This document shows, piece by piece, positions 1 through 44,759 of a stretch of DNA of 44,759 bases; position 1 is the first letter of the stretch, and the number at the start of each line of letters is the position of its first letter. The translations under genes were made by a program, and so were the position numbers. The notes under the pieces were generated by a model. That model was given only the letters and a program-made list of their open reading frames with translations, was not told the DNA's origin and ran no database searches. Source of the DNA: an uncultured Monoglobus sp. GTDB lineage: Bacteria; Bacillota; Clostridia; Monoglobales; Monoglobaceae. The DNA is taken from contig CANQMT010000022.1 in the NCBI GenBank assembly GCA_947625055.1, positions 1-44,759 of the forward strand. Direction: 5' to 3'.

Positions 1-329
1 TTAAAAAAACTCTTGAAATAACTATATTTCTGTGATAATATAATACTCGTAATTTTGTTTTTAAGTTGTTTACTTAATAATTTATGGTTATTATTCAACG
101 TATTTTTTAATTTAAACCAACACACCCTCGGATCAATAATTATATAACAAAAATGGGGCTTTATTTCCTATAACCCTATATTGAAAATTTAATCAATTAA
201 GCACAAAATCGAAATCATCAATCGCAAAATCTATCAGGAGCACAACTCTTTTTATGCGAAGCGCAGACTTTGATAAAAAATTAACAAAACCATGAATACA
301 AACAGACAAAACTTAGTAAAATATTAATA
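1..329. other. AT-rich intergenic region upstream of adhE
   Basis: No convincing coding region, RNA gene or repeat is visible here. The stretch is very AT-rich and carries several weak promoter-like words, none with good spacing except the adhE promoter just downstream. Confidence 0.6.
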
Positions 330-358
330 TTGTAAATAATTTTATTGTGTGTTATTAT
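330..358 (+). promoter_or_regulatory. adhE promoter
   Basis: TTGTAA at 330-335 and TATTAT at 353-358 are separated by 17 bases. Transcription would begin near 365, about 50 bases before the adhE ATG, with the Rex-type operator immediately downstream of the start point. Confidence 0.6.
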
Positions 359-369
359 TTTAACATAGA

Positions 370-387
370 TTGTTAAATAATTATCAA
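370..387. promoter_or_regulatory. Rex-type redox operator
   Basis: The 18-base sequence TTGTTAAATAATTATCAA matches the Rex consensus TTGTTAA-N4-TTAACAA with one mismatch. Rex is the NADH/NAD+-sensing repressor of fermentation genes, and adhE is a classic target. The site lies just past the predicted start of transcription, where a bound repressor would block initiation or early elongation. No rex gene is in the window. Confidence 0.75.
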
Positions 388-414
388 TTAAGATTACAGA
401 AAGGAACTGATAGC

Positions 415-3018
415 ATGAAAGAGTATTTGGTTGACAGCGTTGAGACGCTTGAAAAACGGCTCCGCGAGGTAAGGATGGCGCAGCGCGAGTTCGCGTCGTT
501 CTCTCAGGAGCGCGTCGACAAAATCTTCAAGGCTGCGGCGATCGCGGCGAATATGGCGCGGATACCGCTCGCGAAGATGGCTGTTGAGGAAACCGGCATG
601 GGCGTTGTTGAGGACAAGGTGATAAAGAACAACTACGCCTCGGAGTACATCTACAACAAGTACAAAAACGAAAAGACGTGCGGAGTTATCGAGGAAGACA
701 AGGCGTTCGGGATCAAGAAAATAGCCGAGCCTATCGGGGTTCTGGCGGCGGTCATTCCCACGACGAACCCCACCTCCACCGCTATTTTTAAAACGCTTAT
801 CGCATTAAAAACGCGAAACGGCATCGTTATCAGTCCTCACCCGAGAGCGAAAAAGTCAACGATCGAAGCGGCGAGGATCGTGCTTGAGGCGGCGGTAAAG
901 GCCGGAGCGCCCGGGAATATCATCGGCTGGATCGACGTTCCGTCGCTTGAGATGACCAACCTCATCATGCGCGAGGCGGACTGCATTCTGGCCACGGGCG
1001 GCCCCGGAATGGTCAGCGCGGCGTATTCATCGGGAAAGCCTGCGATCGGCGTGGGCGCGGGCAACACCCCCGCGATCATAGACGAGAGCGCGGACATTCT
1101 GCTTGCGGTCAACTCTATCATTCATTCAAAGTCGTTCGACAACGGAATGATATGCGCCTCGGAGCAGAGCGTTATCGTTGACAAAAAAATATATCAAAAG
1201 GTCAGAAAAGAATTCGAGTACCGCGGCTGTTATTTTTTAAAGCCCGATGAGATCGACAAGGTGCGCAAAACGATCATCATAAACGGCGCGCTCAACGCGA
1301 AGATCGTGGGCCAGAAGCCCGTGACTATCGCGCGGCTCGCGGGAATTGAGATCCCCGAATCGACCCGCGTAATGATAGGCGAGGTCGAGAGCGTTGATCT
1401 GTCCGAGGAGTTCGCGCACGAAAAGCTGTCGCCCGTGCTCGCCATGTACAAATCAAATGATTTTGACGACGCGCTTGACAAGGCCGAACAGCTCATCGCC
1501 GACGGCGGCTACGGCCACACCTCTTCTGTTTACCTCGACACGGTGACGGAGCGGGAAAAGCTTAGCAAATTCGGCGAGAGAATGAAAACCTGCCGCATAC
1601 TTGTGAACACGCCCTCGTCACACGGCGGCATCGGAGACCTTTATAACTTCAAGCTCAATCCGTCGCTGACTCTGGGCTGCGGCTCATGGGGCGGCAACTC
1701 GGTGTCCGAAAACGTCGGCGTGAAGCACCTTATCAACATAAAGACTGTCGCTGAGAGGAGAGAAAACATGCTGTGGTTCAGAACGCCCGAAAAGGTGTAT
1801 ATCAAAAAAGGCTGTCTGCCGGTCGCGCTCGAGGAGCTTAAAACCGTTATGGACAAAAAGAAAGCGTTCATCGTGACAGACGAATTTTTGTATAAAAACG
1901 GATATTCAAAAGCGATAACCGACAAGCTTGACGAAATGGGCATCACGCACACAACGTTCTTTAACGTCGCGCCCGACCCGTCTCTCGCGTCCGCCAAGGA
2001 GGGCGCCGAGGCAATGCGCGCGTTTGAGCCCGATGTGATAATCGCGCTGGGCGGCGGCTCCGCGATGGACGCGGGCAAGATAATGTGGGTGCTGTATGAA
2101 CATCCAGAGGCTGATTTCATGGATATGGCCATGCGCTTTATCGACATAAGAAAGCGCGTTTATACCTTCCCGCGCATGGGAGAGAAGGCCGACTTTATCG
2201 CCGTGCCCACCTCGGCCGGAACCGGCTCGGAGGTGACGCCGTTCGCGGTCATCACCGATGAAAAGACCGGAATAAAATATCCCCTCGCCGACTATGAACT
2301 GATGCCAGACATGGCGATAGTCGACGCCGACCTGATGATGAATATGCCTAAGGGGCTGACTTCCGCGTCCGGAATTGACGCGTTGACTCACGCGCTTGAG
2401 GCGTATGCTTCAGTTATGGCGACCGAGTTTACCGACGGCATAGCGCTAAAGGCGATACAGACGATATTCGAGTATCTGCCTGCGGCTTACGCCGAGGGTG
2501 CCGAGAACCCGAAAGCGAGAGAAAAAATGGCCCATGCCTCTTGCATGGCGGGCATGGCGTTCGCGAACGCGTTCCTCGGTGTGTGCCACTCTTTGGCGCA
2601 CAAGCTGGGTGCGTACCACCACATTCCGCACGGCGTCGCCAACGCGCTGCTGATCTGCGACGTTATGAGATACAACGCGGCCGAAGCCCCGCAGAAAATG
2701 GGAACCTTCCCGCAGTACGATCACCCTCACGCTCTCGCGAGATACGCCGAGATCGCCGACTTCCTGCATCTGGGCGGCAAGACCGACGAGGAGAAGCTTG
2801 AAAATCTCATCGCGAAGATCGAGGAGCTTAAAGAGGCGGTCGGCATAAAGAAAACGATCCGCGACTACGAAGTTGAGGAGGATAAGTTCCTCGAAACTCT
2901 CGACGAGATGACAGAGATGGCGTTTGACGATCAGTGCACAGGCGCGAACCCGCGCTATCCGCTGATGAGCGAGCTCAAGGAACTGTACAAAGGCGCATAT
3001 TACGGAAAGGAGAATTAA
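415..3018 (+). CDS. adhE: Bifunctional acetaldehyde/alcohol dehydrogenase AdhE
   Basis: This 867-residue enzyme should reduce acetyl-CoA to acetaldehyde and then to ethanol, reoxidising two NADH during fermentation. The N-terminal aldehyde dehydrogenase half (about 1-440) has its catalytic cysteine at residue 247 in the GMICASE context. The C-terminal iron-dependent alcohol dehydrogenase half has the GGGSAMDAGK cofactor loop and the iron ligands of GIDALTHALEAY and CHSLAHK...HIPHG. The ATG at 415 is preferred over a TTG at 370, because it has an upstream AGAAAGGAA and the TTG lies inside the Rex operator. Length matches the family (E. coli 891). A ribosome binding site at its end (AAAGGAG) serves the next gene, one base after the stop. 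Confidence 0.97.
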   Translation: MKEYLVDSVETLEKRLREVRMAQREFASFSQERVDKIFKAAAIAANMARIPLAKMAVEETGMGVVEDKVIKNNYASEYIYNKYKNEKTCGVIEEDKAFGIKKIAEPIGVLAAVIPTTNPTSTAIFKTLIALKTRNGIVISPHPRAKKSTIEAARIVLEAAVKAGAPGNIIGWIDVPSLEMTNLIMREADCILATGGPGMVSAAYSSGKPAIGVGAGNTPAIIDESADILLAVNSIIHSKSFDNGMICASEQSVIVDKKIYQKVRKEFEYRGCYFLKPDEIDKVRKTIIINGALNAKIVGQKPVTIARLAGIEIPESTRVMIGEVESVDLSEEFAHEKLSPVLAMYKSNDFDDALDKAEQLIADGGYGHTSSVYLDTVTEREKLSKFGERMKTCRILVNTPSSHGGIGDLYNFKLNPSLTLGCGSWGGNSVSENVGVKHLINIKTVAERRENMLWFRTPEKVYIKKGCLPVALEELKTVMDKKKAFIVTDEFLYKNGYSKAITDKLDEMGITHTTFFNVAPDPSLASAKEGAEAMRAFEPDVIIALGGGSAMDAGKIMWVLYEHPEADFMDMAMRFIDIRKRVYTFPRMGEKADFIAVPTSAGTGSEVTPFAVITDEKTGIKYPLADYELMPDMAIVDADLMMNMPKGLTSASGIDALTHALEAYASVMATEFTDGIALKAIQTIFEYLPAAYAEGAENPKAREKMAHASCMAGMAFANAFLGVCHSLAHKLGAYHHIPHGVANALLICDVMRYNAAEAPQKMGTFPQYDHPHALARYAEIADFLHLGGKTDEEKLENLIAKIEELKEAVGIKKTIRDYEVEEDKFLETLDEMTEMAFDDQCTGANPRYPLMSELKELYKGAYYGKEN

Positions 3019-3019
3019 G

Positions 3020-3769
3020 ATGAACTTAAATAATATTATCGCGACAAGACCCGACAAAACCGTGTACCGCGACGGCGACGCGGCGATCAAAGTGTTTGCC
3101 GAAAACTACAAAACCGCGGACGTGCTGAACGAGGCGCTCAACACCGCCCGTATCGAGGAAACCGGCTTGAACATACCTAAGATCCGCGAAGTCACCAAGA
3201 TCGACGGCAAGTGGGCTATCATCACAGATTTTATCGAGGGCGAAACTCTCGCGTCGCTCATGGAAAAGGATCCGGGCAAAGAGGACGAGTACCTTGATCT
3301 ATTTGTTGACACTCAGCTTGAGATACAGAACAAGTCATGCCCGCTGCTTAATAAGATTCACGACAAGATGAACAGAAAAATCTCGGAGAGCGACCTGGAC
3401 GCGACGACGAGATACGAGCTTCACACGCGCCTGAACGGTATGAAAAAGCACACAAAAGTCCTGCACGGCGACTATAACCCGTCGAACGTGATAATCACAA
3501 AGGACGGAACACCGTATATCCTCGACTGGTCGCACGCGACGCAGGGCAATGCCTCAGAGGATGTCGCGCGGACGTATCTGCTGTTTAAGCTTGAGAAAAA
3601 AGACGCGCTGGCAGAAAAGTATATCAAGCTGTTCTGCAAAAAGTCGGACACGGCGCTGCAGTACGTTCAGTCATGGCTGCCGATCGTCGCAGCCTCGCAG
3701 CTTGTGAAGAACAAGCCCGAGGAAAGAGAATTCCTTGAAAGCTGGATCAACGTCGTCGACTACGAGTAA
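3020..3769 (+). CDS. APH/choline kinase-like phosphotransferase
   Basis: The 249-residue protein has the aminoglycoside phosphotransferase/choline kinase fold. The catalytic loop HGDYNPSN is at residues 149-156 (Asp151, Asn156) and the metal-binding ILDWS has Asp169. The N-terminal lobe is short, with an ITDFIEGE hinge. These kinases phosphorylate hydroxyl groups on small molecules, and the substrate here cannot be told; nothing points specifically to antibiotic resistance. It starts one base after the adhE stop, so it is almost certainly cotranscribed and under the same Rex control. Why an APH-type kinase is coupled to ethanol production is unclear. Confidence 0.85.
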   Translation: MNLNNIIATRPDKTVYRDGDAAIKVFAENYKTADVLNEALNTARIEETGLNIPKIREVTKIDGKWAIITDFIEGETLASLMEKDPGKEDEYLDLFVDTQLEIQNKSCPLLNKIHDKMNRKISESDLDATTRYELHTRLNGMKKHTKVLHGDYNPSNVIITKDGTPYILDWSHATQGNASEDVARTYLLFKLEKKDALAEKYIKLFCKKSDTALQYVQSWLPIVAASQLVKNKPEEREFLESWINVVDYE

Positions 3770-3811
3770 AAACACATCGGTCGGCGCAAAAACTCTTTAT
3801 TGATACCGATA

Positions 3812-3840
3812 TTGACCAATTCATAAATTTGGTGTATAAT
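3812..3840 (+). promoter_or_regulatory. Consensus promoter of the YfcE-like gene
   Basis: TTGACC at 3812-3817 and TATAAT at 3835-3840 have an exact 17-base spacer. The -10 box ends only six bases before the ATG at 3847, so transcription should start at or within a base or two of the start codon. Confidence 0.8.
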
Positions 3841-3846
3841 ATAGGC

Positions 3847-4503
3847 ATGAATATTATTGTTTTATCCGACACGCACGGGCTTTTAAGATCCGAGGCAAAA
3901 AGACTGCTCAAAGCCGCCGACGCGGTGATCCACGCCGGCGACTTTGGCGCTGAAAAGAATTACAACGAGATCAAGGCGGCTGCGAGACCCGGCGCGCCTT
4001 TTTTCGCTGTGCGGGGAAACAATGACGGATGGTCAAAAAATCTTCCCGAAACTCTTGAGTTCACGCTGGAGGGGGTAAGATTTTTCCTAATTCATAACAA
4101 ACGCGGCATTCCCAAAAACATCAGCGCCGACATAATAATTTTCGGCCACAGCCACAAGTATTTTAGCGATACGTCGGGCGGGATACTCCGCCTTAATCCC
4201 GGCAGCTTCGGCAAAAAACGCTTCAATCTGCCGATCACTATGGCGGAGCTTAAAATCGACAGCGGCGAATTCTCGGTCAGAAAGATCGATATAACCGACA
4301 CCGCGGAAATCACGAAGATGCCCAAAGATCTGTCCAAGGCCGTGAATGAGATCGTAAGGCGCGCCGACCGCGGCGAAAGCGCCGACAGGATCGCCAAAAA
4401 ACTCGGGCTTGACCCGACTTTCGCGGCGCAGGTGATCCGCATGAAAGTGACCCACCCCGGCATCGACACGGACGGTATCATAGATCGGATAACTCAAAAA
4501 TAA
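3847..4503 (+). CDS. YfcE/MJ0936-family metallophosphoesterase
   Basis: The 218-residue protein begins MNIIVLSDTHG and carries the full dinuclear-metal set: SDTHG, HAGDFG, RGNND, LIHN, FGHSHKY and the NPGSFG turn. The family hydrolyses phosphodiesters, often cyclic nucleotides or model substrates. After the catalytic domain (about 1-155) there is an extra roughly 60-residue helical segment ending IRMKVTHPGIDTDGI, which resembles a small helix-turn-helix; that reading is my inference. An in-frame TTG at 3829 is rejected because it lies inside the promoter. There is no Shine-Dalgarno sequence ahead of the ATG, consistent with a leaderless mRNA. Confidence 0.9.
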   Translation: MNIIVLSDTHGLLRSEAKRLLKAADAVIHAGDFGAEKNYNEIKAAARPGAPFFAVRGNNDGWSKNLPETLEFTLEGVRFFLIHNKRGIPKNISADIIIFGHSHKYFSDTSGGILRLNPGSFGKKRFNLPITMAELKIDSGEFSVRKIDITDTAEITKMPKDLSKAVNEIVRRADRGESADRIAKKLGLDPTFAAQVIRMKVTHPGIDTDGIIDRITQK

Positions 4504-4529
4504 AATAATTAAAATATAGGAGTGTTAAT

Positions 4530-4988
4530 ATGAAATGCGCAGTTATTTATTATTCTCTTTCGGGAAACACAGCAGAAACAGCAAAGGCCGTCCAAAAAAA
4601 GTTCGGCGCGGATATGTTCTTTATCGAACCGGAAAAGGCATACGGCGCTTTTATTCCTTCGGTCGCCCGCGTGGTAAAAGAAAAGCTGACAAAAAAAGAG
4701 CCCGCTCCCAAAACAGAGCCGGCAGATTTTTCCGCGTATGACATTGTTTTTGTGGGCTTTCCGGTCTGGGCCGGAACAATGCCGCAGTTCATGCAGAATT
4801 ACTTAAAAGCCTGCGACCTTTCGGGCAAAAGAGTAATTCCGTTCGCCACAGCCCGGGGAAGCGGCAAGGACTCGTCGCTCAGGACGGTGAAGGCGCTGCT
4901 GCCCGGCTCCGACGTTACGGATTATCTTTTCACAAGCATGATCGAAAAGCCGGATGTCGCGGCGTGGCTTGACAAAATCGCGGAATAG
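4530..4988 (+). CDS. Flavodoxin-family protein
   Basis: This is a 152-residue flavodoxin-like protein. The N-terminal YYSLSGNTAETA is the FMN phosphate-binding loop. The later FVGFPVWAGTMPQFM and FATARGSGKDSS segments match the isoalloxazine-binding loops of flavodoxins used as low-potential electron carriers or quinone reductases. The ribosome binding site TAGGAG lies eight bases ahead of the ATG. It follows the phosphoesterase gene by 26 bases and probably shares its transcript. Its stop lies eight bases from the convergent carbonic anhydrase stop. Confidence 0.9.
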   Translation: MKCAVIYYSLSGNTAETAKAVQKKFGADMFFIEPEKAYGAFIPSVARVVKEKLTKKEPAPKTEPADFSAYDIVFVGFPVWAGTMPQFMQNYLKACDLSGKRVIPFATARGSGKDSSLRTVKALLPGSDVTDYLFTSMIEKPDVAAWLDKIAE

Positions 4989-4996
4989 CAAGCCGA

Positions 4997-5560
4997 TCAC
5001 AAAAACTCAACGGCGCCGCTGTCTATATGATAGACGGCGCCTTTTACTTTGAGGCCGCTGTCCGGCGTTATGCCGAGGCTGCCCTCAATGATCCTGACGC
5101 TCTGATCAACGTTCAGGCAGCATGCCTTGTAATCGTCGGTCTCATCGCGAATGGCGCGGCGGATCGCGTCGGTTATGAATTTTATATGCCCGTCGGGGTC
5201 GTGATTGATCGCGGCGTCGACCGCGCCGCAACGCGTGTGGCCGAGGACCACGACCAGCCTGCATCCGAGGTGTGACGCCGCGTAGTCCACGCTGCCGAGC
5301 TGATGATTGTCCATCACGTTCCCCGCGACCCTTATCACAAACAGATCGCCTATGCCGGCCGAAAATATGCTTTCGGGTATCACCCTCGAGTCGGAGCACG
5401 CGATTATTATCGCGTACGGCTGCTGGCCGTGATCGCATGTTTTCCGCCGCGCCTCGGGAGAAATGTCGCCCGCTCCGCGCTCGGCGCTTATGTATTCCCT
5501 GTTGCCCGCCCTGAGTTTTTCCAAGGCTTCCTCCGCCGTCAGTTTAACTTTTTCACTCAT
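4997..5560 (-). CDS. Beta-class carbonic anhydrase
   Basis: The 187-residue enzyme interconverts CO2 and bicarbonate. Zinc ligands of the beta class are all present: Cys55 in ACSDSR (with the Asp57/Arg59 dyad), His108 and Cys111 in LGHTRCGAV. Length and motif spacing are typical. The ribosome binding site AAGGAGG lies ahead of the ATG. It sits 13 bases after the TIGR04076 gene on the same strand and is probably cotranscribed with it from the promoter at 5921-5949. Its 3' coding end is shared with a hairpin that could terminate the convergent flavodoxin transcript. Confidence 0.95.
   Translation of the reverse strand: MSEKVKLTAEEALEKLRAGNREYISAERGAGDISPEARRKTCDHGQQPYAIIIACSDSRVIPESIFSAGIGDLFVIRVAGNVMDNHQLGSVDYAASHLGCRLVVVLGHTRCGAVDAAINHDPDGHIKFITDAIRRAIRDETDDYKACCLNVDQSVRIIEGSLGITPDSGLKVKGAVYHIDSGAVEFL
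5012..5045 (+). terminator. Hairpin terminator inside the 3' end of the carbonic anhydrase gene
   Basis: GGCGCCG-(CTG bulge)-TCTAT pairs with ATAGA-CGGCGCC and is followed by TTTT. It is placed to stop the plus-strand flavodoxin transcript, yet it lies within codons of the opposite gene. The T-tract is short, so efficiency is uncertain. Confidence 0.45.
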
Positions 5561-5573
5561 GATTATCCTCCTT

Positions 5574-5888
5574 TTAATCGGCTTCCTCTTCCATTGCCTC
5601 TATCAAAAAGCTCACCGGTCTGAACCCGTCGTTGCACGAGATCATCGCGGATCTTTCGTTCTTCATCCAGCCGTCGTAAAAACCTCCGCCGCCGTGAGCG
5701 AGCGCCATGACAAACGCCGACATGCTCTCCCACGCGCTCTCGCAAAATCCCTCGGGCCTGCGCCAGCCGTTGGCGACAAACACCATGCCCTCGCGCATAT
5801 CGCATGCGTCGGTAATCGGGTTCTCGTATTTTTCGATCAAATCATCATGCCGCGCCGTTTTCATAACGGTTATCCTGACTTTATTCAT
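5574..5888 (-). CDS. TIGR04076 family protein
   Basis: A small (104-residue) cytoplasmic protein resembling the TIGR04076 family, whose function is unknown. Recognisable features are the N-terminal VRITVMKT strand, the CDMREG segment, PEGFCESAWESM and the C-terminal ISCNDGFRPVSF motif. The second ATG is chosen because GGAGGG lies seven bases ahead of it; the first ATG at 5894 is only one base from that ribosome binding site. It is the first gene of a two-gene unit with the carbonic anhydrase. Confidence 0.8.
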   Translation of the reverse strand: MNKVRITVMKTARHDDLIEKYENPITDACDMREGMVFVANGWRRPEGFCESAWESMSAFVMALAHGGGGFYDGWMKNERSAMISCNDGFRPVSFLIEAMEEEAD

Positions 5889-5920
5889 AGACATTCCCTC
5901 CGCAAGTTTTAACTTATGTC

Positions 5921-5949
5921 ATTATACCACAAATATTATGGCATTGCAA
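5921..5949 (-). promoter_or_regulatory. Promoter for the TIGR04076-carbonic anhydrase unit
   Basis: On the minus strand TTGCAA (5949-5944) and TATAAT (5926-5921) are separated by 17 bases, with GTGG just before the -10 box. It lies about 35 bases upstream of the start codon. Confidence 0.7.
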
Positions 5950-5975
5950 TCCCGCGCCTGCCGCGCGAAAAAAAT

Positions 5976-6004
5976 TTGTAATTCTTTTCGGTTTGTGATA
6001 TAAT
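5976..6004 (+). promoter_or_regulatory. Promoter of the flavodoxin-fold reductase gene
   Basis: TTGTAA (5976-5981) and TATAAT (5999-6004) are 17 bases apart. The ribosome binding site ACGGAGGT and the ATG at 6030 follow at normal distances. Confidence 0.75.
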
Positions 6005-6029
6005 CGTTTGAAACGGAGGTTTATTGATC

Positions 6030-6587
6030 ATGAAAAAAATCTTATTTATAAACACATGCGTGCGCGAGGAGTCGCGCACAAACAGACTTGCGCGCCGTCT
6101 TCTTGAAAGGCTTGGCGGTGAAGTCACCGAGATCGGCCCCGATCTGAGCGGCCTTAAACCGCTTGACAGGGCATCGCTCGCGCGCCGCGAAGCACTGACG
6201 GCAGCGGGCGACTTTTCCGCGCCCGAGCTCGGCGCAGCTCGCATGTTCGCCGAGGCGGACGGGATCGTGATCGCCGCGCCGTACTGGGACCTGACGTTCC
6301 CGTCGCTGCTCAAAATATATCTTGAAAACGTCACGGTATGCAGCGTGACGTTTTACTACACCGACCGCGGAATTCCCGCCGGCCTGTGCCGCGCCGAAAA
6401 GCTGTACTACGTGACGACCTCGGGCGGCCCGATCATACACAACTTCGGTTATGAATACGTGAGCGCACTCGCCAAAGAATTTTACGGCATAAAAGACACG
6501 CGCTTTATATCCGCCGAGGGCCTTGACATAATTGGCGCCGACGCGGAGGCTATTCTGAAAAAGGCCGAAGAAAATATCGAGCTTTAG
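6030..6587 (+). CDS. NAD(P)H-dependent flavodoxin-fold oxidoreductase (AzoR-like)
   Basis: The 185-residue protein starts KKILFINTCVREESRTNRLA, the phosphate-binding loop of the FMN-dependent azoreductase/quinone reductase family. The middle AAPYWDLTFPSLLKIYLENV is the characteristic PMWNF..P-type flavin loop, and TTSGGP is the second flavin loop. It should be a cytoplasmic FMN-dependent NAD(P)H:quinone or azo-compound reductase. The ATG at 6030 has GGAGGT nine bases upstream; an in-frame TTG at 6024 is less likely. Its stop codon overlaps the stop of the convergent vanY gene by two bases, so no terminator space remains between them. Confidence 0.9.
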   Translation: MKKILFINTCVREESRTNRLARRLLERLGGEVTEIGPDLSGLKPLDRASLARREALTAAGDFSAPELGAARMFAEADGIVIAAPYWDLTFPSLLKIYLENVTVCSVTFYYTDRGIPAGLCRAEKLYYVTTSGGPIIHNFGYEYVSALAKEFYGIKDTRFISAEGLDIIGADAEAILKKAEENIEL

Positions 6588-7330
6588 CGCCGCGCCCCGG
6601 AATTACGCGCGCTTTGCTTTCGTATAATTTTTATGTATTCCTCAAGGCAGAGGCCGCGGTCGTGTATTTCCTTGGCGGCGGCCGCGCCCACGTATCGGAA
6701 GTGCCACGGTTCGTTGGCAATACCCGTAATATAAATTTTGTCTTCGGGATAGCGCAGGATAAATCCGTATTTATATGAGTTTTTGATCAGCCACTTATGA
6801 ACGCTGTCGGATGATGACCGCGCCTCGTCCGCGCTGTTGATATCAAGGGCGAGCCCCGTCTGATGCTCGCTGTGTCCGGGTTCGGCCACCCACTTTTTCG
6901 CGGCCTCGCGGGCGGCTCGGTAAGAGCCGCCTTGATTTACGCGTTTTTCTGTTTCCTCCTCCAAAAGCGAGCGCTGTTTTTCCTCCGTTCTGAACGCCGA
7001 GGTCACAGACGGGAAAACGCCTTCCGCTCTCGCGTCGTCAAACATTTTTTGGAGCTGCGGATATATGCGCTTGTCCACCTTCTGCCCGTTTGAAAGCTCG
7101 GCCAGCTCAACGCTGAAATTTTCGGGCAGCGGGTTTTGTGCGTTCACCAATACGAGCTGCCAGTCGTCATCCTCGGACGACACTTCGCTCAGGTTTATCG
7201 GGTCAAACAGGAGCGACACGCGGATTTTGATCCGCTGCGCAATTCCGCCTCCCGTCACGCGGAACACGAAAAACGCCAAGACAAGCCCGATAGCCGCTAA
7301 TACCGCCGCAAACCTTAATTTATGTTTCAT
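6584..7330 (-). CDS. vanY: VanY-type D-alanyl-D-alanine carboxypeptidase (M15B)
   Basis: This 248-residue protein has an N-terminal membrane anchor (about residues 7-25) and an extracytoplasmic M15B peptidase domain. Zinc and catalytic residues are visible: His156 and Asp163 in SEHQTGLALD, then Glu207 and His210 in EPWH. The SAFRT motif near 117 is also typical. VanY removes the terminal D-Ala from peptidoglycan precursors, which lowers vancomycin binding. It lies downstream of vanS after a hairpin with a U-tract. No vanH, vanA/B/G ligase, vanX or vanT gene is nearby, so glycopeptide resistance should not be assumed; cell-wall remodelling is equally likely. Confidence 0.9.
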   Translation of the reverse strand: MKHKLRFAAVLAAIGLVLAFFVFRVTGGGIAQRIKIRVSLLFDPINLSEVSSEDDDWQLVLVNAQNPLPENFSVELAELSNGQKVDKRIYPQLQKMFDDARAEGVFPSVTSAFRTEEKQRSLLEEETEKRVNQGGSYRAAREAAKKWVAEPGHSEHQTGLALDINSADEARSSSDSVHKWLIKNSYKYGFILRYPEDKIYITGIANEPWHFRYVGAAAAKEIHDRGLCLEEYIKIIRKQSARNSGARR

Positions 7331-7351
7331 CTATCAACACCTCCGCGCGGC

Positions 7352-7393
7352 AAAAAGCCTTAATTCGCTGTTCATTATAGCAAATTAAGGCTT
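7352..7393 (-). terminator. Terminator or attenuator between vanS and vanY
   Basis: Read on the minus strand, AAGCCTTAATT pairs with AATTAAGGCTT across a 17-base loop and is followed by a run of five T. The loop contains GCTATAATG, a possible -10 box. The hairpin stands between the vanS stop and the vanY ribosome binding site, so vanY is either attenuated or separately transcribed. The -35 region for the loop promoter is poor. Confidence 0.6.
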
Positions 7394-7442
7394 CATGTTC
7401 TTTAATATTAAGTTGATAAATTCCTAAGAAATCATTAAGATG

Positions 7443-8561
7443 TCACGCGGGCAGCGTGACTTTAAACGTCGTTATCTCGTTTTCGCTCTCAGCACTTACG
7501 GTCCCGCCGTGCAGCTCGACTATATCCTTCGCTATCGCGAGTCCGAGCCCAGCGCCGCCTGTCGCGCCTGAGCGGGCGTCGTCGGCACGGAAAAACTTTT
7601 CAAACACCGAGCCCAGCTTTTCCTCGGGAATTGTTTTTCCGCGGCTTGTGAAGGCGACAACTATATTCCCCTCGATCCTTCGCGCGTCGATAGTGATAAC
7701 GCTGTTCGGATAACTGTACGCCGCCGCGTTCCGTATTATGTTCCCGAACACGCGGGCGAGCTTATCGGCGTCCACCAGTCCGCTCAAGTCCTCGTCCGCG
7801 TTCAGCTCTATTGTGTTACCGCGCTTGCTCAGAACCGGATAGAACTCGTCCGAGAGCTGAAGCAGCATATAATACAGATCGGTTTTGTTTTTATTGAGCG
7901 TTATCTGCTGCAAGTTGTATTTTGTTATCTCAAAAAACTCGTTTATGAGGTTTTCGAGCTGCAGCGCCTTGTCAAGCGATATGCCGAGATAAGCCCCAGC
8001 TTTGTCGGCGGGCAGATCGGGGTTTTCCTTCAAAAGGCTGAGATAGCCTATCACCGAAGTGAGCGGAGTGTGTATATCATGAGCGAGATATGTGATCATG
8101 TCGTTTTTCCGCCGCTCCGCCTCAAGCGCCTCACGCTTGCGTTTTCTCAGCGTCCGCTTTGCGGTGTTGAGCGTGTTTTCGGTCGCAGCCATTTCGGGCG
8201 GCAGCTTGATCTCGGCGTCATCCTCGATCAGCAGAGCGTCTATTCCCCGATTTATCGAAGTGAAATATTTTGTGAACCAGTTCATAAAAAACCGCAGCAT
8301 GACAAGAAATATCACCACGACCGAAATTATCCATATAATTTGAGTGAAATTCCTGAAAAAGTGCTGATAAATGCTTTCCGCGCTGTCGCGGCTCACGCCG
8401 AGACCTACAAGAAATTTCAGCACGAAATTTCCGCCGCGGTACTGCCAGATCAGCTTGTAAAGCGCGAAAATAATTATAACCGCCGCGGCGGTCAGCGTCA
8501 AAAACCGCGCGTAGATTTTTGACTTCAATCTCGCGTACTCGGAGCTATTGTTGTTTTTCAA
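7443..8561 (-). CDS. vanS: VanS-like sensor histidine kinase
   Basis: The 372-residue kinase has two membrane segments (about 18-38 and 72-92) flanking a short extracytoplasmic loop, a charged HAMP-like linker, and the H-box YLAHDIHTPLTSVIGY with His161. The catalytic domain follows, with the N-box NIIRNAAAYS and G-box GGAGLGLAIAKDI. The short sensor loop and the HDIHTPLTS H-box are typical of VanS of D-Ala-D-Ser/VanG-type systems. Its start overlaps the 3' end of vanR by 17 bases, implying translational coupling. Confidence 0.88.
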   Translation of the reverse strand: MKNNNSSEYARLKSKIYARFLTLTAAAVIIIFALYKLIWQYRGGNFVLKFLVGLGVSRDSAESIYQHFFRNFTQIIWIISVVVIFLVMLRFFMNWFTKYFTSINRGIDALLIEDDAEIKLPPEMAATENTLNTAKRTLRKRKREALEAERRKNDMITYLAHDIHTPLTSVIGYLSLLKENPDLPADKAGAYLGISLDKALQLENLINEFFEITKYNLQQITLNKNKTDLYYMLLQLSDEFYPVLSKRGNTIELNADEDLSGLVDADKLARVFGNIIRNAAAYSYPNSVITIDARRIEGNIVVAFTSRGKTIPEEKLGSVFEKFFRADDARSGATGGAGLGLAIAKDIVELHGGTVSAESENEITTFKVTLPA

Positions 8562-9252
8562 TTTTATAACCCACTCCCCAGACAGTTTTTATAATATCCG
8601 AATTTCCCGCGATTTCGCCGATCTTTTCGCGCAAATGCCTGATATGAACGGTTATGGTGTTGTTGCTTTTGACGTAATACTCGTCTTTCCATATCTTGCG
8701 GAACAGCTCCTCAGAGCTAACGACGTTTCCGTTTTGCTCCAAAAGTATGCGGAGTATTTGAAATTCCGTCGGCGTTAACGCAAGCGGGTGCTCGTTTATA
8801 AAGCACTCGTGAGTTTTCACGTTCATCAAAAGATTTGAGCGCGTGATCATCCCGTCGCTCATATCGCCCGCCGAGGCGCGGTCGTATTTTTTGTATCTCC
8901 TGAGCTGGGCCTTTATCCTCGCAACAAGCTCAAGCGGCATGAAAGGCTTGGTAATATAATCATCCGCGCCCAGTGTCAGACCGGTGATCTTGTCGCTCTC
9001 ACCGTTTTTGGCCGTCAGCATGATTATCGGATATGTGTATCTTTCCCTTATTTTTTGACACAGTTTAAATCCGTCCGTGTCGGGAAGCATTATATCAAGA
9101 ACCGCCAAATCAAATTCGCGGGAAGCGATACTCTCAAGCGCCTCGCCCGCGGAATAAAACTTAAACACCTCATAATCATCATTGCGCAAATAAAGCTCTA
9201 TTAAATCGGCGATCTCCTTCTCGTCATCCACAACAAGAATGTTCTCCGCCAT
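8545..9252 (-). CDS. vanR: VanR-like OmpR-family response regulator
   Basis: This 235-residue regulator has a receiver domain (1-115) with ILVVDDEKE, the phospho-acceptor in LAVLDIMLPD (about Asp53), MLTAK and ITKPF. A winged-helix DNA-binding domain follows, ending HIRHLREKIG...VWGVGYKIEK. It pairs with the overlapping vanS. The ribosome binding site AGAGGTGAT lies ahead of the ATG. Only 26 bases separate it from the decayed GNAT gene, so its promoter probably lies within or upstream of that gene. Confidence 0.9.
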   Translation of the reverse strand: MAENILVVDDEKEIADLIELYLRNDDYEVFKFYSAGEALESIASREFDLAVLDIMLPDTDGFKLCQKIRERYTYPIIMLTAKNGESDKITGLTLGADDYITKPFMPLELVARIKAQLRRYKKYDRASAGDMSDGMITRSNLLMNVKTHECFINEHPLALTPTEFQILRILLEQNGNVVSSEELFRKIWKDEYYVKSNNTITVHIRHLREKIGEIAGNSDIIKTVWGVGYKIEKQQ

Positions 9253-9278
9253 AACCGATCACCTCTTATATTTAAGTT

Positions 9279-9451
9279 TTACGTCCAAAGCGACGTAATA
9301 AACATGGGACTTGAGTCCTTTGCCTTTTCAAATCCGCAGGCCTCGTAAAAGCCCGCCTCTTCGTTATAGGCAACGACCATTCCATGGACAAAAACAGTTC
9401 CTCAAGCTCCTTCGCGCTAAAATCATGTGTGTCCTTATAAGTAATTGCCAT
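9279..9451 (-). pseudogene. GNAT acetyltransferase remnant with internal deletion and frameshift
   Basis: From the ATG at 9451 the reading frame begins MAITYKDTHDFSAKELEELF, like the N-terminus of small GNAT acetyltransferases. It then runs out of frame after MEWS. One frame over, the same strand reads VVAYNEEAGFYEACGFEKA and continues to SPMFITSLWT and a TAA at 9279-9281, a classic GNAT C-terminus. The roughly 70-80 central residues, including the acetyl-CoA loop, are missing. This is an internal deletion leaving both ends. The gene overlaps the upstream TfoX stop and has a good AAGGAG, so it was once a working operon member. Confidence 0.8.
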
Positions 9452-9456
9452 GCGTT

Positions 9457-9774
9457 TCATCTCCTTTTCGGCTTCGGCGCGGGAAGCTCCGGCTCCATAG
9501 CCTCAAATAATCCCGTTAAATATTCCCTGTTGTCAACGTTGTCCGCAAGGAGCATTTCCTTTGCTCCTTCATAGGGCAGCGCATAGCTTGCTTCCGGCAT
9601 ATAGCGCACCGCCGCTTTCACGGGCTTGACAAGCAGGCGGTCATCATATATGCCGCCGACTATCTTGCCTTTATAATATAAAATGTATTCCCCCATCATC
9701 GTCCGATAGGTAATATCCTCCAAGCCGGACAACTGCTCTAAAATATAATCCAAATATTCTTTGCTCGATGCCAT
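9457..9774 (-). CDS. TfoX/Sxy N-terminal domain protein
   Basis: The 105-residue protein matches the TfoX N-terminal domain: EYLDYILEQLSGLEDITYRTMMGEYILYYKGKIVGGIYDDRLLVKPV is the hallmark region (cited by its parts TYRTMMGEY and GGIYDDRLLVK). In gammaproteobacteria TfoX regulates competence, but stand-alone versions in Firmicutes have no known role. The ribosome binding site AAAGGAA lies eight bases from the ATG. It follows the EFR1 gene by 40 bases and overlaps the decayed GNAT, so these form one transcription unit. Confidence 0.85.
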   Translation of the reverse strand: MASSKEYLDYILEQLSGLEDITYRTMMGEYILYYKGKIVGGIYDDRLLVKPVKAAVRYMPEASYALPYEGAKEMLLADNVDNREYLTGLFEAMEPELPAPKPKRR

Positions 9775-9814
9775 AAAATCATTTCCTTTCTAAAATATTC
9801 CCTGTTTGCTCATT

Positions 9815-10573
9815 TTAACAATATTTTTCATACCGACATTGCTCCACAACCTCATCACCCAAAAGCGTGATAACTTTTTGCGGGCAGCGGCTGACACAGC
9901 GGTAACACATTGTACACTTGCCGCCCGCGGCAGCCCGATCTTTTTTAACGGAAATATTTTTCATCGGGCAGAGAGAAGCGCACAGCCCGCAGCCTATGCA
10001 TCCGGCGCTTATTTTCAGCTTATCGGTATAGCCTGCCGTCTTTTTATAAAACCAAAGCCGCTGTCCGAAAAGGCCCGCCATATGAGCCATCCATGTTATA
10101 CCGTCCTTTGGATATTTACCGTGCTTGATTTGTTCCGCTGTAAGCTCAATCTTTTTATCGGCCTGCCTGATTATTTCTCTGTTTTGCTCAACACTCTTTT
10201 TCAAAAGCTTGCTGTCGCAGACGGAATCCGGCATTTTAATATGGACGCCGCCCAAAATTCTTGCGCCGTATTTTTTGAAAAGTCTTGCCGCACAGCCCGC
10301 GCCGTCTCCGCTGAAAGCGCCCATTGTGGCTACGCACAGTATTTTCTTATTTTCCCAAAGAGAACTGTTTTTCTTTATAAAGTCCCTGACCATATAGGGC
10401 GCGTTTGAAAATTGCGTCGGATATCCGAAAACTATGGTGTCGTTGTTTTTTATCTGCCAGATAACGTCCGCGGCTTCCAAAGGTATCGCTGCCGCGTTCT
10501 TATTGAGCAGCCCGACTATTTTTTCAACGCAATGCTTTGTATTTCCCGTTCCGCTTAAATATATCCCGATCAT
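9815..10573 (-). CDS. EFR1-type flavodoxin-ferredoxin fusion protein
   Basis: The 252-residue protein joins an N-terminal flavodoxin-like domain (GIYLSGTGNTKHCVEKI, FGYPTQFSNAPYMVRDF) to a C-terminal two-cluster ferredoxin with CIGCGLCASLCP and CTMCYRCVSRCP. Such EFR1 family proteins are presumed to shuttle electrons in clostridia; the partners are unknown. The ATG at 10573 is chosen because GGAGAGG lies just before it, rather than the ATG at 10603. The repeat-borne promoter at 10624-10652 is correctly placed to drive it and the downstream TfoX unit. Confidence 0.9.
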   Translation of the reverse strand: MIGIYLSGTGNTKHCVEKIVGLLNKNAAAIPLEAADVIWQIKNNDTIVFGYPTQFSNAPYMVRDFIKKNSSLWENKKILCVATMGAFSGDGAGCAARLFKKYGARILGGVHIKMPDSVCDSKLLKKSVEQNREIIRQADKKIELTAEQIKHGKYPKDGITWMAHMAGLFGQRLWFYKKTAGYTDKLKISAGCIGCGLCASLCPMKNISVKKDRAAAGGKCTMCYRCVSRCPQKVITLLGDEVVEQCRYEKYC

Positions 10574-10603
10574 TTTCCTCTCCGATAAGTCATGATTTGT
10601 CAC

Positions 10604-10682
10604 TTCGTTTCATTTCCAAAATGATTATACCACAGCCCGCCAAATTTTTCAATTCCTAATGAGACCTTGCAAAGCTGAAAAG
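10604..10682 (-). repeat. Promoter-carrying dispersed repeat, copy A
   Basis: On the minus strand this copy reads AGCTTTGCAAGG, then GGAATTGAAAAATTTGGCGG, then GTGGTATAATCATTTT. It holds a TTGAAA (10652-10647) and TATAAT (10629-10624) promoter with a 17-base spacer. Related copies lie at 12760-12836 and 15052-15130. Here the upstream part of the repeat also encodes the last residues and the stop of the P-loop gene. Confidence 0.7.
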
Positions 10683-11224
10683 AGAGGTTCTATTGTTCCA
10701 TTTCCTTTGCTTAATAACTGAATATCCAAATCATAATTTCTGTCAATAAAGATATAACCCAAGTGGTATCTTTTACACATTTTAAGTGTGTGAACATTAT
10801 CAGAAATCAACCTATCTATATTACAGTCATCGTCACATCGTTTTTCTATCACATCAGCATATTCCTTTATGTCATCAAAATGTTGTCGGATATAGTTATC
10901 ACTCATAACCAAGCAAAGAAATTTTATTTCCGAACGATAAGTTGTATCAAAGTCTTTTTTCCAATTAAAAGGAATGTAGCACCCCTCTACAATGAGATTT
11001 TGTCTATTTTCAATCGAGGTCTTTATTATTTCCCGCACGACAGGCCACATGAAATTTGTTAGCTTTTCTTCTTTGTCAAGTGGTGTCAAAGATGTCATAC
11101 CGCTGCGAATCAAGCCCATTTTCAAATGGTCAATAGATAAATATGGATAGTGATACTTTTCTAATAGTGTTTGCGCTAATTTTGTTTTCCCTGTATGAGA
11201 AGCTCCCGCAATCAAAATAACCAT
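10649..11224 (-). CDS. P-loop nucleotide kinase-like protein
   Basis: The 191-residue protein starts MVILIAGASHTGKTKLAQ, a Walker A motif at residues 7-14. The rest (SIDHLKMGLIRSG, LIVEGCYIPFNW) resembles AAA/adenylate kinase-like ATPases of the zeta-toxin and 2-phosphoglycerate kinase superfamily. The substrate is unknown. The ribosome binding site AAGGAG is unusually far (about 16 bases) from the ATG, with a four-codon ORF (ATGAAAACTATTTAA) in between. The C-terminus ALQGLIRN and stop fall inside dispersed repeat copy A, so the original end may have been replaced. Confidence 0.75.
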   Translation of the reverse strand: MVILIAGASHTGKTKLAQTLLEKYHYPYLSIDHLKMGLIRSGMTSLTPLDKEEKLTNFMWPVVREIIKTSIENRQNLIVEGCYIPFNWKKDFDTTYRSEIKFLCLVMSDNYIRQHFDDIKEYADVIEKRCDDDCNIDRLISDNVHTLKMCKRYHLGYIFIDRNYDLDIQLLSKGNGTIEPLFSALQGLIRN

Positions 11225-11252
11225 TTTAAATAGTTTTCATCTCCTTTTCGGC

Positions 11253-11903
11253 TTATACAAACGCTTTTACCGAATACGTTGCGCCCCAGTTACGGAGCGC
11301 CTCGACTTTTGAAAATCCCGCCGCTTTCAGCACGGCTGTTTCGTGCTCCACGGTAAGTGGCGTGTCATAATGGTAAAATTCGTCTTTAACGATACCCTGT
11401 TCTTTTTTTAATGCGCGGAGCCGCTCGAAATATTCCTGCTCAAGCGCTTCACTTTCCGCAAAATAATCTGTAAGGATAAAATATCCTTCGTGTTTCAAAG
11501 CCGCATGAAGTTTTTGATAAAGAGTACGTTTCGCTTCAGCGCAAAAGTGATGAAGCGATTCCACCGAAACGGCGGCGTCGAAGCAGTTCGTCTCAAAAGA
11601 AACATCAAAATAAGAGCCGCAAATCAGTTTGATTTTGCGGTCAGTGAACTTGCGCTTTAACTCCGCCAGCATATCCGGCGACAAATCGATCCCTACAACC
11701 GACACTTCACTGTTTAAAGCAAAGTAGTATTCAAGTTCAAGTCCTGTTCCGCAGCCCAGATCAAGCACATTTGCCCCGCGCTTCATCGGCAGCAGCGCCG
11801 CCGTATACGGATAGAACTCCTTTGCGCCTTCAATTTCGGTCAGCATATGTTCATCGTAACCCTCGAGACGATTTCTGAAAAAATCACTCATTTTTTCTAA
11901 CAT
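11253..11903 (-). CDS. Class I SAM-dependent methyltransferase
   Basis: This 216-residue enzyme has the Rossmann-fold SAM-binding motif I VLDLGCGTGLELEYYF, motif II VVGIDLSPDML and a post-motif CFDAAVSVESLHHF. The substrate is not predictable. The ATG at 11903 has AAAGGAG nine bases upstream and is preferred to the upstream ATG at 11936. It lies downstream of a second methyltransferase gene; the two share fold but not close sequence. It precedes the P-loop kinase by 28 bases, so the three genes probably form one operon. Confidence 0.88.
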   Translation of the reverse strand: MLEKMSDFFRNRLEGYDEHMLTEIEGAKEFYPYTAALLPMKRGANVLDLGCGTGLELEYYFALNSEVSVVGIDLSPDMLAELKRKFTDRKIKLICGSYFDVSFETNCFDAAVSVESLHHFCAEAKRTLYQKLHAALKHEGYFILTDYFAESEALEQEYFERLRALKKEQGIVKDEFYHYDTPLTVEHETAVLKAAGFSKVEALRNWGATYSVKAFV

Positions 11904-11946
11904 GAATTTTGCTCCTTTACGTTGAGACACAGACATCTAAATATAT

Positions 11947-12729
11947 TTATGGTTTTCTTGCAAGCTGTAAATCAATGGTATCATATACTGTAATTAAACC
12001 GCCGTAATTGTTTATTGCCTCCTCAATTTTTGAGAAAAACTTTTTTCTTATCTTTTCCTCAATTGCAATATGATCGGAATATGTTCCGAGCAATGCACAA
12101 TATTCATCTGCGGAAAAAGCACGTGTTCTGTGAAACAATGCGTATTTTATATCTGTAAAGCCGTATTTTTCCGCGATTTTTGCTGTTTGAGCCGCCTGCC
12201 TCTCGGTATACTCTATCGGCGTTTTTTTGTTATGATAATATTTGCCGTAAATATTTTGAATTTCCTCAAAAAGAGGCAAATTGTCTATGGCCGGATAAGG
12301 ATGATTTGCAAATCTCGCAAATGCTCCGCCGCTTTTCAGCATCGAAAACACTTTTTCGTATCCGACACTCTCGGTAACCCAATGAAACGCGGTCGCGGAA
12401 TATACCAAATCATATGTATCGTCCGAAAAAAGCGTATCTTCAAATTTATTTGTTATGACAGAAAATTTCGGATATTTTTTAAACTTTTCCTTGCATAATT
12501 CAGAAAACTCTTTGCCATATTCAACAGCGGTCACATTGCATCCGTTCTTTAAAATCGGCAGCGTTGCCTGACCGCTGCCAATTCCCACTTCGACAGCATA
12601 ACAGGGCTCATTTAGAGTGGTATAATTAAATATCATTTCATAGAGTTCATCAGGATACGAAGGGCGAAACTTATCATAAGCAGAAGCCACTGTATCAAAT
12701 GTCTGTTCCAAACCTTTTATTTCCGACAT
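11947..12729 (-). CDS. Class I SAM-dependent methyltransferase
   Basis: This 260-residue enzyme begins LEQTFDTVASAYDKFRPSYPDELY, typical of the UbiE/Trans-aconitate-type methyltransferases. It has motif I AVEVGIGSGQATLPIL and a YDLVYSATAFHWV motif. Substrate unknown. The ribosome binding site AGGAG lies nine bases from the ATG. It is the first gene of the three-gene unit and is served by the promoter in repeat copy B just upstream. Confidence 0.88.
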   Translation of the reverse strand: MSEIKGLEQTFDTVASAYDKFRPSYPDELYEMIFNYTTLNEPCYAVEVGIGSGQATLPILKNGCNVTAVEYGKEFSELCKEKFKKYPKFSVITNKFEDTLFSDDTYDLVYSATAFHWVTESVGYEKVFSMLKSGGAFARFANHPYPAIDNLPLFEEIQNIYGKYYHNKKTPIEYTERQAAQTAKIAEKYGFTDIKYALFHRTRAFSADEYCALLGTYSDHIAIEEKIRKKFFSKIEEAINNYGGLITVYDTIDLQLARKP

Positions 12730-12759
12730 GGTATTGCTCCTATTAATTCCGATTTTTCG

Positions 12760-12836
12760 CTCCGCTTTATTTTAAAATGATTATATCGCAAATCGTCGGC
12801 TTTTTCAATTCCTCGAAAGAACTCGCAAAGCTGAAT
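12760..12836 (-). repeat. Promoter-carrying dispersed repeat, copy B
   Basis: The minus strand reads AGCTTTGCGAG, GAGGAATTGAAAAAG and GATATAATCATTTT. TTGAAA (12808-12803) and TATAAT (12785-12780) have a 17-base spacer. The spacer itself is diverged from copies A and C, while the promoter boxes and flanks are kept, suggesting selection on the promoter. It drives the methyltransferase gene. Confidence 0.65.
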
Positions 12837-12891
12837 CTTGCGAGATAAGACATAACCAAGGCCAACCACTCTGCGGCAAAACATTATTGCG

Positions 12892-13459
12892 GTTTAACTC
12901 ACACGCCTCTTGCGAGGCGTGACATGATCGTGTTGTACGGATACGGGTACAGCTCTTTGTTTCAACTCACGCGCCTCTTACGAGACGTGACATATTAAAA
13001 TAAACTCATGAGAAGGTGTCTTGCGTTTCAACTCACACACCTCTGCGAGGCGTGACTGGTTTCCCTGTTGTATTGTTCAGCTTGAAAGCGGTTTCAACTC
13101 ACACGCCTCTTGCGAGGCGTGACTTGATCACGGTCTTGTTGCTGTTGTACCGTCTCAAGTTTCAACTCACACGCCTCTTGCGAGGCGTGACTTTCTGCCA
13201 CTCTTGCTGTGGCTTGGCAATTGCCGTTTCAACTCACACGCCTCTTGCGAGGCGTGACTTATAACTCATTATTTTTCCTCACTTTCTTCTTAAGTTTCAA
13301 CTCACACGCCTCTTGCGAGGCGTGACAATTGCCGAGATATTCGTCTTCAGCGTCGCTGTCGTTTCAACTCACACGCCTCTTGCGAGGCGTGACTGAAGCG
13401 CGACAGATACAGCAGGGGGCGGACGGGTTTCAACTCACACGCCTCTTGCGAGGCGTGAC
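12892..13459 (-). CRISPR. CRISPR array, 9 repeats, type I-C-like, no adjacent cas genes
   Basis: Nine repeats of 32-33 bases start at 12892, 12959, 13025, 13091, 13159, 13226, 13294, 13361 and 13427. They are separated by eight unique spacers of 33-35 bases. The plus-strand repeat begins GTTTCAACTCACACGCC and ends GGCGTGAC. Read on the minus strand it forms an 8-bp stem CACGCCTC/GAGGCGTG with a GCAA loop and ends GAGTTGAAAC, like type I-C repeats. The six repeats at the high-coordinate end are identical, whereas the three at 12892, 12959 and 13025 have decayed. The leader is therefore at 13460 onward and transcription should run on the minus strand. Confidence 0.95.
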
Positions 13460-13723
13460 TCTATATATTGTATAATATACTGATATTGCCTCACAATTCG
13501 GCGGACTTCTTTAAAATTTTAACATACTTTTATTGATAAATCAAATATTTTTCCGGCGAACCTTATCGGATTTCATTATTACTCAAGGTTCGCCGTGTGC
13601 TATATAATCAATGCGCCTTTCCCGATTAGCCTACTTTCGCAGCATTACTCCGGTATTCAGAAGCGAAAATCGGCATGATATTATATTGCTATCTCTCAAA
13701 GTGGAGTTCTGTTGTTACGCATA
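13460..13723. other. CRISPR leader and intergenic region
   Basis: The first 40-100 bases next to the array are AT-rich and hold a TATTATACAAT-like box on the minus strand, consistent with a leader and promoter. A perfect 11-bp dyad, CGGCGAACCTT (13554-13564) and AAGGTTCGCCG (13585-13595), follows. It has no clear T-tract and may be a terminator or a boundary. No gene is visible. Confidence 0.5.
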
Positions 13724-14491
13724 TCAAATATGTATTTGAAACTCTCCGAAATCAAATATGCCGTTTCCTTGCCGCAGCTTGCCTTGTCGATATAATGACC
13801 GAAACGCTTTCACAATTTCATCAATTAAGGATGCCGAAATATTAAGCTGATGATGTGCCGGCAACACCTTTTTGATTTTGAGCGGACTTACCTTTTCCAC
13901 CGATCGCATAAACGCAATCGGGTCGGTAGTCGGATAAAAGGCGTCCAAGCAGCCTTTGTAAATCAAATCGCCGGAATACAGCCAACTTCTGTCCTGCTCA
14001 TAGAAGCAACAGTGTCCCGGTGAATGACCGGGCGTATGAATGACTTTCAGCGTTCGATTGCATAAATCAATAAAGTCGCCGTCACGCAGTATGCTTGTAG
14101 GTGTTCCTTTGAAAATTTGATAATCATCTATGTTAAAATCCTTAGGGAAATCGCACGGCTCCAGTGTCAGATTTTTCTTGACCACATATAATGGAAGCGG
14201 AAACTGCTCGGAAACCCAGCTTACTTCGTTTTTATGTATGGCAAAATCCTTAAAATATTTATGCCCGCCAATATGATCCCAATGGGCATGGGTGGTAAGA
14301 ACGGCAACAGGCAGATCTGTCAAATTATCTATCACTTCTTTGATGTTTGCAACACCTAACCCCGTGTCGATCAATACGGCTCGCTCCGTTCCGCAAAGCA
14401 AGTAGCAGTGCGTTTCCTCCCAATGCTTATACTCGCTGATCGCAAATGTCTGAGCGTCAATTTTTTCAACGGTAAACCAATTATATCCCAC
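13724..14491 (-). CDS. Metallo-beta-lactamase-fold hydrolase
   Basis: The 255-residue protein has the zinc-binding motifs of the MBL fold: THAHWDHIGGH (about residues 84-94), HTPGHSPGH (about 157-165), SGDLIY and the terminal PAHH. The family includes glyoxalase II-like and lactonase-like enzymes; it is not a recognisable beta-lactamase. Translation probably starts at GTG 14491, which has AGAGGG seven bases upstream. It follows the GNAT gene by 57 bases and likely shares the promoter in repeat copy C. Confidence 0.9.
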   Translation of the reverse strand: MGYNWFTVEKIDAQTFAISEYKHWEETHCYLLCGTERAVLIDTGLGVANIKEVIDNLTDLPVAVLTTHAHWDHIGGHKYFKDFAIHKNEVSWVSEQFPLPLYVVKKNLTLEPCDFPKDFNIDDYQIFKGTPTSILRDGDFIDLCNRTLKVIHTPGHSPGHCCFYEQDRSWLYSGDLIYKGCLDAFYPTTDPIAFMRSVEKVSPLKIKKVLPAHHQLNISASLIDEIVKAFRSLYRQGKLRQGNGIFDFGEFQIHI

Positions 14492-14548
14492 AGTGTTTCC
14501 CTCTCATATAGTTTCAATTAGCTTTTCGACAAACAAGTATTTGTAGTA

Positions 14549-15022
14549 TCACAAACGACAAAGCATAATATATTCTTCATCATTTTCGTCCACAATTTCA
14601 AATCCCATTTTCAGATACATTGCTGCCGCATAATTTTCTTTTTGAACCGCAAGCGATGCTTGTTTGTATCCTCTGATTTTCAAAATACGGAGCATTTCTT
14701 TCATCAACGCAGTTCCTATGCCAAAGCCGCGATATTCCTTATATAAGGATATTGCGAATGAAGGAGTGTCATCATCAATATGCCCATAATCGTCCATAAT
14801 GCGTACCCAAACAGCGCCGACAACTTTGCCGTTCACGTCCGCAACCAAACCGATATCGTCCTTCTTCGCCCCAAAGTCTGCTATATACACCTGAAGCTCA
14901 TGCCTATTGATAATTGATTTGGGCGGCACGGGCATCACTTCCGGCACAAAAACAGCCTCATACAGAAAATCCTCAAGTATATTGTATTCTTCCTCTGCTA
15001 TTTCCCTGATTGTATAATCCAT
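14549..15022 (-). CDS. GNAT-family N-acetyltransferase
   Basis: The 157-residue protein has the GNAT acetyl-CoA loop in YRGFGIGTALMKEML and the NYAAAMYLKMGFEIV end typical of the fold. It should acetylate an amine of a small molecule or protein N-terminus; substrate unknown. The ATG at 15022 has a perfect GGAGGT and is preferred to the in-frame start at 15043. It is first in a two-gene unit with the MBL-fold hydrolase. Confidence 0.9.
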   Translation of the reverse strand: MDYTIREIAEEEYNILEDFLYEAVFVPEVMPVPPKSIINRHELQVYIADFGAKKDDIGLVADVNGKVVGAVWVRIMDDYGHIDDDTPSFAISLYKEYRGFGIGTALMKEMLRILKIRGYKQASLAVQKENYAAAMYLKMGFEIVDENDEEYIMLCRL

Positions 15023-15051
15023 TATTACCTCCACAACTCCCAATTTTTCGT

Positions 15052-15130
15052 TTCACTTAATTACAAAATCATTATACCACAACCCGCCAAATTTTTCAAT
15101 CCCTCGCGGAAGACCTCGCAAGGCTGAAAA
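15052..15130 (-). repeat. Promoter-carrying dispersed repeat, copy C
   Basis: Minus strand: AGCCTTGCGAGG, GAGGGATTGAAAAATTTGG and GTGGTATAATGATTTT. TTGAAA (15099-15094) and TATAAT (15076-15071) have a 17-base spacer. It is close to copy A and drives the GNAT-MBL unit. Confidence 0.7.
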
Positions 15131-15201
15131 AATAATTAATTAATTTTTTAATTTTTATTTTTGCCAAATTTTAATGCCACAGTAATACCACAGACCACCT
15201 A

Positions 15202-15245
15202 AAAATCCCCGAAAAGTACGTTTTCACGTACCTTTAGGGGATTTT
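15202..15245. terminator. Interrupted hairpin, possible terminator
   Basis: AAAATCCCC pairs with GGGGATTTT, and inside it GTACG pairs with CGTAC around TTTTCA. The outer arm supplies A- and T-rich flanks on both strands, so it could terminate in either direction. It lies at the low-coordinate border of the AT-rich island. Confidence 0.5.
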
Positions 15246-15569
15246 GGACATCATTCCCACTCCATGTGCATTAAACAAATTTGTTTTTGGATTGTTGTCT
15301 GTATTATTTACAGGTCTTTTTAAAATTTGAATAATTCATATTATTTCGCCGTTTTATGCTCTTGTTATCATTTTGTTATCAAGGTGATAACAGAGCATTT
15401 TAGCTGTGAAATTTACTTCTTGTTTATGATATGATTATACTGTGAATTTTGTTAAATGTCAAGTATTCGATGTGTTTTCGCATTAGCATTTTTTGCTAAT
15501 ACCTCAATAAACAAAGAGGCAAGGTTGAAAATCCTGCCCCTGTCGATTACTTAACTTTCGCATTTAACC

Positions 15570-15665
15570 GGCAGCGAAGCGCCGATAATATCGTTCGCAT
15601 TTTATGGCGGCGAAACACCGATACCATCGTTCACATTTACGGCTGTGAAACAACGCTGTGATGTG
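15570..15665. repeat. Degenerate tandem repeat, period about 35 bases
   Basis: Units beginning GGCAGCGAAGCGCCGATA (15570), GGCGGCGAAACACCGATA (15606) and GGCTGTGAAACAACGCTG (15641) follow one another, and a partial unit precedes them (TTCGCATTTAACC). Similarity is imperfect, decreasing toward the last unit. No function is evident. Confidence 0.55.
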
Positions 15666-15817
15666 TAATCAACATCTATTGCTATTATTATACGACATTT
15701 TTATTATTCATCAGATATTGACTATATAATTTTTTTGCCATTATATTACCACAATTTTTTTACGTCAAACTTATGGTGAAATCATTACTATGCATACTAA
15801 AATTCTTTAGGTTCATT

Positions 15818-16330
15818 TTAATCTATTGCATTCTTTACCGTCTGATAATCCCAATAATATTTTCCGTCTCTATAGTAACACATTGCTGCATGCGTTCCTA
15901 TATTCTTTATGATATTAGGACATTTAGATTTATCAACAGTTATGGCGTTATATAAAACAACAATTTTTAAATTATCGCGTACTGCTTTCTCACATTCGTA
16001 TTCAATATAACTTCGATAATCAACGTTGTGTCCACGACCGCATTTATATGTATAACCATTATAGCTATTACAATATTGACAACTTCCACTACGCACAGTT
16101 TTCGTATTATCCCCAACAATTAAGATAAAAGTTTTAGAAACATCTAATCTCTTACTTAATGAGGCTTTAATACTACAATTTAAACTACTATCACGAGCTT
16201 GTACTATATCGTGTGCATCAGTAAAAGAAAGGCTCCAATAATTACTGTCATTCCATTTATGTAGTTGTTCTATAGCATTATAATCGCCTGACCAATCTGC
16301 CGCAATATATGTTTTTGTTCTGTATGTCAT
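15818..16330 (-). CDS. thsB: TIR-like protein, ThsB of a type II Thoeris system
   Basis: The 170-residue protein resembles TIR-like/DUF1863 ThsB proteins. It begins TYIAADWSGDYNAIEQLHKW, then SFTDAHDIVQARDSSLNCSI (residues 35-54), then the hydrophobic strand TFILIVG (67-73). An acidic helix YIEYECEKAV (Glu110, 112, 114) probably supplies the catalytic Glu. Between them lies a Cys/His cluster, Cys84, Cys87, Cys97 and His101, that could bind zinc. Known ThsB enzymes convert NAD+ into an ADP-ribose signal on phage infection. The ATG at 16330 has AAAGGAG eight bases upstream, favoured over GTG 16339. It is last in the operon, 16 bases after the S24 gene; it is markedly AT-rich. Confidence 0.85.
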   Translation of the reverse strand: MTYRTKTYIAADWSGDYNAIEQLHKWNDSNYWSLSFTDAHDIVQARDSSLNCSIKASLSKRLDVSKTFILIVGDNTKTVRSGSCQYCNSYNGYTYKCGRGHNVDYRSYIEYECEKAVRDNLKIVVLYNAITVDKSKCPNIIKNIGTHAAMCYYRDGKYYWDYQTVKNAID

Positions 16331-16346
16331 ATAAAACACTCCTTTA

Positions 16347-16796
16347 TTATAAATCCCCCAATTTTTTTATTGCTATACCCAAGATGTCACAATTATCAAC
16401 GACTATGTCATTATAATTTGAATTCTCAGGTTGTAATTTATACTTATTGATCCCATCTAATCTAAAAAAACGTTTTAATGTAACTTCGTCATTAATCATT
16501 ACTGCAACAATATCTCCATTTTCAGCAGTAGGCTGCCGTTGAATAACAATTAAATCTCCATCATATATATCTGCATTAATCATTGAATCACCACTCGCCC
16601 GTAAAACAAAATAATCACCACTTCCAATCATAGTCTTTGGAATTTCAATATACCCATCTATATTATCATTTATGGACTTAAGATGACCACAAGAAATATT
16701 ACCATATATAGGTAAAATAGTTCTACTGCCATTCAAACTATATTGCTGCCATGTTGCATCGTGGTAATATATTTTTTTACTATGTATAATATCCAT
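16347..16796 (-). CDS. S24 LexA/UmuD-type self-cleaving peptidase without DNA-binding domain
   Basis: The 149-residue protein is an almost complete S24 peptidase domain. The predicted autocleavage site is Cys36-Gly37 (as Cys24-Gly25 in UmuD), the nucleophile Ser71 is in ASGDSM, and Lys108 is in VTLKRFF. The spacings, 35 from scissile residue to Ser and 37 from Ser to Lys, equal those of LexA. Only 35 residues precede the cleavage site, too few for the helix-turn-helix of LexA or phage repressors. A GGAGGT ribosome binding site fixes the start. It lies 37 bases after thsA and 16 before thsB, so it belongs to the same operon. No umuC or other SOS gene is near. Confidence 0.9.
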   Translation of the reverse strand: MDIIHSKKIYYHDATWQQYSLNGSRTILPIYGNISCGHLKSINDNIDGYIEIPKTMIGSGDYFVLRASGDSMINADIYDGDLIVIQRQPTAENGDIVAVMINDEVTLKRFFRLDGINKYKLQPENSNYNDIVVDNCDILGIAIKKLGDL

Positions 16797-16833
16797 ATTA
16801 ACACCTCCGGTATCACTAAAAGTTTTATAAAAG

Positions 16834-17649
16834 CTATGCCAAATTGAAGAAGTTTATTTTATTAACACTATCTCCATATATAACAATATTAATATTGGTA
16901 CCTTTTTTTAAAGTTAGTCCACTTAATTTAAAAGATATAATTAGTATTTCAAGTAATTCTTGTTCGGATAAATTCAATCCATGAAATCGAGTTATACCGG
17001 TTCCTAACAATGGTAGATTAATGGAATATCCAGAGTATAATATATCTATTTCATTCCACATATTTAATAAGCATTTGATAATATCACGTTTATTTAAATA
17101 TGCTCTATTCTCTTCATCAAACATTGAAAAAGCTAATAAAAGGTATTCTCCATTTTTATATATGGTTCCTAAAGGATACTTTACCTTTTTACCGTATTCT
17201 CTTTTATTATCAACAATTGTGTGCAATTTTCTTAGTCGTTTGTCATTACTAATTTTTCTGTTTAATTCATTTACATCGTCAATATAATTTAGTATATATT
17301 GACCATGTAGTGTATTTGAAGAAATCACTACATCATCTACCACTGTATCAAAATATTCATTAAATGGGATCACTTTCAAGTCAGGTTGTTTAAAAATATC
17401 ACCTTCAATGATATTTATTCTTGTATTATTAATCTTTAATGTTGCTGATTTACATCTATTTGCCATAACCCACATTGATAAATATACAATAATTAATAGC
17501 AGTATAAAAACTATAAATCCCCAAATCCTAACTTTACAATTGTCAGGTAAATCATAAAATATCTGTACAAGCGAAGCGATTGAACTCAATATACCAACAG
17601 TAGCACCATACAATTTTAGCAATTTACGATTAAATAAAGAAACCTTCAT
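16834..17649 (-). CDS. thsA: Two-TM macro-domain protein, ThsA of a type II Thoeris system
   Basis: The 271-residue protein has two transmembrane segments (about 13-32 and 43-63), then a macro domain of the ThsA/DUF6430 type. Macro landmarks are GDI at 83-85, the NEYFDTVVDD and SSNTLHGQY region (97-118), YPLGT (158-162) and PLLGTG (213-218). In type II Thoeris, ThsA binds the TIR-made ADP-ribose signal through the macro domain and its membrane helices cause cell death. It is first in a three-gene operon under the promoter at 17716-17744, with AAGGATG before the ATG. Its base composition is far more AT-rich than flanking chromosomal genes, pointing to horizontal transfer. Confidence 0.87.
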   Translation of the reverse strand: MKVSLFNRKLLKLYGATVGILSSIASLVQIFYDLPDNCKVRIWGFIVFILLLIIVYLSMWVMANRCKSATLKINNTRINIIEGDIFKQPDLKVIPFNEYFDTVVDDVVISSNTLHGQYILNYIDDVNELNRKISNDKRLRKLHTIVDNKREYGKKVKYPLGTIYKNGEYLLLAFSMFDEENRAYLNKRDIIKCLLNMWNEIDILYSGYSINLPLLGTGITRFHGLNLSEQELLEILIISFKLSGLTLKKGTNINIVIYGDSVNKINFFNLA

Positions 17650-17903
17650 GTAATCTCATCCTTCTTTCTATGCATAAAATTATATTTGCGAAGATATGTG
17701 AAAAAGACAATATTTATTATACTATAAAAAGTTTATTATTTCAAGTATATTTATGAAAATTTTGTGTATTTATTCTGTGATGTCAATAGATGTTACCCAT
17801 TCTTTTGAAAAAAGAAAAATATTCGGTATGGTATCGCCCTTGCAGGACTTCATAGTTAAAGCCCGTAGGGCTGAGGCGAGGATGTCCTGCAAGCGCGCTG
17901 AGC
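17650..17903. other. Upstream region of the Thoeris operon and old element end
   Basis: It contains the operon promoter and, further up, sequence that seems to belong to a decayed insertion element, including a 10-bp inverted repeat CTTGCAGGAC (17839-17848) and GTCCTGCAAG (17884-17893). No coding region is visible. Confidence 0.5.
17716..17744 (-). promoter_or_regulatory. Promoter of the Thoeris-like operon
   Basis: Minus-strand TTGAAA (17744-17739) and TATAAT (17721-17716) have a 17-base spacer, near consensus, about 65 bases ahead of thsA. No LexA-box-like dyad is seen around it. Confidence 0.75.
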
Positions 17904-18105
17904 TCATCCTTTAAATTTCTCCTCCAACATCTCTATCGGACTTTTATCTTCCGGCGTTTTCATTGACTTATTATTACTCCAAGCCAAGTGTTCGGTCAGC
18001 GAAAGTATATATCGGATCAGAAATTTCAATGATCTTTACTAAATCCACTGGAATTTTTAATTGAATTGGTGTATAATACTCATTGGTGGTAAATGGGTTT
18101 TTCAT
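17904..18105 (-). pseudogene. Decayed IS1182-like transposase remnant
   Basis: From ATG 18105 the frame reads MKNPFTTNEYYTPIQL, KIPVDLVKIIEISDPIYTF, then leaves the expected sequence. This is the N-terminus characteristic of IS1182-like transposases. One frame over, the strand continues EHLAWSNNKSMKTPEDKSPI and ends EMLEEKFKG at 17904-17906, plausibly the C-terminus of the same protein. The DDE catalytic core is gone. This is an internal deletion leaving both ends. Confidence 0.65.
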
Positions 18106-18123
18106 ATTTAATATTATATCACT

Positions 18124-18156
18124 AAACGGCTGATTCCGCTATAGTTTCAGCCGTTT
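18124..18156. terminator. Hairpin at the border of the AT-rich island
   Basis: AAACGGCTGA (18124-18133) pairs with TCAGCCGTTT (18147-18156), followed by TTC. It lies next to the decayed transposase and may be an old terminator or element end. Confidence 0.5.
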
Positions 18157-18165
18157 TCTATATAC

Positions 18166-18194
18166 AAAAATCGGGGAGTTTCTCCCCGATTTTT
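18166..18194. terminator. Bidirectional rho-independent terminator
   Basis: A perfect 12-bp stem AAAAATCGGGGA/TCCCCGATTTTT with a GTTTC loop gives a T-run on either strand. It stops the small ORF and secreted-protein unit arriving from the right and isolates the island on its left. Confidence 0.85.
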
Positions 18195-18234
18195 GTTCCT
18201 GTTTTTTACGGCGCCTTTTTTGTTGTTATTAATC

Positions 18235-18408
18235 TTAATTCGTTTGGCCAAATCCACTTTGCCAATTTTTGCTTCCGGCATAAACATAGTCTTTTGTGGC
18301 GGACGAGGTCGTTGGTCTTTTTCTAAGCTCGCTGACCGTTATAACGTCCGCGCACTCAAATTCCGTGATCTGCGCCGAGGGCGCCTTGTATTCCTTTATA
18401 TTTCTCAA
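18235..18408 (-). CDS. Small 57-residue protein, TTG start
   Basis: A short ORF begins at TTG 18408 with a perfect GGAGGTGA seven bases upstream. It encodes MRNIKEYKAPSAQITEFECA followed by DVITVSELRKRP. The pattern K-Y-x-x-P...F-x-x-x-D-V-I-T-x-S recalls abundant small clostridial proteins of unknown function found near secreted proteins. A longer in-frame extension to 18555 has no ribosome binding site. It lies 260 bases downstream of the secreted Ig-like protein and just before a strong terminator. Confidence 0.55.
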   Translation of the reverse strand: MRNIKEYKAPSAQITEFECADVITVSELRKRPTTSSATKDYVYAGSKNWQSGFGQTN

Positions 18409-18668
18409 TTTAAAGTCACCTCCAAAAATTTTAAGCATCGCCGCCGTTTGCTCCGGATCAGCGCGAGCCGTAAAACTCCGGACTGCGCGCGCCGTGGTTG
18501 ATACGTTGATTATATGGCGCTCCCCGTATGTTGGTTGGGGGCTGCCGCCCGGCAAAGGGATTCAAAGCTCGCGCTAAGCCGGAGCAAACAACAAAGCGAT
18601 AAGTCATGGGCAGGCGGCAGGCAGAATTAAATTTTATCACCGCCGCCCGCTAATAAGTTTACAGTTGA

Positions 18669-20561
18669 TTATTCCTCTGTGGGCTTTTCCACCGGTCTAT
18701 CCCAGTTTACTTTGCCGCCGAAGGCCGGGCCCCAGATCTCGGTTCCGTTAACCACAACATAAGCCTTCATGTAATACGAATCCTGATTATTTTCCTGAAT
18801 GTCTATAAGATCGGCGTAAATTCCCTCGGCGTCGCTAAGATCTTTATTACCTTCAATCTTATTCTCTTCAATGATGCCGCCGTTCTTGTCAACAATATAG
18901 AATCCGTAGCCCGTTGCCGTTCCGGTATATCCCTGAAGAAAACGGATAACACCTTTTTTGCCGCCGTCTTCATAGTAGCCGGAGTCGGTCTCGCCTTTGC
19001 CCCAAGTGATAACTGCTGGTGTTGTAACCTTTATCCATGACAAGTAACCGCCATTTGTTACAGTAAGAGTAATATAACCGGTCTTAGCATCCTCGGCAGT
19101 AGCTGTATATGTTGTCTCGCCCGGTGTATTAACAGCACTGTTTTTACCAAGTGTATATGTAGCATTATGACTATCTGCCTGCGTAGTATAATTAGAAACA
19201 GTTACCGTGCTGTTTTCAAGAACAGGAATTTTTAATTCTGTATTTGTATTAATTTGAAAGTTTGAATCTCTTCCAACGCTGTCTATCTTTCCACTGTTTT
19301 GAGTGCTTACCAGCATATAAACATCGCTATCAGTACTTCCGTCTATTGTTCCTGCTATAGGCGTTTTTCCGCTCGTCCTATTCTCACCCAAATTCATATA
19401 AGCAAATGATGTAGGCTTTGCGTTTTTTGATTCAAATCCCCATATGACCGTACTTCCTGAAAGCGCACTATAAACACTACCTGTAAAACTATCGACATTG
19501 TCAACGATATCAGCAGAACCTATGGTAAAGCTTGTTTCCGAACCTACACCAACTGTAATCTGTGGCAAAAGCGTTTGAAAGTTTGTGTAAGTAACCGGCG
19601 CCATTTTTGTTAAAACAACATCATATGTGCCATACGCCATATCTTTAATCGTACTCTTTCCGCTTCCCTCGTATTTTGTTTCTCCGTTCTGCTTAAGCTC
19701 ATATTTTACACCATTTCCCGGTTCAATACTAACATCTTTTGAATCTTTGACTGTCACTTTACAGCTTGCCTTGGTTTGGCCGTCTGACGCTGTTGCAGTT
19801 ATGTTTGCTGAGCCGGCTTTAACACCGTGTACAACTCCTTCATTGACCGTTGCATATTCTCGTGCATCTGATTCCCAAGTTACGGTTGTATCCTCAAGAT
19901 TTGAAACAACCGCTTGCAAAGTAATATCTTCACCTGTACTAACATCAGCTTCTGTTTTGTCAAGTGATATTGACGGCTCCTTCGATGTGTTGGCTACAAA
20001 TTTGAAACCGTAATATTCATTGCCGGTTCCGGTTACATATAAGATGTATGTATTATCTGCCAAAACCTGAAACGAAATTTCATACTCATTACTACCAGTC
20101 TCATTTTTATGTGATGTACTTTTTAACGCATCGGTGTTATTATCTAAATACATTGTCTTAGTATCACCAAGTTTATAATATGCGGTAAATGTTCCCGTAT
20201 ATTTAGGAGTAAATTCAAATCCAAATCCTGATGAATACTTTCCTTGTGACTGGCTTGGTTTAGTAACAGGTTGTACGGCCGACGGCTTACCATATTCGTA
20301 ATTGCTGTCTTTTTGATCTTTATAAGTTGCAGATGTATATGAGTTTCCCGCGTCTAGCAATTTAACAGTTAGACCAACAGTCTCGCTGGAATCTTTTAAA
20401 TCATATGTAGAACCCTTTGCGAGTTTGCTAGCATCAAAACCCTGAAGTTTAAAGACGGTGTCCTCTGCGCTGGCCGTAAACGGCACGGCCATTATCATTG
20501 TTGCTACCACGGTTATCGCCAAAATAAGCGATAAGATTTTCGTTTTTCTCTTTGTTTTCAT
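18669..20561 (-). CDS. Secreted protein with bacterial Ig-like (Big2) domain
   Basis: The 630-residue protein has a signal peptide ending near FTASA-EDT (cleavage about residue 32). An N-terminal region (about 35-195) looks like a beta-sandwich (TGTFTAYYKLGD, YILYVTGTGNEYYGF). A Big2 domain follows at about 195-275 (ISLDKTEADVSTGEDITLQA, TWES, GVKAGSANITATA). Two further beta-rich regions follow, the second (about 350-525) resembling pectate-lyase-associated or carbohydrate-binding modules. No LPXTG, SLH or dockerin is visible, so it is probably released or loosely bound. Function unknown; binding of a polymer is the likely role. The ribosome binding site is AAGGAG. Confidence 0.85.
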   Translation of the reverse strand: MKTKRKTKILSLILAITVVATMIMAVPFTASAEDTVFKLQGFDASKLAKGSTYDLKDSSETVGLTVKLLDAGNSYTSATYKDQKDSNYEYGKPSAVQPVTKPSQSQGKYSSGFGFEFTPKYTGTFTAYYKLGDTKTMYLDNNTDALKSTSHKNETGSNEYEISFQVLADNTYILYVTGTGNEYYGFKFVANTSKEPSISLDKTEADVSTGEDITLQAVVSNLEDTTVTWESDAREYATVNEGVVHGVKAGSANITATASDGQTKASCKVTVKDSKDVSIEPGNGVKYELKQNGETKYEGSGKSTIKDMAYGTYDVVLTKMAPVTYTNFQTLLPQITVGVGSETSFTIGSADIVDNVDSFTGSVYSALSGSTVIWGFESKNAKPTSFAYMNLGENRTSGKTPIAGTIDGSTDSDVYMLVSTQNSGKIDSVGRDSNFQINTNTELKIPVLENSTVTVSNYTTQADSHNATYTLGKNSAVNTPGETTYTATAEDAKTGYITLTVTNGGYLSWIKVTTPAVITWGKGETDSGYYEDGGKKGVIRFLQGYTGTATGYGFYIVDKNGGIIEENKIEGNKDLSDAEGIYADLIDIQENNQDSYYMKAYVVVNGTEIWGPAFGGKVNWDRPVEKPTEE

Positions 20562-21182
20562 TTTAAACTCCTTCTTTCTTTTTATATATAATTATTTTTT
20601 CTTCTTAATTGCCTCTCCCTCGGGAGCCGGGACGTCGAGGGCGCCGTCCCCTACGAAATGTCAGCGAGAGCCAAACGGGCGGATAATATCCGCCCCTACA
20701 AGGGCTCCCTCCGGAAGGATAATCAGCAAGCTTGGCTTGCGGGTTCAAAGCTATCTTTCAAAATCGCATGCGATTTTGACCAAGAGCTTCCTTAATGCTG
20801 TCGCCGAATGCGACTTAGGGAGATCGGCACGCTTACTCCTTACACCGCTATCGCTACATGTCCGCTCACGTTAATGATTTGTGGCCCCGTTTATTCGAGG
20901 AAACGGAATACCGTGGTGCAACGCACCCGCTACGCGGCTCCGGCCCCAGTCCCCCTCCCTCAAAGAGGGAGGCGTTTTTCTGCCTCCGCTATTCGCTGCG
21001 TTGGCTTATAATACCAGTCCTTAAAAACAAAAAAGTATCAAAACAGCCTATCCGCCCAACAAACGGATAAGTATTTTGATACATAAAAAATAAACCAACG
21101 AATTCCAACCAACTATATTCTAACATAACCAAAAACGTATGTCAACAGTTTTTTAGCGCTTTTTCAAAGAAATTTTTCTATT
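20562..21182. other. Intergenic mosaic of short repeats
   Basis: No gene is supported. It contains the palindrome GGGCGGATAATATCCGCCC (20677-20695), which recurs at 29113-29131, the multi-hairpin repeat at 20717-20815, and a CCTCCCTCAAAGAGGGAGG hairpin near 20953-20971. The latter resembles intergenic repeats common in clostridia. Confidence 0.6.
20717..20815 (+). repeat. Multi-hairpin dispersed repeat, copy 1
   Basis: It holds three consecutive hairpins: GCAAGC-TTG-GCTTGC, AAAATCGC-AT-GCGATTTT and GTCGC-CGAAT-GCGAC, joined by GGGTTCAAAGCTATCTTTC and GACCAAGAGCTTCCTTAATG. An inverted copy lies at 41385-41485 with compensatory changes in the stems. Confidence 0.8.
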
Positions 21183-21210
21183 ATGTCAGATAAGATCTTT
21201 AAAATTCCGC

Positions 21211-21239
21211 TTGATTTCAGCCGCGAACTGTGTTATAAT
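21211..21239 (+). promoter_or_regulatory. Promoter of the toxin-antitoxin operon
   Basis: TTGATT (21211-21216) and TATAAT (21234-21239) with a 17-base spacer, about 30 bases before the antitoxin ATG. Confidence 0.75.
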
Positions 21240-21269
21240 GTCTTAAACAGAGAATGCGAGGTGACTGAT

Positions 21270-21521
21270 ATGTCCGAAAAAGAAAAAGTAATACAGCTCC
21301 TTGACACGGTCCCGCCCTATAAGCTCGGCTATGTTCTCGCGTATATTCAGGGCATTACCGCCGACGAGGACGCGGATGACACGGCTTTTGAGGAAACCGA
21401 ACCTGATAAATGGGACCTGAAAATGATCGACGAGGCGCAAAAAGTCAATGACGGTACGAGGATGCCTTTTGAAAAAATACTTGCAAAGGATGGGCTGACA
21501 TATGCCGACATACAAAATTGA
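21270..21521 (+). CDS. Putative antitoxin of a RelE-type toxin-antitoxin pair
   Basis: The 83-residue acidic protein starts MSEKEKVIQLLDTVPPYKLG at ATG 21270, with GCGAGGTGA upstream. It has a helical N-terminal half and a C-terminal ending PFEKILAKDGLTYADIQN. I do not recognise the DNA-binding family. The role is inferred from its place: it overlaps the RelE-like gene by 20 bases, follows a strong promoter, and has the size and charge of an antitoxin. The longer in-frame reading from 21183 is rejected because it lies in the promoter. Confidence 0.7.
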   Translation: MSEKEKVIQLLDTVPPYKLGYVLAYIQGITADEDADDTAFEETEPDKWDLKMIDEAQKVNDGTRMPFEKILAKDGLTYADIQN

Positions 21522-21756
21522 ATTTGAAAAAGCAGCCTTGAAATTCCTCGAAAAGCAAGATAAAACTCAAAGACTCAGACTCTACAAGGCAATATATAAA
21601 CTGCCTTTCGGCACCGATGTAAAAAAGCTGAAAGGCACGGACATGTACCGTCTCAGGGTCGGCGATTACAGAATTCTCTACACCGTCGAAAGCGGTAGGT
21701 ATGTCGTTCTTGTTATCGACATAGGAAACAGAGGTCAGATCTACAATCAATACTAA
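21502..21756 (+). CDS. RelE/ParE-family toxin
   Basis: The 84-residue protein has the RelE/ParE pattern: YKIEFEKAALKFLEKQDKTQ, a helix, then LPFGTDVKKLKGTDMYRLRV and GDYRILYTV, ending in VLVIDIGNRGQIY. The last is the conserved strand with the basic residues typical of RelE mRNA interferases. It is translationally coupled to the antitoxin. A shared hairpin just past the stop ends the transcript. Confidence 0.88.
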   Translation: MPTYKIEFEKAALKFLEKQDKTQRLRLYKAIYKLPFGTDVKKLKGTDMYRLRVGDYRILYTVESGRYVVLVIDIGNRGQIYNQY

Positions 21757-21788
21757 AAAGAATAAGCCCTCACAGGCTTATTCTTTTT
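21755..21788. terminator. Bidirectional terminator overlapping the DUF2508 coding end
   Basis: A perfect 14-bp stem AAAAAGAATAAGCC/GGCTTATTCTTTTT with a six-base loop ends both the toxin transcript and the convergent DUF2508 transcript. The loop holds the DUF2508 stop, and one arm encodes its last residues. Confidence 0.85.
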
Positions 21789-22030
21789 AGGTTTTGCAAA
21801 AGATACTCATATCGGCTCATGGCGCTTTGAATGTTATATATCGAAACGTCGATCAGCTTATCATCGCTCACATAGTCAAAAAGCTCCACGCACCGCCGAT
21901 ATTCCGAAAGCGCGACGAGCGCCTCGTCTTTCAGACGCAAATACGAGGCCTCATCTTTTTTGTCGGCTCCGACTTTTGCGCGCGCCGGAACTGCCGTTCG
22001 GTTATTCGCAAAAACGGCGGCGTCATTCAT
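21770..22030 (-). CDS. DUF2508 (YaaL-like) protein
   Basis: The 86-residue protein resembles DUF2508: a central KDEALVALSEYRRCVELFDY, then VSDDKLIDVSIYNIQSA and a final RYEYLLQNLKR. Function unknown; in Bacillus yaaL lies beside recR, but no recR is here. The ATG at 22030 has AAAGGAG eight bases upstream, favoured over the longer reading from 22084. Its 3' end is part of a terminator hairpin. Confidence 0.8.
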   Translation of the reverse strand: MNDAAVFANNRTAVPARAKVGADKKDEASYLRLKDEALVALSEYRRCVELFDYVSDDKLIDVSIYNIQSAMSRYEYLLQNLKRISL

Positions 22031-22152
22031 GGCAAACACTCCTTTAATCTTATTGTCCGCAAATTTTTCTGAATTATGCGGCAAATAATTTCCGAATTAA
22101 ATAAATATTCGATAAAAGTTTAAAAATATTTCACAAAAATTAAAAAAATATT

Positions 22153-22181
22153 TAGACATTCCGCGAAAGTTATGATATAAT
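22153..22181 (+). promoter_or_regulatory. Promoter of the second two-component system
   Basis: TAGACA (22153-22158) and TATAAT (22176-22181) with a 17-base spacer, about 37 bases before the response regulator ATG. Confidence 0.65.
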
Positions 22182-22217
22182 TATGTTTAAAGCAAATTTT
22201 AAAGCGAGGTGTGGTTC

Positions 22218-22913
22218 ATGGATACCAAAACTAAGATACTTATTGTTGACGATGAGGAAAATATATGCGAGCTCGTTCGGCTCTATATTGAAAAAGAGGG
22301 ATTTGAAGCGATAATCGCGGGCGACGGCCAGGATGCGATGACAAAATTCGCCGCCGAAAAACCCGACCTTATTTTGCTTGACATAATGCTGCCGATCAAA
22401 GACGGCTGGCAGGTGTGCCGCGAGATCCGCGCTCAAAGCAACGTCCCGATAATCATGCTGACCGCCAAGGGAGAGACTTTTGACAAGGTTCTGGGCCTTG
22501 AGCTCGGCGCCGATGATTATGTGGTAAAGCCTTTTGAACCCAAAGAGCTTATCGCAAGGATACGCGCGGTGCTGCGCCGCAGCGCGGGCAGCGAGGAAGA
22601 AAAACCGAACGAGGACGAACTTGTGTTTGACGGTCTTAAAATAAACCAATCGACATATGAGGTATACATCGACGACAAAAAGGTCGAGATGCCTCCCAAG
22701 GAATTCGAGCTTTTATACTTCCTTGCAAAAAACACAAACAAAGTGTTCACCCGCGACCAGCTCTTGGATGAGATTTGGGGATATGAATTCTTCGGCGACT
22801 CGCGCACGGTCGATGTGCATATAAAACGCATCCGCGAGAAGCTCGAGGGAAAGGACAGGACCTGGTCGCTCAAAACCGTATGGGGAGTGGGATATAAATT
22901 CGAGGTGGTTTGA
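22218..22913 (+). CDS. OmpR-family response regulator
   Basis: This 231-residue regulator has a receiver domain with ILIVDDEEN, phospho-acceptor in LILLDIMLPIKDG, MLTAKG and VVKPFEPKEL. The winged-helix domain ends DVHIKRIREKLE...VWGVGYKFEV. It is most like the YycF/PhoP/ResD group of Firmicute regulators, but the target genes are unknown. The ATG at 22218 is chosen, with GAGGTG just upstream; the GTG at 22209 overlaps that site. Its stop is immediately followed by the kinase start. Confidence 0.92.
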   Translation: MDTKTKILIVDDEENICELVRLYIEKEGFEAIIAGDGQDAMTKFAAEKPDLILLDIMLPIKDGWQVCREIRAQSNVPIIMLTAKGETFDKVLGLELGADDYVVKPFEPKELIARIRAVLRRSAGSEEEKPNEDELVFDGLKINQSTYEVYIDDKKVEMPPKEFELLYFLAKNTNKVFTRDQLLDEIWGYEFFGDSRTVDVHIKRIREKLEGKDRTWSLKTVWGVGYKFEVV

Positions 22914-24359
22914 TTGTTCGGCAAAACTATATTTTCCCGCGTTCTTTTCACCAACCTCGCCACGGTGCTTATCGGAATAATCATTTTGGCGTCGCTGCAG
23001 ATGGTGCTGCTCAACAACTTTATCTCTCGGCAGAGCGAAGAGCACCTGAGCAAGAACGCAGACTCTATCGTGAGCCTTATTAACAACGGAATTTCGCGGG
23101 AAAATCTTGAATCGGTGCTGACCGGCTTTTCGCGCAGCAACGGCAACCACATAATAATTATCGATTCCGACGGAACCGCTCTGGTGAACACCATCGACAG
23201 CGGCTATTGGTCGGGGCGCGAACAAACCATTCCGCTTGATGAGCTGCGCGAAGTTCTCTCGGGCAGCCGGCGATCGGTAATGGGGACCATGGACGGCGCC
23301 TTCAACGAGACCATGTTCACGCTTGAGGTCCCGATATTCAGCAGCGGCCGCGAATCGGTTTTCGGCGCGGTGCTGATAAGCACGCCTATCCCTCAGCGGC
23401 GCAGCAATCTCTATGAGATGTTCAAGATCATGCTGTTCTCCGCTCTGGTGGTTTTCATCATATCATTCATACTGTCATACATGCTCGCAAAAATGCTTGC
23501 CAACCCGATCAAGCGCGTCAGCAGCAGCGTTCGCGAATTCGCGGGCGGAAATATGACGTCCAGGGTCGAGTTCGACCGAGTGGACGAGAACGTTGAGGAA
23601 CTGACAGAGCTTGCCGACAGCTTTAACGATATGGCTGACACGATCGAGCGTTCCGAGGACGTGCGAATGAGCTTTATATCCGACGTTTCGCACGAGCTGA
23701 GGACTCCCATGACCACGATCGGGGGATTTATTGACGGAATGCTTGACGGGACCATACCGCAGGACAGGCAGCGCTCGTATCTTAAAATTGTGCGAGACGA
23801 AGTGACGCGTCTGTCGCGGCTTGTCAACACCTTTCTTGACATTACGAGAATGCAGTCGGACAAGCTCAATCTTTCGATTACCGACTTTGACATAAACGAG
23901 ACGATAAGGCTCATCATCATCGGCCTCGGCAGCAAGATCGATGCGAAACATCTTGAGATCAACCTGATGTTTGACCGCGATGTGAGATACGTCCGCGCCG
24001 ACGCCGACAAGATAAAAATGGTGCTCACAAATCTTATCGACAACGCGATAAAGTTCACATATGAAAAGGGAACTATCACAATAACGACACGTCCGAAGGG
24101 CGGCGAGGTTCAGATCTCGGTTCACAACACCGGCGTGGGCATCCCGAAGGAGCAGCAAAAGATAATATTTGAGCGTCTTTATAAAGTGGACAAGTCAAGA
24201 GCGATAAACAAAGAGGGCACGGGCATCGGACTGTACATCGTGCAGAGCATGCTGTCGGCCCACGGCAAGGATATCAAGGTCGAAAGCGTCGAGGGCGAGT
24301 ACGCCCAATTCACGTTCTGCCTCGACAAAGGCAAGGAAAACAAGAAAAACAAGGAATAG
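22914..24359 (+). CDS. Membrane sensor histidine kinase with HAMP domain
   Basis: The 481-residue kinase starts at TTG directly after the regulator's stop. The TTG is supported by GAGGTGG upstream. Two membrane segments (about 11-32 and 171-192) flank an extracytoplasmic domain of about 140 residues. A HAMP domain (PIKRVSSSVREFAGGNMTSR), the H-box SFISDVSHELRTPMTTIGGF and the ATPase motifs NLIDNAIKF and GTGIGLYIVQSM follow. The domain order is that of ResE/PhoR-type kinases. The rare start may keep kinase levels low relative to the regulator. Confidence 0.92.
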   Translation: MFGKTIFSRVLFTNLATVLIGIIILASLQMVLLNNFISRQSEEHLSKNADSIVSLINNGISRENLESVLTGFSRSNGNHIIIIDSDGTALVNTIDSGYWSGREQTIPLDELREVLSGSRRSVMGTMDGAFNETMFTLEVPIFSSGRESVFGAVLISTPIPQRRSNLYEMFKIMLFSALVVFIISFILSYMLAKMLANPIKRVSSSVREFAGGNMTSRVEFDRVDENVEELTELADSFNDMADTIERSEDVRMSFISDVSHELRTPMTTIGGFIDGMLDGTIPQDRQRSYLKIVRDEVTRLSRLVNTFLDITRMQSDKLNLSITDFDINETIRLIIIGLGSKIDAKHLEINLMFDRDVRYVRADADKIKMVLTNLIDNAIKFTYEKGTITITTRPKGGEVQISVHNTGVGIPKEQQKIIFERLYKVDKSRAINKEGTGIGLYIVQSMLSAHGKDIKVESVEGEYAQFTFCLDKGKENKKNKE

Positions 24360-24362
24360 AAT

Positions 24363-24743
24363 ATGAAAGCGAAACAAAAAATAATTTTTATGAACGTGGC
24401 GGAAAGCAAGATAAGCAAGATCCGTCCGGTTCTGGGCCTTATGGGGATCGAGGCCGAGATTATCGACGCTTCCCGCCTCGGCGACGTCGTCGGTTATATC
24501 GCCTATCCCGAACAGTACGAAAACACCGCTGCCGAAGCCGTAAGCGAGGACTTCGGCGAGGAGTTCATGCTGCTTTGCGGATTTGACCGAAAAAATCTTG
24601 ACGCGGTCCTGAACTTTATGCGCAAAAACAAAATGAACGTAAGCCTCAAGGCCATGCTGACCGACACAAACAAAAAATGGACGCTCAGCCGCCTGTTAAA
24701 AGAGATCAGCGCCGAGCGGCAAATGCTGACGCGCAAAAAATAG
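24363..24743 (+). CDS. DUF3783 domain protein
   Basis: The 126-residue protein matches DUF3783: IEAEIIDASRLGDVVGYI, EEFMLLCGFDRKNLDAVL and a C-terminal MLTDTNKKWTLSRLLKEI. Function unknown. It begins three bases after the kinase stop, so it is the third member of the two-component operon. A hairpin follows at its stop. Confidence 0.8.
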   Translation: MKAKQKIIFMNVAESKISKIRPVLGLMGIEAEIIDASRLGDVVGYIAYPEQYENTAAEAVSEDFGEEFMLLCGFDRKNLDAVLNFMRKNKMNVSLKAMLTDTNKKWTLSRLLKEISAERQMLTRKK

Positions 24744-24765
24744 TCGGTTCGAAAACGAACCGACT
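24742..24765 (+). terminator. Hairpin at the end of the two-component operon
   Basis: A 10-bp stem AGTCGGTTCG/CGAACCGACT with an AAAA loop lies over the stop codon. No clear T-run follows, so termination may be weak or rely on the repeat just downstream. Confidence 0.5.
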
Positions 24766-24807
24766 CAGACTGTCGAAAAAGTGTTGTTAATACAGCTTAA
24801 TAAGGCT

Positions 24808-24888
24808 GCGAGCTAAAAACAGCTCTGATATGATCGCCGGACCCGGTTCCGTCATGCCCCTGCCCGGACGGCAAAGAAACTGTTTTTA
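24808..24888 (+). repeat. GCGAGC-bounded palindromic repeat, copy 1
   Basis: It starts GCGAGCTAAAAACAG and ends CTGTTTTTA; the final GCTCGC is missing. Related complete copies lie at 30011-30096 and 34589-34674. The stop codon of the convergent NYN gene falls in its right arm. Confidence 0.85.
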
Positions 24889-25656
24889 TTTGCATCTATA
24901 CGCTATAATATTCACGGTGCCCTTTCCGGGGTACTTTTTCATGTCATACTTTGCGGGGTACGCCTCGATCAGCTTCGGCAGCTTTATGTAACCGTAGGTT
25001 CTCGCGTCAAAGTCGGGCTTTACGCGCTTTATGTATGTGCCCGCCGAGCTTACGTTGGTGTAGCCGTCGTCGTCCTGATACTTCTCGTGAGCGATCCTCA
25101 AAAGCTTATGTATCTCGTTGATGTCGTCGATCCTCTTCTTCCGTCCGCTCTTTGCCGCACCCTCGGGCTTTCGGCTGTCGGCAGCCTTGTCGCTGTCGGC
25201 CTTTTGATCGGTCTCTGAATCGGCGCTGATATTCTCGAGGAAAATAAACTCGTCGCAGGAGTTGATGAACGACTCCGGCGTCTTTTTTTCGCCCACGCCG
25301 AACACGAACACGCCCGACTCGTGCAGCTTTATCGAAAGCGGCGTGTAGTCGCTGTCGCTCGAAACCAGCACAAAGCCGTCATAGAGCTTGGTATGCAGCA
25401 GCTCCATCGCGTCGATGACCAGGGCCATGTCGGTGGCGTTCTTGCCGGTCACATAGTCAAACTGCTGCTCCGCCTTGATCGCGAGACGCTTTATTTCCTC
25501 TTCCCAGTTTTTGAGAAGATCCTTTCTCCAGTTGCCGTAAGCGCGCTTGACAACTATTCGGCCCATGGTCGAAACCTCGCGGATCACCGCCTCAAGCTTG
25601 CCGAGCTGGGTGTTGTCCGCGTCGATCAGCATTGCTATTCTCTGTAAATTATCCAT
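24886..25656 (-). CDS. NYN-domain (PIN-like) nuclease with OST-HTH/LOTUS domain
   Basis: The 256-residue protein has an N-terminal NYN nuclease domain like LabA/DUF88 proteins. Acidic residues sit in LIDADNTQLGKLE, GKNATDMALVIDAMELL and VLVSSDSDYTPLS. A charged linker (about 145-170) leads to a C-terminal LOTUS/OST-HTH domain (LLRIAHEKYQDDDGYTNVS to end), which binds RNA in other proteins. It is probably a metal-dependent ribonuclease acting on a structured RNA. It follows metY by 31 bases. Its stop codon lies in the truncated palindromic repeat, so its last residues may differ from relatives. Confidence 0.88.
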   Translation of the reverse strand: MDNLQRIAMLIDADNTQLGKLEAVIREVSTMGRIVVKRAYGNWRKDLLKNWEEEIKRLAIKAEQQFDYVTGKNATDMALVIDAMELLHTKLYDGFVLVSSDSDYTPLSIKLHESGVFVFGVGEKKTPESFINSCDEFIFLENISADSETDQKADSDKAADSRKPEGAAKSGRKKRIDDINEIHKLLRIAHEKYQDDDGYTNVSSAGTYIKRVKPDFDARTYGYIKLPKLIEAYPAKYDMKKYPGKGTVNIIAYRCK

Positions 25657-25687
25657 AAAATCACCTCTTGAAAATATTTGTCAAGGC

Positions 25688-26962
25688 TTATTGCGCGGCG
25701 CGGAGCGCGTTTTCTATATCCTCGATAATATCGTCGGCGTCCTCGATCCCCACCGAGAAGCGGATAAGATCCGGGGTAACGCCCGCGGCCTTGAGCTCCT
25801 CGTCGTTCATCTGGCGGTGCGTATGGCTCGCCGGGTGCAGAACCGAAGTTCTCGCGTCGGCAACATGGGTCACTATCGCCGCGAGCTTCAGGCTGTCCAT
25901 AAACTTAACGGCGCTCTCTCTGCCGCCCTTGACTCCGAACGAGATAACTCCGCACGAGCCGTTCGGCATATACTTTTTCGCCAGATCATGGTACTTGTCG
26001 CCCTCAAGACCCGAGAAGCTGACCCACGAGACCTTGTCGTTTTTGCTTAAAAATTCCGCGACCTTCTGAGCGTTCTCGCAGTGCTTGCGCATACGCAGCG
26101 CGAGAGTCTCAAGGCCGAGGTTGAGCAAAAACGAGTTGTGGGGCGAGGGTATCGAGCCGAGATCGCGCATAAGCGTGGCGGTCGCCTTTGTGATATACGC
26201 CGCCTTGCCGAACCTTTCGGTATAAACCACTCCGTGATACGACTCGTCGGGGGTGGTGAGGCCCGGGAACTTGTCGGCGTGAGCCTCCCAGTCAAAGTTT
26301 CCGCTGTCCACGATCGCGCCGCCCACGGATGTGGCGTGGCCGTCCATATACTTTGTGGTGGAATGTACCACAATATCCGCTCCCCACTCGATCGGGCGGC
26401 AGTTTATCGGCGTCGCGAACGTGTTGTCAACAATCAGCGGCACGCCGTGGTCGTGGGCCACCTTCGCGAATTTTTCAATATCCAGCACCACGAGCGCGGG
26501 ATTGGCTATCGTCTCGCCGAACAGGGCTTTGGTGTTGGGGCGGAAGGCCGCCGCTATCTCCTCCGCCGGCGCGTCGGGGTCAACAAACGTAACGTCGATC
26601 CCCAGTTTTTTCATCGTTACCGAAAACAGATTATACGTTCCGCCGTATATGCTGGTCGAGCAGACAAAGTGGTCGCCCGCCTCGCAGATGTTGAATATTG
26701 AATAAAAGCAGGCGGACTGGCCCGAGGAGGTCAACATTCCCGCGACGCCGCCCTCAAGGTCGGCTATCTTGGCCGCCACCGCGTCGTTGGTTGGATTGGC
26801 GAGGCGGGTGTAAAAATATCCGTCCTCCTCCAAGTCAAACAGTCTTCCCATTTGCTCGGTCGACTCATACTTAAACGTTGTGCTCTGATAGATCGGCAGA
26901 ATTCTCGCCTCGCCGTTTTTGGGCGTGTAGCCCGACTGGATGCATTTTGTGTCAATTCTCAT
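25688..26962 (-). CDS. metY: O-acetylhomoserine sulfhydrylase / aminocarboxypropyltransferase
   Basis: This 424-residue PLP enzyme forms homocysteine from O-acetylhomoserine and sulfide. Visible signatures are SGQSACFYSIFNI and STSIYGGTYNLF for PLP-phosphate binding, PLIVDNTFATP, and the Schiff-base lysine in HSTTKYMDGHATSVGGA. The SYHGVVYTERFGKAAY insert is typical of MetY rather than cystathionine synthases. It follows proA by 27 bases. Confidence 0.93.
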   Translation of the reverse strand: MRIDTKCIQSGYTPKNGEARILPIYQSTTFKYESTEQMGRLFDLEEDGYFYTRLANPTNDAVAAKIADLEGGVAGMLTSSGQSACFYSIFNICEAGDHFVCSTSIYGGTYNLFSVTMKKLGIDVTFVDPDAPAEEIAAAFRPNTKALFGETIANPALVVLDIEKFAKVAHDHGVPLIVDNTFATPINCRPIEWGADIVVHSTTKYMDGHATSVGGAIVDSGNFDWEAHADKFPGLTTPDESYHGVVYTERFGKAAYITKATATLMRDLGSIPSPHNSFLLNLGLETLALRMRKHCENAQKVAEFLSKNDKVSWVSFSGLEGDKYHDLAKKYMPNGSCGVISFGVKGGRESAVKFMDSLKLAAIVTHVADARTSVLHPASHTHRQMNDEELKAAGVTPDLIRFSVGIEDADDIIEDIENALRAAQ

Positions 26963-26989
26963 ATTTATTCTCCTTGCTCTGTAATATTT

Positions 26990-28234
26990 TTATCTTATCT
27001 GTCCGTTTCCTTCGATTATATATTTCGTGGACGTGAGCTCTTTAAGCCCCATAGGGCCGCGCGCGTGGGTCTTTTGCGTGCTTATTCCTATCTCCGCGCC
27101 GAATCCGAACTCAAACCCGTCGGTAAACCTGGTGGACGCGTTGACATAAACCGCCGCCGCGTCAACCTCGTCAAGGAACTTTTGCGCGTTCGCGTAGCTG
27201 TTGGTGATTATCGCCTCGGAGTGACCGCTGTTATATTTATTTATATGCGCGACCGCCTCGTCTACGCTTCCGACGACCTTGACACCGATCTTGAGATCAA
27301 GATACTCGGTGTACCAATCTTCCTCCTCCGCCGCTCCGGCATTCGGCCAAAGCGCCCTGCAGCGCTCGTCGCCGACGATCTCAACGCCTCTGTCCTCAAG
27401 CTCTTTGAGGATGATCGGCAGAAACTCGCCCGCCGCGGCCTCGTGAACAAGCAGCTTTTCCTCGGCGTTGCACACCGACGGACGCTGGGTCTTGGCGTTT
27501 ATGACAATATTTTTCGCCATATCAAGATCGGCGCTCTCGTCAACATACACATGGCAGTTTCCGGTTCCGGTCTCGATCGCGGGCACGGTCGCGTTCTCAA
27601 CGACCGCTCTGATAAGGCCCGCGCCGCCGCGCGGGATTATCACGTCAAGATACTCGTTGAGCCGCATCAACGCGGTTGAGCTTTCCCTCGTGGTGTCCTC
27701 GACTAAGTTTATCGAGCCCTCGGGCAGCCCCGCGGCGTATCCTGCCTCCTGCATGACTTTGACTATCGCCATGTTGGAGTTAAACGCCTCTTTGCCGCCG
27801 CGAAGAATGACCGCGTTGCCCGACTTTACGCAAAGCCCCGCCGCGTCGGCGGTAACGTTGGGCCGCGCCTCGTAAATAATTCCGATAACGCCGAGCGGCA
27901 CGCGCACCTTTGTTATTTTGAGCCCGTTGGGGCGCTTCACGCGGGACACCGCCTCGCCTATCGGATCGGGCAGCGCCGCGATCTGACGAAGCCCCTCGGC
28001 GATGCCCGCAATTCTATCGCCGTTCAGCATCAGGCGGTCGATCAGTCCCTCTTTAAGGCCGTTTTTCCTGCCCGCCTCAATGTCCTTTTTGTTTTCATTG
28101 ATAATATAATCGGCCCGCTCCTCAAGCGCGTCCGCGATCTCAAGCAGGGCCCTGTCTTTGACAGACGTCGAAAGGGCCGCGAGCCGCCTTGACGCGGCCT
28201 TAGCCAGCTTTCCCTTCTCGTTAAGCTCACGCAT
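26990..28234 (-). CDS. proA: Glutamate-5-semialdehyde dehydrogenase
   Basis: The 414-residue enzyme reduces gamma-glutamyl phosphate to the semialdehyde for proline synthesis. Signatures are [30 protein letters not shown] and the catalytic cysteine in [15 protein letters not shown]. The C-terminal [18 protein letters not shown] is diagnostic. ATG 28234 has AGAGGTG upstream and is preferred to an in-frame start at 28243. No proB is adjacent. It leads a proA-metY-NYN operon from the symmetric promoter. Confidence 0.95.
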
Positions 28235-28266
28235 ACAAATCACCTCTAAATAATTTTTCTCGGTAT

Positions 28267-28304
28267 TTCTTGATTATATCATAACTTTATGCTATAATCA
28301 AGAA
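28267..28304. promoter_or_regulatory. Symmetric bidirectional promoter of proA and tatD
   Basis: A perfect 12-bp inverted repeat TTCTTGATTATA (28267-28278) and TATAATCAAGAA (28293-28304) holds both promoters. The plus strand has TTGATT (28270-28275), 17 bases and TATAAT (28293-28298). The minus strand has TTGATT (28301-28296), 17 bases and TATAAT (28278-28273). Each -35 overlaps the opposite -10, so the two should compete for one polymerase. Confidence 0.85.
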
Positions 28305-28333
28305 GAATTTACTATCCGAAAAGAGGAACGCTA

Positions 28334-29101
28334 ATGAAACTTTTTGACACACACGCCCACCTGGACGACGCGTGGTTCGACGACGACCGCGAGGCCGTGA
28401 TAGAGAATATAAAAAACAGCGGCGTCGCACATGTTATGGAGGTCGGCTCGGACGTTAAAAGCTCCGAAAAGGCGGTCGGGATCGCGAACGCGCACGACTT
28501 TATATACTGCGCGGTCGGAATTCACCCCGAATCCGCCGACGGAGCCGACGACAAGGATTTTGAACGGATAAAGGAGCTCGCGCTGACCGAGCCGAAGGTA
28601 AAGGCGATCGGCGAGATCGGGATCGACTACCACTACGACGACTGCGCACCGAGGGAAAAGCAGACCGCCTGCTTTGAGCGCCAGCTCGACATGGCAAGGG
28701 AGCTCGGTCTTCCCGCGATCATACACGACAGAGACTCAAAGGGCGATGTTTTGAGAATATTAAAAGAAAAAAATGTCTCAAACGCGGTAATGCACTGTTT
28801 CTCGGGCAGCGCGGAGACAGCGAAAATTCTGGTAAATATGGGACTGATGATCTCATTCACCGGCGTTGTCACGTTTAAAAACGCGCGCAGGGCGATAGAA
28901 GCGCTGAAGGTGATCCCTCTTGAAAGATTGATGATCGAGACCGACAGCCCGTATATGGCGCCCGAGCCGCACCGCGGCAAGCGGAACGACAGCAGCTATG
29001 TGCGGTACGTCGCTGAAAAAATCGCAGAGGTCAAGGGCGTGAGCTTTGACGAGCTGTGCCGCATAACCTACGAAAACGCGATAAGATTTTTTAATATATA
29101 A
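28334..29101 (+). CDS. tatD: TatD-family metal-dependent DNase
   Basis: The 255-residue TIM-barrel hydrolase has all family metal ligands: DTHAHLDD, GEIGIDYHYDD, AIIHDRDS, MHCFSGS and ETDSPYMAPEPHRGK. It matches the YcfH/TatD group, presumed deoxyribonucleases or exonucleases. It is divergent from proA and shares its promoter region. The AGAGG ribosome binding site lies about nine bases from the ATG. xth follows on the same strand, hinting at a DNA repair pair. Confidence 0.94.
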   Translation: MKLFDTHAHLDDAWFDDDREAVIENIKNSGVAHVMEVGSDVKSSEKAVGIANAHDFIYCAVGIHPESADGADDKDFERIKELALTEPKVKAIGEIGIDYHYDDCAPREKQTACFERQLDMARELGLPAIIHDRDSKGDVLRILKEKNVSNAVMHCFSGSAETAKILVNMGLMISFTGVVTFKNARRAIEALKVIPLERLMIETDSPYMAPEPHRGKRNDSSYVRYVAEKIAEVKGVSFDELCRITYENAIRFFNI

Positions 29102-29112
29102 GGGCATTGTAG

Positions 29113-29131
29113 GGGCGGATATTATCCGCCC
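29113..29131. repeat. Short palindromic repeat GGGCGGATATTATCCGCCC
   Basis: A 19-base near-perfect palindrome preceded by TGTAGG. The inverse-orientation copy lies at 20677-20695, followed by CCTACA. Both are intergenic. Confidence 0.75.
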
Positions 29132-29184
29132 GCTGCGGCGCAAAAAATGTTAATCATTATTTTTTACGAAAGGAAAACAACGCT

Positions 29185-29946
29185 ATGAAAAAATTTATAT
29201 CCTGGAACGTTAACGGGCTGCGGGCCTGCGTTCAGAAAGGATTTTGCGACTATTTCAAAGAGGCGGACGCCGACGCGTTCTGTATCCAGGAAACCAAGCT
29301 CCAGGATGGCCAGATCGACATTTCGGAAATACTCGACGGCTATCACGACTTCTGGAATTACGCCGAGAAAAAGGGCTATTCTGGCGTGGCACTGTTTACA
29401 AAGGACGAGCCGCTGTCCGTCGCATACGGCATGGGAGTTCCCGAGCATGACGCCGAAGGGCGGCTCATCACCGCCGAATTTGAGGATTATTATTTGATCA
29501 CCTGCTACACGCCCAATTCCCAAAACGAGCTCAGACGCCTCGACTATCGGATCGAGTGGGAAAAAGCGCTCCGCGAATATATTTCCGCGCTTGAGCGCAA
29601 AAAACCCGTTATAATCTGCGGCGACCTCAATGTGGCCCATGAGGAGATCGACCTCAAAAATCCGAAAACCAACCGCAAAAACGCGGGCTTCACCGACGAG
29701 GAGCGCGCGGAAATGACAAATCTGCTCGATATGGGCTATATCGACACCTACAGATATTTTTACCCCGACGCCGAGGGCGAGTATTCGTGGTGGTCGTACC
29801 GCTTCCGCGCCAGAGAAAAGAACGCCGGATGGCGGATCGACTACTTCATCGCGTCGGACAAGCTGAAAGACCGCCTGAGATCGGCGGCCATACATCAGGA
29901 AATATTCGGCTCCGACCACTGCCCGGTCGAGCTTTGCATCGAATAA
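29185..29946 (+). CDS. xth: Exodeoxyribonuclease III / AP endonuclease
   Basis: The 253-residue protein has the full exonuclease III set: SWNVNGLRA, FCIQETKLQDG, GYSGVALFTK, ITCYTPNS, CGDLNVAHEEIDL, the WRIDYF and FGSDHCPVE ends. It cleaves at abasic sites in base excision repair and removes 3' blocks. The ribosome binding site GAAAGGA lies ahead of the ATG. It follows tatD by 83 bases, with the short palindromic repeat between them. Confidence 0.96.
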   Translation: MKKFISWNVNGLRACVQKGFCDYFKEADADAFCIQETKLQDGQIDISEILDGYHDFWNYAEKKGYSGVALFTKDEPLSVAYGMGVPEHDAEGRLITAEFEDYYLITCYTPNSQNELRRLDYRIEWEKALREYISALERKKPVIICGDLNVAHEEIDLKNPKTNRKNAGFTDEERAEMTNLLDMGYIDTYRYFYPDAEGEYSWWSYRFRAREKNAGWRIDYFIASDKLKDRLRSAAIHQEIFGSDHCPVELCIE

Positions 29947-29962
29947 CGCGCGGCACAGTTTT

Positions 29963-29984
29963 GCCTCTTTCTTTTGAAAGAGGC
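29963..29984 (+). terminator. Terminator-like hairpin, first copy
   Basis: GCCTCTTTC-TTTT-GAAAGAGGC, just after xth. The identical hairpin recurs at 30148-30169 on the other side of the palindromic repeat. This copy lacks the T-run. Confidence 0.6.
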
Positions 29985-30010
29985 CGGACTGTCAAAAAAA
30001 TGTTAATGCT

Positions 30011-30096
30011 GCGAGCTAAAAACAGCTTTTATATGATTGCCGGGCCCGGTTCCGTCATGCCCCGCCCGGACGGCAAAGAAACTGTTTTTAGCTCGC
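30011..30096 (+). repeat. GCGAGC-bounded palindromic repeat, copy 2 (complete)
   Basis: An 86-base element with perfect 15-bp terminal inverted repeats GCGAGCTAAAAACAG/CTGTTTTTAGCTCGC and an inner stem CCGGGC/GCCCGG around TTCCGTCATG. It lies between two identical copies of a terminator hairpin. Confidence 0.9.
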
Positions 30097-30147
30097 GCAA
30101 CCGGATGGGCAAATAATTTTTAAAAAACGAAGTTTTTCTACACGCAG

Positions 30148-30174
30148 GCCTCTTTCTTTTGAAAGAGGCTTTTT
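30148..30174. terminator. Terminator, second copy
   Basis: GCCTCTTTC-TTTT-GAAAGAGGC followed by TTTTTT on the plus strand. It ends the xth transcript one base before the convergent GTPase-NYN stop codon. Confidence 0.85.
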
Positions 30175-32807
30175 TATTCAGTGTCATCCGCGATAACCGG
30201 ATTTTCCATGCGGTTCCCAAGGTCAAGTGATCTTATATAGTCGGCGATCTCGCTTTTGGCCTCGTCGATCTCCGCCTTCAGGTCCGAGGCCGAGATCCGC
30301 AGCGCGCCGCCTCCCAGAATTATAAGCTGCTCAAGCCCGTCCGACGTCGCCACGCGGACGCGGTTGTTTTTGCTCAGCCTGTGCGAGGTTTTTTCTATAT
30401 ACATGTCGGCGGTCTCGCGCTCTTTGGTGTACACTATGTCGATATTGTGATAGCGCTCGACCTCGCCGGGGTTGTTTTTCACCTTATACGCGTCGTAGAC
30501 CAAGATCACCTCGCACTTTTTAAAGCCGCGGTAATTGCACAGAATGTCCGCCAGCTTCATGCGCGCGGTTTCCATGCTGTCGTCGGCGTATTTTTTAAGC
30601 TCGTCCCACGCGAAAATTATGTTGTAGCCGTCAACCAGAAGGTAGTCTCCGCCGTTTTGCCTTCTTTTTTCGGCGGCCGACACGCGTCTTGAGGACGCGG
30701 AAGGCATGACCGCGCTTGAGCGGCGCGCGGGCTCGTCGTTATTCTCCGCGCGTCTGATCGGGCCGTAGGTCCGCTCGAATATCCGCATAAGCTCCTTGTC
30801 GGCGGCAATGCTGTCAACAAATTCCTTGGCCCGATTGCGCCCGGGAGCCGCGGCGGGCTCCGCCTCGCGTTTCAGCGCGCTCTCAAGATGCATATGCACC
30901 GGAACCTCGTTCCACCGCACCGCGTATCCCGCGCCGTGCGAGCAAAAAACCGAGTCCGCCGTGTTGTCGGTGTCGGCGTCGCAGTCGTAGCCTATCTCCT
31001 CGATCACGCTCTCCGCGTCGGCGCAGGGAAAATATCCGCCCGGAATACGCGTCAGCCTGCCCCGACCCGCTGTATAAGCCGCGAGCTCCGCGCCGTAATC
31101 AAGCATTTTTTTAACGGGCGCCGCGCCCGTCAGCACCGCGGTCTCACCGTCGGTCGCGGGCGGCTCGACACGTCCTCCCGCGGCGATCACGTCGCTCATC
31201 GCCCTGCCAACGCACTCGGACGGAACCTCTATCCTGAGGTCGTACCACGGCTCAAGCAACACGCTCTCGGCCTGCCTGAGCCCCTGCCGCACCGCGCGGT
31301 ATGTGGCTTGGCGAAAGTCGCCGCCCTCTGTGTGCTTTTTGTGCGCTCTGCCCGAGGCGAGCGTTATTTTTATATCGGTGATCGGCGAGCCCGTCAGCAC
31401 GCCCAGATGAGTTTTTTCTTTAAGATGCGTCATGATGAGCCGCTGCCAGTTCCGGTCAAGCTTGTCCTCGCTGCATTTTGTGAAAAATTTCACGCCGCTG
31501 CCCCGCTTGCCGGGCTCCAGAATAAGGTGCACCTCGGCGTAGTGGCGCAGGGGCTCGTAGTGGCCGACGCCCTCGACAATGTTTGAGATCGTCTCCTTAT
31601 ATGCTATACCTCCGCGCTCAAACTCGACCTCAAGATTGAACCGCTCAAGAATGACCCGCCGCAGCACCTCGATCTGTATCTCACCCATGAGCCGCATGCG
31701 TATCTCGCGAAGCTGCTCGTTCCAGATTATGTCAAGCTGGGGTTCCTCTTCCTCAAGTATCCGCAGGCTGCGCAGGGCGGCGTGGACGTCCGTTCCCTCG
31801 GGCAGCCGCACCCTGTATGACAGCACGGGGTTCAGCAGCGATCCGCCGAGATCTTCCTCCGCGCCGAGGCCCTGCCCCGGATAGGTTTTCGTAAGGCCCT
31901 GCACCGCGCAGACCTGACCGGCGAAGGCCTCGTCCGGCGTTTCAAACTTCTCGCCTGAGTATATCCGTATTGCGTCGATCTTCTCGCTGAACGGCTCGCC
32001 TCCGCGGTCCTCGCCGCTTATGACCTCCTTGACCCTGAGCGAGCCACCGGTTATTTTGATATGCGTCAGCCGCGCGCCGCGCTCGTCCTCGGATATTTTG
32101 AACACCCGCGCCGCGAACTCGGGTTTGTATTTCGGAGGCTCGGTGTATTCCGAGAGAGCGTCCAGAAGCTCCTCGACGCCCTCGCATTTTAAGGCCGAGC
32201 CGAAAAAGCACGGAAAGATCCCGCGTTCGGCAATTGCGCGCCTGAGTTCGGCCTCGCCGATCCCGTCTCCGAGATAAGCGTCAAGCAGCGCCTCGCCGCA
32301 CATGGCGGCGGCCTCGTCAAATTCCGGAGTTCCGACTTCGGCGAAGTCAAGGCAGCCGTCTCCGAGCCGCTTTTTAAGCACCGCCATAAGCGCGCCTCTG
32401 TCGGTCCCGTCAAGGTCCATTTTGTTCACGAATATAAAGGTCGGCACATTGTATCGCTCAAGCAGCCGCCACAGAGTCTCGGTGTGGCTCTGAACGCCGT
32501 CTCTGCCGCTTATGACAAGCACCGCGTAGTCAAGCGCGCCGAGAGCGCGCTCGGCCTCTCCGGAAAAGTCGGTGTGGCCCGGGGTATCGACCAAAGTAAA
32601 CTCGGTGCCTTTAAAACCGAACACCGCCTGTTTTGAAAATATTGTGATCCCGCGCTCGCGCTCGATCTTGTTGGTGTCAAGAAACGCGTCGCCGTGGTCG
32701 ACCCTGCCTCTGCGGCGTATCTCGCCGCTGAGGTACAGCAAAGCCTCGGACAAGGTGGTCTTGCCCGAGTCCACATGCGCCAGTATTCCGAACACGATCC
32801 TTTTCAT
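30174..32807 (-). CDS. TetM-like translational GTPase fused to a YacP/Rae1-type NYN nuclease domain
   Basis: The 877-residue protein has an EF-G/TetM-like GTPase body (about 1-650) with G1 AHVDSGKTTL, RERGIT, G3 DTPGHTDF and G4 NKMDLD, then domains III-V of the ribosomal-protection type. After a basic linker (about 690-716) comes a YacP-like NYN domain from residue 718: YLLVDGYNIIFAWDEL, EVILVYDAYKVKNN, ERETADMYIE and RVATSDGLEQLI. TetM-like factors bind the ribosomal A site; the YacP homologue Rae1 cuts mRNA there. It is two bases from the LMW phosphatase gene on the same strand. Calling it a tetracycline-resistance gene would be premature. Confidence 0.92.
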   Translation of the reverse strand: MKRIVFGILAHVDSGKTTLSEALLYLSGEIRRRGRVDHGDAFLDTNKIERERGITIFSKQAVFGFKGTEFTLVDTPGHTDFSGEAERALGALDYAVLVISGRDGVQSHTETLWRLLERYNVPTFIFVNKMDLDGTDRGALMAVLKKRLGDGCLDFAEVGTPEFDEAAAMCGEALLDAYLGDGIGEAELRRAIAERGIFPCFFGSALKCEGVEELLDALSEYTEPPKYKPEFAARVFKISEDERGARLTHIKITGGSLRVKEVISGEDRGGEPFSEKIDAIRIYSGEKFETPDEAFAGQVCAVQGLTKTYPGQGLGAEEDLGGSLLNPVLSYRVRLPEGTDVHAALRSLRILEEEEPQLDIIWNEQLREIRMRLMGEIQIEVLRRVILERFNLEVEFERGGIAYKETISNIVEGVGHYEPLRHYAEVHLILEPGKRGSGVKFFTKCSEDKLDRNWQRLIMTHLKEKTHLGVLTGSPITDIKITLASGRAHKKHTEGGDFRQATYRAVRQGLRQAESVLLEPWYDLRIEVPSECVGRAMSDVIAAGGRVEPPATDGETAVLTGAAPVKKMLDYGAELAAYTAGRGRLTRIPGGYFPCADAESVIEEIGYDCDADTDNTADSVFCSHGAGYAVRWNEVPVHMHLESALKREAEPAAAPGRNRAKEFVDSIAADKELMRIFERTYGPIRRAENNDEPARRSSAVMPSASSRRVSAAEKRRQNGGDYLLVDGYNIIFAWDELKKYADDSMETARMKLADILCNYRGFKKCEVILVYDAYKVKNNPGEVERYHNIDIVYTKERETADMYIEKTSHRLSKNNRVRVATSDGLEQLIILGGGALRISASDLKAEIDEAKSEIADYIRSLDLGNRMENPVIADDTE

Positions 32808-32808
32808 A

Positions 32809-33255
32809 TTAAATCTCCTTCATCAGTCCCTCAAGGCCCAGCATAATATCATCGTATGTAACGTCAAAATTTCCGGTGTACCACGGATCGGCGACATCGC
32901 GCGAGAGGCCCGCGTATTCAAGTATTAGCCTGACCTTTCCCTCCGGGTCGCCGCCGAATATCCGCTTCATATTGCGTATATTGGCGCCGTCCATGCCGAT
33001 AAAAAGATCATAATCGTCATAGTCCGAGTTGACAAGCTTACGCGCCCGCTTGCCCTTGGCCGAGATCCCGTGTTCGGCCAGCTTGCGCTTGGTGCCCGGA
33101 TGTACCGGATTGCCGATCTCCTCATAGCTCGTCGCGGCCGACTCGATTAAAAACTCATCGGCCCGCCCGGCCTTTTTCACCATATCCTTGAGCAAAAACT
33201 CGGCCATCGGCGACCTGCAGATATTGCCGTGGCATACAAACAGTATTTTTGTCAT
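32809..33255 (-). CDS. Low-molecular-weight protein-tyrosine phosphatase
   Basis: The 148-residue enzyme has the CX5R loop FVCHGNICRSPMAE with Cys8 and Arg14, and the general acid in the VADPWYTGNF motif. Length is typical. It dephosphorylates protein tyrosines or arginines; the partner is unknown. It precedes the GTPase-NYN gene by a single base, so the two are coupled. Confidence 0.94.
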   Translation of the reverse strand: MTKILFVCHGNICRSPMAEFLLKDMVKKAGRADEFLIESAATSYEEIGNPVHPGTKRKLAEHGISAKGKRARKLVNSDYDDYDLFIGMDGANIRNMKRIFGGDPEGKVRLILEYAGLSRDVADPWYTGNFDVTYDDIMLGLEGLMKEI

Positions 33256-33469
33256 TATCTTTGATCCTCCAAAATAAACGGTTTATCCGAATAACATTGT
33301 AACACACCCACGCCGCAAAATCCACTGTTTTATAAAAATTTTAATATATCTGTAATGGCGGCCATACTTTAAAAACACAGTTTCCGAATATCACCGCTTC
33401 AAGCCCGCATTCGCCGCGCCCGAACGGCGCTTTAGTCATTTTGTGCTCCGAAGCGTCTACGCTTTGTGC

Positions 33470-33493
33470 AAAAAAAGAGTCCGTGGGGACTCT
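33470..33493 (-). terminator. Terminator of the small hypothetical gene
   Basis: Minus strand: AGAGTCC-CCAC-GGACTCT followed by a run of seven T, fourteen bases past the stop of the small gene. Confidence 0.85.
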
Positions 33494-33506
33494 TCTTCAT
33501 AAGGCG

Positions 33507-33758
33507 TTACTTAAATGAGTTTTTCACTTTTTCGTGCCACTCACCCGGCGTCGCCGGTCTGCCGCCCGAGGGCAGCGTCGCGTCTAAAAAACCTTTGGCC
33601 AGAAGCTCGTTAATAAGATCGACGGTATCGTCGATCCCTATGTTGTAAGAAATTTTCGCCGCCTCTAAAATCCCGCAGGCGACGGCAAGGATCTTCAGGC
33701 CCTTTTTGATCGCCTTTCCGCGCTTTTCCGACATGCGTGTTTTTTTAGTTTTTTTCAT
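33507..33758 (-). CDS. Small hypothetical protein, 83 residues
   Basis: It begins MKKTKKTRMSEKRGKAIKKG, a very basic N-terminus, then a weakly hydrophobic helix LKILAVACGILEAAKISYNI and a C-terminal GFLDATLPSGGRPATPGEWH. I do not recognise the family. ATG 33758 has a perfect AGGAGGT eight bases upstream, rejecting the longer reading from 33830. A strong terminator follows. The basic tail and helix suggest membrane or nucleic-acid contact, without proof. Confidence 0.75.
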   Translation of the reverse strand: MKKTKKTRMSEKRGKAIKKGLKILAVACGILEAAKISYNIGIDDTVDLINELLAKGFLDATLPSGGRPATPGEWHEKVKNSFK

Positions 33759-33823
33759 AGCAATATACCTCCTAAAATATAATGTTTTCATTAGAGGAAT
33801 TGTATTTTTCGCGCGGACAATAA

Positions 33824-33852
33824 TTGACAAATTCTGACCCTTGTGGTATACT
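33824..33852 (+). promoter_or_regulatory. Promoter of the DUF4230 gene
   Basis: Perfect TTGACA (33824-33829) and TATACT (33847-33852) with a 17-base spacer, and GTGG before the -10 box. Confidence 0.8.
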
Positions 33853-33894
33853 TAGCGTTATAAAAATAACAAATTTTCGGGGAGGGATTAAGGC

Positions 33895-34524
33895 ATGAAG
33901 CTGTTTGACAGAGATTCCGAACAAAATCTGCTGAAAAAAATATGGAAAAAATTTTCTAAGATCCTGGTTATTGCCGCGGTCATACTTTTGATCGCATCAA
34001 TATATACCTTGGTCTCTGAAAAGAATTTTAAAAACGATCCGTTTGTTATTGACAGCGCAATCAACAGCATCGGCGAACTGGCTACTTCCGAGTACAACTA
34101 TACAATGGTCCAGACATCCGAAAAGCCCAAACGCGAGGTGTTCGGATTTGCCATTCCGTTGACGGCCAGCAAGGTTGTATACAGCTACAGCGGCCTGATC
34201 AAGGCCGGAGTTGATTTTACACAGATCAAGGCCGATATAAACAAAGCTGCAAGGACCATAACATTTACCATGCCCGAAACCAAGATTTTATCATCCGAGG
34301 TCAAATATGACAGCCTTCGGGTATTCGATGAAAACAACAATCCGTTTAACGCCTTCACGTTTGAGGACATGAACCTGAGCGTTTCTGACCTGCAGCAAAA
34401 GGCAGAACAGTCCGCGATCGACAACGGTCTTTTGGTAAGCGCTTACGAAAACGCAAAAACCGTTATACAATCCGCAATAAGCGGGCTGTATAACACAAAT
34501 GAATATATTTTGGTATTTAATTAA
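33895..34524 (+). CDS. DUF4230 membrane-anchored protein
   Basis: The 209-residue protein has one N-terminal transmembrane helix (about 21-41) and an outward domain of the DUF4230 type: ELATSEYNYTMV, IPLTASKVVYSYSGLIKAGVD, TITFTMPETKILSSEV. Function unknown; the domain is common in Firmicutes and Bacteroidetes envelopes. GGGGAGGG lies ahead of the ATG. It is a single-gene transcription unit followed by a palindromic repeat. Confidence 0.85.
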   Translation: MKLFDRDSEQNLLKKIWKKFSKILVIAAVILLIASIYTLVSEKNFKNDPFVIDSAINSIGELATSEYNYTMVQTSEKPKREVFGFAIPLTASKVVYSYSGLIKAGVDFTQIKADINKAARTITFTMPETKILSSEVKYDSLRVFDENNNPFNAFTFEDMNLSVSDLQQKAEQSAIDNGLLVSAYENAKTVIQSAISGLYNTNEYILVFN

Positions 34525-34588
34525 AAACCTTATCGGCCCCGGGATTTCAGGGCCTCAGTCTGTCTTATTAACATAAATATAATAAATT

Positions 34589-34674
34589 GCGAGCTAAAAA
34601 CAGTTCGGATATAATCGCCGGACCCGGTTCCGTCATGCCCCGTCCGGGCGGCAAAGAAACTGTTTTCAGCTCGC
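34589..34674 (+). repeat. GCGAGC-bounded palindromic repeat, copy 3
   Basis: An 86-base copy with terminal arms GCGAGCTAAAAACAG/CTGTTTTCAGCTCGC (one mismatch) and inner stem CCGGAC/GTCCGG. Downstream TTAAAAAACGGAGTTTTT (34773-34790) resembles sequence after copy 2, so the shared unit may be longer. Confidence 0.9.
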
Positions 34675-34797
34675 ATCTTTTGCCGTTTGCGGCAAAACAA
34701 GCAAAGAAATTTGTGACGCGGAAAATCCGTTTTATCTGACAAACGGGGCCACAACCCGTTAACGGGTTCACTTAAAAAACGGAGTTTTTATAAACGG

Positions 34798-34825
34798 AGC
34801 GGCGGGCAATTTGCCCGCCGCTTTC
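34798..34825. terminator. GC-rich hairpin before the GH95-CE8 stop
   Basis: An 11-bp stem GCGGCGGGCAA/TTGCCCGCCGC with TTTC after it on the plus strand. It may end the DUF4230 transcript or the long GH95-CE8 transcript. Confidence 0.6.
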
Positions 34826-34867
34826 TGGGAAGAAATCTATAATAATTTTTAAAATTATTATTCGCGT

Positions 34868-37800
34868 TTAGTCGACAAACTTTGTGTAATTCACGCTGAT
34901 GTTTGAAATATTGTATTCCGCCGCGCCGCCTGTGCCTGTGTATATTGCCAGCGACAGCTTGTTCCTGTCTATATTGGCGGGGAATGCCGTGAAGTCATCC
35001 TTTGTGAACCATTCCTTTTCCACCGGTTCGCCTTTCTGCACAACGGTTTTAACGCGCGGCGTTACTTTGCCGTTTTTAAAGTCCGCCTCGATCTCAAAAT
35101 CAAACGCGATCGGACAATCGGCGTCGCTCTTAAACTGGTCGCCTGTGCAGTTGAGCCACTGGTGCTCGCCCTGCGAGGAACCGCTCTGACCGGCCTGACC
35201 CGCGTCAAACATATTGACCTGATCCCATCTTCCGAACAGAGTCCTGGTAATTCTGGCATCGTTTATGCCGTTTGAAAATTTACCCGGCGTGTTGGCCGTA
35301 AAGTCAATTGACGCGCCTTTGGTGCCGTCTTTATTGGCAAAGGTCTTCGGTATCTCAAGCGTGTATTTGAGCGTCACGGTCTCGGCTTTCGCAAGTTCCT
35401 CGCCGGCAATGCTTACCAAATCCCAATACGCTCCGCCGTCAACACCGCTCGCGGCTTTGATGTTAAACTTGCCGTCTCCCATGTCGGTCACTGAAGCTCC
35501 GCTTGCTATAGCGGTCGGCGCCGTTGTTACAGCCTTGCTTACCGGAACCAGACCTTTAAGCGATATATCCATCAACACGCTCTGTCCCGCCTTATCCGCC
35601 GTCGCCGTCGCAGCGCCCTCGGCGGGTGTGAATACTCTGTAGCTGTTTGTCTGGCTATCGATCAAAACGTCATATGTGCCGAGAGGTATATTCGAAACGG
35701 TATACGCCGCCGAAGTTTGTCCCTGAGCCACGGTAACGGTTTGGCTTTTGATGACAGCGTTGTTTTTCATAACTCTGATCCTTACCGGAACATCCTCGGC
35801 CGCGGGGGTTGATCCCACCGAAATTGTGCCGCCGATCGAGAAAACATTTGTCGTGTCAGAGGTGGGCTGGATCTCAAACGATATTGATTTTTCTGCTCCT
35901 ATACTCTTATCGGACGCGTTTCTCACGTACAGCTTTACAGTCGCGTCTATCGGCTGCTCGCCGTTTGCGGGGCGGATAAGGCTCAGCTTGTTTCCGTTTA
36001 CCGTCGCGAACTCGCTGTCGCTGGCCCACTTAAATTCATATCCGCTCGGCGCTGCGGGAAGGTCGATCTCGTTTACTGTCTGGTTGCTTGTGTCAATGTT
36101 TGCGGAATTTATCACACCGTCAACGCCGTCATATTTGCTCTTAATTCCCGCGGGATCCCAATCATCCGAACCTTTGGTGAATGTGTAGGGATTGTATCGG
36201 AGCATTGTCCACTCGTCAAGCAGCTTTCCGCGGCGCTTTGAAACGTCTACAGCCTTGCCTGAATCATCGACGCTGCCGTACTCGTAAAATCTTGCTTCCT
36301 CGGGCTTGTTGCCGCTCATGTCGGTCCAGCCGGAACTTGAGATCAGATACGGATCACCGCTTGAGCCTTTGGCCGCGTTTCCGATTTTAGTGTTGATATA
36401 CGCCGCGGCGGGTCCCGGAGGCGCGCCCCAAGGTCTGCCCATATTTCCGGGCTGAGCCGCGCTCGATCCGGTGACATAGCAGTTATAGAATAAATAACCT
36501 TCGGACTCTTTGGTGTTGCTGGGAGCCGTTACAGTGGCGGACTCACCTTTTCCGCCCGCGTTGACATAAAGCTCGCAGTTGTCGAACACGGCTGTCGCGC
36601 TGCCGCAGATATAATCTGTGGTGCCGCCAAGCTTGCAGTTCTTGAAATACATTCTTCCGCTGTTTATGCCTATCGTGTCCTGGGTCGATATGATCTCGCA
36701 GTTTAAGAATACAGCCTTGTCCGCCGAGCAGTGGAGAGCGGCGCAGCGCTCTCTGGGACTGCCCTCAACGCCCTTATATGTTATATTATCGCGCGACTGC
36801 AAATACGCGTTTATCTCGTCATCGCTCTTGCCTGCCGCTTTCTGCTCGTTGATCCATTCAACTCTGTGGAAATTTCCGTTGTTTGTGTCCGGATCAACGC
36901 CTGTGATATCGGTGAGTTCTTCCTCGGTATAGTATCTGTTGTATGAATTTTCCAGTATCAGATTCTCGGCTGTAAATCCTGTCGCGCTCTTGTCGACTTT
37001 AAGCGCCGGGCCCCAGTCTTTCGGGCCGTAACTCTTACCGTCGCCTATCGCTTGCGGGTCATAGTAACCGTTTTCATTGCAGCTATCGTAAAGCGAGCCC
37101 AATCCGTAGTACCATGTCAAAAGCGCGTCTCCCGAACTGCCCGCCTTTTTGCGCAGGGTTATGTACGGAGTATTTACAACGATCTGCTCGCGATATGTGC
37201 CGGGGGCTATGTCAATATATACTCTGTCGGATTCCGATTTGGGATTCACTGCCGCAGCCGCGGCTACCGCCTCGGATATCGTGTTGTATTTCGTGTCTCC
37301 TATATAAGCTCCCTTAGCCGCGGGATCCGCGGTCGGAGCCGCTGTGGGCTTTGCCGTTGGCGCAAGAGTCGGTGCGTTGGTCGGTTTTGCCGTCGGAGCG
37401 TTGGTCGGCGCAGTTGTGGGCGCCGCCGTAGGAGTCGAGGCAGGAACATCAGTTCCTACCTCGTATACCGCGCTTTTCGGTTCGATCGTGTCAGTGCCGT
37501 CCCATACGTACAGCTTAACTTTTCCGGATCTCGGCATTTTGAAGTCAAGATTTTTAACGTCCGTGCCCTCTATGTCGTATACCGCAGAGCCGAGCATGCT
37601 CTTTTCGTCGCTCTCATCGTACACGCCGATCATCAGCTTGGCCTTGGGGTTCGTCTCGGTTCCGTTATAGCTGATGCTTACGCCGAGAGTGCCGTCCGCG
37701 CCGTAAGAGGCGCTTGTGATCTCATAGTCATAGCTTGCAGGTTTATTGGTCGGCATCGGAGGCGTTGTGGGGTTGGTATCTCCGTTGTATTCGGGATTTA

Positions 37801-40800
37801 AGTATTTGTAGTCATACACAAAATCACCGATATTGCAGAGATATTTCTGTCCTTCCTTATAAGGCTCTCCTTTCGCGACAATATATAAATCGTGCTTGCC
37901 GGTAACGCCATCGATGTTTTTAAGATCAAGAGCGTACGATCCGGTCTCAGTCACATTGATCTTGGCGATCTCAACGCCGTCTTTTTTGTCAAGTCTTACT
38001 GAAACGGTCGGATTTGCATCATAGTATCTGCTGATCGCCAAAGACGCGTTTGTGATACCCGTCAGGTCAACGCCCTTAAAGCAGAAACCGACTTCAACGT
38101 TTTCTCTGTTGTTTACATATCCAACGGCGTTTCCGTCGACAACTTTCGGAACTCCTCCGTTATCGCTCGCGAAAAAGCCTGTGGCGGTATTCGCGAATAC
38201 CGTGTTTGTGCCCTCCAGATACTTGGGTATCTGCTTTTCAAAATGCGTAACGGTATATGTCTCGCCCGCCTTGCCCGCGATCGTCGCGATATTTGTATCG
38301 GGATCGAACGCGAATTCCACATTGTTTCCGGCCGAATCTACAATTGTTCCCAATCCCAGCTTTTCTTCGCGGATCCTGATGTCACCGTCTCTGACCGCTT
38401 TCAGCGAGAGCTCTGTTACTTCGCCGTTTTGCCATGCTGCGGAGACTTCCGCATTTTCGCGGGTCATAAGTCCTTCAAACGAACCGCTTTTCCATGATGA
38501 AGGTATCGCGGGAATAACATCTATCGCTCCGGTATGGCTCTGGAGTACCATTTCGGTTATTCCGGATGTCGCTCCGTAATTTCCGTCGATCTGAAAATCG
38601 GGATGCTCGTCAAAAAGATTCGGAGCTGTGCGGCACAGGAAGAGCTGTTTGAGCATATTCTCTGTCTTGTCGCCCTGGAGAGCTCTGGCGTTCAGATTCA
38701 TTCTCCACGCCAAGCTCCAGCCTTTACCGTCCGCGCTGTCCTTGGCGGTCGTTGAACCCTGGAACGCTTTGAATATCTTTTGCTCGTTTACGTCACTGCT
38801 GTAGGGATTAATGTGTGTTCCCGGGAACAGTTCCCAAAGGTGCGAGCAGTGTCTGTGGCCCGCTCCGACACTGTGTTCCTTAATACTGATCTCTTCTCCC
38901 GTAAACGGATTCTTTATGTTCTTGTATTTTTCCGCGGTGGGGTTTTCGTTTTCGGTGAAATCAAACGTGACATCGCCGCGCACCCATTCCTGAATACCGC
39001 CGTTTCCGATCACGTCGGGAGCTATTTTGCCTTTCTCGCTCGCGAAATAAGTCGAGGGCATCTGCTCGTCGATCTTTGCCAGCAGATCGGCATTTTCTCC
39101 GGTTTTGCCGAGTATTTCGCTCGCCTGCCGAACCATATCATAGAGGTTTCTTACAAGCTGGGTGTCCATCGCGGGGCCGGGCTGAACTCCGCCCTGCTCG
39201 GGCGAGCAAGACGCGGCCGTGATCAGATAGCCGGTCACGGGGTCGACAACCAGGAACTGCGTGAAGAACTTGGCCGCGCCCACCATGTAGGGATAGATCT
39301 CGGCGAGATAAGCCTCATCCTTGTTGAATTTATAGTACTGCCAAGCGTGGTCAAGCAGCCACGCTCCGCCTGTGGGCCACAGACCGGCCGTCGCGTTGTC
39401 TATCGGCTGAGTGCCGCGCCACAGGTCAAAGTTATGGTGCATTACCCACGGATCGCCGGGCTGATATGTCTCGCAGTTTCCTATTCCGTACTGATAATCG
39501 GCGGTAATACTTCCGCTCTGAGCCAGCTCTTTGAACGTGTCAATGAGAGTTTTTTCGCTCTCGCCTATATTAAGGGGCTGAGCCGCCCAGTAATTCATCT
39601 CGGTATTGATATTTATCGTGTATTTTCCGTTCCAGCCCGCTGTCATAGCGGCGTTCCACTTTCCGGTCAGATTAAGAGGCTGGCTTTCTTGTATCTCGAT
39701 ATCGTCACCGCTTGCGGCGCGTCCGTCGCGGGCACCCGACAGCAGAAGATATTTGCCGTAATTGAACTCAAGCACCGCAAGTTTGTAATCTCCGTCGTCG
39801 TATGTGGTCTTTATGCCGTTGGCTGCCGCCTTTGACGCATTGCTGTCAGAGCCGGTAAGGTAGCCCGAATTTCCTCCTATATCCTTGCGCACTCTCTTCT
39901 CGGTGGGAGTGTCAGTGTACTCGTAGCCCTCTTTATTGTCAACGCTCAGACTTGATTTTGAATACTGCTCCGTAAAATCGGCGAGATGACGCGCTTTTAT
40001 CTGCTCATAATTTCTCTTTTGTACATTCGCGGAATATCTGTCGCAGTCACGTCCGGGCTTTGAGTTGTCAAGATTCAGATAATCAACATAATTCGTGGCG
40101 CCCACAACATAAACCGTGGCGCTTTTGCCGCCTTTTACCGAGACGGTCTTGTTATCCTCGCTTACCGAAAACGCTCCGTCACCCTCAAGTATCATTCTCG
40201 CCTCAAAGGTTATAGCGTTCAGTCTTGAGGGCTCTCCGTTGTTAGAATTTCCGTTTCTGACACTTGCGGTCAGTTTAACCTCTTTGTCACTTACCTTTGT
40301 ATACTTTGCAACATCTTCATGGTATGTATGCAGCTCGGCGCTCATATTAAGCTCGCCGTCGGTTTCAACATGGGTCGCCACCGTCTGATCGGGATAGCTC
40401 GCAAAGCTCTCGCGCTTGTAGTGTTTGCCTCCAAGATCATACTCAACCGTCACGATACCGGTTTTCATATCAAGACTCTTGGTGTAGTTCTCCGCGTCCT
40501 TGTAGCTCTGGCCGAAATCAAGATATACCTCGGCAAAAGACTTATACGCTCTCTGACCCGTAGGTGTGCCCAAGAATTTCTTCTCAACCAGACTGTGAAG
40601 ATTCCATCTGTCCTGAACAGCCGACTGCTCCTTGGCGTTATTTACGCCGAGCGCCATATTTGAGATGCTCTTGTTCGCGTAATCGGGGAACTGAGTTCTG
40701 AAAGCCTCATCACCCACGATCGCGTCGGCCGATCCTATCTCGGCGGGTGTGCCGTCGGCATTCGCGCCGCGGAAATATCTCCAGCCGCCGTCGTTGCTGC

Positions 40801-41326
40801 CGCCGGTTTGATTTTGAGTGGTTATTGTCTTGGCGTTTGTCGTTCCGTCAACGGTCGTAACCTTGTTGCCGTTTTCATCGACCAGCTCTCCGTACGGTGA
40901 ACCGTCCCAGCAGGTGTCCTCATTGATCTGAATAACGTCCTTGTCGATTCCCCCGGCTACCATTGCCGCCATGCGGCCGTTGCCGATTGGATAGAAGTGG
41001 GTCCAGAGATATTCAGAATACGCCCAGCCGGTGAAATACTTGCCTTTCGCCTCGTACGGCTTTTGAATATCGTTTCCGTTTCTGTCCTTCGCATTTGATT
41101 TTTTGTCGGCATTTGGGTTGATCTTCGCGGCGTTTTCATAAACGCCGTCGCGCGCGAGCACTTCATCGATGGTGGTATCGGTCCACATCGTGGTCTCGGG
41201 GTCGAATTTTGCCGCCGCTGTTTCCGCCGCGGCGGAGTCAACGCTTTTGGTCTCCGCGAAAACCGCGGGAGCCGCAGTCAGAACCATTGCAGCCGACAGA
41301 GCGGACGCTAACAATCTTTTTAACAT
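34868..41326 (-). CDS. Secreted multidomain GH95 glycosidase - CE8 pectin esterase
   Basis: The 2152-residue protein has a signal peptide (1-24, AVFA-ETK). A GH95 domain (about 40-1030) has INTEMNYW near 575-582, SCSPEQGG with the acid Glu near 710 and FQIDGNYGA near 910. A CBM-like sandwich (about 1042-1175) and an Ig-like unit (1195-1290) follow. A Thr/Pro/Ala repeat linker (1295-1335, PTAAPTTAPT type) leads to a CE8 pectin methylesterase (1340-1725) with GTYREQI, QDT near 1545, catalytic Asp in GTTDYICG near 1571 and GRPW near 1629. Ig-like modules and a final beta-sandwich end it. GH95 releases alpha-L-fucose or L-galactose; CE8 demethylates pectin. It has no visible wall-sorting motif. 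A strong AGGAGG precedes the ATG. Confidence 0.92.
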   Translation of the reverse strand: MLKRLLASALSAAMVLTAAPAVFAETKSVDSAAAETAAAKFDPETTMWTDTTIDEVLARDGVYENAAKINPNADKKSNAKDRNGNDIQKPYEAKGKYFTGWAYSEYLWTHFYPIGNGRMAAMVAGGIDKDVIQINEDTCWDGSPYGELVDENGNKVTTVDGTTNAKTITTQNQTGGSNDGGWRYFRGANADGTPAEIGSADAIVGDEAFRTQFPDYANKSISNMALGVNNAKEQSAVQDRWNLHSLVEKKFLGTPTGQRAYKSFAEVYLDFGQSYKDAENYTKSLDMKTGIVTVEYDLGGKHYKRESFASYPDQTVATHVETDGELNMSAELHTYHEDVAKYTKVSDKEVKLTASVRNGNSNNGEPSRLNAITFEARMILEGDGAFSVSEDNKTVSVKGGKSATVYVVGATNYVDYLNLDNSKPGRDCDRYSANVQKRNYEQIKARHLADFTEQYSKSSLSVDNKEGYEYTDTPTEKRVRKDIGGNSGYLTGSDSNASKAAANGIKTTYDDGDYKLAVLEFNYGKYLLLSGARDGRAASGDDIEIQESQPLNLTGKWNAAMTAGWNGKYTININTEMNYWAAQPLNIGESEKTLIDTFKELAQSGSITADYQYGIGNCETYQPGDPWVMHHNFDLWRGTQPIDNATAGLWPTGGAWLLDHAWQYYKFNKDEAYLAEIYPYMVGAAKFFTQFLVVDPVTGYLITAASCSPEQGGVQPGPAMDTQLVRNLYDMVRQASEILGKTGENADLLAKIDEQMPSTYFASEKGKIAPDVIGNGGIQEWVRGDVTFDFTENENPTAEKYKNIKNPFTGEEISIKEHSVGAGHRHCSHLWELFPGTHINPYSSDVNEQKIFKAFQGSTTAKDSADGKGWSLAWRMNLNARALQGDKTENMLKQLFLCRTAPNLFDEHPDFQIDGNYGATSGITEMVLQSHTGAIDVIPAIPSSWKSGSFEGLMTRENAEVSAAWQNGEVTELSLKAVRDGDIRIREEKLGLGTIVDSAGNNVEFAFDPDTNIATIAGKAGETYTVTHFEKQIPKYLEGTNTVFANTATGFFASDNGGVPKVVDGNAVGYVNNRENVEVGFCFKGVDLTGITNASLAISRYYDANPTVSVRLDKKDGVEIAKINVTETGSYALDLKNIDGVTGKHDLYIVAKGEPYKEGQKYLCNIGDFVYDYKYLNPEYNGDTNPTTPPMPTNKPASYDYEITSASYGADGTLGVSISYNGTETNPKAKLMIGVYDESDEKSMLGSAVYDIEGTDVKNLDFKMPRSGKVKLYVWDGTDTIEPKSAVYEVGTDVPASTPTAAPTTAPTNAPTAKPTNAPTLAPTAKPTAAPTADPAAKGAYIGDTKYNTISEAVAAAAAVNPKSESDRVYIDIAPGTYREQIVVNTPYITLRKKAGSSGDALLTWYYGLGSLYDSCNENGYYDPQAIGDGKSYGPKDWGPALKVDKSATGFTAENLILENSYNRYYTEEELTDITGVDPDTNNGNFHRVEWINEQKAAGKSDDEINAYLQSRDNITYKGVEGSPRERCAALHCSADKAVFLNCEIISTQDTIGINSGRMYFKNCKLGGTTDYICGSATAVFDNCELYVNAGGKGESATVTAPSNTKESEGYLFYNCYVTGSSAAQPGNMGRPWGAPPGPAAAYINTKIGNAAKGSSGDPYLISSSGWTDMSGNKPEEARFYEYGSVDDSGKAVDVSKRRGKLLDEWTMLRYNPYTFTKGSDDWDPAGIKSKYDGVDGVINSANIDTSNQTVNEIDLPAAPSGYEFKWASDSEFATVNGNKLSLIRPANGEQPIDATVKLYVRNASDKSIGAEKSISFEIQPTSDTTNVFSIGGTISVGSTPAAEDVPVRIRVMKNNAVIKSQTVTVAQGQTSAAYTVSNIPLGTYDVLIDSQTNSYRVFTPAEGAATATADKAGQSVLMDISLKGLVPVSKAVTTAPTAIASGASVTDMGDGKFNIKAASGVDGGAYWDLVSIAGEELAKAETVTLKYTLEIPKTFANKDGTKGASIDFTANTPGKFSNGINDARITRTLFGRWDQVNMFDAGQAGQSGSSQGEHQWLNCTGDQFKSDADCPIAFDFEIEADFKNGKVTPRVKTVVQKGEPVEKEWFTKDDFTAFPANIDRNKLSLAIYTGTGGAAEYNISNISVNYTKFVD

Positions 41327-41685
41327 AAAAATTCCTCCTAACGTAGTGATTAGCGATTAGCGAATAGCGAATAGGATACCCCTCTCAGTCAGCTTCGCTG
41401 ACAGCATTAAGGAAGCTCTTGGTCAAAATTGCAAGCAATTTTGAAAGATAGCTTTGAACCCGCAAGTAAGCTTGCTAATTATCCCAAAGGGGCGAGCCTT
41501 TTTTTCTATCCCCACGAAGGGGGACGCCTATTTAGTGCCTCCTCCTAGGAGGAGGTGTCAGGCGAAGCCTGACGGAGGTGGGAACGTGTCAATCATTCGC
41601 TCCGCTAAATCACCGAATTTATAATTTTATGATTTTATTTTACATTATAATTTAACATTCAAAAAGAGCCAGTTTGGCATTATTT
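41327..41685. other. Intergenic region between the GH95 genes
   Basis: It holds short tandem words (ATTAGCGATTAGCGAATAGC, 41349-41368) ahead of the GH95-CE8 gene, the inverted multi-hairpin repeat, and palindromes CCTCCTCCTAGGAGGAGG (41539-41556) and GTCAGGCGAAGCCTGAC (41557-41573) typical of clostridial intergenic repeats. No gene is supported. Confidence 0.6.
41385..41485 (-). repeat. Multi-hairpin dispersed repeat, copy 2
   Basis: On the minus strand it repeats the 20717-20815 element with hairpins GCAAG-CTTA-CTTGC, AAAATTGC-TT-GCAATTTT and GTCAGC-GAA-GCTGAC. Linker sequences are almost unchanged, while stem changes are paired. Confidence 0.8.
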
Positions 41686-44658
41686 TTATGGGGCCAGATC
41701 GATTTTATAGGTCTCTCCGGCTTTGCCGCGGATCTCGGTTATATTCGTTTCGGGATCAAATTTATGTTCCGCCGCATTTCCGAGCGGGTCAAAAACGCCT
41801 ACGACTTTTATTCTTATTCTTATAACGCCGTCGTTTAAGGCTTTCACCGAAAGATCTGTCAGCTTTCCGTCCTTCCATGCCGCCGAGACCTCGGCGTTTT
41901 CACGGGTCTTAAAGCCGCGGAACTCTCCGCATTTCCACGCGCTCGGCAGCGCGGGAAGCAGATCGATCGCGCCGGTGTGGCTCTGAATCAGCATTTCGGC
42001 GATCCCCGCGGCCGCGCCGAGGTTTCCGTCGATCTGGAAATCGGGGTGCTGATCAAAAAGATTTGGGGCCATGCGGCACAAAATAATCTGCCTCAGCATG
42101 TCCTCGGCCTTTTCGGAGCGCAGCGCGCGGGCGTTCAGGTTCATTCTCCACGCGAGGCTCCAGCCCTTTCCGTCAGCGTCGTCCTTGGCGGCGAGGGATT
42201 TGCGGAACGCCTCGAACAACCTTTTTTGACCGCCGTCCCGCGGGTTTAAACGCGTTCCGGGGTACAGCTCCCAAAGGTGCGAGCAGTGGCGGTGGAACGA
42301 GCGGTTCGACGCGGCGTGGGCCTTTATTTCAAGCGTTTCACCGCTGAACGGGTTTGTTATGTTCGGGAAACATTCCTCGGTCTTGTTCGCCGTGTTGCCG
42401 AAGTCAAAGCTCACATCGCCTCTCGCCCATTCGGATATCAAGCCGTTTTCGTCGATAATATCGGGCGCGATCTTTCCTTTCTCATCCGCGAAATATTCCG
42501 AGGGCATCTGCTCGACGATTTTTCCGAGCAGCTCCGCGTCCTTGTCCGCTTTGCCCAGAATCGCGGCGGCCTTGCTCACAATGTCATACAGGCTGTGGAT
42601 AAGCTGGGTGTCCATAGCGGGGCCGGGCTGCACGCCGCCCTGCTCGGGCGAGCACGAGGCGGCAGTGATCAGGTATCCCGTCTTCGGATCGGCGACAAGG
42701 AACTCGGTAAAGAACCGCGCCGCGCCCGCCATATAGGGATAGAGCTCCGCGAGATATTTTTCGTCTTTGTTATATTGATAATACTGCCACGCGTGGTGCA
42801 GCAGCCACGCGCCGCCCGTGGGCCACAGCCCCGCGGTCGCGTTGTCGATCGGCTGGGTGCCGCGCCATAGGTCAAAATTGTGGTGCGTGACCCACGGATC
42901 GCCGGGTCTGTATGTCTTGCTGTCGCCTATCCCGTACTGAAAATCGGCGGTGACGCTGCCGCTTTTCGCGAGGTCGGCGAGCGCGTCGAGCAGCGGCCTC
43001 TCGCAGCCGCTCAAATTCATGACCTGCGCCGCCCAGTAGTTCATCTCGGTGTTTATGTTTATCGTGTATTTTCCGTTCCAGCCCGCGGTCATCGCCGCGT
43101 TCCATTTTCCGGTCAGATTGAGCGGCTGGCTCTCTGGAATTTCAAGCCCGCCGTTTTCGGCCTTCCTGCCGGGCCTTGAGCCCGACAAAATGAGGTATTT
43201 CCCGAAATTGAATATCAGCGCCGCGAGAGCGCGGTCACTGCCGTCATAGGACGTTGTTATCCCGTTTTCCGCAGCCGAGCGCAAGTCCGCTCCCGAGCCG
43301 AACATAAAGCCTGAATTTCCGCCGATGTCGCGGCGCAGCCGCTTTTCGGTCGGAATGTCCGAGGCTCCGCCGCCCAATGTGAGGCTTGACTTTGAAAATT
43401 CGGACGCGAAATCGGCCATGTGGCGCGCCCTGATCCCGGCATAACCGCGCTTTTTTATGTTTTCGGAATACCGGTCGCAGTCGCGCGCGGGCTTTGAGTT
43501 GTCAAGCGTCATAAAGTTGACATAATTCGTTGCGCCGATTATATAAACCGCGGCGCTTTTACCGCCTTTCGCGAATATTATTTTGCCGTCATCGGACACC
43601 GAAAACACGCAGTCCCCCTCGATCAGCATTCTCGCCTCGAACTGTATCATATTGGTTTCGGCGATCCTGCCGTCTCTGTTTCCGTCGGTCACGGCGGCAC
43701 GCAGCCTTATTTCCCTGTCGCTTATTTTGGCGTAACGGCATTCGGTGCTGTGATAGGTGTGAAGCTCCGCGGAAAAATCAAGCTCGCCGTCCGTTTCGAT
43801 ACGCGTCACGACCGCCTGATCTGGATAGCTCGCGAAAACCTCTCTTTTATAATGGATGCCGCCAGCGTCATATTCCGTTGTGACAACGCCGCTCTCAAGG
43901 TCAAGGCTTTTTATGTAGTTTTCGGCGCTCTCAAAGCTGTGGCCGAAGTCAAGATAAAGCTCGACAAACGATTTATAAGCCCGCTGCTTATACGGCGCGC
44001 CGAGGAATTTTGCCTCGACCAAACCGTGCAGGTTCTGTCTGCCTTGGACAGCATCGGCGGTTCTTGAGTTGTCAATGCCGAGCGCAAGGCTCGATATGCT
44101 CTTGTCGGCAAACTCCGGAAAGCTTTTTCTGAACTCCTCATCGCCGACAAGCGCGCTTTCCGAGCCTATCTCCGCGGGGCGTCCGTCAGCGTCCGCTCCG
44201 CGGTAGTATCTCCAGCCGCCCTTAACGCTGCCGCCCGTGAAGCTGCCGTCTCTCACCCTGATCACGCCCTTTGTCTCGCGGGCCTCGCTCATGGTTCTTA
44301 TAACGTTCCCGTTCTCGTCCTCAAGCGTTCCGTATGGCGAGCCGTCCCAGCAGGTGTCCTCGTTGATCTGAACGACCTCGCGGTCAATTCCGCCCGCAGC
44401 CATCGCCGCGAGCCGTCCGCAGCCCACGGGATAAAAGTGCGTCCAGAGAAATTCGGAGTATGACCAGGCGGAAAACCGTCCGCCCTCGTCAAGATAGGGC
44501 TTTTGTATACCGCCGTTTTTGCCTTGAACGTCCTCGGTCTTTGACGCGTTCGGGTCGATCTCGGCGGCGTTTTTATAGACTCCGCCGCGCTCCAGAACTC
44601 TCTCGACGGGCGTGTCTGTCCAGATTACAGTCTCGGGATCAAATCGTGTGTTTTTCAT
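41686..44658 (-). CDS. GH95 glycosidase without signal peptide
   Basis: This 990-residue enzyme is a close paralogue of the GH95 part of the neighbouring protein. It starts MKNTRFDPETVIWTDTPVER with no signal sequence, so it should be cytoplasmic. It has INTEMNYW near 533, SCSPEQGG near 670 and FQIDGNLGA near 876, all in register with the paralogue. It likely removes alpha-L-fucose or L-galactose from oligosaccharides taken up after the extracellular enzyme acts. Both GH95 genes follow each other on the minus strand; this gene is upstream. The ribosome binding site GAGAGGC is modest. Confidence 0.92.
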   Translation of the reverse strand: MKNTRFDPETVIWTDTPVERVLERGGVYKNAAEIDPNASKTEDVQGKNGGIQKPYLDEGGRFSAWSYSEFLWTHFYPVGCGRLAAMAAGGIDREVVQINEDTCWDGSPYGTLEDENGNVIRTMSEARETKGVIRVRDGSFTGGSVKGGWRYYRGADADGRPAEIGSESALVGDEEFRKSFPEFADKSISSLALGIDNSRTADAVQGRQNLHGLVEAKFLGAPYKQRAYKSFVELYLDFGHSFESAENYIKSLDLESGVVTTEYDAGGIHYKREVFASYPDQAVVTRIETDGELDFSAELHTYHSTECRYAKISDREIRLRAAVTDGNRDGRIAETNMIQFEARMLIEGDCVFSVSDDGKIIFAKGGKSAAVYIIGATNYVNFMTLDNSKPARDCDRYSENIKKRGYAGIRARHMADFASEFSKSSLTLGGGASDIPTEKRLRRDIGGNSGFMFGSGADLRSAAENGITTSYDGSDRALAALIFNFGKYLILSGSRPGRKAENGGLEIPESQPLNLTGKWNAAMTAGWNGKYTININTEMNYWAAQVMNLSGCERPLLDALADLAKSGSVTADFQYGIGDSKTYRPGDPWVTHHNFDLWRGTQPIDNATAGLWPTGGAWLLHHAWQYYQYNKDEKYLAELYPYMAGAARFFTEFLVADPKTGYLITAASCSPEQGGVQPGPAMDTQLIHSLYDIVSKAAAILGKADKDAELLGKIVEQMPSEYFADEKGKIAPDIIDENGLISEWARGDVSFDFGNTANKTEECFPNITNPFSGETLEIKAHAASNRSFHRHCSHLWELYPGTRLNPRDGGQKRLFEAFRKSLAAKDDADGKGWSLAWRMNLNARALRSEKAEDMLRQIILCRMAPNLFDQHPDFQIDGNLGAAAGIAEMLIQSHTGAIDLLPALPSAWKCGEFRGFKTRENAEVSAAWKDGKLTDLSVKALNDGVIRIRIKVVGVFDPLGNAAEHKFDPETNITEIRGKAGETYKIDLAP

Positions 44659-44759
44659 AATTTCTGCCTCTCGGTTTTCTTCGGTAATGTCAAGCAGACA
44701 TCCCTAATTTTATTTTAAATTTAATTTAAATATCTATTTTTGCGAAGTTTTTGCTTTTT

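What the first reader, a model, noticed from the sequence alone, without database searches (positions are those of the whole stretch)
15818..17649. Type II Thoeris-like operon with an inserted LexA/UmuD-type peptidase
In sequence: a promoter drives TM-TM-macro (ThsA-like), a stand-alone S24 peptidase, and a TIR-like protein (ThsB-like), with gaps of 37 and 16 bases. Known: type II Thoeris pairs TIR sensors making an ADP-ribose signal with macro-domain membrane effectors. I do not know of a described Thoeris with an S24 peptidase between the two. Inference: the peptidase could link the system to DNA damage, by cleaving itself on RecA filaments and releasing or activating a partner, or act as an inhibitor destroyed on infection. 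The genes are much more AT-rich than their surroundings.
Basis: partly seen in the sequence, partly recalled or inferred. Interest (0 to 1): 0.92.

Follow-up and report, generated by a model that had tools for sequence, protein, structure and literature searches.

The report
Thoeris operon carrying a LexA-like protease
This is a genuine two-gene bacterial anti-virus system (type II Thoeris) with an extra gene, a LexA-type self-cutting protease that has lost its DNA-binding half, lodged between its two genes; none of about 50 comparable systems has it there, so it looks like a rare local addition rather than a standard part.

Summary
On the minus strand lie thsA (TM-macro, 17649-16834), an S24 peptidase gene (16796-16347) and thsB (TIR, 16330-15818). 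The gaps are 37 and 16 nt, each gene has its own ribosome-binding site, and third-codon G+C is the same in all three (0.19-0.21, against 0.42-0.46 in neighbours).

ThsA and ThsB are ordinary type II Thoeris proteins. The S24 protein is a LexA-type C-terminal domain without a helix-turn-helix. Ser71, Lys108 and a candidate Cys36-Gly37 cleavage site are intact. It groups with accessory LexA-like repressors that keep their HTH.

In 50 other loci with thsA upstream of thsB, none has S24 between them: 46 have no room and 4 hold a second TIR gene. In a 96%-identical sister locus, homology starts at the thsB ribosome-binding site and the DNA upstream is not S24. The host has RecA but no detectable LexA, and no SOS box precedes thsA.

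Best reading: a normal type II Thoeris whose operon captured, in this lineage, an HTH-less, probably cleavable S24 accessory gene. A DNA-damage gate on Thoeris is possible but untested. No described Thoeris with an S24 gene was found.

The parts
17716..17744 (-). candidate promoter TTGAAA-17-TATAAT of the operon
   Evidence: consensus scan, 11 of 12; not experimental
16834..17649 (-). thsA, TM-macro effector, 271 aa
   Evidence: PF20016 1.2e-53, PADLOC ThsA 5.9e-89, solved ThsA macro domains 8v6q 6e-48, two hydrophobic segments
16347..16796 (-). stand-alone S24 peptidase (LexA/UmuD C-terminal-domain type), 149 aa, no HTH; Ser71/Lys108 dyad, Cys36-Gly37 candidate cleavage site
   Evidence: PF00717 3.3e-29; LexA 3k2z 7e-21 and UmuD 8gmt 5e-12; residues and reading frames; AlphaFold model and Foldseek
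15818..16330 (-). thsB, TIR-like sensor, 170 aa (ATG at 16330)
   Evidence: PADLOC ThsB 5.8e-93, PF08937 1.4e-8, start supported by relatives
16331..16346 (-). S24-thsB junction with the thsB ribosome-binding site AAGGAG; homology to sister locus L047 begins here
   Evidence: blastn of L047 against the window: alignment starts at AAGGAGTGTTTTATATG

Best explanation
A complete, ordinary type II Thoeris operon (TIR ThsB makes a histidine-ADP-ribose-type signal on infection; membrane TM-macro ThsA binds it and stops the infected cell) that in this lineage has captured an extra gene. The extra gene encodes the C-terminal protease half of an accessory LexA-like repressor that has lost its DNA-binding half. 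Shown: the gene identities, the intact dyad and cleavage site, the missing HTH, the operon layout, and the absence of this gene from related Thoeris loci. Inferred: Thoeris works without it. Its most likely activity is what such domains do elsewhere: it dimerises with itself or with other S24-type repressors and self-cleaves at Cys36-Gly37 on RecA-ssDNA filaments. Because it cannot bind DNA, it would act as an optional modulator (a damage-cleaved binding partner, or a poison of prophage S24 repressors), not as an essential Thoeris component or SOS repressor.
For: ThsA and ThsB match their families end to end. Across 50 other loci with thsA upstream of thsB, 46 have at most ~160 nt between them and 4 have a second TIR there; none has S24. 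Sister locus L047: thsB and 1 kb downstream are 96% identical, but homology stops at the thsB ribosome-binding site and the preceding 87 nt are not S24. S24 falls, with 100/97 support, among accessory LexA-like proteins of 201-212 aa with HTH, some beside a Y-family polymerase. Dyad and cleavage site intact, in-frame upstream sequence has no HTH. RecA present, no LexA DNA-binding domain above cut-off. Same GC3 in all three genes.
Against: Matched composition, tight spacing, a strong ribosome-binding site and intact catalytic residues are what a selected, co-acquired component would also show. The closest sister contig ends 101 nt upstream of thsB, so its complete operon is unseen. Only one copy of the arrangement is known, so purifying selection cannot be measured. 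Sampling is one genome per species plus viral contigs; 0 of 50 still allows a frequency of about 6%.
Confidence: 0.6

Rival explanations
1. DNA-damage gate on Thoeris: S24 binds ThsA or ThsB and holds it inactive, or activates it; RecA filaments formed during infection trigger self-cleavage at Cys36-Gly37 and release or arm the partner.
For: Shared operon, same composition and a position that elsewhere holds a second TIR sensor; intact dyad and cleavage site; RecA encoded; other defence systems, including type IV Thoeris with CapK/CapS, are controlled by DNA damage (PMC13373217).
Against: No conservation in any other Thoeris locus found and absent next to thsB in a 96%-identical sister. No HTH. 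The known damage regulators sit upstream and bind DNA. No interaction evidence.
Confidence: 0.17
2. Poison subunit: S24 pairs through its C-terminal domain with S24-type repressors of prophages or incoming temperate phages and disturbs their repression.
For: Dimerisation is a property of this domain (general knowledge of LexA/CI/UmuD); the best structural matches are LexA, lambda CI and phage repressors; the host carries an XRE-S24 phage-type repressor next to phage-like genes.
Against: Sequence identity to the resident repressor is low (35% over a 51-residue stretch); no direct evidence.
Confidence: 0.2
3. Orphan UmuD-like subunit that serves the host Y-family polymerase and only hitch-hikes in the operon.
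For: Size and layout are UmuD-like (149 aa, no HTH, Cys-Gly cleavage site); some nearest relatives sit beside a Y-family polymerase; the host has one such polymerase on another contig.
Against: No polymerase gene nearby; scores 67 bits against the 110-bit UmuD cut-off; its relatives are LexA-like rather than UmuD.
Confidence: 0.12
4. Functionless remnant of a LexA-like gene, kept by chance.
For: HTH lost, long branch (1.75 changes per site), found in one lineage only.
Against: Open frame of normal length for the domain, all catalytic residues intact, own ribosome-binding site.
Confidence: 0.25

Closest known systems
Type II Thoeris (TM-macro ThsA + TIR ThsB; structures 8v6q/8v6s/8v6t, PMC11204291)
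   Same: Both core proteins, their order and, apart from the extra gene, their layout
   Different: A 450-bp S24 gene separates thsA from thsB; elsewhere they are adjacent or separated by a second TIR gene
Accessory LexA-like repressors of Clostridia with an SCG/ACG cleavage motif (L018-L031 here)
   Same: S24 domain 42-48% identical, Ser-Lys dyad, Cys-Gly cleavage motif; same clade in the tree
   Different: They have an N-terminal HTH and 201-212 aa frames; this one has 149 aa and no HTH
UmuD of DNA polymerase V
   Same: HTH-less S24 protein with a short N-terminal arm ending at a Cys-Gly cleavage site
   Different: No UmuC partner gene nearby; below the UmuD model cut-off; sequence closer to LexA
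CapH/CapP, CapW/BrxR, CapK/CapS regulators of defence operons (PMC13373217)
   Same: Possible functional parallel: DNA-damage signal next to a defence operon, in CapH/CapP through a protease
   Different: Those are upstream, DNA-binding transcription regulators with other folds; here there is no DNA-binding protein and no S24 among them

Membership tests
Type II Thoeris | TM-macro ThsA effector | tested here: met
   PF20016 1.2e-53, PADLOC ThsA 5.9e-89, two N-terminal hydrophobic segments
Type II Thoeris | TIR-like ThsB encoded with it on the same strand | tested here: met
   PADLOC ThsB 5.8e-93; same strand, 503 nt after thsA
Type II Thoeris | Active-site glutamate (and tyrosine) of TM-macro-type ThsB | tested here: inconclusive
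   Glu112 and Tyr111 invariant in the five-sequence clade alignment, but they were not superposed on EcThsB2; the PDB match covers only residues 1-82
Type II Thoeris | Phage protection through an ADP-ribose signal | not testable with these tools
   needs a bench assay
S24 self-cleaving peptidases (MEROPS S24) | S24 fold with Ser-Lys dyad | tested here: met
   PF00717 3.3e-29; Ser71, Lys108; Foldseek to LexA E=2e-9
S24 self-cleaving peptidases (MEROPS S24) | Ala/Cys-Gly cleavage site ahead of the domain | tested here: met
   Cys36-Gly37 aligned with the SCG/ACG motif of relatives; cleavage itself not tested; the loop has low pLDDT
LexA | N-terminal winged-HTH DNA-binding domain | tested here: not met
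   26 residues before the domain, no HTH, upstream frame overlaps the end of thsA; LexA model 101.7 bits, below its 110.95 cut-off
UmuD | Linked umuC polymerase gene / UmuD model score | tested here: not met
   no polymerase in the window ORFs, host polymerase on another contig; 67 of 110 bits
DNA-damage transcription regulators of defence operons (CapW, CapH/CapP, CapK/CapS) | DNA-binding repressor upstream of the operon | tested here: not met
   no HTH in the S24 protein; it lies inside the operon; no LexA-type palindrome upstream of thsA
Standard Thoeris component | Present in related Thoeris loci | tested here: not met
   0 of 50 loci with scorable thsA-thsB order; 0 between the genes in further viral, plasmid and phage loci

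The most novel reading that the evidence does not exclude
A RecA-responsive, self-cleaving S24 protein that does not bind DNA gates a TIR-based immune system by protein contact, in a bacterium without LexA: a new way of coupling DNA damage to abortive infection.
Probability: 0.13. Interest if true: 0.75.

Novelty: new variant of a known kind. Interest (0 to 1): 0.36.

Why it matters
If S24 works with Thoeris, it would be a post-translational DNA-damage switch on a TIR immune system, unlike the known upstream transcription regulators. If it does not, the locus still shows that the slot between thsA and thsB, elsewhere filled by extra TIR sensors, can take up unrelated genes, and it corrects the expectation of a conserved three-gene system.

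Tried and rejected
S24 as a conserved Thoeris part: rejected for the sampled loci. S24 as SOS repressor of the operon: rejected, no HTH, no LexA palindrome upstream of thsA, no LexA in the genome. Split or frameshifted LexA with an HTH upstream: rejected, the upstream frame is short and overlaps the thsA end. Close S24 relatives in viral contigs: none confirmed. ThsA in the sister genome's bin: none found, uninformative because the bin may be incomplete or the contig misbinned. PF20016 across 398 genomes of the phylum added only two genomes. L051 and L129 have S24 genes 3-4 kb from thsA, not between the genes. The sister's upstream frame ending GRRIKLIHSIF might be another ThsA C-terminus; left open. 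Literature searches for Thoeris with S24/LexA or UmuD returned nothing. RNA families: none.

Full report
Observation. The thsB start is the ATG at 16330, since relatives align from that residue. Gaps are 37 and 16 nt. Each gene has a plausible ribosome-binding site (GGAGG before S24, AAGGAG before thsB, AAGGA before thsA). A TTGAAA-17-TATAAT site lies upstream of thsA. The three genes have the same third-position G+C (0.188, 0.200, 0.205), far from the two genes downstream (0.42, 0.46). They therefore share a compositional history: S24 is not a recently inserted gene of native composition.

Identity of thsA and thsB. ThsA matches Pfam ThsA_Macro (1e-53), PADLOC ThsA (6e-89) and solved ThsA macro domains (8v6q, 6e-48); it has two hydrophobic N-terminal segments. 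ThsB matches PADLOC ThsB over its whole length (6e-93) and Pfam ThsB_TIR. This is the TM-macro Thoeris described in PMC11204291, called type II in PMC12360287, where the signal is given as histidine-ADP-ribose.

Identity of the S24 gene. The protein is a LexA-type S24 domain (3k2z LexA 7e-21, UmuD 5e-12) with Ser71, Lys108 and a Cys36-Gly37 motif. An AlphaFold model (pLDDT 79) shows the S24 beta fold from about residue 42, a disordered start and a poorly resolved cleavage loop; Foldseek finds LexA, lambda CI and UmuD. There is no helix-turn-helix: the frame upstream of its ATG has only 19 codons and overlaps the end of thsA. Its closest relatives in 391 genomes of the class are LexA-like proteins of 201-212 aa with an HTH. 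In a tree it joins the SCG/ACG-motif group of these (100/97), on a long branch. Two of the relatives examined lie next to a Y-family polymerase gene. It is best described as the C-terminal half of an accessory LexA-like repressor.

Comparison with other Thoeris loci. A scan of genome contigs with a ThsB alignment gave 58 loci, with more from genome and viral searches. Counting loci once, 50 outside the window have thsA upstream of thsB on the same strand. In 46 the gap is at most about 160 nt. In four (L068, L073, L074, L092) the space holds another TIR gene. None holds S24, by tblastn or by an S24 HMM built from 30 sequences. A ThsA-alignment scan of viral contigs (21 loci, some overlapping earlier ones) also has none between the genes. 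Three plasmid records and one phage record show no S24 by annotation or by HMM.

The sister locus. L047 (a rabbit-gut MAG contig) matches the window at 96% from the thsB ribosome-binding site through thsB and a further half kilobase, and then at about 80% over the GNAT-MBL genes. Upstream of that site the sequence is unrelated to S24. The contig ends 101 nt upstream of the thsB start, so what replaces S24 is unknown. In genome G011 of the same genus, the same GNAT-MBL neighbourhood carries an AbiEi/AbiEii pair, and L047 carries methyltransferase and Vsr-like genes downstream. The site is a variable defence spot.

Host background. The genome encodes RecA and one Y-family polymerase, but no LexA DNA-binding domain above cut-off. 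Its only other S24 hits are an XRE-S24 phage-type repressor and two signal-peptidase-like proteins. The listed same-genus genomes had no strong match to the S24 protein, whereas 308 of 391 genomes of the class did. An SOS explanation through LexA is therefore unavailable, though RecA-stimulated self-cleavage remains possible. A LexA-type palindrome was not found upstream of thsA.

Mechanism. Shown: the gene content, the intact catalytic residues, the missing HTH and the absence from relatives. Inferred: Thoeris functions without S24; S24 can dimerise and self-cleave; its effect, if any, is through protein contacts. The DNA-damage gate has precedent only in kind (CapH/CapP, CapW, CapK/CapS; PMC13373217); all of those act through DNA-binding repressors. 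S24-type regulation in LexA-less bacteria is also known in other settings (PMC7273328, PMC13148647; abstracts).

Verdict. The claim of a new three-component Thoeris is unsupported in every locus that could be compared, though one locus cannot exclude a lineage-specific function. It rates as a new variant of a known kind with moderate interest.

Noticed in passing
window 12884-13477: CRISPR-like array of about 9 repeats (GTTTCAACTCACACGCCTCTTGCGAGGCGTGAC, spacing 66-68 nt) with no evident cas gene in the neighbouring ORFs; a longer copy lies at the same place in sister genome G007 (L112).
   Followed up: partly
window 10618-10679, 12774-12835, 15065-15126: A 62-nt repeat sits just upstream of three minus-strand genes and contains a promoter-like TTGAAA...TATAAT on that strand: a repeated promoter-like element.
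   Followed up: no
window 15818-16330 and alignment A1: The ThsB clade has an invariant Cys84-x2-Cys87-x9-Cys97 insertion in the TIR-like domain, perhaps a metal-binding knuckle.
   Followed up: no
L068, L073, L074, L092: In these loci the space between thsA and the clade thsB holds a second TIR gene, so this position is a site of accessory sensors.
   Followed up: partly
whole genome G000 and same-genus genomes: The genome has no detectable LexA although RecA is present, and the listed same-genus genomes show no strong LexA-type S24 match: apparent loss of the SOS repressor.
   Followed up: partly
L113:10686-12225 and L047:2810-5609: The GNAT-MBL neighbourhood next to the Thoeris operon carries AbiEi/AbiEii in one relative and methyltransferase/Vsr-like genes in another: a variable defence hotspot.
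   Followed up: partly
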